Origin: Gammaproteobacteria bacterium HGW-Gammaproteobacteria-3
GTDB taxonomy: Bacteria; Pseudomonadota; Gammaproteobacteria; Methylococcales; Methylomonadaceae
Length of the DNA: 50,427 bases
Assembly (NCBI GenBank): GCA_002843155.1
Contig: PGZD01000011.1
Location: forward strand, 1-50,427
Direction: 5' to 3'
Shown: positions 1-50,427 of the stretch, in pieces
Layout: each line of letters starts with the position of its first letter
Position numbering within the stretch: position 1 is the first letter of the stretch
Position numbers and translations under genes: made by a program
The notes under the pieces: model-generated
Seen by the model: the letters and a program-made list of their open reading frames with translations, nothing else
Database searches by the model: none
Told to the model about the DNA's origin: nothing

Positions 1-82
1 AACCCGCTCGGCAATCGTTTTGAATGCGGATTCGACTTCCCGAGAAGGGCGACTCCACTAAAAGTTAGGCCGCCAATTTTTA

Positions 83-1408
83 TTGTCCGACAGGCTCCTG
101 GTGCAGATCATGGCGGGTCGTTTGAACTTGAACAGCCGTAATAGTAGCAAGCCACCCTCATCAAATCGATTTGGCAATGGCGGAAATGGCGATAAAGGGG
201 GCACCGGCAAAAAACCCGGAGGTCAACCGGGGCGCATCGGCACCACGCTGGAAAAGATTGATAATCCCGATGTGATTAAACCCCTGACGGTCGACCGGAG
301 TCTTTTGCCGCCCGGCGACTATACGGTGGTCGGTTTCGACTCTCGCCAAGTGTTTGATATTGACATCCGACGCGTCGTGATCGAATACCAAGCCGAAATC
401 TTGGAAAATCAGCAGGGGCAACGTTTTACCGCGCCCTTTCCAGCGAGTGTGACTAAAGCCGTTCAGTACGGCAACGGCGTCAAAGCCCAGTCGGTGTATT
501 TGTCGCAGTATCAATTGATTCCCTATAACCGGGTTCAAGAGCATTTTCAGGAGCAACTGGACTTGCCCATCAGCGAAGGGTCGATTTTTACCTATAATCA
601 ACAGGCCTATGAACTGCTTGAGCAGTTTGAGCAAAAGCTGATCGTCAAACTACTCCATACGCGGGTAATTCATGCCGATGAGACTGGCATCAATATCAAT
701 GGCAAAAACCGCTGGTTACACTGCGTGTCCAGTCCGCTGTGGACGCTGTATTATGCGCATGAAAAACGCGGACTGGAGGCCATGGCAAGCTTACCCCTGT
801 TAACACTGTTTTCCGGTATCCTGGTTCACGACCATTGGAAACCGTATTTCAAACTCATTTGTCAACATGCCTTATGCAATGCCCATCATTTACGGGAATT
901 GGCTTTTGCCCATGAAGAAGAGGGCCAGGCCTGGGCAAAATTGATGATCGATCTATTAGAAAGCATTCTGGATGAGGTTTATTCACAGGGCGGGATGTTA
1001 CCTGAAGATCAAGCCGTTCGGTACCGCGAACAATACCGGGCGATATTGACGCAGGCGGAGTTGGAATGCCCGCCACCGCCAGAGCCGGAAGGACAAGACC
1101 GCAAAAAGAGGGGACGCATCAAACGGAGCAAATCCCGAAATTTACTGGAACGATTGCGCAATTTTGAGCAAGAAACGCTACGCTTCATGACCGACGAGGA
1201 GGTATCCTTTACCAATAATCAGGGGGAAAATGATATTCGCATGACCAAGTTGCATCAGAAAATTTCCGGTTGCTTCCGATCTATGGAGGGGGCGAAAATC
1301 TTTTGCCGTGTGCGTAGTTATTTATCGACTTGCCGTAAAAACGATGTCTCCGCCACCGATGCACTGACTATGCTTTTTGAAGGCAGATTGCCGGACTTTA
1401 TTCTTTAA
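83..1408 (+). CDS. IS66-family transposase (TnpC-like), N-terminus possibly shortened
   Basis: This is a DDE transposase of the IS66 family. The N-terminal NSRNSSKPPSS motif followed by a Gly/Lys-rich linker (residues 18-50) is the family hallmark. The three acidic residues are visible in HADETG, in VHDHWKPY and in the C-terminal TNNQGEND block, which is followed by KISGCFRS, so the catalytic core looks intact. The annotated start is a TTG at 83; ATG at 110 is the first ATG in frame and a stop lies in frame at 59. The leucine-zipper-like segment that usually precedes NSRNSSKPP is nearly absent, so the N-terminus may be lost. No tnpA or tnpB is visible, but the window begins only 82 bases upstream. 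Family assignment is firm; activity is uncertain. Confidence 0.9.
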   Translation: MSDRLLVQIMAGRLNLNSRNSSKPPSSNRFGNGGNGDKGGTGKKPGGQPGRIGTTLEKIDNPDVIKPLTVDRSLLPPGDYTVVGFDSRQVFDIDIRRVVIEYQAEILENQQGQRFTAPFPASVTKAVQYGNGVKAQSVYLSQYQLIPYNRVQEHFQEQLDLPISEGSIFTYNQQAYELLEQFEQKLIVKLLHTRVIHADETGININGKNRWLHCVSSPLWTLYYAHEKRGLEAMASLPLLTLFSGILVHDHWKPYFKLICQHALCNAHHLRELAFAHEEEGQAWAKLMIDLLESILDEVYSQGGMLPEDQAVRYREQYRAILTQAELECPPPPEPEGQDRKKRGRIKRSKSRNLLERLRNFEQETLRFMTDEEVSFTNNQGENDIRMTKLHQKISGCFRSMEGAKIFCRVRSYLSTCRKNDVSATDALTMLFEGRLPDFIL

Positions 1409-1462
1409 CTGCATGAGCGCGTGTATCATGCCAAACCAATATCATAATTTGGGAGGGGTTGT

Positions 1463-1482
1463 TAATTACGCTGAGTAATTAC
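1463..1482. mobile_element. Probable right end of the IS66 element
   Basis: Read from 1482 backwards on the minus strand, the sequence begins GTAATTACTCAGC. IS66-family ends characteristically begin with GTAA. The site lies 74 bases beyond the transposase stop and holds a small internal inverted repeat (TAATTAC, 5-base loop, GTAATTA). If this is the tip, the expected 8-bp target duplication is CATGGTTT at 1483-1490. The left end lies outside the window, so this cannot be confirmed here. Confidence 0.5.
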
Positions 1483-1631
1483 CATGGTTTAAAAATAAAA
1501 CCTGCTCAAGTTATTTCATGCACATTCCTTATCACATTATAAAGTCTGATAAGTATCAACCTTACATTCTCCACGCTATACTTGGCATGATCGTGGCTAT
1601 GGCCGCTCTTATTAAGCCCGCTTAACGTATA

Positions 1632-2678
1632 ATGAATCCAAATCAGGTTGCCATGCCACAAACCTTTGCTATTCCGGCCTGGCCATACGCCTATGGCGGC
1701 CCTTGTGGGCAAGGCGTTATTCGCAGCATTCCCGAAGATTTTGTGGTCAGGGAAAATCTTGCTTTCGAGCCTTCAGGAACCGGCGAACACGCCTTTTTAC
1801 AACTACAGAAAAGCGGCGAAAATACCGAATACGTCGCCCGGCAATTAGCCCGCTTTGTCGGTGTCAGGCAACGTGATGTCGGCTATGCCGGGTTGAAAGA
1901 TCGTCATGCGCTGACCACGCAGTGGTTCAGTGTCTGGCTGCCGGGAAAACCGGACCCCGATTGGCAAGGCTTTGCATCGGAAACGATAACAGTGCTGCAA
2001 GCGATTCGGCATACGCGCAAGTTGAAACGCGGTGTCTTGTCCGGTAACGATTTTGAGCTGTCGATTCGGGATTGGCAAGGCGACAAGGTGCGGCTGGCCG
2101 AGCAGTTGGCGGCGATAAAAAGCGGCGGCATAGCCAATTATTTCGGTGCGCAGCGCTTTGGTCTGCATGGGCAAAATGTCAACAAGGCATTGGCTTTGTT
2201 TCAGGGCATGCGGGTTAAACGCGAGCAGAGAAGCCTCTATTTATCCGCCGCCCGCGCGTATTTGTTCAATCAGGTGCTGGCGCAGCGCGTAACCTTGCAG
2301 AACTGGAATGTGCCGGTGGCGGGCGATGCGTTGATTTTCGACGGCGGCCGGGGCTATTTTAAAGCCGATACTATCGATGCCGCTACCGCCGCGCGCGTCG
2401 CCGCTTTGGACATTCATCCCAGCGGCGTGTTGTGGGGCAGTGGCGTAACCGATGTTTCGGCCGCAGCCCTGGCTATTGAAGCTGATGTGATCGGACGTTT
2501 TGAGGCTTTGGCGCAGGGTTTGATAGCTTCCGGTATGTCCGCCGAGCGGCGAGCCTTGCGGGTCAGGGTAAGGAATTTGGCCTGGCATTTTTCGGCGGAT
2601 GACGAATTGAAACTGCGTTTTGCTTTACCGGCGGGCAGCTATGCGACCGCTTTGTTACGAGAAATAATCGAATTATAA
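1632..2678 (+). CDS. truD: tRNA pseudouridine synthase D
   Basis: TruD converts U13 of some tRNAs to pseudouridine. The 348-residue length matches the family. The motif GLKDRHALTTQW carries the catalytic Asp (residue 90 from this start) and NYFGAQRFG is the other family signature; the C-terminal LPAGSYATALLRE also fits. Two starts are possible: ATG 1632 overlaps a TATAAT-like hexamer and lacks a ribosome site, while ATG 1653 is preceded by a weak CAGG and fits the family N-terminus equally well. The stop is 9 bases before uppP, so the two are probably co-transcribed. Confidence 0.93.
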   Translation: MNPNQVAMPQTFAIPAWPYAYGGPCGQGVIRSIPEDFVVRENLAFEPSGTGEHAFLQLQKSGENTEYVARQLARFVGVRQRDVGYAGLKDRHALTTQWFSVWLPGKPDPDWQGFASETITVLQAIRHTRKLKRGVLSGNDFELSIRDWQGDKVRLAEQLAAIKSGGIANYFGAQRFGLHGQNVNKALALFQGMRVKREQRSLYLSAARAYLFNQVLAQRVTLQNWNVPVAGDALIFDGGRGYFKADTIDAATAARVAALDIHPSGVLWGSGVTDVSAAALAIEADVIGRFEALAQGLIASGMSAERRALRVRVRNLAWHFSADDELKLRFALPAGSYATALLREIIEL

Positions 2679-2687
2679 GAGGATAAG

Positions 2688-3515
2688 ATGGATTGGATAC
2701 TGGCTTTAAAAGCCTTAATTTTGGGAATTGTTGAAGGATTGACTGAATTTTTGCCAATATCAAGCACCGGGCATTTAATTCTGACGGCGGATTTGCTGGG
2801 TTTCAATGGCGGTACCAGCAAAGTGTTTTTAATCGTCATTCAGACCGGCGCTATTTTGGCTATTTGCTGGGAGTATCACATCAAAATAGCGGCCATTATC
2901 GCCGGTTTGTTTAAACGGGATGCGGCGGCGCTGAAGTTCACCGTGAACCTGATGATTGCCTTCATGCCTCTGGCCTTTCTGGGACTGTTGTTCGGCAGCT
3001 TGATCAAGACCTATTTATTCAAGCCGATTCCGGTGGCTCTGGCCTTTATTGTGGGCGGCATCATCATTTTCTGGGCGGAGAAGCGGGATCATCGCATCCG
3101 CATTCATGTTGTTGAAGAATTGACCCGGCTCGACGCGTTAAAGCTCGGGTTTGCCCAGGCTCTGGCCTTGATTCCCGGCACTTCGCGTTCCGGTTCAACG
3201 ATTATCGGCGGCCTGCTGTTTGGCCTGTCGCGCAAGGCCGCGACTGAATTTTCCTTTTTTCTGGCGATACCGACGCTGATTATTGCTAGTTTGTATGATT
3301 TGTACAAACATTGGGCCTTATTGCATAACGCCGACTTGCCGCTTTTCGGCGTCGGGCTTCTGGCCGCGTTTTTCAGCGCCTTGTTGGCCGTGCGCGCGCT
3401 ATTGCGCTATATCAGTCATCACGACTTTACCGTTTTTGCTTGGTATCGCATCGTGTTCGGATTGCTGGTGATCGTTACAGCTTATGGCGGCTGGGTTAAA
3501 TGGACGGTTGATTAA
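2688..3515 (+). CDS. uppP: Undecaprenyl-diphosphatase (UppP/BacA)
   Basis: This integral membrane enzyme dephosphorylates undecaprenyl diphosphate to recycle the lipid carrier for peptidoglycan and other envelope polymers; its over-supply gives bacitracin resistance. At 275 residues it has the usual size. Motif 1 (EGLTEFLPISSTGH, about residues 16-29) and motif 2 (PGTSRSGSTI, about 164-173) are intact, with multiple hydrophobic helices between. An AAGAGGA ribosome site precedes the ATG, 9 bases after truD. The gene is convergent with smrB. A MITE begins 8 bases beyond its stop without altering the protein. Confidence 0.96.
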   Translation: MDWILALKALILGIVEGLTEFLPISSTGHLILTADLLGFNGGTSKVFLIVIQTGAILAICWEYHIKIAAIIAGLFKRDAAALKFTVNLMIAFMPLAFLGLLFGSLIKTYLFKPIPVALAFIVGGIIIFWAEKRDHRIRIHVVEELTRLDALKLGFAQALALIPGTSRSGSTIIGGLLFGLSRKAATEFSFFLAIPTLIIASLYDLYKHWALLHNADLPLFGVGLLAAFFSALLAVRALLRYISHHDFTVFAWYRIVFGLLVIVTAYGGWVKWTVD

Positions 3516-3644
3516 GAATATTTGTAACTATTCAACCCGTTGATTAAGCTTTTCATACGCAGGCCGGAAAGGCGAGCGCTTACGGCAAAAAGGCTGGAGA
3601 TCCGAGTTACGACTGGTAAAAAGGGATCGAAGGCGGCGCTAAGT

Positions 3645-3670
3645 GTGTAGGAGCCCGATTCATCGGGCGA
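3645..3670. repeat. REP-like palindromic repeat, copy 1
   Basis: The copy reads GTGTAGGAG followed by GCCCGATTCATCGGGC, which folds as a 6-bp stem (GCCCGA/TCGGGC) with a TTCA loop. The GTAGG-plus-palindrome layout resembles extragenic REP elements of gammaproteobacteria. A second direct copy lies at 3804-3828 in the same MITE. Confidence 0.6.
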
Positions 3671-3768
3671 CGGGCGCGGAGGGGATTTTAGCGCGCCCAA
3701 ACCTTGAGGCATAGACCGGTCGCTACGCTTAACAACCAACCGGGTTTTGAGGTTTTGTCTTCGTTTAT

Positions 3769-3788
3769 CGCTTAGGTAAACCTAAGCG
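3769..3788. repeat. Perfect 8-bp hairpin inside the MITE
   Basis: CGCTTAGG and CCTAAGCG form an uninterrupted 8-bp stem around a TAAA loop. It is followed by the small palindrome GCGCCTACGGCGC. There is no T-run, so a rho-independent terminator is not indicated. Confidence 0.55.
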
Positions 3789-3803
3789 CCTACGGCGCGC
3801 AAG

Positions 3804-3828
3804 GTGTAGGGGCCGATTCATCGGGCGA
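3804..3828. repeat. REP-like palindromic repeat, copy 2
   Basis: This is a direct repeat of the 3645-3670 copy with one base missing in the left arm: GTGTAGGGG then GCCGATTCATCGGGC. It lies 3 bases inside the right terminal repeat of the MITE. Confidence 0.6.
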
Positions 3829-3837
3829 ACAGAATAG

Positions 3838-4407
3838 TTACGAATATTTTTCACTGTCGTCACTGTATTTATCAGATAACCGCAGTAACACCCAAACCGC
3901 TCCGGCGCCGCCTTTTTTGGGCGGCGTGGAGCAGAAAGCCTGCACGTCGCGGTGTTGCCGAAGCCATAAGTTAAGATTGTTTTTCAGCACCGGCAGACCT
4001 TCCTGCGAACGGTAACCTTTACCGTGGACGATACAGACGCAGCGACAGCCGTCCTCGACGCAATCGCGTAAAAACAGCAATAGCTGGTGCTTGGCTTCAT
4101 GACTGTTCAAGCCGTGTAAATCAATTTCAGCGTCCAGGCCGTAGTAGCCCCGACGCAGTTTTTTCAGGACGTTTTTTTGCAGGCCCGAACCGATAAAGTA
4201 CAAGGTGTCTTCAAGGCTCAGCGTTTCATCGACAAAAATGGACGCATCGAGCGCCTGCTCGGTATCGGTGTCATGCCGAAGCCTCGGCGCAGCTACAGGG
4301 TTGCGCGGTTTTTTTAAGAGCACCGTATCGCTTTTAACGGGACGGACTTTACCGACCGATTGCCGGAACAGCTCGCGCTCTTCTTGAGATAAGTTTTTTT
4401 TTCGCAC
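3838..4407 (-). CDS. smrB: Smr-domain endonuclease, SmrB-like
   Basis: The Smr domain occupies the C-terminal half, with DLHGLNSHEA (about residues 96-105) and the VHGKG block near 128, both typical of the family. The N-terminus (SQEERELFRQSVG, then Lys/Arg-rich) and the KKLRRG motif before DLHG match E. coli SmrB (about 183 residues; here 189). SmrB acts on collided ribosomes by cutting mRNA between them, so a role in translation quality control is likely. The gene is divergent from surE, with 75 bases between them. Its TAA stop lies in the right end of the MITE; without the insertion the frame would also end at once, in TCT-TAA, so the product is unchanged. Confidence 0.85.
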   Translation of the reverse strand: MRKKNLSQEERELFRQSVGKVRPVKSDTVLLKKPRNPVAAPRLRHDTDTEQALDASIFVDETLSLEDTLYFIGSGLQKNVLKKLRRGYYGLDAEIDLHGLNSHEAKHQLLLFLRDCVEDGCRCVCIVHGKGYRSQEGLPVLKNNLNLWLRQHRDVQAFCSTPPKKGGAGAVWVLLRLSDKYSDDSEKYS

Positions 4408-4482
4408 GCAAGCTGATTTTAAAGTGAGAAGTTGCTAATATAAGGAATTTTATAGCTTATCAGTGATCAGGGCGACTTAAAA

Positions 4483-5223
4483 ATGCACATTTTGTTAAGC
4501 AATGATGACGGCTATCTGGCCCGTGGCCTGAATACATTGGCGAAGGCGTTGAGCGAACACGCCCAAATCTCGGTAGTCGCGCCGGACAGAAACCGCAGTG
4601 CGGCCAGTAACTCCCTGACCCTGGAGATGCCGTTACGGGCGCTTGTTGCCGACAACGGTTTTATTAAAGTGGACGGTACGCCGACCGATTGTGTGCATTT
4701 AGCCATTACCGGATTGTTGGAACACGAACCGGACATGATCTTTGCCGGTATTAATCACGGCTCCAATCTGGGTGATGACGTTATCTATTCGGGCACCGTT
4801 GCCGCAGCCACTGAAGGCCGTTTTTTAGGATTGCCGGCGCTGGCCATTTCACTGGCGGCCAGCGAACCGGTACATTTTGATACGGCCGCGCATGTGGCGG
4901 TGACCTTGCTGCACCGATTGCTAAAAAAACCCTTGCCCAAAGATACCATTCTCAATGTCAATGTACCGGATTTGCCTTTAACCAAACTTAAAGGTTATCA
5001 GGCCACGCGCCTGGGACAACGCCACAAGTCCGAGCCGGTAATCAAAAGCCTGGACCCGCGCGGCCGGACTATTTACTGGGTTGGTCCGCCCGGACAAGAG
5101 CAGGACGCAGGGCCCGGCACCGATTTTTACGCCATTAAAACAGGTTATGTCTCGATCACGCCTCTGCAACTGGATTTGACCTGGTATGAACGTATAGATG
5201 CTGTAAAAAGCTGGTTGTCTTGA
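4483..5223 (+). CDS. surE: 5'/3'-nucleotidase SurE
   Basis: SurE is a metal-dependent nucleoside monophosphatase linked to stationary-phase survival. The N-terminal SNDDG (residues 6-10) supplies the metal-binding Asp pair, and [20 protein letters not shown] and YSGTVAAA are intact. The 246-residue length is normal. Its stop is 12 bases before the ATG of pcm, and the surE-pcm pair is conserved across gammaproteobacteria. Confidence 0.96.
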
Positions 5224-5234
5224 GGAGACGAAGT

Positions 5235-5894
5235 ATGCTGCAAAACATTCAAGGCATAGGCATGACCTCGATGCGCACCCGGGAGCGCATGGTTGAAAGG
5301 CTGGAGCAGCAGGGTATTAAAAATCATAAAATTCTTGATGTGATGCGCACCACGCCGAGGCATTTATTTGTCGATGAAGCGCTGGCCAGTCGGGCTTATG
5401 AAGACACGGCCTTACCGATAGGCTACAATCAGACCATTTCCCAGCCTTATATCGTCGCAAAAATGACCGAGTTGTTGCTGGAAGCGGGGCCCTTGTCCAA
5501 AGTGCTGGAGATCGGCACCGGCTGCGGTTATCAGACAGCTATTCTGGGGCAACTGGTCGATCACGTTTATACCGTGGAGCGCATTCAGCCGCTACAGAAA
5601 AAAGCCAAAAACCTGGTTTGGTCGCTGCAAATCAAAAATATCAGCTATCTTTACAGCGACGGCGGCTGGGGCTGGGTCGACCATGCTCCGTATGACGGCA
5701 TCATGGTAACGGCCGCGCCGCCGGAAATTCCGGAAATGCTGCTTCGGCAAATGGCGCCGGGCGGCGTCATGCTGATTCCGATCGGACGCGCGGGCGGACA
5801 GGAGTTGCAACGGGTGCGGCACACCGAGGCCGGGTTTGAAGTTGAAGTGCTGGAACCGGTCAGTTTCGTTCCCTTTTTATCAGGCAAGCAATAA
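5235..5894 (+). CDS. pcm: Protein-L-isoaspartate O-methyltransferase
   Basis: Pcm methylates L-isoaspartyl residues to start repair of aged proteins, using S-adenosylmethionine. The SAM-binding motif [13 protein letters not shown] and the upstream PRHLFVDEA and [13 protein letters not shown] blocks are characteristic. ATG 5235 is preferred because AGGAG lies 8 bases upstream; a longer frame begins at TTG 5220, overlapping the surE stop. From 5235 the protein is 219 residues, close to the family norm. The gap to the downstream membrane gene is 2 bases, indicating one operon. Confidence 0.95.
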
Positions 5895-5896
5895 CC

Positions 5897-6472
5897 ATGT
5901 TTCAAAAACTCTATGACCGGGCCCTGGTATGGTCCAGACACCGCCATGCTTTAAAATACCTGTGCGCGCTCAGCTTTGCCGAATCGTCTTTTTTTCCGGT
6001 GCCGCCCGATGTGATGCTGGCGCCCATGGCGTTGGCGCAGCCGAAGCGGGCTTTCAATTTTGCGTTGTGGACGACTTTGGCATCGGTGCTGGGCGGTATT
6101 CTGGGTTATCTGATCGGCTTTTTTCTATTCGACACGATTGCGCCCTGGCTTGGGACTACGCATTATTGGCCCCGTTATTTAACGGCCCGGCAATGGTTTG
6201 CCGACTGGGGCGTCTGGGCTGTTTTTGTCGCGGGCTTCTCGCCGATACCTTACAAAGTTTTCACCCTTGCCGCAGGCGCTTTGAACATGGTGTTCCTGCC
6301 TTTCGTGCTGGCCTCGATGGTGGGCCGAGGCGCACGTTTTTGCTTGCTGGCCTTGTTGATTGCAGCGGGCGGTGAAAAACTCGAATCGAAACTGCGCCAA
6401 TACATGGACCGGATCGGCTGGACCTTGCTGGCGCTAATCCTGGTCGGCGGGGCGGTTTACAAGTTTGCCTGA
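5897..6472 (+). CDS. YqaA/DedA-family inner membrane protein
   Basis: This 191-residue membrane protein belongs to the VTT/DedA superfamily, YqaA branch. The motif FAESSFFPVPPDVML (about residues 28-42), the glycine-rich helix near 60-75 and the PIPYKVFTLAAGA block near 114 are family signatures. DedA relatives act in lipid or proton-dependent membrane homeostasis; the substrate of this branch is not settled. It lies 2 bases after pcm. In many gammaproteobacteria a yqaA gene sits next to surE-pcm, so the order is conserved. Confidence 0.85.
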   Translation: MFQKLYDRALVWSRHRHALKYLCALSFAESSFFPVPPDVMLAPMALAQPKRAFNFALWTTLASVLGGILGYLIGFFLFDTIAPWLGTTHYWPRYLTARQWFADWGVWAVFVAGFSPIPYKVFTLAAGALNMVFLPFVLASMVGRGARFCLLALLIAAGGEKLESKLRQYMDRIGWTLLALILVGGAVYKFA

Positions 6473-6600
6473 CTATACCTTCTTAAGCCCCATTCCGACT
6501 CCGAAGTGTCCCTAATCTTTGATTCCTTGCCCAGCCAACTGTAGAGGGTTTTCAATGCCATCGACTAAAAACGATCTTTTTGATTCCGGGAGAATAAATA

Positions 6601-8400
6601 ATGACAGCCGATAACACCGCCAAACCTTTAGGCATTACCGACGTTGTACTGCGGGATGCGCATCAGTCGATATTGGCGACGCGTTTGCGCATTGAAGATA
6701 TGCTGCCGATTTGTGAAAAACTGGATAAAGTGGGCTACTGGTCACTGGAAACCTGGGGTGGGGCCACCTTCGATGCCTGTATCCGCTATCTGGGTGAAGA
6801 CCCGTGGGAGCGTTTGCGTCTGTTGAAAGCGGCCATGCCCAACACGCCCCAGCAAATGCTGTTCAGAGGTCAGAATATATTGGGCTATCGTCATTATGCC
6901 GACGATGTTGTCGATAAATTCGTCGAGCGATGTGTTGTCAACGGTATCGATGTGTTCCGTATTTTCGATGCCATGAACGACATGCGCAATATCGAGCGCG
7001 CCGTTAAAGCCGTACTCGACACTGACGCCCACGCCCAGGGCACCATTTCCTATACCGTCAGTCCGGTACACACTATTGATATGTGGTTGGCGCAAGGCAG
7101 GCAAATCGAAGACATGGGCGCGCATTCCATTTGTATCAAGGATATGGCCGGTCTGTTGACGCCTTATGCGGTGTATGAGTTGGTCAGCCGACTCAAACAG
7201 AGCGTTTCGATTCCGGTGCATCTGCATTGCCACGCCACGACCGGTCTGAGTGTGGCGACACTGCTGAAAGCAGCGGAAGCCGGGATTGACAATGTCGATA
7301 CGGCAATTTCATCGCTCAGCATGACTTACGGCCACAGCCCGACCGAAACGCTGGTGGCCGCTTTTGCAGGGCAGCCGCGCGATACCGGTCTCGACATCAG
7401 GAGGCTTGAAGATATTGCCGCGTATTTTCGCACTATCCGTAAGAAATACGCCCGGTTCGAAGGCAGTTTGCAAGGCGTGGACAGCCGCATCCTGATTTCA
7501 CAAGTGCCCGGCGGCATGCTCACCAATATGGAAAGTCAACTCAAAGAACAGGGTGCGGCCGATCGTTTCGACGAAGTGCTGGAAGAAATTCCGCGTGTGC
7601 GCGAAGATTTGGGATTTATTCCGCTGGTGACGCCCACCTCGCAAATCGTCGGCACCCAGGCTGTCATCAATATTTTGACCGGTGAGCGCTATAAAACCAT
7701 CACCAGGGAATCGGCCGGTATTTTGAAAGGCGAATACGGCGCAACGCCCGCGCCCGTCAACCGGGAATTGCAAGCGAGAGTGCTGGAAGGCGGTATGCCG
7801 ATTACTTGCCGTCCGGCCGATTTGATCGAAGCTGAAATGGATAAGCTGGTCGACGAAGTCAAAGACAAGGCTCGCGCTGAAGGCGTGAAACTGGCTGATA
7901 ATATTGAGGAGGATGCGCTCATCAACGGTCTGTTCGCCCAGATTGGCTGGAAATTCATTGCCAATCGAGGTAATCCGCAAGCGTTTGAGGCGGCGCCAAA
8001 TCCGCAATTGCCGCCATCCGACAAAACGGCCACGCCCAAACAACACGCCATTATCGAGCAGTACCGGGTCAATGTCGATGGCAGGAATTTTAATGTCGCG
8101 ATCGGGCCGGGCGGCGCGGCTCTTGATATCCAGGCCGACAATCAGCCGACTCGCGTCGTCAATGAAGCCGCAGGCCCCATTGTCTGCGGCGGCAGCGTGA
8201 TTCAGGCGCCCATGGCCGGCAATATTCTGAAAATCAATGTCAGCGTCGATAGCATTGTCAAGGAAGGTGACGTCGTGGTCATTATGGAGGCGATGAAAAT
8301 GGAAACCGAAGTTCGCGCCAAAGTCAGTGGTACGGTTTGCGGTATCAATGTCAAGGAAGGCGCGGCTGTCGCGGTCGGCGATGTCCTGATCTCGCTGTAG
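6601..8400 (+). CDS. oadA: Oxaloacetate decarboxylase alpha subunit (biotin carboxyltransferase)
   Basis: The protein has an N-terminal carboxyltransferase barrel (about residues 10-270), a conserved middle domain and a C-terminal biotinyl domain. Metal and catalytic residues are visible: D19 in LRDAHQS, K180 in IKDMAG, and H207/H209 in HLHCHAT. The biotinylated lysine is K566 in EAMKMETE, after a linker with little conserved sequence (about 460-530). The enzyme moves CO2 from oxaloacetate to biotin; with OadB this drives sodium export, or in reverse could carboxylate pyruvate. The 599-residue length is normal. A pyruvate carboxylase B-type role is the main alternative. OadB follows after 79 bases; no OadG gene is present. 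Confidence 0.93.
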
Positions 8401-8479
8401 ATGAGTCGATAGTCTTCTTTACTCATTAACACTAAAAACCACTTTTGCCCCGTTTCAACCTGGAATAACGAGATAGCTC

Positions 8480-9607
8480 ATGGAAAATTTAAATGCGCTC
8501 TGGCAGAGCACCGGTTTTTATAACATTCAAGCCGGGCAGTTGTTCATGATGGCGGTGGGTTTTGTTTTATTGTATCTGGCTATAAAAAGAGGCTTCGAGC
8601 CGCTCTTGCTGCTTCCGATCGGCTTTGGCGCTGTGCTCAGCAATATTCCCGTCGCTGGCATGTCCGATGAAGGCGGGCTGCTTTATTATCTCTATTACGG
8701 TATCAAAACCGGCTTGTTTCCGTTATTGATATTTATGGGTGTCGGCGCAATGACCGATTTCGGCCCCATGCTGGCCAACCCTAAAACGTTGCTGCTGGGC
8801 GCGGCCGCTCAATTCGGCATTTTTGCCACTTTACTGGGTGCTTTGGCGCTCAATATCATTCCCGGGCTTGAATTTTCGATGAAAGATGCGGCGGCCATCG
8901 CCATTATTGGCGGTGCCGATGGACCAACAGCCATTTATGTCGCATCGAAACTGGCGCCGGAATTATTGGGCGCCATTGCGGTGGCGGCTTATTCTTACAT
9001 GGCCCTGGTGCCGTTGATTCAGCCGCCTATCATGCGCGCACTGACAACACAGGAAGAGCGCTTGATCGAAATGGCGCAAATGCGCGCTGTCGGCAAAAGC
9101 GAGAAAATTCTGTTTCCGTTGATGCTGTTGGTTTTAACGGCCTTGTTGTTGCCTTCCGCAGCGCCACTGGTGGGCATGTTCTGCCTGGGCAATTTGATGA
9201 ATAGCTGCGGGGTGGTCGAACGGTTGAGCAAAACCGCGCAGAACGAGTTGATCAATATTGTCACGATATTTTTAGGGCTCTCAGTCGGCTCCAAGCTCAA
9301 TGCCGAAGCGTTCTTGAAATTTGAAACACTGGGCATACTGGCATTGGGCGCCATCGCTTTTTGTATCGGCACCGCAGCGGGTGTGCTTATGGCCAAATTG
9401 ATGAATAAATTCAGCCAAACGCCGATTAATCCTTTGATCGGTGCGGCCGGTGTTTCGGCGGTACCGATGGCGGCACGAGTTGCCAATAAAATCGGTTTGG
9501 AAGCCAATCCGCATAATTTTCTGCTCATGCATGCGATGGGACCCAATGTCGCCGGAGTTATCGGTTCGGCGGTGGCTGCGGGGATATTACTCAGCTTGGT
9601 GCATTAG
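8480..9607 (+). CDS. oadB: Sodium-translocating decarboxylase beta subunit
   Basis: This polytopic membrane protein of 375 residues decarboxylates carboxybiotin and couples this to sodium export. [17 protein letters not shown] contains the conserved Asp of the ion-binding region, and [16 protein letters not shown] near the C-terminus is also typical. The start is ATG 8480. Downstream, a SulP-carbonic anhydrase fusion begins after 81 bases on the same strand, suggesting linked handling of CO2/bicarbonate and sodium. Confidence 0.94.
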
Positions 9608-9688
9608 CTGTGAAATCGAGTGCCGGTTTTGTGAGTCATCAGGACAAAATTGTCTTGCTATTTTATTATTGATTAAGAGCGTTCAGCC

Positions 9689-11902
9689 ATGGCACAGAAC
9701 CCTTCAACGCCATCAATTCCCTATATGATCTCTCAATGGCGCCACGATGTTCCTGCCGGAATTGTACTCTTCCTGATTTCACTGCCGCTGTGTCTGGGAA
9801 TTGCCTTGGCTTCCGGCGCGCCGCTTTTTTCCGGTCTCATTGCGGGTATCGTCGGCGGGCTGGTTGTCGCTTTTTTGAGTCGTTCCCCGCTCGGTGTCAG
9901 TGGCCCTGCGGCCAGTATGACGGTGATTGTATTTTCCGCCATTCAGGAATTGGGCTATAACGCTTTTTTGCTGTCGGTGGTTTTAGCGGGCGTTATGCAG
10001 ATTATCATGGGCCGACTGGGTGCCGGCATGGTCGGTTATTATTTTCCATCCGCCGTAATCAGCGGCATGTTGTCCGGCATCGGCGGTATTATTTTTCTGA
10101 AACAAATACCTCACGCGCTCGGTTATGACGGCGATTATGAAGGTGATATCGCCTTTTTTCAGAAAGACGATTACACGACGCTGTCGGAGCTTTCACACAT
10201 GCTGAATAGTATCTCGCCGGGCGCCATCATCATTGCCATACTGTCGCTGGTTATCCTTTTGCTATGGCAGTTGCCTTTTGTCAAAAAAAATAGTGTCGGC
10301 CAGTATTTTCAGGGTGGACTGGTCGCTGTTTTTGCCGGTATCAGCGTCAACCAGCTTTTTATCCGGTATTTTCCCGATTGGGCTTTAAGGGATAATCATT
10401 TGGTATCGGTGCCGGTAATGTCCGGTGTTAAGGATTTGCCCGCCTTGCTTCAGTTTCCCGACTTTTCACAACTGAATAACCCGGCTGTTTATGTCACGGC
10501 GTTTACCTTGGCCATAGTCGCCAGTATCCAGGCCTTGTTGACGGCCGAGGCGACTGATAAATTGGACCCCCATAAACGCGTCACCCCCGATAATCATGAG
10601 CTTAAAGCTCAAGGCGTGGGTAATATCTGCTCCGGCCTGATCGGTGGCTTGCCGGTCACCCAGATCATTGTCCGTAGCTCGGTCAATATTCAATCGGGAG
10701 CAAAAACCAAAGTGTCGGCCATGCTCAATGGCGTCTTGCTGCTAAGCGCGGTTGTGTTTATTCCCAACCTGCTCAACCTGATTCCCTTGGCGAGTCTTGC
10801 CGCCATCTTGCTGGTGGTCGGCTACAAGCTGATTAATCCCGGTCAATTCAAAGCCTTGTATGCTACGGGGCCTTATCACTTCATTCCCTTTGCAGCGACT
10901 GTTTTAGGTTTGCTTTTTACCGATTTGTTGCTGGGTGTCAGTATTGGTATGGCCTGTGCTTTATTTTTTATTCTGCTGGAAAATCTGAAAGTCGGGTTTT
11001 ATCTACATCAGCAGCACAGTGCCAACAAAATTATCATCGCCTTGTCCGAAAACGTTTCTTTTCTTAATAAAGCCAATATCTTGCAGCTACTCGAACGCTT
11101 ACCTGTCGGCGCTGAAGTCGTTATCGATGCAACCGACGCCAAGTATATCGATTATGATGTGTATGAAATTATTCGGAATTTTAAAGTCGAAGCACAACGT
11201 AAAAATATAACTTTGCTGATTGAAAATCTGCGTGGTTTTGGTGTTTTGGAGCCGGTGCGCCCGGTTTTACCGCACACCCGGCAATCCCAGCAGGCGCTGA
11301 CTCCGGCTCGGGTGCTGCAATTGCTCAAGGAAGGCAATAAACGCTTTGTCCATAATCTGCACAGGCACCGTAACATGCTGGAACAGGTCAATGAAACAGT
11401 GGAAGGTCAGTTTCCGATAGCCATCATCCTCAGTTGCATCGACTCCCGCACTTCCGCCGAACTCATTTTTGATCAGGGCCTTGGCGATATTTTCAGTGTC
11501 AGAATTGCGGGCAACATCGTCAATGACGATATTCTGGGCAGCATGGAGTTTGCCTGTAAACTCGCGGGCAGTAAATTGATCGTAGTGCTGGGGCATTCAC
11601 ATTGCGGCGCAATCAAAGGGGTTTGCACGGGCGTTAAGCTGGATCATTTGACCGGGTTGTTGGATAAAATCCAGCCGGCCCTGGACTCGGTAACAGCCGG
11701 ACGTCTGACCGCCATCAGCAACACCGGCGACAACCTGGTGCAGCAGGTCGCCGAACGCAATGTGGAGCTGATGGTTGAGCAGATTAAAAAGCAAAGTCCA
11801 GTGCTCAAGGTTCTGGCTGAAGCCGGTGAAATAGGCATTGTTGGCGGTATGTATGATATTGAAAGCGGGCAAGTGACTTTTTATGAAAGAGCCGGTGCCT
11901 GA
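9689..11902 (+). CDS. SulP-family anion transporter fused to beta-carbonic anhydrase
   Basis: The first ~430 residues are a SulP membrane domain (SGPAASM and many hydrophobic helices). Residues about 445-520 resemble a STAS domain. From about 540 a full beta-carbonic anhydrase follows: C583-x-D585-x-R587 in CIDSRTS and H636-x-x-C639 in GHSHCG provide the zinc ligands and the Asp/Arg dyad. The fusion suggests uptake of bicarbonate (or another anion) at the membrane with interconversion to CO2 on the cytoplasmic side. Such fusions are known in bacteria but the substrate here is inferred. The placement behind oadAB supports a bicarbonate role. The frame is continuous across the domain junction. 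Confidence 0.92.
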   Translation: MAQNPSTPSIPYMISQWRHDVPAGIVLFLISLPLCLGIALASGAPLFSGLIAGIVGGLVVAFLSRSPLGVSGPAASMTVIVFSAIQELGYNAFLLSVVLAGVMQIIMGRLGAGMVGYYFPSAVISGMLSGIGGIIFLKQIPHALGYDGDYEGDIAFFQKDDYTTLSELSHMLNSISPGAIIIAILSLVILLLWQLPFVKKNSVGQYFQGGLVAVFAGISVNQLFIRYFPDWALRDNHLVSVPVMSGVKDLPALLQFPDFSQLNNPAVYVTAFTLAIVASIQALLTAEATDKLDPHKRVTPDNHELKAQGVGNICSGLIGGLPVTQIIVRSSVNIQSGAKTKVSAMLNGVLLLSAVVFIPNLLNLIPLASLAAILLVVGYKLINPGQFKALYATGPYHFIPFAATVLGLLFTDLLLGVSIGMACALFFILLENLKVGFYLHQQHSANKIIIALSENVSFLNKANILQLLERLPVGAEVVIDATDAKYIDYDVYEIIRNFKVEAQRKNITLLIENLRGFGVLEPVRPVLPHTRQSQQALTPARVLQLLKEGNKRFVHNLHRHRNMLEQVNETVEGQFPIAIILSCIDSRTSAELIFDQGLGDIFSVRIAGNIVNDDILGSMEFACKLAGSKLIVVLGHSHCGAIKGVCTGVKLDHLTGLLDKIQPALDSVTAGRLTAISNTGDNLVQQVAERNVELMVEQIKKQSPVLKVLAEAGEIGIVGGMYDIESGQVTFYERAGA

Positions 11903-11972
11903 ATATCAAAATCGTACTGCTGTGGTTAGCTGTTCATCCGGCTTTGAAAAGATTCGATCGAGCGGTTGGGTT

Positions 11973-12407
11973 TTAATTGATTCCCGACAAGCCATATACC
12001 GACCAATTGTCGGCATCCAATGTGCCGGATTGATCGTCGCCTTTGTCGTAGCTTATCCTGCAGACATATCTTTTAATCTGGCTGCCGGATTCGGAGATGA
12101 TCTCGACGTTAGCGTTAATGACATACTGGTAATTGCCGATGCTCCAGGCATTGAGGGGCTTGTTCGGAAAAATGACGGACAAATTGTCGTCATCAAGTTC
12201 ATTTTTTATGTGCCTGTTGCAATGAGCAAACGCCAGGTCGGTCAATTCGTTGGAGATGGCGTCCTGGCTGCCTGTATCTTTGGAGTCGACCAGAAAGAAA
12301 TCAGAGCCGACCACTTTATAAATGAACGGCATGAAAAGCTCGCGCTGAAGAATGATCAGCCCGATAAAGCAGATGAAAAAAAGAGGTACGGTGAATTTGC
12401 CTTTCAT
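11973..12407 (-). CDS. Hypothetical protein with one N-terminal membrane segment
   Basis: I do not recognise the family. The 144-residue product starts with a short basic stretch and one hydrophobic helix (residues 6-22), followed by a soluble, mixed-charge domain with three cysteines or fewer, so a membrane-anchored periplasmic protein is likely. It is convergent with the SulP-carbonic anhydrase gene and divergent from pmoC. No clear ribosome site precedes ATG 12407. An overlapping plus-strand frame (11883-12542) is longer but less protein-like. Link to methane oxidation is by position only. Confidence 0.6.
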   Translation of the reverse strand: MKGKFTVPLFFICFIGLIILQRELFMPFIYKVVGSDFFLVDSKDTGSQDAISNELTDLAFAHCNRHIKNELDDDNLSVIFPNKPLNAWSIGNYQYVINANVEIISESGSQIKRYVCRISYDKGDDQSGTLDADNWSVYGLSGIN

Positions 12408-12538
12408 AAAAATTATATTGTTATAGTTGTAAAAGATGAAATCAGGCGAGATTTTAGCAGAAATCAGGATCTCTTGAGAGCTGTTATTAATGACACAAAA
12501 AAAAGATGCGTCAAGGTTAATGCGAGAGCTTTTTTATC

Positions 12539-12566
12539 TTGACAAGCAATGCCGAGCTGGTAAACT
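12539..12566 (+). promoter_or_regulatory. Candidate sigma-70 promoter of pmoCAB
   Basis: A consensus -35 TTGACA (12539-12544) is followed after 16 bases by TAAACT (12561-12566), which matches four of six positions of the -10 consensus. Transcription would start near 12573 and leave a leader of about 100 bases. The leader contains a small hairpin (CCCAG at 12634-12638, CTGGG at 12645-12649) ahead of the ribosome site. Confidence 0.5.
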
Positions 12567-12675
12567 TGATGCACGCCGTAATGGACAGGCGTTGTTTTTT
12601 AAAAACATGTATAGGGACGTAAATTAAAAGACTCCCAGGATTTTCTGGGGATTCAATAATTTTTAGGAGGTAGAA

Positions 12676-13428
12676 ATGGCTGCTACAACTGAGTCAGTTA
12701 AGGCTGATGCTGCGGAAGCACCGCTTTTAAATAAAAGAAATATGTTGGCCGGCGCGGCACTTTATATAGTGTTCTACGGTTGGGTTCGTTGGTATGAAGG
12801 CGTCTACGGCTGGTCTGCCGGTCTGGATTCATTCGCACCTGAATTCGAAACATATTGGATGAACTTTCTTTATATTGAAATGGTTCTGGAAGTTGTAACC
12901 GCATCAATACTGTGGGGTTATATCTGGAAAACTCGTGACCGTAAAGTAATGTCAATTACTCCAAGAGAAGAGTTGAGAAGACATTTTACACACTGGACTT
13001 GGTTAGTTATGTACGGTATCGCCATCTATTATGGCGCTAGCTACTTCACTGAGCAAGACGGCACATGGCATCAAACTATTGTTCGTGATACCGACTTCAC
13101 ACCAAGTCATATCATTGAATTCTACTTGAGCTATCCTATTTATATCATTACTGGTTTTGCTTCATTCCTGTATGCAAAAACAAGACTGCCAACTTATCAA
13201 CAAGGTTTGGCTCTTCAGTACATGGTATCAGTAGTGGGTCCTTTCATGATTCTGCCAAACGTTGGTTTGAACGAATGGGGACACACTTTCTGGTTTATGG
13301 AAGAGTTGTTCGTTGCGCCTCTGCACTACGGCTTCGTATTCTTCGGATGGGCTGCTTTAGGTGTGTTAGGTGTCATCAATATTGAAGTTGGTGCTATTTC
13401 CAAACTTCTGAAAAAAGACTTGGCTTAA
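12676..13428 (+). CDS. pmoC: Particulate methane monooxygenase subunit C
   Basis: PmoC is a membrane subunit of the copper enzyme that oxidises methane to methanol. The copper ligand set appears as D128-x3-H132-x12-H145 (DGTWH ... TPSH), equal in spacing to the Asp, His, His ligands of characterised PmoC. The C-terminal PNVGLNEWGHTFWFMEEL block is highly conserved in the family. Length is 250 residues. TAGGAGG 8 bases before the ATG is a strong ribosome site. First gene of the operon. Codon use and lower GC differ from neighbours, as expected of a very highly expressed operon. Confidence 0.98.
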   Translation: MAATTESVKADAAEAPLLNKRNMLAGAALYIVFYGWVRWYEGVYGWSAGLDSFAPEFETYWMNFLYIEMVLEVVTASILWGYIWKTRDRKVMSITPREELRRHFTHWTWLVMYGIAIYYGASYFTEQDGTWHQTIVRDTDFTPSHIIEFYLSYPIYIITGFASFLYAKTRLPTYQQGLALQYMVSVVGPFMILPNVGLNEWGHTFWFMEELFVAPLHYGFVFFGWAALGVLGVINIEVGAISKLLKKDLA

Positions 13429-13472
13429 TTTTTTAAGCTGAAGTACAGAAAAAAAGTAAAAAACTATCTCCT

Positions 13473-13505
13473 GATCGCTTCTTTCTAATATAGTTAGAAG
13501 CGGTC
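13473..13505 (+). promoter_or_regulatory. Intercistronic hairpin between pmoC and pmoA
   Basis: GATCGCTTCT (13473-13482) and AGAAGCGGTC (13496-13505) pair as a 10-bp stem with one G-T pair and a 13-base loop. No T-run follows, so it is more likely an RNA processing or stability element than a terminator. It lies in the 127-base gap, 50 bases before the pmoA start. Confidence 0.55.
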
Positions 13506-13555
13506 GAGAAGATTAGTAATAAAAATATAATTTAAATCCTTTAGGAGGTAAGCTA

Positions 13556-14299
13556 ATGAGCGCATCTCAATCTGCTGTTCGCTCGCGCGCTGAAGCTGTA
13601 AAAGTTTCACGTACGTTCGACTATCTGATTCTTTTTACTGCATTTTTCGTTATTCTTGGCGGGTACCACATTCACTATATGTTGACCGGCGGTGACTGGG
13701 ACTTCTGGACCGACTGGAAAGACAGACGTTTATGGGTAACCGTAGCGCCTATCGTTTCAATCACATTTCCTGCGGCAGTACAAGCCTGCTTATGGTGGCG
13801 TTACCGCTTGCCATACGGCGCAGTTTTATGTGTCTTAGGTCTGTTGCTGGGTGAGTGGGTTAACAGATACCTGAATTTCTGGGGCTGGACTTATTTCCCG
13901 GTAAATTTCGTATTTCCTTCAAACCTGGTTCCCGGTGCAATTGTTCTGGATGCTATCTTGTTGCTGTCAGGCAGCATGACATTCACAGCGGTTATCGGCG
14001 GTCTGGCTTGGGGTCTTTTGTTCTATCCAGGTAACTGGCCTATCATTGCACCATTACACGTTCCTGTTGAATACAATGGTATGATGATGACTTTGGCTGA
14101 CTTGCAAGGTTACCACTATGTAAGAACAGGTACTCCTGAGTACATTCGTATGGTTGAAAAAGGTACGCTGAGAACTTTCGGTAAAGACGTTGCTCCAGTA
14201 TCGGCATTCTTCTCTGGTTTCGTAAGTATCTTAATTTACTTCTTGTGGCACTTCTTCGGAAAATGGTTCGCAAGCACTAAATTTGTTCAATCTGCATAA
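13556..14299 (+). CDS. pmoA: Particulate methane monooxygenase subunit A
   Basis: PmoA is the membrane subunit used as the standard marker for methanotrophs. The 247-residue length is standard. GGDWDFWTDWKDRR is encoded by the classical A189 primer site (13691-13708 matches it exactly), and FGKDVAPVSAFFSGF is encoded by the region of the common reverse primers. The sequence is of the type Ia gammaproteobacterial kind. A strong ribosome site (TAGGAGG) lies upstream. It sits between pmoC and pmoB in the canonical order. Confidence 0.98.
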   Translation: MSASQSAVRSRAEAVKVSRTFDYLILFTAFFVILGGYHIHYMLTGGDWDFWTDWKDRRLWVTVAPIVSITFPAAVQACLWWRYRLPYGAVLCVLGLLLGEWVNRYLNFWGWTYFPVNFVFPSNLVPGAIVLDAILLLSGSMTFTAVIGGLAWGLLFYPGNWPIIAPLHVPVEYNGMMMTLADLQGYHYVRTGTPEYIRMVEKGTLRTFGKDVAPVSAFFSGFVSILIYFLWHFFGKWFASTKFVQSA

Positions 14300-14395
14300 T
14301 TTTTGCTTTGCAGTAATAAATGAGTGAGTTCTAATTTGATAGAATTTGCTAGATACTTATTAAAGCTAATAATTCTCTATTATAGAGGAGGGTAT

Positions 14396-15640
14396 ATGAA
14401 AATAATAAAAGACAAAGTTGCTAAATTATCCTTTGTCGCACTGCTGATTACTGTTACAGCAGCGATGTTCTACACACCAACAGCTTCAGCTCATGGTGAA
14501 AAGTCTCAAGCAGCTTTCATGCGGATGCGGACTATTCACTGGTATGACCTGAACTGGTCGAAAGAAATCGTTCCAATCAACGATACCATGACAATTTCCG
14601 GTAAATTCCACGTTTTCGCGGGATGGCCTGAAACTGTTGATAAACCGGAATCTGCTTTCTTGAACATCGGTATTCCAGGCCCTGTATTTATTCGTGCAGG
14701 ATCTTGGATCGGTGGGCAACTGGTTCCTCGTTCAGTATCGCTGGAATTGGGCGAAACTTATGAGTTCAAAGTGTTGCTGAAAGCACGTCGTCCAGGTGAC
14801 TGGCACGTTCACACCATGATGAACGTTGAAGGCGGTGGTCCTATCATCGGTCCTGGTAAATGGGTAACCATTACCGGTTCCATGGGCGATTTCAAAAACC
14901 CGCTGACTACTCTGACTGGTGAAACAATCGACTTGGAAAACTACAATCTGGGTAACATTTACTTCTGGCATGCTTTCTGGTATGGCTTAGGTTTAGCCTG
15001 GATGTTGTACTGGGTTCGTAGACCTCAGTTCGTTCCACGTAATATCGCTGTTGAAGCGGGTAAAGCCGACACGTTGATTACACCTGCGGATAGAAAAGTC
15101 GCTATGGCTTTCGCTGCGGGTACCGTCGCTGTTGTTGCTTTCTCTATGGGTACAACCAACGAGCAGTATCCTGTTACAACTCCATTACAAGCCGGTTTGT
15201 TACGCGGTATTAAATCACTCGACTTGCCGCAGCCTACTGTAGCAGTTAGTGTGGTCGATGCTACATACCGTGTACCTGGTCGTGCAATGCAAATGACACT
15301 GAAAGTCACCAACAACGGTGATTCAGCAGTGCGTTTGGGTGAGTTTAACACGGCTTCTGTACGTTTCTTGGATCCTGATGTGCTGGAAGATGAATCTGGT
15401 TACCCAGATGACTTGTTGGCTGAAGAAGGTTTGACTGTTAGCGATAACAGCCCACTGGCTCCAGGCGAAACAAGAACTATCGAAGTAACTGCTTCTGACG
15501 CAGCGTGGGAAGTGTACCGTTTAGCTGACTTGATCTACGATCCGGACAGCCGTTTTGCTGGCTTGCTGTTCTTCTTCGATGCAGAAGGCAACCGTCAAAT
15601 GGTTATGGTAGACGCACCATTAATCCCAACATTCATCTAA
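14396..15640 (+). CDS. pmoB: Particulate methane monooxygenase subunit B
   Basis: PmoB is the copper-binding periplasmic subunit with two cupredoxin domains joined by two membrane helices. The precursor has a signal peptide ending at TASA; the mature protein begins at H33, a copper ligand, and H137 and H139 lie in DWHVHTMM. Thus all three Cu-B histidines have standard numbering. The frame is open from 14324, but ATG 14396 is correct: it follows GAGGAGGG and gives the family length of 414 with a standard signal peptide. Two membrane segments lie near residues 187-205 and 232-255. Confidence 0.98.
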   Translation: MKIIKDKVAKLSFVALLITVTAAMFYTPTASAHGEKSQAAFMRMRTIHWYDLNWSKEIVPINDTMTISGKFHVFAGWPETVDKPESAFLNIGIPGPVFIRAGSWIGGQLVPRSVSLELGETYEFKVLLKARRPGDWHVHTMMNVEGGGPIIGPGKWVTITGSMGDFKNPLTTLTGETIDLENYNLGNIYFWHAFWYGLGLAWMLYWVRRPQFVPRNIAVEAGKADTLITPADRKVAMAFAAGTVAVVAFSMGTTNEQYPVTTPLQAGLLRGIKSLDLPQPTVAVSVVDATYRVPGRAMQMTLKVTNNGDSAVRLGEFNTASVRFLDPDVLEDESGYPDDLLAEEGLTVSDNSPLAPGETRTIEVTASDAAWEVYRLADLIYDPDSRFAGLLFFFDAEGNRQMVMVDAPLIPTFI

Positions 15641-15686
15641 TGAATAAATCTTAATAGTTAACTGCTATTAGATTAAGGGTAAAAAG

Positions 15687-15720
15687 CCCTCGCTTTCGAA
15701 AGAAAGCGGGGGTTTTTTTT
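15687..15720 (+). terminator. Rho-independent terminator of pmoCAB
   Basis: CCCTCGCTTTC (15687-15697), a GAAA tetraloop and GAAAGCGGGGG (15702-15712) form an 11-bp stem with one G-T pair. Eight T residues follow directly. It lies 46 bases after the pmoB stop. Confidence 0.93.
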
Positions 15721-16390
15721 GTGAAAAATAACAGGCACGAACGGGTTAGTCTGCCCCTCTGTCAGGATAGTAAAAAACTTTCTCAACAATAATGATAACA
15801 GTTCCTGCTTGTGAGGATAGAGGGGGGTCAAGAGTTCAGCGATATATCATCCATTGTTGGATGAGTTCAAGGGCTTGATCCAAACACTTTTTTAAAGCAT
15901 GTATGCGTTAAACATGAGTGGAAAGGTAGGGGTGTTGTTTAAGATCTGAAGCGGTTAATTTTTTACATAAACCTAAAACAGGTCGAGGGAATGTTTCGGG
16001 TTCTGGACACCTGGCGATATTTTGCGGATAAACTCCACACTTTATTTTTTCAGCCAAGCTGCCATAAGAGGGGGTTGGACGAAGCCGCTAACGCGGAGAA
16101 AGCGGACTTCGTTGAAACCAAAAAAGGATAGCCATAATAATGGCTGTAACAGCATAAACGAATTGACTCGATTCAAACATTAATTTGCATCTTGTTTAAA
16201 CCAAGGCTTCGAGCTACACTTCATTACATGGAAATCACACACAAATGCCAAATATACAACACGTTGATTTTCTTACAAACTCATCCCAAAAAAGATATTT
16301 TCTAAATATCTTAAATAGCATAGGCTGTCAAGCCTTACTTTTAGTCTATACATTCCAGTTTTTTTGCCACCGCTTAGCAGGATCGGGCTT
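15721..16390. other. Long gene-free spacer downstream of pmoB
   Basis: No credible gene or RNA gene was found. Small structures are present: CATCCA/TGGATG near 15848-15863, a bulged palindrome around 16072-16118 (GACGAAGCCGCT against AGCGGACTTCGTTG), and AGCCAT/ATGGCT near 16130-16145. A plus-strand frame at 16245-16499 is low in protein-like character and runs through the attC-like site. The region looks like decayed or recombined accessory DNA. Confidence 0.5.
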
Positions 16391-16453
16391 GTCCAACAAA
16401 CGGTTCAGATTGTGGTTCGCTTCGCTCTCACAATCTAACCTTATTCGTTATGG
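16391..16453 (+). other. Orphan attC-like integron recombination site
   Basis: The 63-bp site follows the attC layout. R'' is GTCCAAC (fits RYYYAAC), a 5-base spacer follows, L'' is GTTCAGA (16403-16409), a central palindrome AGATTGTG/CACAATCT surrounds a 14-base loop, L' is TCTAAC (16434-16439), a 7-base spacer follows, and R' is GTTATGG (16447-16453). L'' against L' leaves one unpaired C (16406), exactly where the extrahelical C of classical sites such as the aadA cassettes lies. R' departs from GTTRRRY at two positions but keeps GTT. No integrase gene or cassette gene is present. Confidence 0.5.
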
Positions 16454-16644
16454 TTTATTGCCCGGCAGCAGACACGCACCTGCATACTCAAAATGCTAAA
16501 AAATACAAAAATCGAGATACTGGTGAGATATGCAAAAAAGCCATTAAAAAATATAGTCTGCTGTTGTCGTTTTTTTCGCTACCAATATGGCGAAGATGAA
16601 ACATCAAAAGAACTCAGGCATTGAAGTAAATTCCAATCTAAGCA

Positions 16645-17142
16645 TCAGGTTAATTTAACGATTACAAAAACGGCTGATGCCGTCAAACCCAGCGACCAAA
16701 ACATGAACCGATCCATGCGGTTAACGATAACGGTTAAATGTTTATCCATTTGCTCAAAACGCTTATCGACTTGATCAAAACGCTTATCGACTTGATCAAA
16801 ACGCTTATCAACTTGCTCAAAACGTTTATCCACCTCTTCAAAGCGCTTATTCATATCAGCGCGCATTTCTTCAAAACGTTTATCGACTTGTTCAAAGCGT
16901 TTATCCATATCAATGCGCATTTCTTCAAAGCGCTTGTCGGCTTGTTCGAAACGCTTATCAGATTGTTTAAACCCCTGAATCAATAATTCGCGTTGGTGCC
17001 TGAGCTCTTCTTCAACGCGCACAATGCGCTCGCGAATATCCAGCTCGTAACGCACATTGGCGTTGGTCACTTCCGGCCGGGAATCTATGCTTTTATCAAT
17101 CAGTTTTTGAATTTGTATCAAGTCTTCTTGCGCGAGTGCCAT
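16645..17142 (-). CDS. Heptad-repeat coiled-coil protein with C-terminal membrane anchor
   Basis: Residues about 60-130 are repeats of a DKRFEQV heptad, interrupted twice by four-residue inserts (RIDM, RADM) that make local 11-residue hendecads; this predicts a long coiled coil. One hydrophobic helix at the C-terminus (about 147-163) would anchor it in the membrane with the coil in the cytoplasm. No function can be named. The DNA shows the same pattern as 21-bp tandem repeats, so copy number could vary by slippage. ATG 17142 begins MALAQEDLIQIQKLID, a plausible start. It follows the metal efflux genes on the same strand after a 162-base gap with its own inverted repeat, so may be separately transcribed. 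Confidence 0.75.
   Translation of the reverse strand: MALAQEDLIQIQKLIDKSIDSRPEVTNANVRYELDIRERIVRVEEELRHQRELLIQGFKQSDKRFEQADKRFEEMRIDMDKRFEQVDKRFEEMRADMNKRFEEVDKRFEQVDKRFDQVDKRFDQVDKRFEQMDKHLTVIVNRMDRFMFWSLGLTASAVFVIVKLT
16738..16965. repeat. 21-bp tandem repeats within the coiled-coil gene
   Basis: Units of the type CTTGATCAAAACGCTTATCGA repeat in phase with the heptads. The units at about 16765-16830 are almost identical, and those further from the gene's 3' end are more diverged and include 12-base inserts. Confidence 0.8.
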
Positions 17143-17175
17143 GGCAATGGCTCCAATTAAAGCGGTTTGGATAAA

Positions 17176-17235
17176 ATATTAACGGGTATGTCGATACTTG
17201 GCAATAGCCGAACTTGTATATCTACCCGTCAATAT
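17176..17235. repeat. Imperfect inverted repeat between DUF3240 and coiled-coil genes
   Basis: ATATTAACGGGTA (17176-17188) is the inverse of TACCCGTCAATAT (17223-17235) with one mismatch, enclosing 34 bases. It could act as a terminator-like structure for the efflux operon or an operator for the downstream gene; there is no strong T-run and no target duplication. Confidence 0.45.
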
Positions 17236-17304
17236 AAAAATGGTTTCCTGCTTGTCTTCATACAGCATGGGCGGAAAATACTGAGCCCTATTGTTAAAAA
17301 CCAA

Positions 17305-17610
17305 TCAAATAATGCCGCTATCCAACACCGGCACAACCCGGTAAATAATGCCGGAACCTGTAAATTGGGCTTTTAATACCGTCAGCAAATCATTCAGATC
17401 GGATGAGGCCAAATACATTTGAAAGCGAATTTGTTTTTGTCGCCCTGTCACCTGTTCGGCCAATGACAAACCTTCGTTGCGATGATCGTGAGAGCTGACC
17501 GGCAGGCTGCTGAAGCCGTGTTCCGCTTCAATTGTAAGCAAGCAATCGACTACCGCCTCTTCGATGCTGGGGGGTACATTCAAAGTAATCTGAAATTCCT
17601 GGTAATTCAT
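17305..17610 (-). CDS. DUF3240 family protein
   Basis: This 101-residue soluble protein resembles DUF3240, small proteins often found directly behind heavy-metal RND pump genes. It looks like a ferredoxin-like fold of the PII/CutA type (beta-rich start, then helix VEEAVVDCLL-like, then QIRFQMYL). A signalling or metal-sensing accessory role has been guessed for the family but is unproven. Its ATG overlaps the TGA of the pump gene by 4 bases, so it is translationally coupled. Confidence 0.75.
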   Translation of the reverse strand: MNYQEFQITLNVPPSIEEAVVDCLLTIEAEHGFSSLPVSSHDHRNEGLSLAEQVTGRQKQIRFQMYLASSDLNDLLTVLKAQFTGSGIIYRVVPVLDSGII

Positions 17611-20600
17611 GCCGTAATCTCCCGCGTCGATGCCTGGCCAAACAATTTAAATAAAATAGGTAATAAGAATAAAGTCAGAAAAGTTGACGACACCAGACCG
17701 CCAATGACGACAATAGCCAACGGCCTTTGAATTTCAGAACCGGGGCCTGTGGCAAACAAAAGAGGAATCAAGCCGAAGGCGGCAATACTGGCCGTCATCA
17801 GCACCGGGCGCAAACGTCGACTGGAGCCGATAATCACCACTTCGGCCATTGCCATGCCGGTCGCCAGCAACTGATTGAAATAGGTGACCATGACCACGCC
17901 ATTGAGCACGGCGATACCCAACAAAGCGATAAAACCGACCGAAGCGGGTACTGACAGATATTCCCCTGAAAGCCATAATGCAAACACGCCGCCGATCATT
18001 GCCAACGGTATGTTTGATAGCACCAATACTGCCTGGCGCACTGAACCGAAGGTCGAGAACAACAGTAAAAAAATAAGACCCAAAGATACAGGCACCACAA
18101 TAGCTAAACGGGCTGCGGCGCGTTGTTGATTTTCAAACTGGCCGCCGAACTCGACATAATAACCGTTTGGTAATTCAACTTTTTCGGCGACCGCGCGACG
18201 GGCTTCGTCAACAAATCCGACCAGATCCCGGTCATTGACATTGGAACGAATTACGGTAAAGCGTTGGCCTCTTTCCCTTTCAATCGACACCACGCCTTCA
18301 ACCCTTTGGAGTTTGGCGACCGTTGTGATAGGCACATGACCACCATTGGGCAGCGTGATTTGTAAATTTTCAAAGTTGGCGCTATTGCGGACGCCACGCA
18401 ACAATAAAGGTGTCCGCTTGATACCTTCCTGCACAATACCCAGTTTCAATCCTTCGATTTGTGCCCGCAGCAGTTTTTCGATAGTGTCGGCATCCAGACC
18501 CAAGCGCCCGGCGGCCAGCCGGTCGATAGTCAATTGCAAAAACTGCATGCCTTCATTGCGTTTGGCGAAGACATCGCTGGAGCCTTCAATATCTTTAAGA
18601 ACCTCGGTAATTTCCACAGCTTTGGTATTGAGTACCGCTAAATCAGTTCCGAACAATTTAACGGCAACATCGCCTCGGGTTCCGGTCAGCATTTCAGATA
18701 CCCGCATTTCGATAGGCTGTGTAAAGCCGAATGCGATACCGGGTGTTTGCATCATAACTTGCCGAATTTTTTCAATAAGGGCTTCCTTGCTATCCACGCT
18801 CCATTCTTCTTGAGGTTTTAGCACCATAAAGGTATCCGTTTCATTCAGCCCCATCGGATCCAGACCGAGTTCGTCGGAGCCGACGCGCGCCACGACCGTC
18901 AGCACTTCAGGGATATTTTTAAGGATATTTTTCTGTACCTGGATATCCAGTGCGACCGATTCTGCCAATGTGATTGAAGGCAGTTTTTCTACTTGCACGA
19001 TAATATCGCCTTCATCGAGTGTTGGCATAAAAGTGCTGCCGAGACGAGTAAAAATAATCAACGTAATCACCAGCAAGCCACCGGCGCCCACGAATACTAA
19101 TTTGGAGTTTGCCATGCACCAGAGCAGCGCCGGTTGATAAAGTTTCTGCAACTGCCGAGGCAGCCAGGGCTCGTCATGGGAGACGTTTTTCAATAAATAG
19201 GACGCCAGCACCGGAATTACGCTTAATGACAGAATTAACGAGCCGCTCAGCGCGAATACGATAGTCAATGCCACAGGCGTAAACAATTTGCCTTCAAGTC
19301 CCTGTAGCGTCAGCAATGGCAGAAATACGATGATGATAATCAGAATACCGGAAGTTACCGGCGTCGCAACTTCCTTGGTGGCTCGATAAATCATGTGCAG
19401 TTTGGGAAGACGTTGCACTTTTTCCCGATGAGCCATGTGGGTGATGATGTTTTCCACCACCACGACAGCGGCATCGACCAACATGCCGATGGCAATGGCA
19501 AGCCCCCCAAGGCTCATCAGGTTTGCCGACATACCGATGTAATTCATCAGGATAAACGTGACCAGCGCCGCCAGGGGCAAGGCCAGTGCTACGGTAACCG
19601 CCGCCCGGATATCGCCCAGGAACAACAACAGCAAAATCACCACCAGTACAATGGCTTCGATCAGGGCCTTGGTCACCGTATGCACGGCTTTGCCGACCAG
19701 ATGCCCACGGTTGTAAAAAACATTTGCAGTTACACCTTCAGGGAAGCTTGCACTGATTTCATCGAGCTTTTTCTCTATCAAATCGATGGTTTGACGTGCA
19801 TTGGCGCCACGCAAGCTCAACACCAGTCCCGTGACCGACTCACCCTCGCCGTTTTTACTGACCGCGCCGTAACGTGTCAGTGCGCCAATTCGAACATCGG
19901 CGACATCGGCCACGGTAATGGGTGTCCCTTGGCTGTTATCGACGACAATGGCACCGACATCGGCCAGGTTTTTGATACGTCCTTCCGCACGCACGATCAA
20001 GGCCTCTTCACCTTCGGTCAAACGCCCGGCGCCGTCGTTGCGGTTGTTGCTTTCAAGCGCCTTGATCAATTGATCGATGCTGATATTGCGGGCCGTCATG
20101 CGGGTGTTATCGGGCGCGACTTCGAAACTCCTGACCCGACCCCCCAAGGCATTGACATCGGCGACACCCGGCACCGTTCTGAGTACCGGTCTGATAACCC
20201 AATCCAGCAGACTGCGGCGCTCCATCAAGCTTAAATTACCCCCTTCGATGGAAAACATGAACATTTCGCCCAAGGGCGTGGTCATCGGGGCGATTCCGCC
20301 CACAACACCGGACGGCAGATCGCCCCAGATGGTATTCAGGCGTTCGGCGATTTGTTGACGGGCCCAATAAATATCGGTGCCTTCTTCAAAATCGACAGTA
20401 ATGTCGGTCAGTGCATATTTTGCGATAGAGCGCAGCATGGTTTGATGAGGGATGCCCAGCAATTCGATTTCGATCACTGCGGTAATCCGGCTTTCGATTT
20501 CTTCCGGTGTCATGCCCGGCGATTTGACGATGATTTTGACCTGAGTCGGGGAGACTTCAGGAAAAGCGTCGATAGGAATATTCTTAAAAGCATAATAACC

Positions 20601-20675
20601 ACCGCCCGATAACAGGAGTACCAGCAGTAGTGTCAAAAGCCTTTGAGTCAGGGCGAAGCGAATCAGATTACCCAT
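17607..20675 (-). CDS. Heavy-metal efflux RND transporter, CzcA/CusA family
   Basis: This 1022-residue inner-membrane proton antiporter is the pump of a tripartite system. It shows the RND plan: TM1 at residues 10-30, a periplasmic porter domain, TM2-6 (about 335-530), a second porter domain and TM8-12 at the end. In TM4 the segment GGLAIAIGMLVDAAVVVVEN keeps the coupling Asp and Glu but lacks the DFG motif of Zn/Co/Cd pumps such as CzcA. The Met-rich copper site expected in CusA is also not evident (GDIIVQVEKLP in place of the Met-containing strand). The metal is therefore uncertain. The start overlaps the stop of the adaptor gene by one base. Confidence 0.93.
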   Translation of the reverse strand: MGNLIRFALTQRLLTLLLVLLLSGGGYYAFKNIPIDAFPEVSPTQVKIIVKSPGMTPEEIESRITAVIEIELLGIPHQTMLRSIAKYALTDITVDFEEGTDIYWARQQIAERLNTIWGDLPSGVVGGIAPMTTPLGEMFMFSIEGGNLSLMERRSLLDWVIRPVLRTVPGVADVNALGGRVRSFEVAPDNTRMTARNISIDQLIKALESNNRNDGAGRLTEGEEALIVRAEGRIKNLADVGAIVVDNSQGTPITVADVADVRIGALTRYGAVSKNGEGESVTGLVLSLRGANARQTIDLIEKKLDEISASFPEGVTANVFYNRGHLVGKAVHTVTKALIEAIVLVVILLLLFLGDIRAAVTVALALPLAALVTFILMNYIGMSANLMSLGGLAIAIGMLVDAAVVVVENIITHMAHREKVQRLPKLHMIYRATKEVATPVTSGILIIIIVFLPLLTLQGLEGKLFTPVALTIVFALSGSLILSLSVIPVLASYLLKNVSHDEPWLPRQLQKLYQPALLWCMANSKLVFVGAGGLLVITLIIFTRLGSTFMPTLDEGDIIVQVEKLPSITLAESVALDIQVQKNILKNIPEVLTVVARVGSDELGLDPMGLNETDTFMVLKPQEEWSVDSKEALIEKIRQVMMQTPGIAFGFTQPIEMRVSEMLTGTRGDVAVKLFGTDLAVLNTKAVEITEVLKDIEGSSDVFAKRNEGMQFLQLTIDRLAAGRLGLDADTIEKLLRAQIEGLKLGIVQEGIKRTPLLLRGVRNSANFENLQITLPNGGHVPITTVAKLQRVEGVVSIERERGQRFTVIRSNVNDRDLVGFVDEARRAVAEKVELPNGYYVEFGGQFENQQRAAARLAIVVPVSLGLIFLLLFSTFGSVRQAVLVLSNIPLAMIGGVFALWLSGEYLSVPASVGFIALLGIAVLNGVVMVTYFNQLLATGMAMAEVVIIGSSRRLRPVLMTASIAAFGLIPLLFATGPGSEIQRPLAIVVIGGLVSSTFLTLFLLPILFKLFGQASTREITA

Positions 20676-21775
20676 TATTCTTCACTCCCCAGACCCAGCC
20701 ATTTAGCCTTAAGAGCAACGCCCCCCCGGATGGCGATCATTTCTTTGCCGGTCAAATCGCCGCTGACGAAAGATTCGGTATTCTGTTTTCCGATGACCTC
20801 AACAGGATAAACGCCAAAGCCTTCAGCGTTGCGGACAAAAATAAAAAACCGTCCTTCGCGTTGTGCGATGGCCTCATTGGGCACTTTAAAAGTGGGCCGA
20901 GTAACTGTTTTGATGATTTGCGTATTCACGCTCTGCCCCGGGCGAACCTGGGAAGATGCAGAATTGATGACAGCCCGGGTGAGTATGGTCTGGTTTCGCG
21001 GATCGACGCTATGCCCCAGTAAAGTGATTTCAGCAACCACCGAAGTATTGCCGATTTTTACCCGATCGCCGACTTTAATGTCGCCGATGCGTTCCTGAGG
21101 CACATTGATTTCCAGCCATAAGGTATCGATATTCACCACGCGATAAAGCGGTGCTTGAGCATTGACACGGGTACCGACGGTTGCGGTTTTTTCCAGTACC
21201 ACGCCGTTTATCGGGCTATGTACGGCAAGCTGGCTGCCAAGTCCCCGGCCACTGGCCAGTTGTTTCAGGGTTTTATCTGAAATACCTGCAATGCGCAAAA
21301 GTTGCGCCGATTCATTGGCGGCTGTTTTGGCCAGGTTGTATTGATTGCGTGTTTGTTCAAAGCGGCTGTTTGCTATCACGCCTTCAGCCAGCAGTTGTTG
21401 ATCGCGCCGGTAAATTGCGCCGGTCAATTGCAAGTCACTGGCCGTTTGCAAATATTGCCGTTGCAATGCCAATAAATCAGGGCTATCAATAAGGGCCAGC
21501 ACCTGTCCTTGTTGGATGTGGTCGCCGACTGCGACATTGAGTTTACTGACCAGACCTGCCAAGGCGGCGCTGACGCTGTAGTCTTGATTGGGTGGAACAA
21601 TCACCATCCCGGGGGCTGACAGTAAGGGCACTTGTGTTACGGCTTGCAGCTGATTTGTGGCAATGGCGAGATTGGCAATCTGTGCTTCAGTGATATTAAC
21701 CTGATATTCTGACGCAGCCTGTACCGGAAGCATGACCAGATTCAAGAGCGATAACAAAAATAGATTTAATTTCAT
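20675..21775 (-). CDS. RND periplasmic adaptor (membrane fusion) protein
   Basis: The 366-residue protein has an N-terminal signal peptide (cleavage near PVQAA), a lipoyl-like domain split around a helical hairpin (VGDHIQQGQVLALIDSPDLLALQ at the first half, LAVHSPINGVVLEK at the second), then beta-barrel and membrane-proximal domains. It bridges the pump and the outer membrane factor. No His- or Met-rich metal-binding extension is visible. Its ATG overlaps the TGA of the outer membrane gene by 4 bases, and its own stop overlaps the pump start. Confidence 0.92.
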   Translation of the reverse strand: MKLNLFLLSLLNLVMLPVQAASEYQVNITEAQIANLAIATNQLQAVTQVPLLSAPGMVIVPPNQDYSVSAALAGLVSKLNVAVGDHIQQGQVLALIDSPDLLALQRQYLQTASDLQLTGAIYRRDQQLLAEGVIANSRFEQTRNQYNLAKTAANESAQLLRIAGISDKTLKQLASGRGLGSQLAVHSPINGVVLEKTATVGTRVNAQAPLYRVVNIDTLWLEINVPQERIGDIKVGDRVKIGNTSVVAEITLLGHSVDPRNQTILTRAVINSASSQVRPGQSVNTQIIKTVTRPTFKVPNEAIAQREGRFFIFVRNAEGFGVYPVEVIGKQNTESFVSGDLTGKEMIAIRGGVALKAKWLGLGSEE

Positions 21776-23103
21776 GGCAAAACTCCCACTGCCTGGTTAT
21801 GGAGGGCGATATCGCGTTGTAACAGGACGGCGCGTTCTTTCGCATTGAGTCGGGCTTGTTGCGTTCTGGCCTGGACTTTCAATAAATCCATCAGGTTAAT
21901 TTCACCCACAGAGAAGCTCAATTGCGTCATTTTGAAATGCTCTTCGGCAAGCTGTTTTAATTCCTCGGCCCGCTCCAGTTCGACCCGGTTCACTTCCAGG
22001 TTGTGTTCGGCTTCATGATGGGCAATTTCAAGATCCCGGAAAAGTTGTTCGCGCTGGGCAATCAATTTACTCAACTCGACCTGTGCGGCGGCGATATGCG
22101 GCGCTAAGTGCGCACGACCGCCAAACGGTACCGATACCCCGATATTGAAACTTTCCGTTTCATTGCTGCGGGAATCGGTGCCACGTTCGCTACTGATTCC
22201 AACTAATAAATTGGTTTGTCCTGAACCTGTCATTTCAATAGCGGTAATTTCTGCCCGCTTGCGGGCGATTTGATTGTTCATGGCCACCAAAGTCGGGTGA
22301 TGGGGTTCTATCTCGGCCATTTCGATCAGCTTTTCCCGATAATCGGCAGGGATTTTAGTGCTTTGGGTAATGCTGATATAGCGCTTGCGGGCATGCATTA
22401 CTTCCGCTTCGGCCAATACCTGCAATGACCTTTTCTGTAATAATTCAGTTTGTGCCAATAATAAATCGGCGCGGGGTAAATCGCCCAATTCATACATTCT
22501 CCTGATTTTGACCATTAACTGTTCGGTTATCGTGACTTCCGTCTGCGCCTGCTCAAAACGGCTGTTTTGTAAAGCCATATCCCACAACGCCGCTCTTACC
22601 AACCCGGCCACGCGTAATTTTACGTCGGCGGCTTGCGCCTGTGCGCTGGCTCCGGCTTGCCTTGCCAGATTTTGCTCGGCATCGCGCTGGCCAAAATTCC
22701 ACAGCGGTACCTGTACCAAGGCTTGGGAATCGTACAAGACGCCGCGAAATGCGCCCTGAGTAGCGAGGGATGCACTGGCCGCGCCCGCCAACCAGCTTTC
22801 GCCGCGTTGTGCAATAGTCCTCGCTTCCTGCTCCAGCGCGTCAAGCCAATGGCTGTCGGGATATTTAGCCAGAGTCGCATCGACTATGGCGGACAGGGTC
22901 AAAGAAGTGTCGATTTCTACGGGATCGTAATGATCTACCGTGCGCGTCGTTCCGGTTTTAAGTGAGGCGTGTTCGTTGGCAGCGTAGTCCAGCTCGGTCG
23001 GCGGCTTTTGCAAGGAATCATCGAGTAGGACACTTTGAGCGCCTATTGCTGATGAGCACAAACAGACCAACACACCGCCTCTGAAAAGGTTCAAGGCATA
23101 CAT
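21772..23103 (-). CDS. TolC-family outer membrane factor (CzcC/CusC-like)
   Basis: This 443-residue protein has a signal peptide (about residues 1-22), a short linker, and two repeats of the OEP/TolC type made of long helices (for example 165-215 and 365-420). It forms the outer membrane channel of the efflux complex. First gene of the tightly overlapping pump operon. Upstream, 217 bases contain a 10-bp inverted repeat that may be regulatory. Confidence 0.9.
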   Translation of the reverse strand: MYALNLFRGGVLVCLCSSAIGAQSVLLDDSLQKPPTELDYAANEHASLKTGTTRTVDHYDPVEIDTSLTLSAIVDATLAKYPDSHWLDALEQEARTIAQRGESWLAGAASASLATQGAFRGVLYDSQALVQVPLWNFGQRDAEQNLARQAGASAQAQAADVKLRVAGLVRAALWDMALQNSRFEQAQTEVTITEQLMVKIRRMYELGDLPRADLLLAQTELLQKRSLQVLAEAEVMHARKRYISITQSTKIPADYREKLIEMAEIEPHHPTLVAMNNQIARKRAEITAIEMTGSGQTNLLVGISSERGTDSRSNETESFNIGVSVPFGGRAHLAPHIAAAQVELSKLIAQREQLFRDLEIAHHEAEHNLEVNRVELERAEELKQLAEEHFKMTQLSFSVGEINLMDLLKVQARTQQARLNAKERAVLLQRDIALHNQAVGVLP

Positions 23104-23192
23104 AAGAAACTCCGGTAGCGAAGCTGAAATTCGCCGGGGTAATAATAAAAATGAAGCGATTTAAGCATCAGATTCTGAAACGAGCCTGAAAA

Positions 23193-23304
23193 CCAGTACA
23201 GCGGCGTCTTTATATTCGTGGGTCAATATCTAAAAAAACACCAAACGATTCATGTGTTTATTAAAGACGAGTGATTCTCATAAGAAAAATGAATGCTGTA
23301 CTGG
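23193..23304. repeat. 10-bp inverted repeat upstream of the efflux operon
   Basis: CCAGTACAGC (23193-23202) and GCTGTACTGG (23295-23304) are perfect inverse copies 92 bases apart. No direct repeat flanks them, so they may be regulatory sites or a remnant of a small element. Confidence 0.45.
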
Positions 23305-23320
23305 AATGGCTGCGGTACGC

Positions 23321-23701
23321 CTACGGCGCACGCGGAACAAGCGGGGATAAGACGATGGCGGGGAATGACAAAGGCCGAAGGTGCGGGGAAAAATTAATCG
23401 GCTGATGGGGGATTTGATTGAAAAAGCTGATCTGATAGGAGCAGCAGCTTTTATCGGGCGCTTGACCGGCGTCGAAATGGGTCGGCTCATCATGAACGCC
23501 GGACGCTATGGTTATAATCAGATCGGCTTCAGCCAAAGGTTGTAATTGCTCTTCATCCGGGCTGACGCTGTATTTTTCAAGCCCCGGAATATGTAAACCG
23601 GCCCCCTGCAAGTCATCTGCAACATGCGCATGCACTAAAGGCGATAGCCATTGCAGGAGCGCCAGGATGATGAGCAGTAGTTTTTTCAGTGCCGTAAACA
23701 T
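23321..23701 (-). CDS. Small exported protein upstream of the metal efflux operon
   Basis: The product (126 residues from ATG 23701; a longer frame begins at 23737) starts with a clear signal peptide, MFTALKKLLLIILALLQWLSPLVHAH, cut near VHAH. The mature part contains several histidines and a Cys-Cys pair (KSCCSYQ) but no domain I recognise. Its place directly before the outer membrane factor gene recalls CzcI, a small periplasmic protein that leads some czc operons; this is an inference from position. The C-terminus ends within a GC-rich palindromic stretch. Confidence 0.6.
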   Translation of the reverse strand: MFTALKKLLLIILALLQWLSPLVHAHVADDLQGAGLHIPGLEKYSVSPDEEQLQPLAEADLIITIASGVHDEPTHFDAGQAPDKSCCSYQISFFNQIPHQPINFSPHLRPLSFPAIVLSPLVPRAP

Positions 23702-23803
23702 AACGCTAATGCTATGCGAAAACAAAGAATTATACAACTCAAGTTATCGTAAACAGCAGGTGCAGCCAAGTCAGGGCGATCAGCTCAAGCCGACGCGCAG
23801 TCT

Positions 23804-24304
23804 TCATTTGGGCGGCGGCGGCGGAGAACCGGGCGGAGGCGGCGGAATAGTACTGGCGGCAGGCTGAGTGGAAAAGCTGCCGGAGACCGGTACCTGATGG
23901 CCTTTGGCATACATACATTGGATATAGGCTATATCATAACGCTGTTGCGCCTCGTAAGCCGAACTGCTGGCAGCGCCGGTACCGACTATGGTGCCGCCGG
24001 CTAAACCACTGCCGGCGCCAATCGCGGCGCCGCTACCGCCGTCGATTGCCGCACCGACAGCGGCGCCGAGGGCCGTGCCGACGACCGCGCTGGTCAAACC
24101 GCTCTCTACCGATGCTTGCTTAGGGGTAACGCCGCCGACTTGTGCTTTAGCATAAAGTTGGCACACCGCATCATCATTACGAAATTGTTGGAAAGACAGC
24201 GTGGAGCCGGGTAAGACCATGACACTGGGGCCGTCGGGTATGCTGACGCAACTGCTGACAGCCAGTGAAGCTGCCATTAAAATGATTATTGAAAAACGCG
24301 GCAT
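23804..24304 (-). CDS. Glycine-zipper lipoprotein
   Basis: The N-terminus has a lipobox (LAVSSC, Cys19), so this is a lipoprotein. Residues about 65-115 form a glycine-zipper region (GTALGAAVGAAIDGGSGAAIGAGSG in part), typical of envelope proteins that insert in or span the outer membrane. A conserved YxxAYxQCMYAKGHQVP element follows, and the tail is proline-rich. AAAGGAG precedes the ATG. It lies 12 bases after the Gly/His-rich gene, so they are co-transcribed. Function unknown. Confidence 0.8.
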   Translation of the reverse strand: MPRFSIIILMAASLAVSSCVSIPDGPSVMVLPGSTLSFQQFRNDDAVCQLYAKAQVGGVTPKQASVESGLTSAVVGTALGAAVGAAIDGGSGAAIGAGSGLAGGTIVGTGAASSSAYEAQQRYDIAYIQCMYAKGHQVPVSGSFSTQPAASTIPPPPPGSPPPPPK

Positions 24305-24316
24305 GGGTAAACTCCT

Positions 24317-24760
24317 TTAACGAAGGGGGGTCGGTTCAACTTGTTGCCAACCGTCCGGGCAATCCTTGACATAAGGATAATAGCCTTCAGGGTTTGCGCA
24401 GTAGTACCAGTAGCCCGTTTGATATTGCTGGGTAACTTGTGGTGATTGTTGAATGTACACCGGCGGCGAGCTTGGCGCGGTAATTATTGTCGGGGCATAA
24501 TAAGGGTAACTGTAATAAGGGTAGCTGTAATAAGGGTAGGAATAATACGGAGCACCGAAATAAAAGCCATAACTGGCGTGGCCGTGATGACCACCGCCAT
24601 GCCCGCCGCCATGATGACTATAGTGTCCGCCACCGTGACCACCACCGTAGTGACCACCGCCATGCCCACCACCGCCATGCCCACCACGAGCCCAGACAAA
24701 ACCACTGTGCAAACTGCAAAGCACCAACATAATCACAGATAACCCCGTAACTTTTTTCAT
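24317..24760 (-). CDS. Secreted Gly/His-rich protein with Tyr-Pro repeats
   Basis: After a signal peptide (about residues 1-24) the protein has GGHGGGH repeats (25-62), then a YYSYP tandem repeat (three copies, about 72-86), and a C-terminal domain with YYCANPEGYYPYVKDCPDGWQQV whose two cysteines probably form a disulfide. The C-terminal motif recurs in short secreted proteins of proteobacteria; function is unknown. The histidines could bind Cu, Zn or Ni, which fits the neighbouring efflux pump and methane monooxygenase, but that is inference. AAAGGA lies 7 bases before the ATG. Confidence 0.8.
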   Translation of the reverse strand: MKKVTGLSVIMLVLCSLHSGFVWARGGHGGGGHGGGHYGGGHGGGHYSHHGGGHGGGHHGHASYGFYFGAPYYSYPYYSYPYYSYPYYAPTIITAPSSPPVYIQQSPQVTQQYQTGYWYYCANPEGYYPYVKDCPDGWQQVEPTPLR

Positions 24761-24882
24761 GATTTGTCCTTTATAGAAAAATCTAACACTATGACAATAG
24801 CCGACTCACTGTAGTGCCTGAGCGTGGTAAAAAATTTGGCTTGGGCTTTACCCGTGCGAAATAGATACCTGATTTTCCGGTG

Positions 24883-26493
24883 TCACTGCAAAGCTTCGAT
24901 TGCCAAGCGCCCCACGTCGGTATGGTGCAGAATTTTGCTGAAGGCTTTAAGGCTTGGTTTAGGGCCTTGCACGAATAAATAAACCGGCGTGCTGGTATGA
25001 GTGCCGGTAGACCAGACCGCCTGTTGGCTTGTGGCGACCGCTTGCGCCAGTAAGTTTTCGCGGTTGTCACTCTGATAGACAAAAAAACTGCTGTTGACTG
25101 CCATTTTGGGGATTCTTTTTGCGCCAAAGAGTGGATGACCTTTCCTGTACAGTGGATTCGACTCGGTTGCCAGGATTTTTTCGGCTTGCGTTTCGGAGAT
25201 GGCGAACGCGGTATTTTGATTGACCCATTCTGCCAGTCGCGACGGTGTTTGCTGATTTTTCGGCAGGGCGTCGAAGTGCGTGAAAATATCCGTATAACTC
25301 ATTTTTTGAGCGTAAAGCTTGTCCAATGTTTCAGGATTGCCGAAATTAAAACTGGGCTTAAACAAGACTTTATCCGCAAAAAAAGCGCCAGGTAACGCGC
25401 GTGGCGCGGGAATGTCGTGGGCCGAATAACTGAATCCGAAGCCACCGGTTTCATGGTCGGCCGTCACGATAATCAGCGTGTCATCCCGTTTTTTCGCCCA
25501 GTCAAGAACCTGTTCGAGCATAGCGTTGAAACGGAGCATTTCATGCAGTAACAAGCCGGTATCGTTTTTATGTCCGGCCCAGTCAATCTGACCGCCTTCA
25601 ATCATCAAAAAGAAACCCCGGTTATTTTTTGACAGAATGTCCAGCGCCGAGGCCGCCATTTCCGCCAGCGTCGGCTCGGTTCTTTCGGGATTGTTTTTTG
25701 ACTGTGTTTCAACGATGCCGTTTTGCATAGCCGATGCGGCGAACAAACCCAGTGTTTTGTCTTGCGCCTGTTGCATTTGCCGTTTCGTGAAGGCCAGGGT
25801 ATAACCTTGTTTTTGGGCAAGTTCCAATAGATTTTTATCGTCTTTTCGCTGTGACGAAAAACCAATGCCGGAGCCGATCAAGGATGATAATTGCCGGTAA
25901 ATGGCCGATTTTTTATCGTTTGCCTGTTGCGGGAGCCAATTATTCAAGCCGCCGGAAAACAGCACGTCGGGCCCTGTGTGTAGCAGGTCTTCGGCGATTT
26001 CGTTTTCCAGGCTGCGATGGCTCTGGTGTGCGGCAAAAGCGGCCGGAGTGGCATGGGTGATGCGGGTATCGGACACAAGCCCCGTCATTTTGCCAAGGCG
26101 TTGGGCGGTTTCGACGATGTTTTCCCGGGCATTGCCGAACTCGTCCAGACCTATCATTTCAGCACCTGCCGGATAGCCGGTCGCCAATTGCGAGGCCGAT
26201 GCGGCCGAATCGGTTACCAGGGCGTTGGCGGCATGAGTCAGCGACAGACCCAGTCTCCCGTGCTCCAGAAGCCGGTCGAAAGCGGTCGTGCGCGTCGGTA
26301 AAACGCTATGCGGCGCTTGTCTGGCATAGGATAATAGCAAACCGACCTGTTGCGGCCCCATGCCGTCGCCAATAATTAGAATGACATTTTTGACTTGGGG
26401 CGGGTTTTGTTCTTCAGGATTTGTTACGGACGAACAAGCGACAAGGAAAAAGCAGATTAAAAAATAAACGCTGAATCGGGGGATGATACGCAT
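24883..26493 (-). CDS. Alkaline phosphatase, lipoprotein form
   Basis: The 536-residue enzyme has an N-terminal lipobox (LVACSS), placing it in the envelope. The alkaline phosphatase core is intact: IIGDGMG with the metal-binding Asp (about residue 43), TDSAASA with the nucleophilic Ser, and ADHETGGF with metal-binding Asp and His near residue 345. It hydrolyses phosphate monoesters for phosphorus supply. It is related to PhoA but is longer. No Pho box was identified. Divergent from the fatty acid hydroxylase-like gene across 225 bases. Confidence 0.9.
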   Translation of the reverse strand: MRIIPRFSVYFLICFFLVACSSVTNPEEQNPPQVKNVILIIGDGMGPQQVGLLLSYARQAPHSVLPTRTTAFDRLLEHGRLGLSLTHAANALVTDSAASASQLATGYPAGAEMIGLDEFGNARENIVETAQRLGKMTGLVSDTRITHATPAAFAAHQSHRSLENEIAEDLLHTGPDVLFSGGLNNWLPQQANDKKSAIYRQLSSLIGSGIGFSSQRKDDKNLLELAQKQGYTLAFTKRQMQQAQDKTLGLFAASAMQNGIVETQSKNNPERTEPTLAEMAASALDILSKNNRGFFLMIEGGQIDWAGHKNDTGLLLHEMLRFNAMLEQVLDWAKKRDDTLIIVTADHETGGFGFSYSAHDIPAPRALPGAFFADKVLFKPSFNFGNPETLDKLYAQKMSYTDIFTHFDALPKNQQTPSRLAEWVNQNTAFAISETQAEKILATESNPLYRKGHPLFGAKRIPKMAVNSSFFVYQSDNRENLLAQAVATSQQAVWSTGTHTSTPVYLFVQGPKPSLKAFSKILHHTDVGRLAIEALQ

Positions 26494-26718
26494 GATGGCT
26501 GATAGGGAGAGCTGCGAAGCGCCTATTTGAACGCAAGCAAACGGTTTCAGTCAAGGTTTTCAGAGGCAATGTCCAAACCGGAAATTATCGCTTCAGCCCC
26601 ACCCCACGCCTGATTTCGTTTTCAAATTGGGAATGGCAGGCACCAGGCGATAGGGTTTGCGCCGATGCTGTTTTTAGAGTAAAAAGATGAGAGTTTTGTC
26701 TGATTTGGGTTTTTTGTT

Positions 26719-27510
26719 TTGGAAACTTTTATCCGCTTGGCCACCGCGTTGGGTATTTTTCTGATGATGATTGGCTGGGAATATCTCAGCCCGCGCCGAC
26801 AATTATTGGTCGGGCGCAAGCAGCGTTGGCCGGTCAATATCGGTCTTGCCGCGTTCAACATGATTATCATGCGCCTGAGCATCGGCGCCGCCGGGTATTT
26901 GAGCGCCGTTGACGCAAGCGAACGCGGCTTCGGTCTGCTTAACGGATTGGCTCTGCCGCATGGGTTGGGCTTTACCGTAACGCTGCTGGCGCTTGATTTT
27001 GCCATCTATTGGCAGCATGTCTTTTCCCATAAATGGCCGCCGCTGTGGCGCTTGCATCAAGTCCATCATACCGATCCGGCTTTCGACGCCACCACTGCCG
27101 TGCGCTTTCATCCTTTGGAAATTTTGCTTTCGATGGGCTATAAAATCGTTTGTATCTATTTGCTGGGCGCAGTCCCGGAAGCGGTTATCGCTTTTGAAAT
27201 TATCCTGAACGGCGCCGCGACCTTCAATCACAGCAATGTTGCTATTCCTGTCCGCTTCGATAGCAAATTGCGCTGGTTGTTCATCACTCCCGATATGCAC
27301 CGTATCCATCATTCTGTATTGCGTTCGGAAACCGACAGTAATTACGGCTTTTCGATTTCCTGTTGGGATCGGCTGTTTGGGACTTATGTGGACAATCCCA
27401 AAGACGGTCAGACGGCCATGATGATAGGTTTAAAGCCTTTCAGACAGCAATCCGAATTGGGGTTTCTACAGTTATTGGCTCTGCCTTTCAAAGCCTTGCG
27501 CAAACGTTGA
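26719..27510 (+). CDS. Fatty acid hydroxylase / sterol desaturase family protein
   Basis: A membrane di-iron enzyme family: the histidine clusters HVFSH (HxxxH), HQVHH (HxxHH), and HRIHHS are visible, with HFHP-like RFHPLE between. Two or three hydrophobic helices precede. It hydroxylates or desaturates a lipid; the substrate cannot be told, though sterol and hopanoid modification is known in methanotrophs. The start is a TTG at 26719 with no clear ribosome site; ATG 26764 is a possible shorter start. The gene is convergent with the next one, 5 bases apart. Confidence 0.85.
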   Translation: METFIRLATALGIFLMMIGWEYLSPRRQLLVGRKQRWPVNIGLAAFNMIIMRLSIGAAGYLSAVDASERGFGLLNGLALPHGLGFTVTLLALDFAIYWQHVFSHKWPPLWRLHQVHHTDPAFDATTAVRFHPLEILLSMGYKIVCIYLLGAVPEAVIAFEIILNGAATFNHSNVAIPVRFDSKLRWLFITPDMHRIHHSVLRSETDSNYGFSISCWDRLFGTYVDNPKDGQTAMMIGLKPFRQQSELGFLQLLALPFKALRKR

Positions 27511-27515
27511 AATGC

Positions 27516-28331
27516 TTACAAGACCACATCAACAGCGTTGACTTCCCGCTCCAGCCAGCGCAGGACTTCTTTGCCTGTTGTCATGCCGTCTACCGCCGGC
27601 AAAGGTTGTCGGCAGGTCAACGCCTGCCAGCGTGTCAGCAGATTTTTTAATTGCATTCGCTCACTGGCGGTAAACCGGTAGTGCTGGCAAAGGCGATCGA
27701 AACAAGCCGGTGACAGCGGCGCAATGTGTGCCGCCAGTCGGGTCAGCTCATCGATCACTAGCATCAGTTGGGTGATATTGCAGTCGATCAGCTCCGTAAC
27801 TTGCCGGGCATCGAGACCTTCGGCTGGTGCCGATTGATTGTCGGAAACGATTTTCAGACATTGAATCAGTTCGCCCGTTGCAAAGCGGCTGGCTGTTTCA
27901 TAAAACGCCGACGCTTCCATATCGCACAAATAGTCATGGGCGTAGTCCAATTGCGGCTTTGATGCCGTTACCACTGTCGCTGAAAGGCAGGGCGGCGAAT
28001 AAGCCAATACCGGATAAAATTTGCGGCCGGTTTCGGCATCGGCAATTTTATGTGCGATGAAAGCGGTTCCAACCGGCTCGGTTTTATGACCCGCCACGCC
28101 GATATTAATCATGATCAGGGTGTCCATACCGGCAAACAGCGCCCGGCTGTAAGCTACGCCTGCCGCCATCGCGGTTTTTCCGACACCGGTAACGGTCAGG
28201 CACAGTGTTTCATTGCAATAAACAGCGAAAGGTTTTATCTGAACGAGTCGTTTTAAACGCAAGCGAGCGATCAATGGTTTGGCTTCGCAGGGCAAGGCCG
28301 TATAGATAAAAATTTCAGGGTTTTTGTTCAC
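27516..28331 (-). CDS. Nucleoside phosphorylase/nucleosidase superfamily protein
   Basis: The fold is suggested by the N-terminal TALPCEAKPL, the VTGVGKTAMAAG loop, INIGVAGH and CDMEASAFYETA (the DMEaaA motif of MTA/SAH nucleosidases, here DMEAS). It could cleave a nucleoside, but the substrate is unclear. About 60 residues at the C-terminus form an extra helical region. A role like the adenosylhopane nucleosidase HpnG is one possibility given the lipid gene next door; there is no direct proof. Start 4 bases after the glycosyltransferase stop indicates an operon. Confidence 0.65.
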   Translation of the reverse strand: MNKNPEIFIYTALPCEAKPLIARLRLKRLVQIKPFAVYCNETLCLTVTGVGKTAMAAGVAYSRALFAGMDTLIMINIGVAGHKTEPVGTAFIAHKIADAETGRKFYPVLAYSPPCLSATVVTASKPQLDYAHDYLCDMEASAFYETASRFATGELIQCLKIVSDNQSAPAEGLDARQVTELIDCNITQLMLVIDELTRLAAHIAPLSPACFDRLCQHYRFTASERMQLKNLLTRWQALTCRQPLPAVDGMTTGKEVLRWLEREVNAVDVVL

Positions 28332-28335
28332 AGTG

Positions 28336-29175
28336 TTATTTTGGTGTCAGGCTATCTGCTTGATAGCGTTCGACCAGTTCCAGGTAATGCCCAGCTTCTG
28401 CATTTTTTCCGCGTTTTTTACAACCGCTTGAGTAAATCGAAGCTTTTTTCAACAACATGGCTATGGCCGCGCTACGGTCATCTGTCTGTAATGCGCCGTT
28501 TTCGATAATGTTTTGCAAAGCCTGAATCCTGAAGCGATCCATGCCCCAGTGCTTGCGTGACAACTGGTCATCATGGCCGCCGTATTTTATGATTTGCGGT
28601 GTTTCGATGCAGGCGACAGGATAACGTGCACTGATTCGAAGCCACAAATCATAATCTTCGCAGGCAGGCAAAGCCGTATCGAACAAGCCAACAGCGTCAA
28701 ACACCGCGCGGTGAATCATGATGGATGAGGGTGATATCGCGCACAAAGGCAAGCACTGCCGGAAAATCCAGCCGCCCGGTTTGGCGTGTTTTTTCATCGC
28801 GTTGACACGGTGTCCGTGGCGAATCCAAATTTCTTCGGTGTGACACACTTTTAGTGTCGGGTTGGCGTTTAGTCGCTTGACTTGATGCGCCAATTTTTCC
28901 GGTAACCATTCGTCATCGGAGTCCAAAAAAGCCAGCCAGGTGCTTTTAGCGCGGGTAATACCGGCATTGCGCGCGGCACTGACGCCGCCATTATTTTGGA
29001 AATAATAAGCCACTTCGGGAAATTCAGCCTTTAACATGGTTGCCGTAGCATCGGTGGATCCGTCATCGATCACGATGATTTCCCGCGCAGCATGGCTTTG
29101 CGCTATGACGCTGAGCAGGGCTCGGCGCAAACTTTCACAACGATTGAAAGTGGGAATGATGACCGAGATATTCAT
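28336..29175 (-). CDS. Family 2 glycosyltransferase
   Basis: The GT-A motifs are present: ISVIIPTFNR at the N-terminus, IIVIDDGSTDAT, and LAFLDSDDEW with the metal-binding DxD-like residues; GVSAARNAGI is also typical. The 279-residue soluble enzyme transfers a sugar from a nucleotide donor, probably to a surface glycan or lipid. ATG 29175 is preferred over the TTG at 29178. It is divergent from rsd, with an 85-base intergenic region. Confidence 0.9.
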   Translation of the reverse strand: MNISVIIPTFNRCESLRRALLSVIAQSHAAREIIVIDDGSTDATATMLKAEFPEVAYYFQNNGGVSAARNAGITRAKSTWLAFLDSDDEWLPEKLAHQVKRLNANPTLKVCHTEEIWIRHGHRVNAMKKHAKPGGWIFRQCLPLCAISPSSIMIHRAVFDAVGLFDTALPACEDYDLWLRISARYPVACIETPQIIKYGGHDDQLSRKHWGMDRFRIQALQNIIENGALQTDDRSAAIAMLLKKASIYSSGCKKRGKNAEAGHYLELVERYQADSLTPK

Positions 29176-29216
29176 CAACTTTTCTATACTTATTAATAAA
29201 TTGTTGCAATATGTTG

Positions 29217-29248
29217 AAATCTGTCTTAAATTTTAGACAGATTTTTTT
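29217..29248 (+). terminator. Terminator-like hairpin in the rsd leader
   Basis: AAATCTGTCT (29217-29226) and AGACAGATTT (29235-29244) form a perfect 10-bp stem around an 8-base loop, followed by a T-run to 29248. It points toward rsd, ends 12 bases before its ATG, and no plus-strand gene ends upstream. It could be an attenuator or an operator overlapping the TTGCAA / TAAATT candidate promoter. The ribosome site GGGAGC follows directly. Confidence 0.6.
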
Positions 29249-29260
29249 CGGGAGCTTGTC

Positions 29261-29707
29261 ATGACCACCGCTACGCAACCTAAAACTGAAAAGCGCCAAC
29301 ATTCTTCGAATTTGATTAAAGAACTCAAAACGGAAAGGCATGAGGTCTGGAAAATGTATTGCCGAATTGCTGAGCTAGGCCCGTTTTCGGCCAATCAAAA
29401 AGTGCGTGACAAGTTGATCGAGTTTTCGCAGTTATTAGTTGATTATGTCGCATTGGGGCATTTCGGCATTTATGAACGTTTGCTGGCGGGCAATGAAAGG
29501 CGTAGCGCGGTGTTGTCACTCGCCGAGAAACTCTACCCGGATTTGTCCAAAACTACCGATGCGGCTATCGCTTTCAATGATAAATATGAAAACATTACGC
29601 AAGAGTTGATAAAAGACGAGCTACAACAAGACTTGTCCATTCTGGGAGAAAGTCTGGCGCTGCGCATCAATCTGGAAGACAGTTTATGCGACATGCTGCT
29701 GCGTTAA
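29261..29707 (+). CDS. rsd: Rsd/AlgQ family anti-sigma-70 regulator
   Basis: Rsd binds RpoD and shifts RNA polymerase toward alternative sigma factors, mainly in stationary phase. Family motifs FSQLLVDYVALGHFGIYERL (about residues 47-66) and the helical C-terminus with SLGESLALRINLEDSL-like ending are clear, with 148 residues as normal. GGGAGC 6 bases before the ATG is the ribosome site. Upstream is a terminator-like hairpin, unusual for a regulator gene and suggestive of leader control. Confidence 0.85.
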   Translation: MTTATQPKTEKRQHSSNLIKELKTERHEVWKMYCRIAELGPFSANQKVRDKLIEFSQLLVDYVALGHFGIYERLLAGNERRSAVLSLAEKLYPDLSKTTDAAIAFNDKYENITQELIKDELQQDLSILGESLALRINLEDSLCDMLLR

Positions 29708-29774
29708 TTGACACTGCGGGTTGATCCCGCGCTGATATTTGCGCCAGCCAGCTTTATGGCTTTGATAGTGCCTG

Positions 29775-32426
29775 TCATTTTGTTTGCCCGTTAGCAGTCT
29801 CGGTCACGGTGTCGGCAGTCGATACCCCGGTCGCTCCCCGGGCAAAGCGTTCTTTAAGCCTGCTGAAAGCTGACCACAAAGTTTTGTCCATCACCACTTG
29901 ATTCCCGATAGAAACGATCACCCGGGTCAGTTCCGGTATTTTGGTTTTGGTCGAGGTAAGATAAATCGGCTGAACATACAGAATAGACTGCTTCATGGGC
30001 AGGATGACCATGCGCCCGAACGCGACCGTGGAGCCGTGCTGATCCCATAACGATATTTGCTCGGAAATCTCAGGGTCCTGGTCGATCAGCGCTTCGACCT
30101 GAGCCGGGCCGTTGACCTGGACATCTTTCAGGAATTTGTAAATGGTGATGCCGGGCTGGTAGGAGTCGTCACATTTTTCTTTATCCATGACGCCGGCTAT
30201 GCCGATCATGCTCAGGTTGTCGCGGTTAACCGGCGTCATCGGGTTAATCATGACAAATTCTTCCCGGTCATTGCAGTTACCAAAATCCATTGTCAAAAAA
30301 TAAGGTAAAACAGTTTTGTCATGCGCTTTGGCAAATTCCCAGGTTTCGGCCTGCTGATAAAACAATTCCGGCGTCTGCTGATGATATTTGGCGTAAACTT
30401 TCATCTGCAGATAATAGAGATCTCTCGGATAGCGCAAATGTTTTTGCAGGGCTTCCGGCACCTCCTCGATGGGCATGAAAACGCCGGGATAAGCCCGGTC
30501 ATAGGCTTGTATCAGAACATCGGAAGGGTCGGCGATATAGAATTTTGTCGAACCGTCAAAGGCATCAACCACAATTTTCACCGAGTTGCGGATATAGTTG
30601 AATGTTTGCGAACCTTCCAGAAAATCGTCAGAAGCGGGTTTTGACACAGGATACCAGTCGGATAGCGTATAAGCATCCTGTATCCAGTAAAACCTATCAT
30701 CGGTCACGACCAGATAAGGGTCTTTATCCAGATGCAGGAAAGGCGTGAGTTTATTGATTCTTTCGATGATATTCCTGTGGATCAACATTCGGCTCCGGTT
30801 GGAAATATTGGTCGAAAAAAATATTTTTTCATCCTTAAAATAAAACGCGAACAGTAATTTTCTGAAATAAGATGAAATGGGTATGCCGCCGACGCCCTGG
30901 TAATTTTGTCCCAGGCTTGGATCGGTGCCGGAAAGACCTACGATTTCAAGATTATTAGGGGCAATGGCATAACGATAACGTTCCTGACCATAATAAATAT
31001 CCGGATTTTTTACTTTGATGCCGACATCGGAATACATATTCAAGTCGCGTAAATACCAGGTAATGGGATTGCCCGCATCCTGCGCGGCGGGTGTCATCAC
31101 GGCGCCGTAGCCGTGGATATAGCGCAAATGGGTGTTTTCCCAGTTCTGTGCTTCCAGCGGCAGTCTGGAAATATTCATTTCCCGCGCCGCCAGATTTACT
31201 TGCTGGCTATGGTCATGCAGAAAATAGCGGTCTTCGTCCACCCCTGTAAATCGATAATAAGGCCTGATGCCTTGCATTTGCATGTAAACATCGTCCAAAA
31301 ATTCCCGATCCCAAACCGGGATATTTTCAAACCGCTGCTGCGTACTCCAGGCTTCGATATCCAAAGTGGGATCCAGAACCACCGGAAAATCGACCGTCTT
31401 GATATTTTTTAACGCATAAGCATCCAGAGTCGCCACGATATTATGCTGCATGAACGGTTTTTCAGCTTTGACCGGGTTGGGCTTGACAATCAGCATCGTT
31501 AACAAATCCGGAATGAACTGTACCTTTTGCAATCCGAGTACGGCCCCAAATGCGACTAGGGAGATGATCAAGGGTGCCTTGATGCGGTGTTTTTCCGAGA
31601 AAATGAAAATGCCGAAAGATACGGCTATCGCTAGAAAAGCGACTATCGACAACCAGATCAACGGTAATTGATAACGGATTTCGACAAAGCCGGGACCATA
31701 AAAAACCGGTTCATGGGTATTAACGTAGAGCAGGGCAAAACGCTCCAATAAAAACCCCCAAATCACGAACAACACGACAAAAGCCATCAAAATGGCTAAA
31801 TGAATTTTGGCGCCCAGGGGGAATTCTTTGGCCTGATTCGGCACGAACATATGTTCCAACCAGTACAATAGCAGCACCATGACGAATAAAATGCTGGCAG
31901 AGTACAGCAATTCTTGCTGGATCAATTGATAAATGGGGTAAGACAGCAGGTAAAAACCGACATCCTGTCCGTAAACCGGTTCCGATACGCCGGACGAGCC
32001 GCCGAAAAAATACAACAACGCGGTTTCCCATTGCTCATAAAACGGCAGCGCGACGACAAAGGCCAGCGCTAATGACAGCGGGGTATAGATTTTGACCGAG
32101 CCGTTCATGAACATATCGGAAAATCGCTCAAACTGGCGCCGCTTTTCACGATGGATAAAAATGTCTTCGCGCGGATTCAGTCCCAGATAGCGCGAGGCGA
32201 TCCAGAAATGAAAAAAGAAAATGGCAAAGAAAACCAGTGTCACGCCGCCGGAAAGGAAAAACCGGTACAGCAGTCTCAACCAGAAATAGCCTTCAAATTT
32301 TAATGTCTGAAACCACCAATAATCGACAATGAGATCAAGAAAAATAAAATAGAACGCCACATAAACAGCAATGACAAGCACCACCGCGATGGCAATCAGC
32401 GCGGGTAAGTATTTCCAAATCCGCAT
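29775..32426 (-). CDS. UPF0182 family large membrane protein
   Basis: The 883-residue protein has about seven membrane helices in the first ~310 residues (for example 7-29, 54-76, 110-130, 165-190, 210-230, 255-280, 285-305) and then a long extracytoplasmic domain with motifs such as RYIHGYG, YYGE-like YYGQERY, and PSDVLIQAYDRAYPGVF, all typical of UPF0182 (COG1615). Function is unknown. Length is usual for the family. It is convergent with rsd. The C-terminal ~20 residues are of low complexity. Confidence 0.9.
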   Translation of the reverse strand: MRIWKYLPALIAIAVVLVIAVYVAFYFIFLDLIVDYWWFQTLKFEGYFWLRLLYRFFLSGGVTLVFFAIFFFHFWIASRYLGLNPREDIFIHREKRRQFERFSDMFMNGSVKIYTPLSLALAFVVALPFYEQWETALLYFFGGSSGVSEPVYGQDVGFYLLSYPIYQLIQQELLYSASILFVMVLLLYWLEHMFVPNQAKEFPLGAKIHLAILMAFVVLFVIWGFLLERFALLYVNTHEPVFYGPGFVEIRYQLPLIWLSIVAFLAIAVSFGIFIFSEKHRIKAPLIISLVAFGAVLGLQKVQFIPDLLTMLIVKPNPVKAEKPFMQHNIVATLDAYALKNIKTVDFPVVLDPTLDIEAWSTQQRFENIPVWDREFLDDVYMQMQGIRPYYRFTGVDEDRYFLHDHSQQVNLAAREMNISRLPLEAQNWENTHLRYIHGYGAVMTPAAQDAGNPITWYLRDLNMYSDVGIKVKNPDIYYGQERYRYAIAPNNLEIVGLSGTDPSLGQNYQGVGGIPISSYFRKLLFAFYFKDEKIFFSTNISNRSRMLIHRNIIERINKLTPFLHLDKDPYLVVTDDRFYWIQDAYTLSDWYPVSKPASDDFLEGSQTFNYIRNSVKIVVDAFDGSTKFYIADPSDVLIQAYDRAYPGVFMPIEEVPEALQKHLRYPRDLYYLQMKVYAKYHQQTPELFYQQAETWEFAKAHDKTVLPYFLTMDFGNCNDREEFVMINPMTPVNRDNLSMIGIAGVMDKEKCDDSYQPGITIYKFLKDVQVNGPAQVEALIDQDPEISEQISLWDQHGSTVAFGRMVILPMKQSILYVQPIYLTSTKTKIPELTRVIVSIGNQVVMDKTLWSAFSRLKERFARGATGVSTADTVTETANGQTK

Positions 32427-32491
32427 AACTTCCTCTTCAGTAGACTATTGGTTTGAACATGATTCAGGGGCTTTGGTTTTCAATAAGTAAA

Positions 32492-32503
32492 GGCTCATGA
32501 GCC
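32492..32503. repeat. Perfect 12-bp palindrome
   Basis: GGCTCATGAGCC lies in the 194-base gap between the DUF4442 gene and the UPF0182 gene. It may be an operator for the UPF0182 gene (start 32426) or incidental. Confidence 0.3.
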
Positions 32504-32620
32504 AGTGCATGGAAGCATTGGCGTGATTTTATTGAAATTTTCACTTTAATTTGAGTTTGTATAAGCCGAGTAAAACCGTCGTATTCACTGTGCGTTATTC
32601 TAGCACCCGTCATGGCATCA

Positions 32621-33121
32621 TCAGTCGTTAGTTTTGCGATTTTTTGTTTTTTTGTAACCCAGAGGCCGGATTGCGATACGGGCTTTAACCAAAGTGCACA
32701 AACTGCCGTCGCTCTGATAAAAACCATATTCGAACTGCGGCGTGCTGCGTCCTTTGTCAGCCAATTCCTGTCTTATGTGCGCCTCCTGCTCCGGCTGCAA
32801 AGTAAAGCGCAACTCCAGATCGGTCAAGCCTTCGTGGATAAAATCCAGATGCAATGACCGCGTCCAGACCGAATAACCCGGAAAAACCTTGACACAGGCC
32901 ATGGCGGCAATAGGGTCGGCCAGGCATGCCTGAAAACCGCCGAACAAACTGCCGCCGCTATTGCTCGCTATCCAGCTTTGCGGCAGCATAATTCGTATTG
33001 TGCGCCAATCCGCAGGCAGCTCCAGCACTCGTAGCCGCAACAGCCAAAACGCCGGATACCATTGGATTTTTTGCGTATCCGACAGCCAGTTGGAATTCCA
33101 GATAATGCGCCGTAGATTCAT
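32621..33121 (-). CDS. DUF4442 thioesterase-like (hotdog fold) protein
   Basis: The 166-residue protein matches DUF4442/YiiD-C-like hotdog proteins: the segment NSGGSLFGGFQACLADPIAAMAC resembles the central helix region of acyl-CoA thioesterases, and FEYGFYQSDGSLCTLVKARIAI the final strands. A role in thioester hydrolysis is possible but unproven. It lies 15 bases after pepN and is likely co-transcribed with it. The C-terminus is Lys/Arg/Thr-rich. Confidence 0.7.
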   Translation of the reverse strand: MNLRRIIWNSNWLSDTQKIQWYPAFWLLRLRVLELPADWRTIRIMLPQSWIASNSGGSLFGGFQACLADPIAAMACVKVFPGYSVWTRSLHLDFIHEGLTDLELRFTLQPEQEAHIRQELADKGRSTPQFEYGFYQSDGSLCTLVKARIAIRPLGYKKTKNRKTND

Positions 33122-33136
33122 GATTTGCCGGCTAAA

Positions 33137-35785
33137 TCAGACCAAACTTTTACTCGCCACTTCATAAACATCTTTGGAAATGGCATCGGTAGACATGATT
33201 TTTTCCAGTTCCGCTTTCATCAATTGCTGTCTGTTTTCATCGTAACGCCGCCATTGCGTCAAGGCGCCGAGTATACGCGCGGCAACCTGCGGATTGAGTG
33301 TGTTTAACGCGATAATGTGATGACTCAGAAAACGATAACCCTGGCCGTTGGCGGCATGAAAATGCAGCGGATTGGCCTGGCTGAAAGCACCGATCAATGC
33401 CCGCACCCGGTTGGGGTTGCGTAAATCGAAGGCCGGATGTTCGAGCAGCGCCGTTACCGTGGTAAAGGTATCCGGGGTGCTGGCGCAAGCCTGCAAAGTA
33501 AACCATTTATCGATCACCAGCGCTTCATCCTGCCATTGCCGGTAAAAATCGTCCAGAAAACGCGCTTTTTCAGGATGATCGTCGTTGACAATGGCACTGA
33601 GGGCCGCCATTTGATCGGTCATGTTTCCGGCGGTTTTGAACTGTGCGTGGGCCAGTTGTTGATATTCAGGTTTTTGCAGCTTGCTCAAATAAGCCAGACA
33701 GGTATTTTTGATGCGTCGCCGGCCTATCGCGCCCGCATCGAACTGTCCCGACTCATCCCGGTGATAGCGTTGATAAAGCTGGCTCAAGGGTTGTTGCAAG
33801 CATTCTGCCAGCACCGACAGCAATTTCTCCCGGGCGTGATGAATGCCTTCGACATCGATCACGGTCATCTGTTCGGCCAGATAGCTTTCGGATGGCAGGC
33901 CCAGCAGCAGCGCAAAATAGGATAAATCCTGCCATTCCTGCGTCAACAGATGTTCGAAAGCGTCAATCAGCACCGGATTGACCCGCAGTTCCAGGCCTTT
34001 ACGCCAGTCGGTGAGCAATACCATGATGACTGCGCTTGCCAATTGCTGTCCGGCTTCCCAGCGATTGAAGCTGTCACTGTCATGACGCAATAAAAACGCC
34101 AGTTCATCCAGGCCGCGTTGCATGTCCAGTTTGACCGGTGCGGAAAAGCCGCGCAGGATGGAAATCACCGGGGCTTCAGGCAGGGTTTCAAAAACAAAGA
34201 TTTGCTCAGGCTCGGTCAATTCCAGAACGACTTCGTCCAACGCTGCCCGACCGACTTGCAAGCGGCAGGCGGCAGGTGTCCCGTCCGGATTTAACAAGCC
34301 CAGTCTCAGCGGAATATGCAAAGGCAGTTTGTGAGGCTGCCCGGGTGTGGCCGGGCAATGCTGACGGAGTGTCAAGGTCAGCGTCCGGGCGGAGGTGTCG
34401 TAATGTGACCGGACATTGATGACCGGTGTTCCGGCTTGCGCATACCAGCGCCTGAATTGCGTCAGGTCGATGTCATTGGCCGTCGCCATGGCGTTGACAA
34501 AATCGTCGCATGTCACCGCCTGGCCGTCATGCCTTTCGAAATACAAATCGCTGCCCCGCCTGAAACCTTCGGCGCCGAGCAGAGTGTGCAGCATGCGCAC
34601 GATTTCCGCGCCTTTTTCATAAACCGTCAAGGTATAAAAGTTGTTGATTTCGATATAGGCGTCGGGGCGAACCGGATGCGCCAGGGGGCCTGCGTCCTCG
34701 GCAAATTGACGGGTGCGCAGCATATTGACGTCTTCGATGCGCTTGACCGCTTTGGAGGTGCGGTCGCCGGTAAATTCCTGATCGCGGAATACCGTAAAGC
34801 CTTCTTTCAGGCTCAACTGAAACCAGTCCCGGCAAGTGATGCGGTTACCGGTCCAGTTATGAAAATATTCATGGCCGATGACGCCTTCGATATGTTCGTA
34901 ATCGCTATCGGTCGCGGTATCGGGGCGGGCCAGGACAAATTTGGTGTTAAATATATTGAGACCCTTGTTTTCCATCGCGCCCATGTTGAAATGACTGACC
35001 GCCACAATCATGTACAAATCCAGATCGTATTCGCGACCATAGACTTGTTCGTCCCAGATCATCGCGTTTTTAAGCGCTTGCATGGCGTGACCGCATTTAT
35101 CCAGATCGTGTCGTTCGACAAAAATCTGAAGGCTGATTTCCCGGCCGTTCATCGTGATGAAGCGATCTTTGATAGCGTGTAATTGCCCCGCGACCAAGGC
35201 AAACAGATAACACGGCTTGTTAAAAGGGTCTTCCCAGGTGACCCAGTGCCGGTTATCCGGCAAATCGCCGTCGGCGATTTTATTGCCGTTGGCCAGCAGT
35301 ACCGGATAACGGTCCTTATCGCCGGTCAAGGTTGTGGTGAATCGGCTCATCACGTCGGGGCGGTCCAGAAAATAAGTGATTTTCCTGAAACCTTCGGCCT
35401 CACATTGGGTGCAAAGCATGGGTCCTGATAAGTACAAGCCTTCCAGCGCAGTATTGGCCCTGGGGTTGATGGTATTTTCCACGGTGACGCAGAATGGCCG
35501 TTGCTGCGGCACTTCGTGGATGGTCAATGTTTCGGTGCTTTGCCGGTATTGTTCGTCCGTCAATAATTCGCTATCGACACTGACGCCGAGCAATTCCAGA
35601 TTCTCCCCCATCAGGGTAAGTGCCTGTCCTGCTGCGGTACAGGCAGGATTCCGGCTCATCGTGAGTTTGGCGACAACGTGGGTGCAATCATCGTCCAGGG
35701 TGAAATTCAGATCGGCGGCATGAATTAGGTATTCGGGAGCCGTGTAATCTTTCAGATAAATCGTTTGGGGGTTGGCGTCACGCAT
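33137..35785 (-). CDS. pepN: Aminopeptidase N
   Basis: M1-family zinc aminopeptidase of 882 residues, normal for the gammaproteobacterial PepN. GAMENKGLN binds the substrate amino group; HEYFHNWTGNRIT is the HExxH zinc motif, with the second Glu in SLKEGFTVFRDQEF. The Tyr of the NNFYTLTVYEKGAEIV block stabilises the transition state. C-terminal DUF3458-type domains follow. It trims peptides in the cytoplasm. Two downstream genes face the same way. Confidence 0.97.
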   Translation of the reverse strand: MRDANPQTIYLKDYTAPEYLIHAADLNFTLDDDCTHVVAKLTMSRNPACTAAGQALTLMGENLELLGVSVDSELLTDEQYRQSTETLTIHEVPQQRPFCVTVENTINPRANTALEGLYLSGPMLCTQCEAEGFRKITYFLDRPDVMSRFTTTLTGDKDRYPVLLANGNKIADGDLPDNRHWVTWEDPFNKPCYLFALVAGQLHAIKDRFITMNGREISLQIFVERHDLDKCGHAMQALKNAMIWDEQVYGREYDLDLYMIVAVSHFNMGAMENKGLNIFNTKFVLARPDTATDSDYEHIEGVIGHEYFHNWTGNRITCRDWFQLSLKEGFTVFRDQEFTGDRTSKAVKRIEDVNMLRTRQFAEDAGPLAHPVRPDAYIEINNFYTLTVYEKGAEIVRMLHTLLGAEGFRRGSDLYFERHDGQAVTCDDFVNAMATANDIDLTQFRRWYAQAGTPVINVRSHYDTSARTLTLTLRQHCPATPGQPHKLPLHIPLRLGLLNPDGTPAACRLQVGRAALDEVVLELTEPEQIFVFETLPEAPVISILRGFSAPVKLDMQRGLDELAFLLRHDSDSFNRWEAGQQLASAVIMVLLTDWRKGLELRVNPVLIDAFEHLLTQEWQDLSYFALLLGLPSESYLAEQMTVIDVEGIHHAREKLLSVLAECLQQPLSQLYQRYHRDESGQFDAGAIGRRRIKNTCLAYLSKLQKPEYQQLAHAQFKTAGNMTDQMAALSAIVNDDHPEKARFLDDFYRQWQDEALVIDKWFTLQACASTPDTFTTVTALLEHPAFDLRNPNRVRALIGAFSQANPLHFHAANGQGYRFLSHHIIALNTLNPQVAARILGALTQWRRYDENRQQLMKAELEKIMSTDAISKDVYEVASKSLV

Positions 35786-35864
35786 GGATTCGACTTGACA
35801 AAGTTAGGTTGAGTGAAGGGCCGGCGCAAAAGCACTTTGTGCAGGCGGCTTTTAAAACACATTC

Positions 35865-36242
35865 TCAGGCAGGCTGTTTAAGGGCAAAAATGGCAAGCAG
35901 TAGCCAGGCGATTAAAAAAGCCATGCCGCCGAAAGGCGTGATCATGCCCAGTTCCTTGGTATCGAGCAACGTCAATAAATACAAACTGCCGGAAAACAAT
36001 AGAATGCCGATAACCATCAGCCAACCGGCCCATTTCAGCAGACGTGAATCAGGCGCATGATGGCGCGCCACGGCAATGCCGAACAACCCTAAAGCATGCC
36101 ACATCTGATAGGCTACGCCGGTTTTGTAGACAGCCAATAATTCAGGCGTCAACACCGTTTTTAAAGCGTGCGCGCCGAAAGCGCCCATGCCGACACCGGT
36201 AAAAGCACTGAGCGCGGCCAAAAATAAAAACACCGAGGGCAT
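35865..36242 (-). CDS. DUF423 family membrane protein
   Basis: A 125-residue protein with four hydrophobic helices. The opening GVGMGAFGAHALKTVLTPELLAVYKTGVAYQMWHALGL is the DUF423 (YgdD-like) signature. Function unknown. Its ATG overlaps the TAA of moaB by one base, so the two are translationally coupled; a functional link to molybdenum cofactor synthesis is not implied by the family. Confidence 0.88.
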   Translation of the reverse strand: MPSVFLFLAALSAFTGVGMGAFGAHALKTVLTPELLAVYKTGVAYQMWHALGLFGIAVARHHAPDSRLLKWAGWLMVIGILLFSGSLYLLTLLDTKELGMITPFGGMAFLIAWLLLAIFALKQPA

Positions 36243-36760
36243 TATTTTTCCAGAAGTCGCGGCATCAATTGCACAAGATTACAGGGTTGTGTCCTGTAAT
36301 CCAACTGTTCTTTAATCAGTTCATCCCAGGCGGTACGGCAGGCGCCGGAAGAACCCGGCAAGCAAAAAATATAGGTGGCATTGGCAACGCCCGCCAGCGC
36401 GCGGGACTGTATCGTCGAGGTTTTGATGCTTTGATAAGACAGCATCCGAAAAACTTCGCCAAAGCCGTCCAGTTGTTTATCCAGTAACGGTGCTACCGCT
36501 TCCGGTGTGCCGTCCCGGCCGGTCACGCCGGTGCCGCCGGTGGTGATGACGGCATTGACGGCGGCATCGGCAATCCACTGCGATAGCGCCGCCTTGATTT
36601 GGTAGCCATTGTCCGGGACGATTTGCTTTTCGTGTACGCGGTGACCGGCTTGCCGGATTCTTTCCGCCAAGGTTTGACCGGAAATATCATTGACTTCAGT
36701 GCGGCTATCCGAAACCGTCAGGATAGCGATGTTGAGTGGGATGAATTGTTTTTCCGTCAT
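36242..36760 (-). CDS. moaB: MoaB-family molybdenum cofactor protein
   Basis: A MoeA/Mog/MoaB domain protein of 172 residues. The motifs ILTVSDSR at the N-terminus, TTGGTGVTGRDGTPEA and CLPGSSGACRTAWDELI are diagnostic. MoaB/Mog proteins adenylylate molybdopterin before metal insertion. Molybdenum cofactor use is expected in formate or other dehydrogenases of a methylotroph. A MITE lies 39 bases upstream of the start, possibly carrying or disturbing the promoter. Confidence 0.9.
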   Translation of the reverse strand: MTEKQFIPLNIAILTVSDSRTEVNDISGQTLAERIRQAGHRVHEKQIVPDNGYQIKAALSQWIADAAVNAVITTGGTGVTGRDGTPEAVAPLLDKQLDGFGEVFRMLSYQSIKTSTIQSRALAGVANATYIFCLPGSSGACRTAWDELIKEQLDYRTQPCNLVQLMPRLLEK

Positions 36761-36798
36761 GGACTTGTGCTCTTTAAGGGTAAGGGGCTGCGTTAGGG

Positions 36799-36959
36799 TA
36801 GCAATTCTCAGTTTGAGAGTTTTCGCTGTATTTCGGGAGCGGCGCGTGTCTGGCGAGGAGCGCCGTAAACCCTTTCATGGGGGCTTGACGGCGGCTTCCC
36901 TGTCGCCGACATCCTCGCCAGCCCCGCCCCCTCTTTAGTTTTCAAGTTGAGAATTGCTG
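36799..36959. mobile_element. 161-bp MITE with 9-bp target duplication
   Basis: Terminal inverted repeats of 18 bp (TAGCAATTCTCAGTTTGA at the left; the inverse of CAGCAATTCTCAACTTGA at the right) differ at three positions. An exact 9-bp direct repeat GCGTTAGGG flanks it at 36790-36798 and 36960-36968. An internal inverted repeat (CTGGCGAGGA at 36850-36859, TCCTCGCCAG at 36912-36921) could make it fold on itself. It has no coding capacity. The parent element family is not identified. It is located between moaB and the DegQ gene. Confidence 0.8.
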
Positions 36960-36970
36960 GCGTTAGGGCT

Positions 36971-38329
36971 TTATTTCAACACCAGAAAAAAAGCTTCTTC
37001 GCCGCGTTGAATATTGATCAGCATGGGCGCATTGGGATTGGCGACCTGAACCAATTCATCGAGATTACGAATCCGGTAACGATTGGCTGAAACGATAATA
37101 TCGCCCGGTCGCAGGCCCGCCCGCCAGGCATAGGACGAAGTGTCAATTTTTTCGAACAACACCCCTTCAACCTGGTTTTTCTGGGTTGTGCTCAAGACAG
37201 TTCCGGCCAGGCGCGGATGTATTTTATTGCCGACGAGGGACGGCCGCTGTGGCTTGCCGATAATCGCCTGAATGCGCTTTTTTTCACCGCCTCGGTACAA
37301 ATCAATAGTGGCTGTGTCGCCGATTTGCAGCAGGCCGATAATATTACGGATATCGTAACTGTTTTTAATTTTTTGACCGTTGACACCTACGATAATATCG
37401 CCTGGCTCAAGTCCCGCGCGAGCGGCAGGCGAGTTGCCTTCGATTTTACTGATGACGGCGCCATGCTTGTTTTTAAGACCAAAGGCCTTGACCAGTTCGG
37501 CGTTCAAATCCTGCGTGGTGACACCCAATAAGCCCCGGCGCACTTCGCCGTGCTTGACCAAAGCGTCTTTGATAGTCAATGCCATGTTGGCCGGAATGGC
37601 GAAACCGATGCCTACATTGCCGCCGCTGGGTGCCAGAATCGCGGTATTCATGCCGACAAATTCGCCGCGCAGATTGACCAGCGCGCCGCCGGAATTGCCC
37701 GGATTAATGGATGCATCGGTCTGAATGAAATCTTCATAGCCTTCAATGCCGAGGCCTGAACGGCCCAGCGCACTGACAATGCCGGAAGTGACGGTTTGGC
37801 CCAGGCCAAACGGATTGCCGATGGCAATCACAAAATCGCCCACGCGCAATGTATCCGAGTCGGCAATCGGCAAGGCGGTCAGATTGTCGGCCGCAATCTG
37901 AATGACGGCGACATCGGCTTCCGGGTCGGTGCCAATCAGCTTGGCATTGAGCTGACGCCCGTCCTGCAAAGTCACGGTAATTTTGTCGGCTTTGTCAATA
38001 ACGTGATTATTGGTCAGCACATAACCGTGTTTGCTATCGATGATTACGCCCGACCCCAAACTGTTTCTCTGCTGTCGTCTGGGCTGATTGGGCAGTTGAA
38101 AAAAATGCCTGAAAAAAGGGTCTTGCAATAGCGGATTGTCCAGCACCTGAACATTGGTCGATGTGGAAATGTTGACAACGGCCGGCATACTGCGTTCGAG
38201 CATCGGTGCCAACGATGGCAGCGACTGTCCATCGGCCTGGGTGGGCAGACCCGCCTGAGCGATCGGTAGTGCCGGATTGAAAAACAGGGCCATTAAAAAA
38301 AACAAAGACCGGATTGGGTGATAGCTCAT
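36971..38329 (-). CDS. degQ: Periplasmic Do-type serine protease (DegQ/MucD-like)
   Basis: An HtrA-family protease and chaperone of 452 residues. A signal peptide (about 1-26, ending AQA) exports it. Catalytic His is in TNNHVID (about residue 110), Asp in DPEADVAVI (about 140) and Ser in GNSGGALV (about 214). Two PDZ domains follow (around 265-355 and 370-450). It degrades or refolds damaged envelope proteins. ATG 38329 is chosen; an in-frame TTG at 38344 would put five extra residues before the signal peptide. A MITE ends 11 bases beyond its stop codon. Confidence 0.92.
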   Translation of the reverse strand: MSYHPIRSLFFLMALFFNPALPIAQAGLPTQADGQSLPSLAPMLERSMPAVVNISTSTNVQVLDNPLLQDPFFRHFFQLPNQPRRQQRNSLGSGVIIDSKHGYVLTNNHVIDKADKITVTLQDGRQLNAKLIGTDPEADVAVIQIAADNLTALPIADSDTLRVGDFVIAIGNPFGLGQTVTSGIVSALGRSGLGIEGYEDFIQTDASINPGNSGGALVNLRGEFVGMNTAILAPSGGNVGIGFAIPANMALTIKDALVKHGEVRRGLLGVTTQDLNAELVKAFGLKNKHGAVISKIEGNSPAARAGLEPGDIIVGVNGQKIKNSYDIRNIIGLLQIGDTATIDLYRGGEKKRIQAIIGKPQRPSLVGNKIHPRLAGTVLSTTQKNQVEGVLFEKIDTSSYAWRAGLRPGDIIVSANRYRIRNLDELVQVANPNAPMLINIQRGEEAFFLVLK

Positions 38330-38577
38330 GTCAATTCTCGCCAATAATGAAACTTGTTTGGATAATATAAGCCTGAAAATGTTTAAAACAAGGGGTTTTG
38401 TAAAAATGTGAAGCCTTGATGTTTAAGTGTACGGAAAATTCAAAAAGCGGCAAAACCGGAAGGCTGTTGCATAGCGTAAAGGTTCATTAAGCTGTCAGCG
38501 GTATTTTTCAGAGTGTTTGTTGGGTTTCATGATGTTACAATCGGCGGTTTAATCATTTTGAAACCTAAGGACATTGC

Positions 38578-38853
38578 ATGCCACAGATCACCATTGAACA
38601 TAATCCCAGCCAGGAGCGTTTGCAGGAATTGGGAGTGGCGGATTGGGATATTTGGGAAAAAGAAATCTCCGAGTTTGCCATTGATTTTGATGAGACGGAG
38701 ACGGCGTATATTCTGGAAGGCGAAATTCTGGTGACGCCCAAGGGTGGCGAAGCGGTTCGGATCGTGCCGGGTGACCTGATTGTTTTTCCGGAAGGTCTGG
38801 ACAGTCACTGGCAAGTCGTCAAGCCATTGCGCAAGCATTACAGTTACGATTAA
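38578..38853 (+). CDS. Small cupin-domain protein
   Basis: A single cupin of 91 residues. The region YILEGEILVTPKGGEAVRIVPGDLIVFPEGLDSHWQV shows the two cupin motifs in reduced form, like the EutQ/DUF861-type small cupins. The ligand or reaction is unknown. It lies between degQ (divergent, 248 bases) and the atp operon. The TACAAT at about 38537 could be part of a -10 box. Confidence 0.8.
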   Translation: MPQITIEHNPSQERLQELGVADWDIWEKEISEFAIDFDETETAYILEGEILVTPKGGEAVRIVPGDLIVFPEGLDSHWQVVKPLRKHYSYD

Positions 38854-38935
38854 TCCAGTTAAAAGATTTCTATCGTGACGCAGCGGTTTTGTGTCAAGTG
38901 GGCGCTTTGGAGGTTTGGAGCAGTCTGAATGCTCC

Positions 38936-38964
38936 TTGATTTAATAAAGCTCCGCCGTTATAAT
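38936..38964 (+). promoter_or_regulatory. Promoter of the atp operon
   Basis: TTGATT (38936-38941) is followed after exactly 17 bases by a perfect TATAAT (38959-38964). Transcription would begin near 38971, about 23 bases before the GTG of atpI. Confidence 0.75.
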
Positions 38965-38993
38965 CCCCAAGCTTATAGTGTCTGGAGTCGGGC

Positions 38994-39353
38994 GTGGCAG
39001 AAGAGGGGTATACGACTGTCGGTAAGGTCTTGACTTTGCAGATACTGATAATAACTATAGTAGTCGCCGGATTTGCAATAGCGGGTGGTTGGCGCAGTGC
39101 ATTGTCGCCTTTTTTGGGTGGGCTGACAGCATTTTTGCCCAATCTGTATTTCGCTTTGCGTATCCAGAGAACAAAAAACAATAACGCGAAAGAGATAGTC
39201 AATTCTTTTTACGCGGGGGAATCAGGAAAGCTGGTTTTGACAGCGCTCCTGTTTTTTTTGATTTTTCAAGTTCCACAGCTAAAAATTTTACCGCTGCTAT
39301 CGGGTTATATGGCGGCATTGTCCGTTTTTTGGTTTGCGTTATTGATGCGCTGA
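38994..39353 (+). CDS. atpI: ATP synthase protein I
   Basis: A 119-residue protein with four hydrophobic helices, the accessory subunit I associated with assembly of the c-ring. GTG 38994 follows GGAG by about 7 bases. The motif GWRSALSPFLGGLTAFLPNLYFALRI is typical. First gene of the atp operon, directly after the promoter; atpB follows after 27 bases. Confidence 0.88.
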   Translation: MAEEGYTTVGKVLTLQILIITIVVAGFAIAGGWRSALSPFLGGLTAFLPNLYFALRIQRTKNNNAKEIVNSFYAGESGKLVLTALLFFLIFQVPQLKILPLLSGYMAALSVFWFALLMR

Positions 39354-39371
39354 CTGTTTTGATTTTTATAG

Positions 39372-40157
<786 letters not shown>

Positions 40158-40166
40158 TTTTTGTAA

Positions 40167-40484
<318 letters not shown>

Positions 40485-40522
40485 TCATCTCTCCTATCAA
40501 CAGTAAATAAGAGGAACGCATC

Positions 40523-40996
40523 GTGAGTATCAATGCTACTCTGATCGGTCAAATGATCACCTTCGCGCTTCTGGTATGGTTTACCATGAAGTACGTTTGG
40601 CCGCCCCTGTTTCAATCCCTGGAAGAACGAAAAAAGAAAATTGCTGAAGGTTTGGCGGCGGCTGAAAAAGGTCAGGAAGAAATAGAACTGGCCGAAAAAC
40701 GGGCTAAAAAAGTTTTAAGGGAAGCCAAAGAACAATCCGCCGATATCGTCAATTTGGCGCAAAAACGCGCAGGGGAAATTGTCGAGGAATCCAAGGATGC
40801 CGCTAAAAAAGAAGGCGAACGCCTGGCTCTTGCCGCGCGCGCCCAGATTGATCAGGAATTACAGCAAGTAAAAGAAAATTTGCGCAGGGAAGTATCCGCG
40901 TTGGCTCTGACTGCGGCGGAGCAAATTTTAAGTGCTGAAATCGACAAAACCAAGCATCAGGAAATCTTGAGCAAAGTTTCCAATAAATTAGGTTGA
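40523..40996 (+). CDS. atpF: F1Fo ATP synthase subunit b
   Basis: A 157-residue stator subunit with an N-terminal membrane helix (about 5-25, ending WPPL) and a long charged helix. GTG 40523 follows AGAGGAA. The end of the gene is 4 bases before atpH. Confidence 0.96.
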
Positions 40997-41000
40997 GCAA

Positions 41001-41534
41001 ATGAGTGAACTGGCAACATTGGCGAGACCTTATGCTGAGGCGGTATTTAAACGCGCCAAGGAAACCGGCTCGTCGGCAAAGTGGTCGGAAGCTTTGGCGT
41101 TTATCTCGTCGCTGGTAAACGACGAAATTATCAAAGCAGCGACGGATAATCCCAAAATCAAAAAAAATGACTTAACGAATCTGCTGCTCGACATCTGTAA
41201 TGATCAGGTAGACCAGGAAGCTAAAAATTTTTTGCAAGTGCTGGTTCAGAATAAACGCCTGAAAGTCGCCCGCCACATTGTTGTTATTTTTGAGCAATTT
41301 CGCGCCCAAGACGAAGGTTATACCGATGTCGATGTAGCCAGTGCTTACGCGTTGTCGAAGGATGAAACGAAAAACCTGACGGCTACCCTGGAAAATACGC
41401 TAAAAAAGAAGGTTCGCTTGAAAGTACAGGTGGAGCGGTCTTTAATCGGCGGTATTGTTGTCCGCGCCGGTGACACGGTGATCGACGGATCCATTAAAGG
41501 CCAGCTTCAACACATGCAAAAAGCCCTACAGTGA
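41001..41534 (+). CDS. atpH: F1Fo ATP synthase subunit delta
   Basis: The 177-residue delta subunit links the F1 head to subunit b. The N-terminal [13 protein letters not shown] and C-terminal [20 protein letters not shown] are the family signatures. Gap to atpA is 16 bases. Confidence 0.96.
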
Positions 41535-41550
41535 GTATGAGAACAAGAAC

Positions 41551-43092
41551 ATGCAATTAAACCCAGCTGAAATAAGTGATCTGATTAAACAGAAGATCGA
41601 GAATTTCGACCTGAGTGTCGAAGGTCATACCGAAGGCACCGTGGTCAGTGTCACCGATGGAATCGTAAGAGTGCATGGCCTTTCCAAAGCCATGCAGGGT
41701 GAAATGCTGGAGTTTCCGGGGAATACCTTCGGCATGGCGCTTAACCTTGAACGGGATTCGGTCGGCGCGGTCGTGTTAGGCCCTTATGAACATATTTCCG
41801 AAGGTGATACGGTAAAATGCACCGGTCGAATTCTGGAAGTGCCGGTCGGTGAAGCTTTGCTGGGCCGGGTCGTGGATGCATTAGGCAAGCCTATCGATGG
41901 CAAAGGCGCAATCAAAACACATGAAAGTTCGCCGATAGAAAAAATCGCTCCGGGTGTTATTGCTCGGCAATCCGTCGATGAGCCGGTACAGATCGGTCTG
42001 AAATCGATCGATGCCATGATTCCGGTCGGACGGGGTCAGCGTGAATTGATTATCGGTGACCGCCAAACCGGTAAAACCGCTATCGCTGTCGATGCTATCA
42101 TCAATCAGAAAGGTACCGGCATTAAATGTATTTATGTCGCTATCGGCCAGAAAAGATCGTCTGTCGCCAACGTGGTGCGCAAACTGGAAGAGCACGGTGC
42201 GATGGAGCACACGATTGTTGTGGTGGCTTCCGCGTCCGAGTCGGCAGCGCTGCAATTCATCGCGCCTTACACCGGGTGTACGATGGGTGAGTTTTTCCGG
42301 GATCGCGGCGAGGATGCTTTAATCATCTATGACGACTTGACCAAACAAGCTTGGGCTTATCGTCAGGTTTCCCTGTTGCTGCGCCGTCCGCCAGGCCGCG
42401 AAGCTTACCCGGGTGACGTGTTTTATTTGCACTCCCGCCTGCTGGAAAGGGCGGCCAGGATCAATGCCGCCGAAGTCGAAAAACGGACCGGCGGTAAAGT
42501 CAAAGGTAAAACCGGCTCTTTGACGGCATTGCCCATTATCGAAACGCAAGCCGGTGACGTGTCGGCATTCGTACCGACCAACGTGATTTCAATCACCGAC
42601 GGCCAGATTTTTCTGGAATCGGACTTGTTCAATGCCGGCATAAGACCGGCGGTAAACGCAGGTTTGTCGGTTTCTCGTGTAGGCGGCGCGGCGCAGACCA
42701 AGATTATCAAAAAATTGGGAGGCGGTATCCGTCTCGATTTGGCCCAGTATCGCGAATTGGCGGCCTTCGCCCAGTTTGCCTCGGATCTGGACGAAAGTAC
42801 CCGTAAACAAATCGAGCGCGGTCAGCGCGTCACCGAGCTGATGAAGCAAAATCAATATTCGCCGATGTCGGTCGCGCAAATGGCGGTTTCATTGTTTGCC
42901 GCCAACGAAGGCTTTCTGGATACTGTCGAAGTCGGCAAAGTCCGCGATTTTGAAGCCGCTCTACAGTTGTACATGAAAACTGAAAAATCGGATCTGCTCA
43001 ATCAAATCAATGCCACCGGCGATTTTTCGGATGAAATAAAACAAGGTCTACAAGCGGCAATCGAAAACTTCGTTAAAACGCACAGTTGGTAA
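41551..43092 (+). CDS. atpA: F1Fo ATP synthase subunit alpha
   Basis: The 513-residue noncatalytic nucleotide-binding subunit. The P-loop is [11 protein letters not shown] (about 169-179), and the arginine finger region [11 protein letters not shown] near 373 is intact. The ATP synthase alpha/beta signature is in [10 protein letters not shown]. Length is normal. Confidence 0.98.
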
Positions 43093-43104
43093 AAGGGTCT
43101 TCAC

Positions 43105-43971
43105 ATGGCGGTTGGTAAAGAAATACGCACCAAGATCGGGAGTATCAAGAATACTCAAAAGATCACACGGGCCATGGAGATGGTGGCCGCAAGTAAAATG
43201 CGTAAAACGCAAAACAGAATGCAGGCAACACGGCCTTACTCGAAAAAAATAGGCCAGATCATCAAACATCTGGCCCATGCCAAAGCCGAGTACAAACATC
43301 CCTATTTAATTGCCAGGGAAGTCAAGCGTGTGGGTATCATCGTGGCGACCTCCGACCGGGGGTTGTGCGGCGGCTTGAATGCGAATTTATTCAGGAAAAT
43401 GCTCGCGCAATTGAAGCAATGGCAAAACGAGAATATTGATGTCGATGTTTGTACCATAGGCTCCAAGGGAGCCGGTTTTTTCAGTAATCTGCAAACAACC
43501 CATCTGGTCGGCCAGATTTCCAAATTAGGTGATACGCCGCATTTGAGCGATATAGTCGGCATCATCAAAATCATGCTGGATGCGTTTGATGAAAAACGTA
43601 TCGACGAGTTGTATGTGGTTTACAACGAGTTTGAAAATACCATGGTCCAAAAACCCGGTATCCAGAAACTGTTGCCCGTTATGGCCGATGAAATTGAACA
43701 CGACTTGACCGGCCATTGGGATTATATTTACGAACCCGATGCCAAGGACGTTCTTGATAATTTGTTGACTCGCTATATCGAATCCATTGTTTATCAGGGC
43801 CTGGTCGAAAATAACGCCTGTGAACAGGCGGCACGGATGGTCGCAATGAAAAGTGCCTCGGATAATGCCGGTAATCTCATTGGTGAATTACAACTTGTTT
43901 ATAACAAGGCAAGGCAAGCGGCAATCACTCAGGAAATATCGGAAATTGTAGCCGGTGCCGCTGCTGTTTAA
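43105..43971 (+). CDS. atpG: F1Fo ATP synthase subunit gamma
   Basis: The 288-residue central stalk. The N-terminal [20 protein letters not shown] and C-terminal coiled coil with [11 protein letters not shown]...[10 protein letters not shown] are diagnostic. A rather long 102-base gap follows before atpD, with no promoter I can defend. Confidence 0.97.
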
Positions 43972-44061
43972 GGAATGTGCATAAAATAATTTGGACAACG
44001 CAAAAGTCGGACAAGCCATAAAATGCACGTTTCCAAGGTGCTTAACGAATTAATGAATTAA

Positions 44062-45459
<1,398 letters not shown>

Positions 45460-45476
45460 TTTAAGGTAAAGAAGAG

Positions 45477-45899
45477 ATGACAATGACTATACATGTGGAC
45501 ATCGTCAGCGCGGAGGCAGAGCTTTATTCCGGATTGGCGGAAATGGTGTTTGCACCGGCTGAACTGGGCGAAGTGGGTATTGCGCCGCGTCATGCTCCTT
45601 TTATCACCAAACTGAGACCCGGTGAAGTCAGGGTCAAAATAAGCGACAGTGAAAGTCATCCGTTTTTTGTATCGGGAGGCATTCTGGAAGTCCAGCCGCA
45701 TCTGGTGACCATACTGGCCGATACCGCGATCAGAGCCAAAGATATCGATGAGGCGGCGGTGCTGGAAGCCAAAGCCAAAGCGGAACAAGCTCTGGCCGAT
45801 AAAACCAACAAAATCGATTATGCTACGGCGCAAGCGCAATTGATTCAGGCGGTGATGCAATTACGGACCCTCGACCGGCTCAGAAAGCGCGGCGGTTGA
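45477..45899 (+). CDS. atpC: F1Fo ATP synthase subunit epsilon
   Basis: The 140-residue epsilon subunit with N-terminal beta sandwich ([24 protein letters not shown]) and a C-terminal helical hairpin that can inhibit ATP hydrolysis. ATG 45477 follows AAGAG; ATG 45483 is a possible alternative. Last gene of the operon. Confidence 0.96.
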
Positions 45900-45924
45900 G
45901 TTTTCATGACGTAAAGTTTCGAAC

Positions 45925-45959
45925 AAGCCCGATAACGTATAACGTTGTCGGGCTTTTTT
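45925..45959 (+). terminator. Rho-independent terminator of the atp operon
   Basis: GCCCGATAACG (45927-45937) pairs with CGTTGTCGGGC (45943-45953) with one G-T pair and a 5-base loop, followed by six T. It ends 18 bases before the ATG of glmU. Confidence 0.93.
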
Positions 45960-45977
45960 GTTTATCGGAAAGAAAAG

Positions 45978-47345
45978 ATGAAATTAACAACGATTATTTT
46001 GGCGGCGGGTAAAGGCACCCGAATGCGTTCGGATAAACCGAAAATACTGCATTGCATCGCGGGTAAAAGCTTGCTCGAACATGTGCACAGCATGAGTTCG
46101 GGTCTTGGCAATAATGACATTAAAATTGTTTACGGTCATGGCGGCGAGCAGGTCAGGACAAATCTTAAGCATCTTGATGCGCAGTGGATCGAACAAACAC
46201 AACAACTGGGTACGGGACATGCGGTGCAACAAGTCAGCGAATTTCTGGCCGACGATACCACTGTGCTGATTTTGTACGGCGATGTGCCGCTGTTGAAACT
46301 GAAAACGGTGCAGGCGTTGGTCGAAAATGCGGTCGATGCCCTGGCCTTATTGACGGTTACGTTAGAAGAACCGAGCGGTTATGGCCGTATCGTCCGCGAC
46401 GAGCATCAACAAGTCAGCAAAATTGTCGAACAAAAAGACGCCACAGCTGAGCAATTACTGATTAAAGAAGTCAATACCGGCATTATGGCGGTCAATGGCG
46501 GCCTGTTGAAAAATTGGCTGGCGCGGCTGGAAAACAATAACGCGCAAAAGGAATTTTATCTAACCGACGTGATAGCGATGGCCGTTAACGAAGGTGTTAA
46601 AGTTATCACTTCGCAGCCGGATAATGAAGATGAAGTCTTGGGCGTCAATGACAGGATGCAATTGGCGCATCTGGAGCGCGTGTTTCAAGCCGGGCAGGCC
46701 AGACATTTCATGGTACGCGGCGTTACTTTGATGGATCCGGCCCGCTTCGATGTCAGGGGCGAAATCGAGCATTTGGGCTATGATATTGACATCGACGTGA
46801 ATGTCATTCTGGAAGGTAACATCAACATCGGCAATCATGTCAGCATCGGCGCCAATACCGTCATCAGAAATTCTGTTATCGCAGATCATGTGACTATTCT
46901 TCCCAACAGCATTATCGAAGAAGCCGAAATCGGGCAAGGCTGCCGGGTCGGGCCTTTCGCCCGGTTAAGGCCGGAAGCGAAACTCGCGGAAAATGTGCAT
47001 GTGGGTAATTTTGTCGAAATCAAAAAATCGACCGTGGCCGAAGGCAGTAAAGTTAACCATTTGAGCTATATCGGCGATAGCATTATCGGCAGTCGCGTCA
47101 ATATTGGTGCGGGTACTATTACTTGCAATTATGATGGCGTCAATAAATTTCAAACCATCATCGAGGATGATGTTTTTATTGGTTCTAATTCCCAATTGGT
47201 GGCCCCGGTTACCATCGGCAAAAACGCCACTATAGGCGCAGGTTCCACCATTACCCAAAATACACCGCAAGACCAGTTGACACTCGCGCGCGCGCGGCAG
47301 ATCAGTATTGCGACATGGCAAAGGCCGGTAAAAAAGGAGAAATGA
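45978..47345 (+). CDS. glmU: Bifunctional UDP-GlcNAc pyrophosphorylase / GlcN-1-P acetyltransferase
   Basis: GlmU makes UDP-GlcNAc for peptidoglycan and lipopolysaccharide. The N-terminal nucleotidyltransferase has [15 protein letters not shown] (residues 7-21) and YGDVPLL; the C-terminal half has left-handed beta-helix hexapeptide repeats with the acetyltransferase His in the [12 protein letters not shown] region and NYDGVNK. ATG 45978 gives 455 residues, the family length; an open frame upstream begins at 45945 inside the terminator. glmS follows directly. Confidence 0.97.
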
Positions 47346-47346
47346 T

Positions 47347-49176
47347 ATGTGCGGAATCGTCGGGGCAGTTGCCCAGCGCAATGTAGTTCCCATTTTACTC
47401 GAAGGTTTAAAACGGCTCGAATACCGGGGCTACGATTCGGCCGGCCTGGCCGTGCTGGAAAACGCAGGGCTGCGCAGGCATCGCGCAGTGGGAAAAGTGA
47501 AAGCCCTGGAAGCGCAGCTCATCCAGGAACCTCTGCAAGGCAGTATCGGCATAGCGCATACCCGCTGGGCGACACACGGCAAACCCAGCACCGCCAATGC
47601 CCATCCCCATATGTGCCGGGACAAAGTCGCGGTAGTGCATAACGGCATCATCGAAAATCACGAACAACTAAGAACCGAGCAGCGTGATAAGGGCTATGAA
47701 TTCACCTCGGAAACCGATACGGAAGTCATCGTCAATGAAATATACGCCAATTTGTCACCGGGTGGCTCTTTGCTGGACGCCGTCAGGCAAGCCCTGAAAA
47801 AGCTTGAAGGCGCTTACGCGCTGGCCGTCATCAGCCCGGATGCCCCCGAGCATCTGGTGGTCTGCAGAAAAGGCAGTCCCTTGGTCATCGGTGTCGGCAT
47901 CGGCGAATACTTCATCGCTTCCGATGTCGCCGCGCTACTGCCGGTCACGCAGCGCTTTATTTTTCTGGAAGAAGGTGATACCGCGCAATTATCGATCGAA
48001 GCGTTGTTTATTTATGATAAAGACGGCGCTATTGCCGAACGGCCGGTCAAGGAAAGCCAATTAAAAGCCGACGCCGCCGACAAAGGCGCCTATCGGCATT
48101 TTATGCTGAAAGAAATTTATGACCAGCCCTGGGCGCTATCGGAAGCACTGGAAGGCCGATTCATTGCAAACCGGCTTCAGGAAAACGCCTTCGGGCACAA
48201 TGCGGCGGCGGTGTTCGATCACATCAAGGCGATACAGATTCTTGCTTGCGGCACCAGTTATCATGCCGGATTAGTGGCGCGTTACTGGTTTGAAAAACTG
48301 GCGCGCGTGCCTTGTAATGTTGAAGTAGCCAGCGAGTTCAGATACCGGCAACCCTTGATTGCCCCCGATACTTTAATCGTCACCATTTCCCAGTCCGGCG
48401 AAACGGCGGATACGCTGGCGGCATTGCAGGAAGCAAAAAAGCTTGGTGCCCGGCATTCCTTGACGATTTGTAATGCCCCGGAAAGCTCATTGGTCAGAGA
48501 GTCGGATTTGGTGATGATGACGCGCGCCGGCCCTGAAATCGGCGTCGCCTCGACCAAAGCCTTTACCACGCAACTGGTTACGCTAATGCTGTTGGTCATG
48601 GCCATCGGCAGGCGCTTTGGTTTGAGCCCTGAACGCGAGCAGAAAATCACGGCTGAATTATTCGGGCTGCCCGGAAAAATTGAACAGGTGCTGCATTTAA
48701 ATGACCCCATCAAACAACTGGCCGAGCAGTTTTCAGAAAAACAACATGCCCTGTTTTTAGGACGGGGCAGCCATTACCCCATTGCACTGGAAGGCGCGCT
48801 GAAATTAAAGGAAATCTCATATATCCACGCCGAAGCCTATCCGGCCGGTGAACTCAAACACGGCCCTTTGGCGCTGATCGATGCCGACATGCCGGTTGTT
48901 ACCGTTGCGCCCAATAACAGTTTGCTGGAAAAGCTCAAATCCAACATCCAGGAAGTCAGCGCGCGCGGCGGCCAATTGTATGTTTTCATGGATGAGACGC
49001 TCACTACTAAAACCGAAGATAACGTTCAGATTATTGCAATGCCTTCGGTAGCCAATGAAATATCGCCCATCGTTTACACCATTCCTTTACAATTATTGGC
49101 CTATCATGTAGCCGTGCTTAAAGGAACGGATGTCGATCAACCCCGAAATCTTGCCAAATCGGTCACGGTAGAATAG
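47347..49176 (+). CDS. glmS: Glutamine-fructose-6-phosphate aminotransferase
   Basis: GlmS forms glucosamine-6-phosphate from fructose-6-phosphate and glutamine. The N-terminal Cys (CGIVGAV after Met removal) is the glutaminase nucleophile, and [11 protein letters not shown] is typical. Two SIS isomerase domains follow (TSYHAG near 302, SQSGET near 347, and the C-terminal NLAKSVTVE). AAGGAGA precedes the ATG. With 1 base between them, glmU and glmS form one operon; no glmS ribozyme is seen. Confidence 0.98.
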
Positions 49177-49185
49177 GTTTTTAAA

Positions 49186-49722
49186 ATGGCACAATCATTA
49201 CAAGAGCAATTACTTAAATCAGGTCTGGCCAGTAGCGCAAAAGTCAAGACGGCCAAAACCCAAAAACGCAAACAGGCCAAACAGCAACGGCAAACCGGCG
49301 CTACTGACGAAGCTAAAGTGTTGGTTGAAATTGCCAAAATGGAAAAAGCCGAAAAAGACCGGCTGTTAAATCAGCAGCGCCAGGATGCCTTGGAGAAAAA
49401 GCAAAAGGTGGCGCAAATCCGGCAGTTGATCGAGCAGAACAAACTGGCACAGGACTATGAGCATGGCAGTCAATATAATTTTACCGATAACACCACCGTT
49501 AAAACGGTTCATGTGAGTCAGGATAATCGGGGACAGCTTATTCAAGGCAAATTGGCGATCGCCAAATTCAAGCAAAGCTATGAGCTAATACCTGCGGCAA
49601 TTGCCCGGAAAATAGAGGAACGCGCGACATGTTTTATTGTGTTACTGAACCCACCTCATGAAGTAGGGCAAGAAAGTGACGCCTACGCTGAATTTCAAAT
49701 ACCCGACGATTTGGTGTGGTAG
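49186..49722 (+). CDS. DUF2058 family protein
   Basis: A 178-residue protein like E. coli YaiL, annotated in databases as a nucleoprotein or polynucleotide-associated protein. The N-terminus (MAQSLQEQLLKSGLAS) is followed by a long Lys/Gln/Ala-rich charged helix (about 20-90) and a folded domain (QYNFTDNTTVKTVHV, FIVLLNPP). Function unknown; nucleic acid binding is plausible from its charge. It follows glmS by 9 bases. Confidence 0.85.
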   Translation: MAQSLQEQLLKSGLASSAKVKTAKTQKRKQAKQQRQTGATDEAKVLVEIAKMEKAEKDRLLNQQRQDALEKKQKVAQIRQLIEQNKLAQDYEHGSQYNFTDNTTVKTVHVSQDNRGQLIQGKLAIAKFKQSYELIPAAIARKIEERATCFIVLLNPPHEVGQESDAYAEFQIPDDLVW

Positions 49723-49927
49723 TAGCGTTTTGAGTCATGTTTGCGGCTTTTATGACATGAAATGGTTTGGTGAATTCGCCCATGACTTCCATTAAGCGTT
49801 GTTGGATCCCGGCAATGGTCATTGCCGCCATCTGGCAACCATTACCCTCTTCCAGGGTAACTTTTTTCTTATGCATTATGTAGATATGGTATATTTCTTC
49901 TTGAGTTAGAGGGTTGAATGTTGTCAT
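49634..49927 (-). CDS. Small hypothetical protein, antisense overlap with the DUF2058 gene
   Basis: A 97-residue frame read from ATG 49927 (an upstream start at 49999 is also open). Amino-acid composition and a sensible start, TTFNPLTQEEIYHIYIMHK, look protein-like, but the last ~29 codons overlap the end of the DUF2058 gene on the opposite strand. No family recognised. It could be a real convergent small gene or a coincidence. Confidence 0.4.
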   Translation of the reverse strand: MTTFNPLTQEEIYHIYIMHKKKVTLEEGNGCQMAAMTIAGIQQRLMEVMGEFTKPFHVIKAANMTQNATTTPNRRVFEIQRRRHFLALLHEVGSVTQ

Positions 49928-50028
49928 TGGACACTTCTTTAGTTTTTTGTTTTGGTAGCCGGAAACTATACCATCTAGCCTTATTAAGAGGTTTTGCATT
50001 TATTATATGAATTCAAGAGATATCAAAT

Positions 50029-50340
50029 ATGAGTATTTTGAAAGAATTTAAAGAATTTGCCGTCCAAGGCAATGCCGTTGATATGGCTGTAGGTATCGTT
50101 ATTGGCGCCTCTTTTGGCAAAATTATTGCCTCTTTGGTTGCTGATTTGATCATGCCACCGATTGGTGTGCTGGTAGGCGGCGTAGACTTTACCAAACTTG
50201 GCGTCACTCTAAAAGAAGCCGTTGGTGATGTGCCTGCTGTAACACTTAACTATGGCAATTTTATCCAGACAGTGGTTGATTTTACTATTATCGCTTTTGC
50301 CATTTTTATGGTGATAAAGCTCATTAATAAACTTACCTGA
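50029..50340 (+). CDS. mscL: Large-conductance mechanosensitive channel, short form
   Basis: MscL opens under membrane tension to release solutes in osmotic downshock. TM1 ([24 protein letters not shown]) and the periplasmic loop with the second helix ending at VIKLINKL are typical. The protein ends after 103 residues, so the C-terminal cytoplasmic helical bundle found in the ~136-residue family is missing. The stop is in frame, and the downstream sequence does not encode the bundle in another frame. Start ATG 50029. Confidence 0.93.
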
Positions 50341-50427
50341 TTACCCATAAGCCTCAGCTAATTTGAGCAACCGCCCTGGCATGGGTGGCGTGTTCGCCGC
50401 AGCGATGAGAAACCTGGGCATGATGGC
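50341..50427 (-). CDS. Possible C-terminus of a convergent gene, truncated by the window end
   Basis: The minus strand is open from 50427 to a TAA at 50341, directly abutting the mscL stop. The 28 residues end in PGRLLKLAEAYG. No family recognised. An overlapping plus-strand open frame (from 50351) is equally short, so this is a weak call. Confidence 0.3.
   Translation of the reverse strand, partial: AIMPRFLIAAANTPPMPGRLLKLAEAYG

Follow-up and report, generated by a model that had tools for sequence, protein, structure and literature searches.

The locus studied here raises the question of how a short stretch of DNA that appears to hold no gene came to lie between two convergent genes, uppP and smrB, and what kind of enzyme placed it there. 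The window, by which we mean the whole stretch analysed, is 50,427 nucleotides long. We propose, with considerable confidence and on the basis of sequence comparison, that the 318-bp stretch is a non-autonomous type II MITE of a TnpC-only IS66-family transposon, with a hairpin interior that changes separately from the ends. The features on which the argument draws are the following.

62 to 1408, + strand: IS66-family TnpC, an open frame of 448 aa, N-terminal part not recovered; the contig begins just upstream
1473 to 1482, - strand: right end of this IS66 copy, GTAATTACTC, agreeing with GTAACTATTCAGC at 11 of 13 positions
2688 to 3515, + strand: uppP (BacA family, PF02673), stop TAA at 3513 to 3515
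3516 to 3523, no strand: left copy of the 8-bp target duplication GAATATTT
3524 to 3841, no strand: predicted MITE, non-coding, 318 bp, with 11 of 12 bases of the family end GTAACTATTCAG on each side
3524 to 3533, + strand: left terminal inverted repeat GTAACTATTC
3645 to 3670, + strand: REP-like unit GTGTAGGAGCCCGATTCATCGGGCGA, with a GTAG tag within
3804 to 3828, + strand: second REP-like unit, oriented as the first, ending a block of about 158 bp that is missing from the 160-bp copy L002
3832 to 3841, - strand: right terminal inverted repeat, reading GAATAGTTAC on the + strand
3838 to 4407, - strand: smrB-like gene (Smr domain, PF01713), stop TAA at 3838 to 3840, inside the element
3842 to 3849, no strand: right copy of GAATATTT

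A preliminary description of this DNA had reported a gene-free element of 318 bp with perfect 10-bp ends, an 8-bp direct flank and internal REP-like palindromes, and each of these points was upheld. The element occupies 3524-3841 and is flanked by GAATATTT; neither this flank nor GTAACTATTC nor GAATAGTTAC has further occurrences on the + strand of the window. The longest open reading frame lying mostly inside it is 75 aa (frames of at least 60 aa were considered), and an Rfam search with the 318 bp gave no matches up to an E value of 1. Being short, lacking a transposase gene and having perfect 10-bp inverted ends, it has the usual marks of a MITE. The palindromes are two units that start at 3645 and 3804 and have the properties of GTAG REPs, namely the tag, a short imperfect palindrome and many copies; the REP part of the element used as a query had matches on many contigs. 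Among full-length relatives, L002 (160 bp) is the nearest to the window copy, which aligns with it over the full length save for a single block, about 158 bp long, that has a REP-like unit at its boundary. By this alignment, the window copy appears to be the 160-bp type enlarged by a REP-bounded block. Folded as DNA, the element is moderately better than shuffles (z -2.24, with 3 of 100 shuffles equal or better). A role as a terminator is unsupported, there being 1 terminator-like site where 0.8 are expected. Plasmid records searched with the window element, and with the element of genome G271 that is described below, gave no matches.

The preliminary description also placed the insertion in the overlap of the uppP and smrB stop codons, with neither protein altered. 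Joining the flanks on a single GAATATTT gives GATTAAGAATATTT, and this reconstruction bears the claim out: the SmrB C-terminus reads ...SEKYS and the stop codons of the two genes overlap. When the element is present, SmrB also ends in ...EKYS; the TAA is contributed by the GTAAC of the element and the final serine is encoded by TCG instead of TCT. The SmrB protein is unchanged because the element supplies a TAA at the same residue.

Relatives in which these stop codons overlap and nothing is inserted, which had been named as a check, do exist. We located uppP in 116 of 121 genomes of the family, and 30 loci were returned, the window among them. Within the stretch covered by each locus, a convergent smrB lies alongside uppP in 8 of the 29 others, and none was found beside uppP in the remaining 21. 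The two genes overlap by TTAA, without an insertion, in four species that all belong to genus g29 (L374, L377, L379, and L381), where UppP identity is 79-83%. The gap is 1 bp in L387 and 54-66 bp in three loci of genus g6 (L375, L376, and L378), which is shorter than the element. Among named loci, Methylobacter marinus A45 (L088) has the overlap and L089 and L090 have gaps of 63 and 66 bp; these three may be the same genomes as L374, L376, and L378. The reconstructed empty state is thus a real state of the junction, in one other genus, and we infer that the overlap was also the state before insertion in the lineage of the window. The closest named relatives by UppP (81-83%) are Methylobacter marinus A45 and MAGs named Methylomicrobium and Methylicorpusculum. 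They point to Methylococcales, which we take to be the methanotroph order concerned. The element would have landed in the probable TTAA overlap of uppP and smrB, and the insertion would have been tolerated because the GTAAC end supplied a new stop. Two more general rules were considered and dropped. A rule that stop codons are targeted fails because, by crude calls of open reading frames of at least 90 aa, the window copy is the sole one among 20 elements of its genome that reaches into a neighbouring stop. A preference for convergent genes fails as well, since the same crude calls place the 20 elements between 2 convergent, 4 divergent, and 10 tandem gene pairs, with 4 undetermined.

The genome from which the window comes is a draft of 3.13 Mb in 135 contigs. 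It holds the 12-bp end GTAACTATTCAG exactly 34 times, compared with 0 times for the reversed control; 21 of these 12-mers are within paired elements and 13 are outside. Pairing of ends listed 26 candidates, from which 21 elements of 92-318 bp were kept. Of the five dropped, L021 spans 44 bp and has a duplication with six mismatches, and the other four are alternatives with one end in common with an element that was kept. An 8-bp duplication with at most one mismatch flanks 19 of the 21 elements and is perfect in 15; the exceptions are L042 (2 mismatches) and L073 (5 mismatches). We then applied a uniform rule, which excludes L023 and L072 for too many end mismatches despite their perfect duplications. 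By this rule 82 insertions have an 8-bp duplication; they are spread over 11 genomes, that of the window contributing 17, and come from loci chosen for holding the end motif, with G036 sampled rather than covered whole. When the right flank was shifted by 1 to 25 bases, at nine offsets, the count fell to 0-2. A further 12 insertions with a duplication came from 17 additional G036 loci and 15 from 30 overlapping G271 loci. The duplications vary in sequence from site to site, and the 63 perfect ones are 74% A+T compared with 55% in the flanks. Copies with the same ends and different 8-bp duplications had been proposed as a check, and these data supply them. The multicopy ends, the duplications that vary between sites, and the element-free overlapping uppP-smrB junctions of relatives together support the MITE reading.

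To see how widely the ends occur, we counted the 12-mer in other genomes. Of 61 genomes from the order, 15 have at least four copies, 14 of these being among the 37 of the family (that of the window included), and so do 16 of 274 genomes sampled across the class (that of the window and G010 included); reversed controls gave 0-2 per genome; outside the family, these are counts of ends alone except in G271. The latter, a genome of the same class, has 360 exact 12-bp ends in 2.4 Mb (loci L333-L362). The 15 insertions read there are versions of one element of 152-156 bp with 8-bp duplications, which looks like a very large MITE expansion.

The ends also connect the element to IS66. The right end of the IS66 copy in the window, GTAATTACTC on the reverse strand at 1473-1482, matches the end of the element at 8 of 10 positions, as first noted, and at 11 of 13 when the comparison is extended to GTAATTACTCAGC. 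A closer link is provided by L208 of genome G010, a 1676-bp IS66 element with exact GTAACTATTCAG ends and the duplication TAATTGTT on both sides. It encodes a single 555-codon frame over nearly its whole length, which matches IS66 transposase in Pfam and NCBIfam. Classical IS66 elements have tnpA, tnpB, and tnpC; L208 has one frame and no room for tnpA and tnpB, a gene content that we take to be that of the TnpC-only ISBst12 branch. Both the ends and the length of the duplication are thus common to the family and to an IS66 element, the window copy having 11 of 12 bases at each end. In G005 and G031, contig breaks fall inside close relatives of the L208 IS, next to exact ends, as is expected for a multicopy IS. 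A second IS66 branch has GTAACTACTC ends and 8-bp duplications (L209, L216, and L205, with the frame broken in L205). A third branch, that of the TnpC at 62-1408 of the window, has the exact 12-mer in L081, a decayed copy in the same genome, and among relatives in L406 and at one end of L407.

The window element resembles the TnpC-only branch in its ends, which begin with GTAA, and in its 8-bp duplication, and L208 adds an IS66 DDE transposase. It differs in having no protein and in that its homology to intact IS66 is restricted to the ends. Two other MITEs, L023 and L032, have a subterminal stretch, TTTTATGGGG, in common with L078, an IS66 remnant of the same genome, and may be plain deletion derivatives of IS66. 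In the remaining MITEs, the window copy included, the part shared with IS66 was seen at the ends only, and L208 has ACCCCC immediately inside its ends, unlike many MITEs.

It could be argued that a transposase family other than IS66 that also makes 8-bp duplications is the mover, and that IS66 is merely similar at its ends. Intact IS66 elements with exact ends are scarce enough to lend this idea some weight. In the genome of the window the copies seen with exact ends are decayed. All ten relatives searched have IS66 matches, yet their 30 IS66 loci, viewed with 1.5 kb flanks so that some ends may be missed, include only four distinct elements with such ends and a duplication, and one of the four has the GTAACTATTC end. 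G015 has 125 exact ends, yet one IS66 match, a fragment. By contrast, a complete IS66 shares both the 12-bp ends and the duplication length with the family, and the same IS66 ends recur at the contig breaks of two further genomes. We consider a mover outside IS66 highly improbable. Among plasmid records searched with the IS, 2 had weak matches, in both cases annotated as IS66. Since a complete TnpC-only IS66 in a relative and IS66 remnants in the genome of the window have these ends too, an IS66 transposase is likely to be the mobiliser, although not necessarily that of the copy at the left edge of the window. The idea that an IS66 relative moves the element is thus supported, both by L208 and by several decayed IS66 with the same ends. 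The comparison with the resident copy stands as regards the match at 8 of 10 positions, but not as regards the best-matching source, since other IS66 agree with the family end at 12 of 12 positions. The TnpC at 62-1408 is a possible source of transposase rather than the best-matching one.

In the mechanism that we propose, TnpC would bind the ends of about 12 bp and act in trans, moving whatever sits between them, and insertion would leave an A+T-rich duplication of 8 bp. The interior would be a separate layer, where hairpin repeats enter, expand or delete inside the element and where at least one dyad seems to bear a short duplication of its own. One set of ends would in this way come to hold many different cores.

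A different origin for the window element would be as a REP/BIME cluster that a RAYT (Y1) transposase has spread, with the matching ends being merely part of the repeat. The two REP-like units with GTAG inside the element fit this, as do six Y1_Tnp matches in the same genome. A similarity search with the window element initially listed 44 matches; of the 29 other loci examined for nearby ends, 13 have pieces like it with no end-like sequence within 400 bp. However, cores of unlike sequence, as well as an IS66 gene, are enclosed by the same ends, which stand at the edge of an 8-bp duplication; Y1 transposases are not known to make such duplications. In addition, ends and duplication seem to occur without a REP-like core in L032, where the interior resembles an IS66 remnant, and in L254 of G033. 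Spread by RAYT thus seems very unlikely to us, and we retain the IS66-derived MITE as the probable identity of the element.

The interiors of the 82 insertions, which all lie between ends of this one kind, fall into about 16 clusters, of which 11 have at least two members, by a rough BLAST rule under which five clusters are single, cluster 0 is held together by partial matches and clusters 10 and 13 seemingly share a repeat. The core types are REP-like units and other dyads. Compared with shuffles of the same composition, cluster representatives fold better (z -1.9 to -10.6); these shuffles preserve base composition only, and those used for the window element (z -2.24) were stricter. One cluster combines a copy from the genome of the window with six from G014, which belongs to another genus. 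Hairpins of the GTGGGAGCGACGCCCACGTCGCGA type in L052 (G000:C75) and in L237-L240 (G014) are very alike by eye across two genera, which might reflect recent transfer. The cores of cluster 5, with a repeat of the CCCTCACCC / GGAGAGGG type, are found between the same ends in three genera (L227 518-686, L181 1501-1655, and two G027 copies).

Because G010 and G036 belong to one genus, the same insertion sites could be compared in both. We looked up 13 G010 sites in G036 and found 10 occupied by an element with the same kind of ends. The flanking 8-mers are kept on both sides at nine of these; at L281 only the left 8-mer is kept and the right end has decayed by one base. Despite the kept ends, the core differs at 8 of the 10 shared sites, and the length is equal in both sisters at L278 and L282. 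Lengths of 158 bp in G010 correspond to 227 bp in G036 at L188, L288, and L297 and to 71 bp at L284 and L291. The other differences are 146 bp compared with 74 bp at L299, 144 bp compared with about 390 bp at L281, and 354 bp compared with 1121 bp at L290, where the G036 version has a group II intron domain (RF00029). This domain lies at 1139-1207 of L403, which has no listed frame of more than 120 codons. Other sequence occupies the G036 site of L292 and L295, the site of L302 was not found in G036, and a search with ten joined flanks gave no clean empty site between the two genomes.

The 69-bp difference between the 158-bp and 227-bp forms consists of a 65-bp hairpin, CCCAGCACCTAAAT...ATTTAGGTGCTGGG, and a 4-bp TTCA repeat. 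Five G036 copies read carry the hairpin at the same internal place, four in identical form and one, L364, in a divergent form. A script found the hairpin at five distinct places, and at three of these it stands outside MITEs, with a similar flanking sequence. It looks like a second small mobile element. Positions of the hairpin are L363 1380-1444, L364 1671-1735, and L299 186-250, and versions of it are present in the genome of the window (L010 1558).

The differing cores at shared sites may instead be old differences that were lost again or were homogenised by recombination, rather than secondary insertions, and we give this reading a little less than an even chance. That four of five 227-bp G036 copies have the identical hairpin at the same position is as would be seen under gene conversion, and the 71-bp and 74-bp forms resemble deletions within palindromes. 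Against recombination, the hairpin is bounded by the 4-bp TTCA repeat, which is single in the shorter copies, a divergent version exists in L364, and the hairpin recurs outside elements with similar flanks. Secondary insertion, gene conversion, and loss are not fully separable at the shared sites. The view that IS66 ends are a general chassis, which carries and multiplies unrelated hairpins in many Methylococcales genera and, judging from end counts and G271, elsewhere in the class, appears to us to be evenly balanced between true and false. Hairpins would then be swapped, gained, and lost inside resident copies, giving two non-autonomous layers on one vehicle.

As a comparison, several described elements have some of these properties. 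QMITE2 of Coxiella burnetii is a MITE of 150-190 bp with direct repeats of 7-11 nt; it has a GTAG REP inside, is a target for another element and is found mainly in 3' untranslated and intergenic regions (PMC5896051). The resemblance lies in the short MITE with direct repeats, in the REP inside it and in its being itself targeted, but from the accessible part of that paper QMITE2 has one core family, whereas here the same ends enclose many cores. The text of PMC5896051 does not use the term IS66. TIMEs are Tn3-derived miniature elements of four classes whose ends, as here, are conserved while the cores are less so (PMC4133298); in the portion available they differ in having 38-bp ends of Tn3 type and 5-bp duplications. 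BOX elements of pneumococcus are likewise modular and their length varies between strains through the middle modules, but that middle is made of box modules and IS66 ends are lacking in the part of the source available (PMC3049150). Chunjie of Geobacter uraniireducens shares conserved ends, direct repeats, and variable length, and differs in that hairpin exchange is not described in section 6 of the 2024 review (PMC10969869), from which the term IS66 is absent. The literature searched, which lies outside ISfinder and most subscription papers and is weak evidence in this respect, yielded papers on other elements and no IS66-derived MITE, and the matches listed in a search for the end sequence looked unrelated. 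As far as these sources go, REP-holding MITEs, MITEs with conserved ends and variable cores, and modular elements are already in print.

This analysis adds the tie to IS66 through exact ends, the spread through a family and part of a class, and the change of cores under constant ends. The window element is a clear case of insertion at overlapping stop codons in which both proteins stay intact thanks to a stop carried by the element, and the G010 and G036 pair lets core change be followed at fixed insertion sites. Together, these data connect a large group of repeats between genes, undescribed as far as the literature searched goes, with one transposase group, and they suggest a route by which REP-like hairpins may ride on the mobility of another element.
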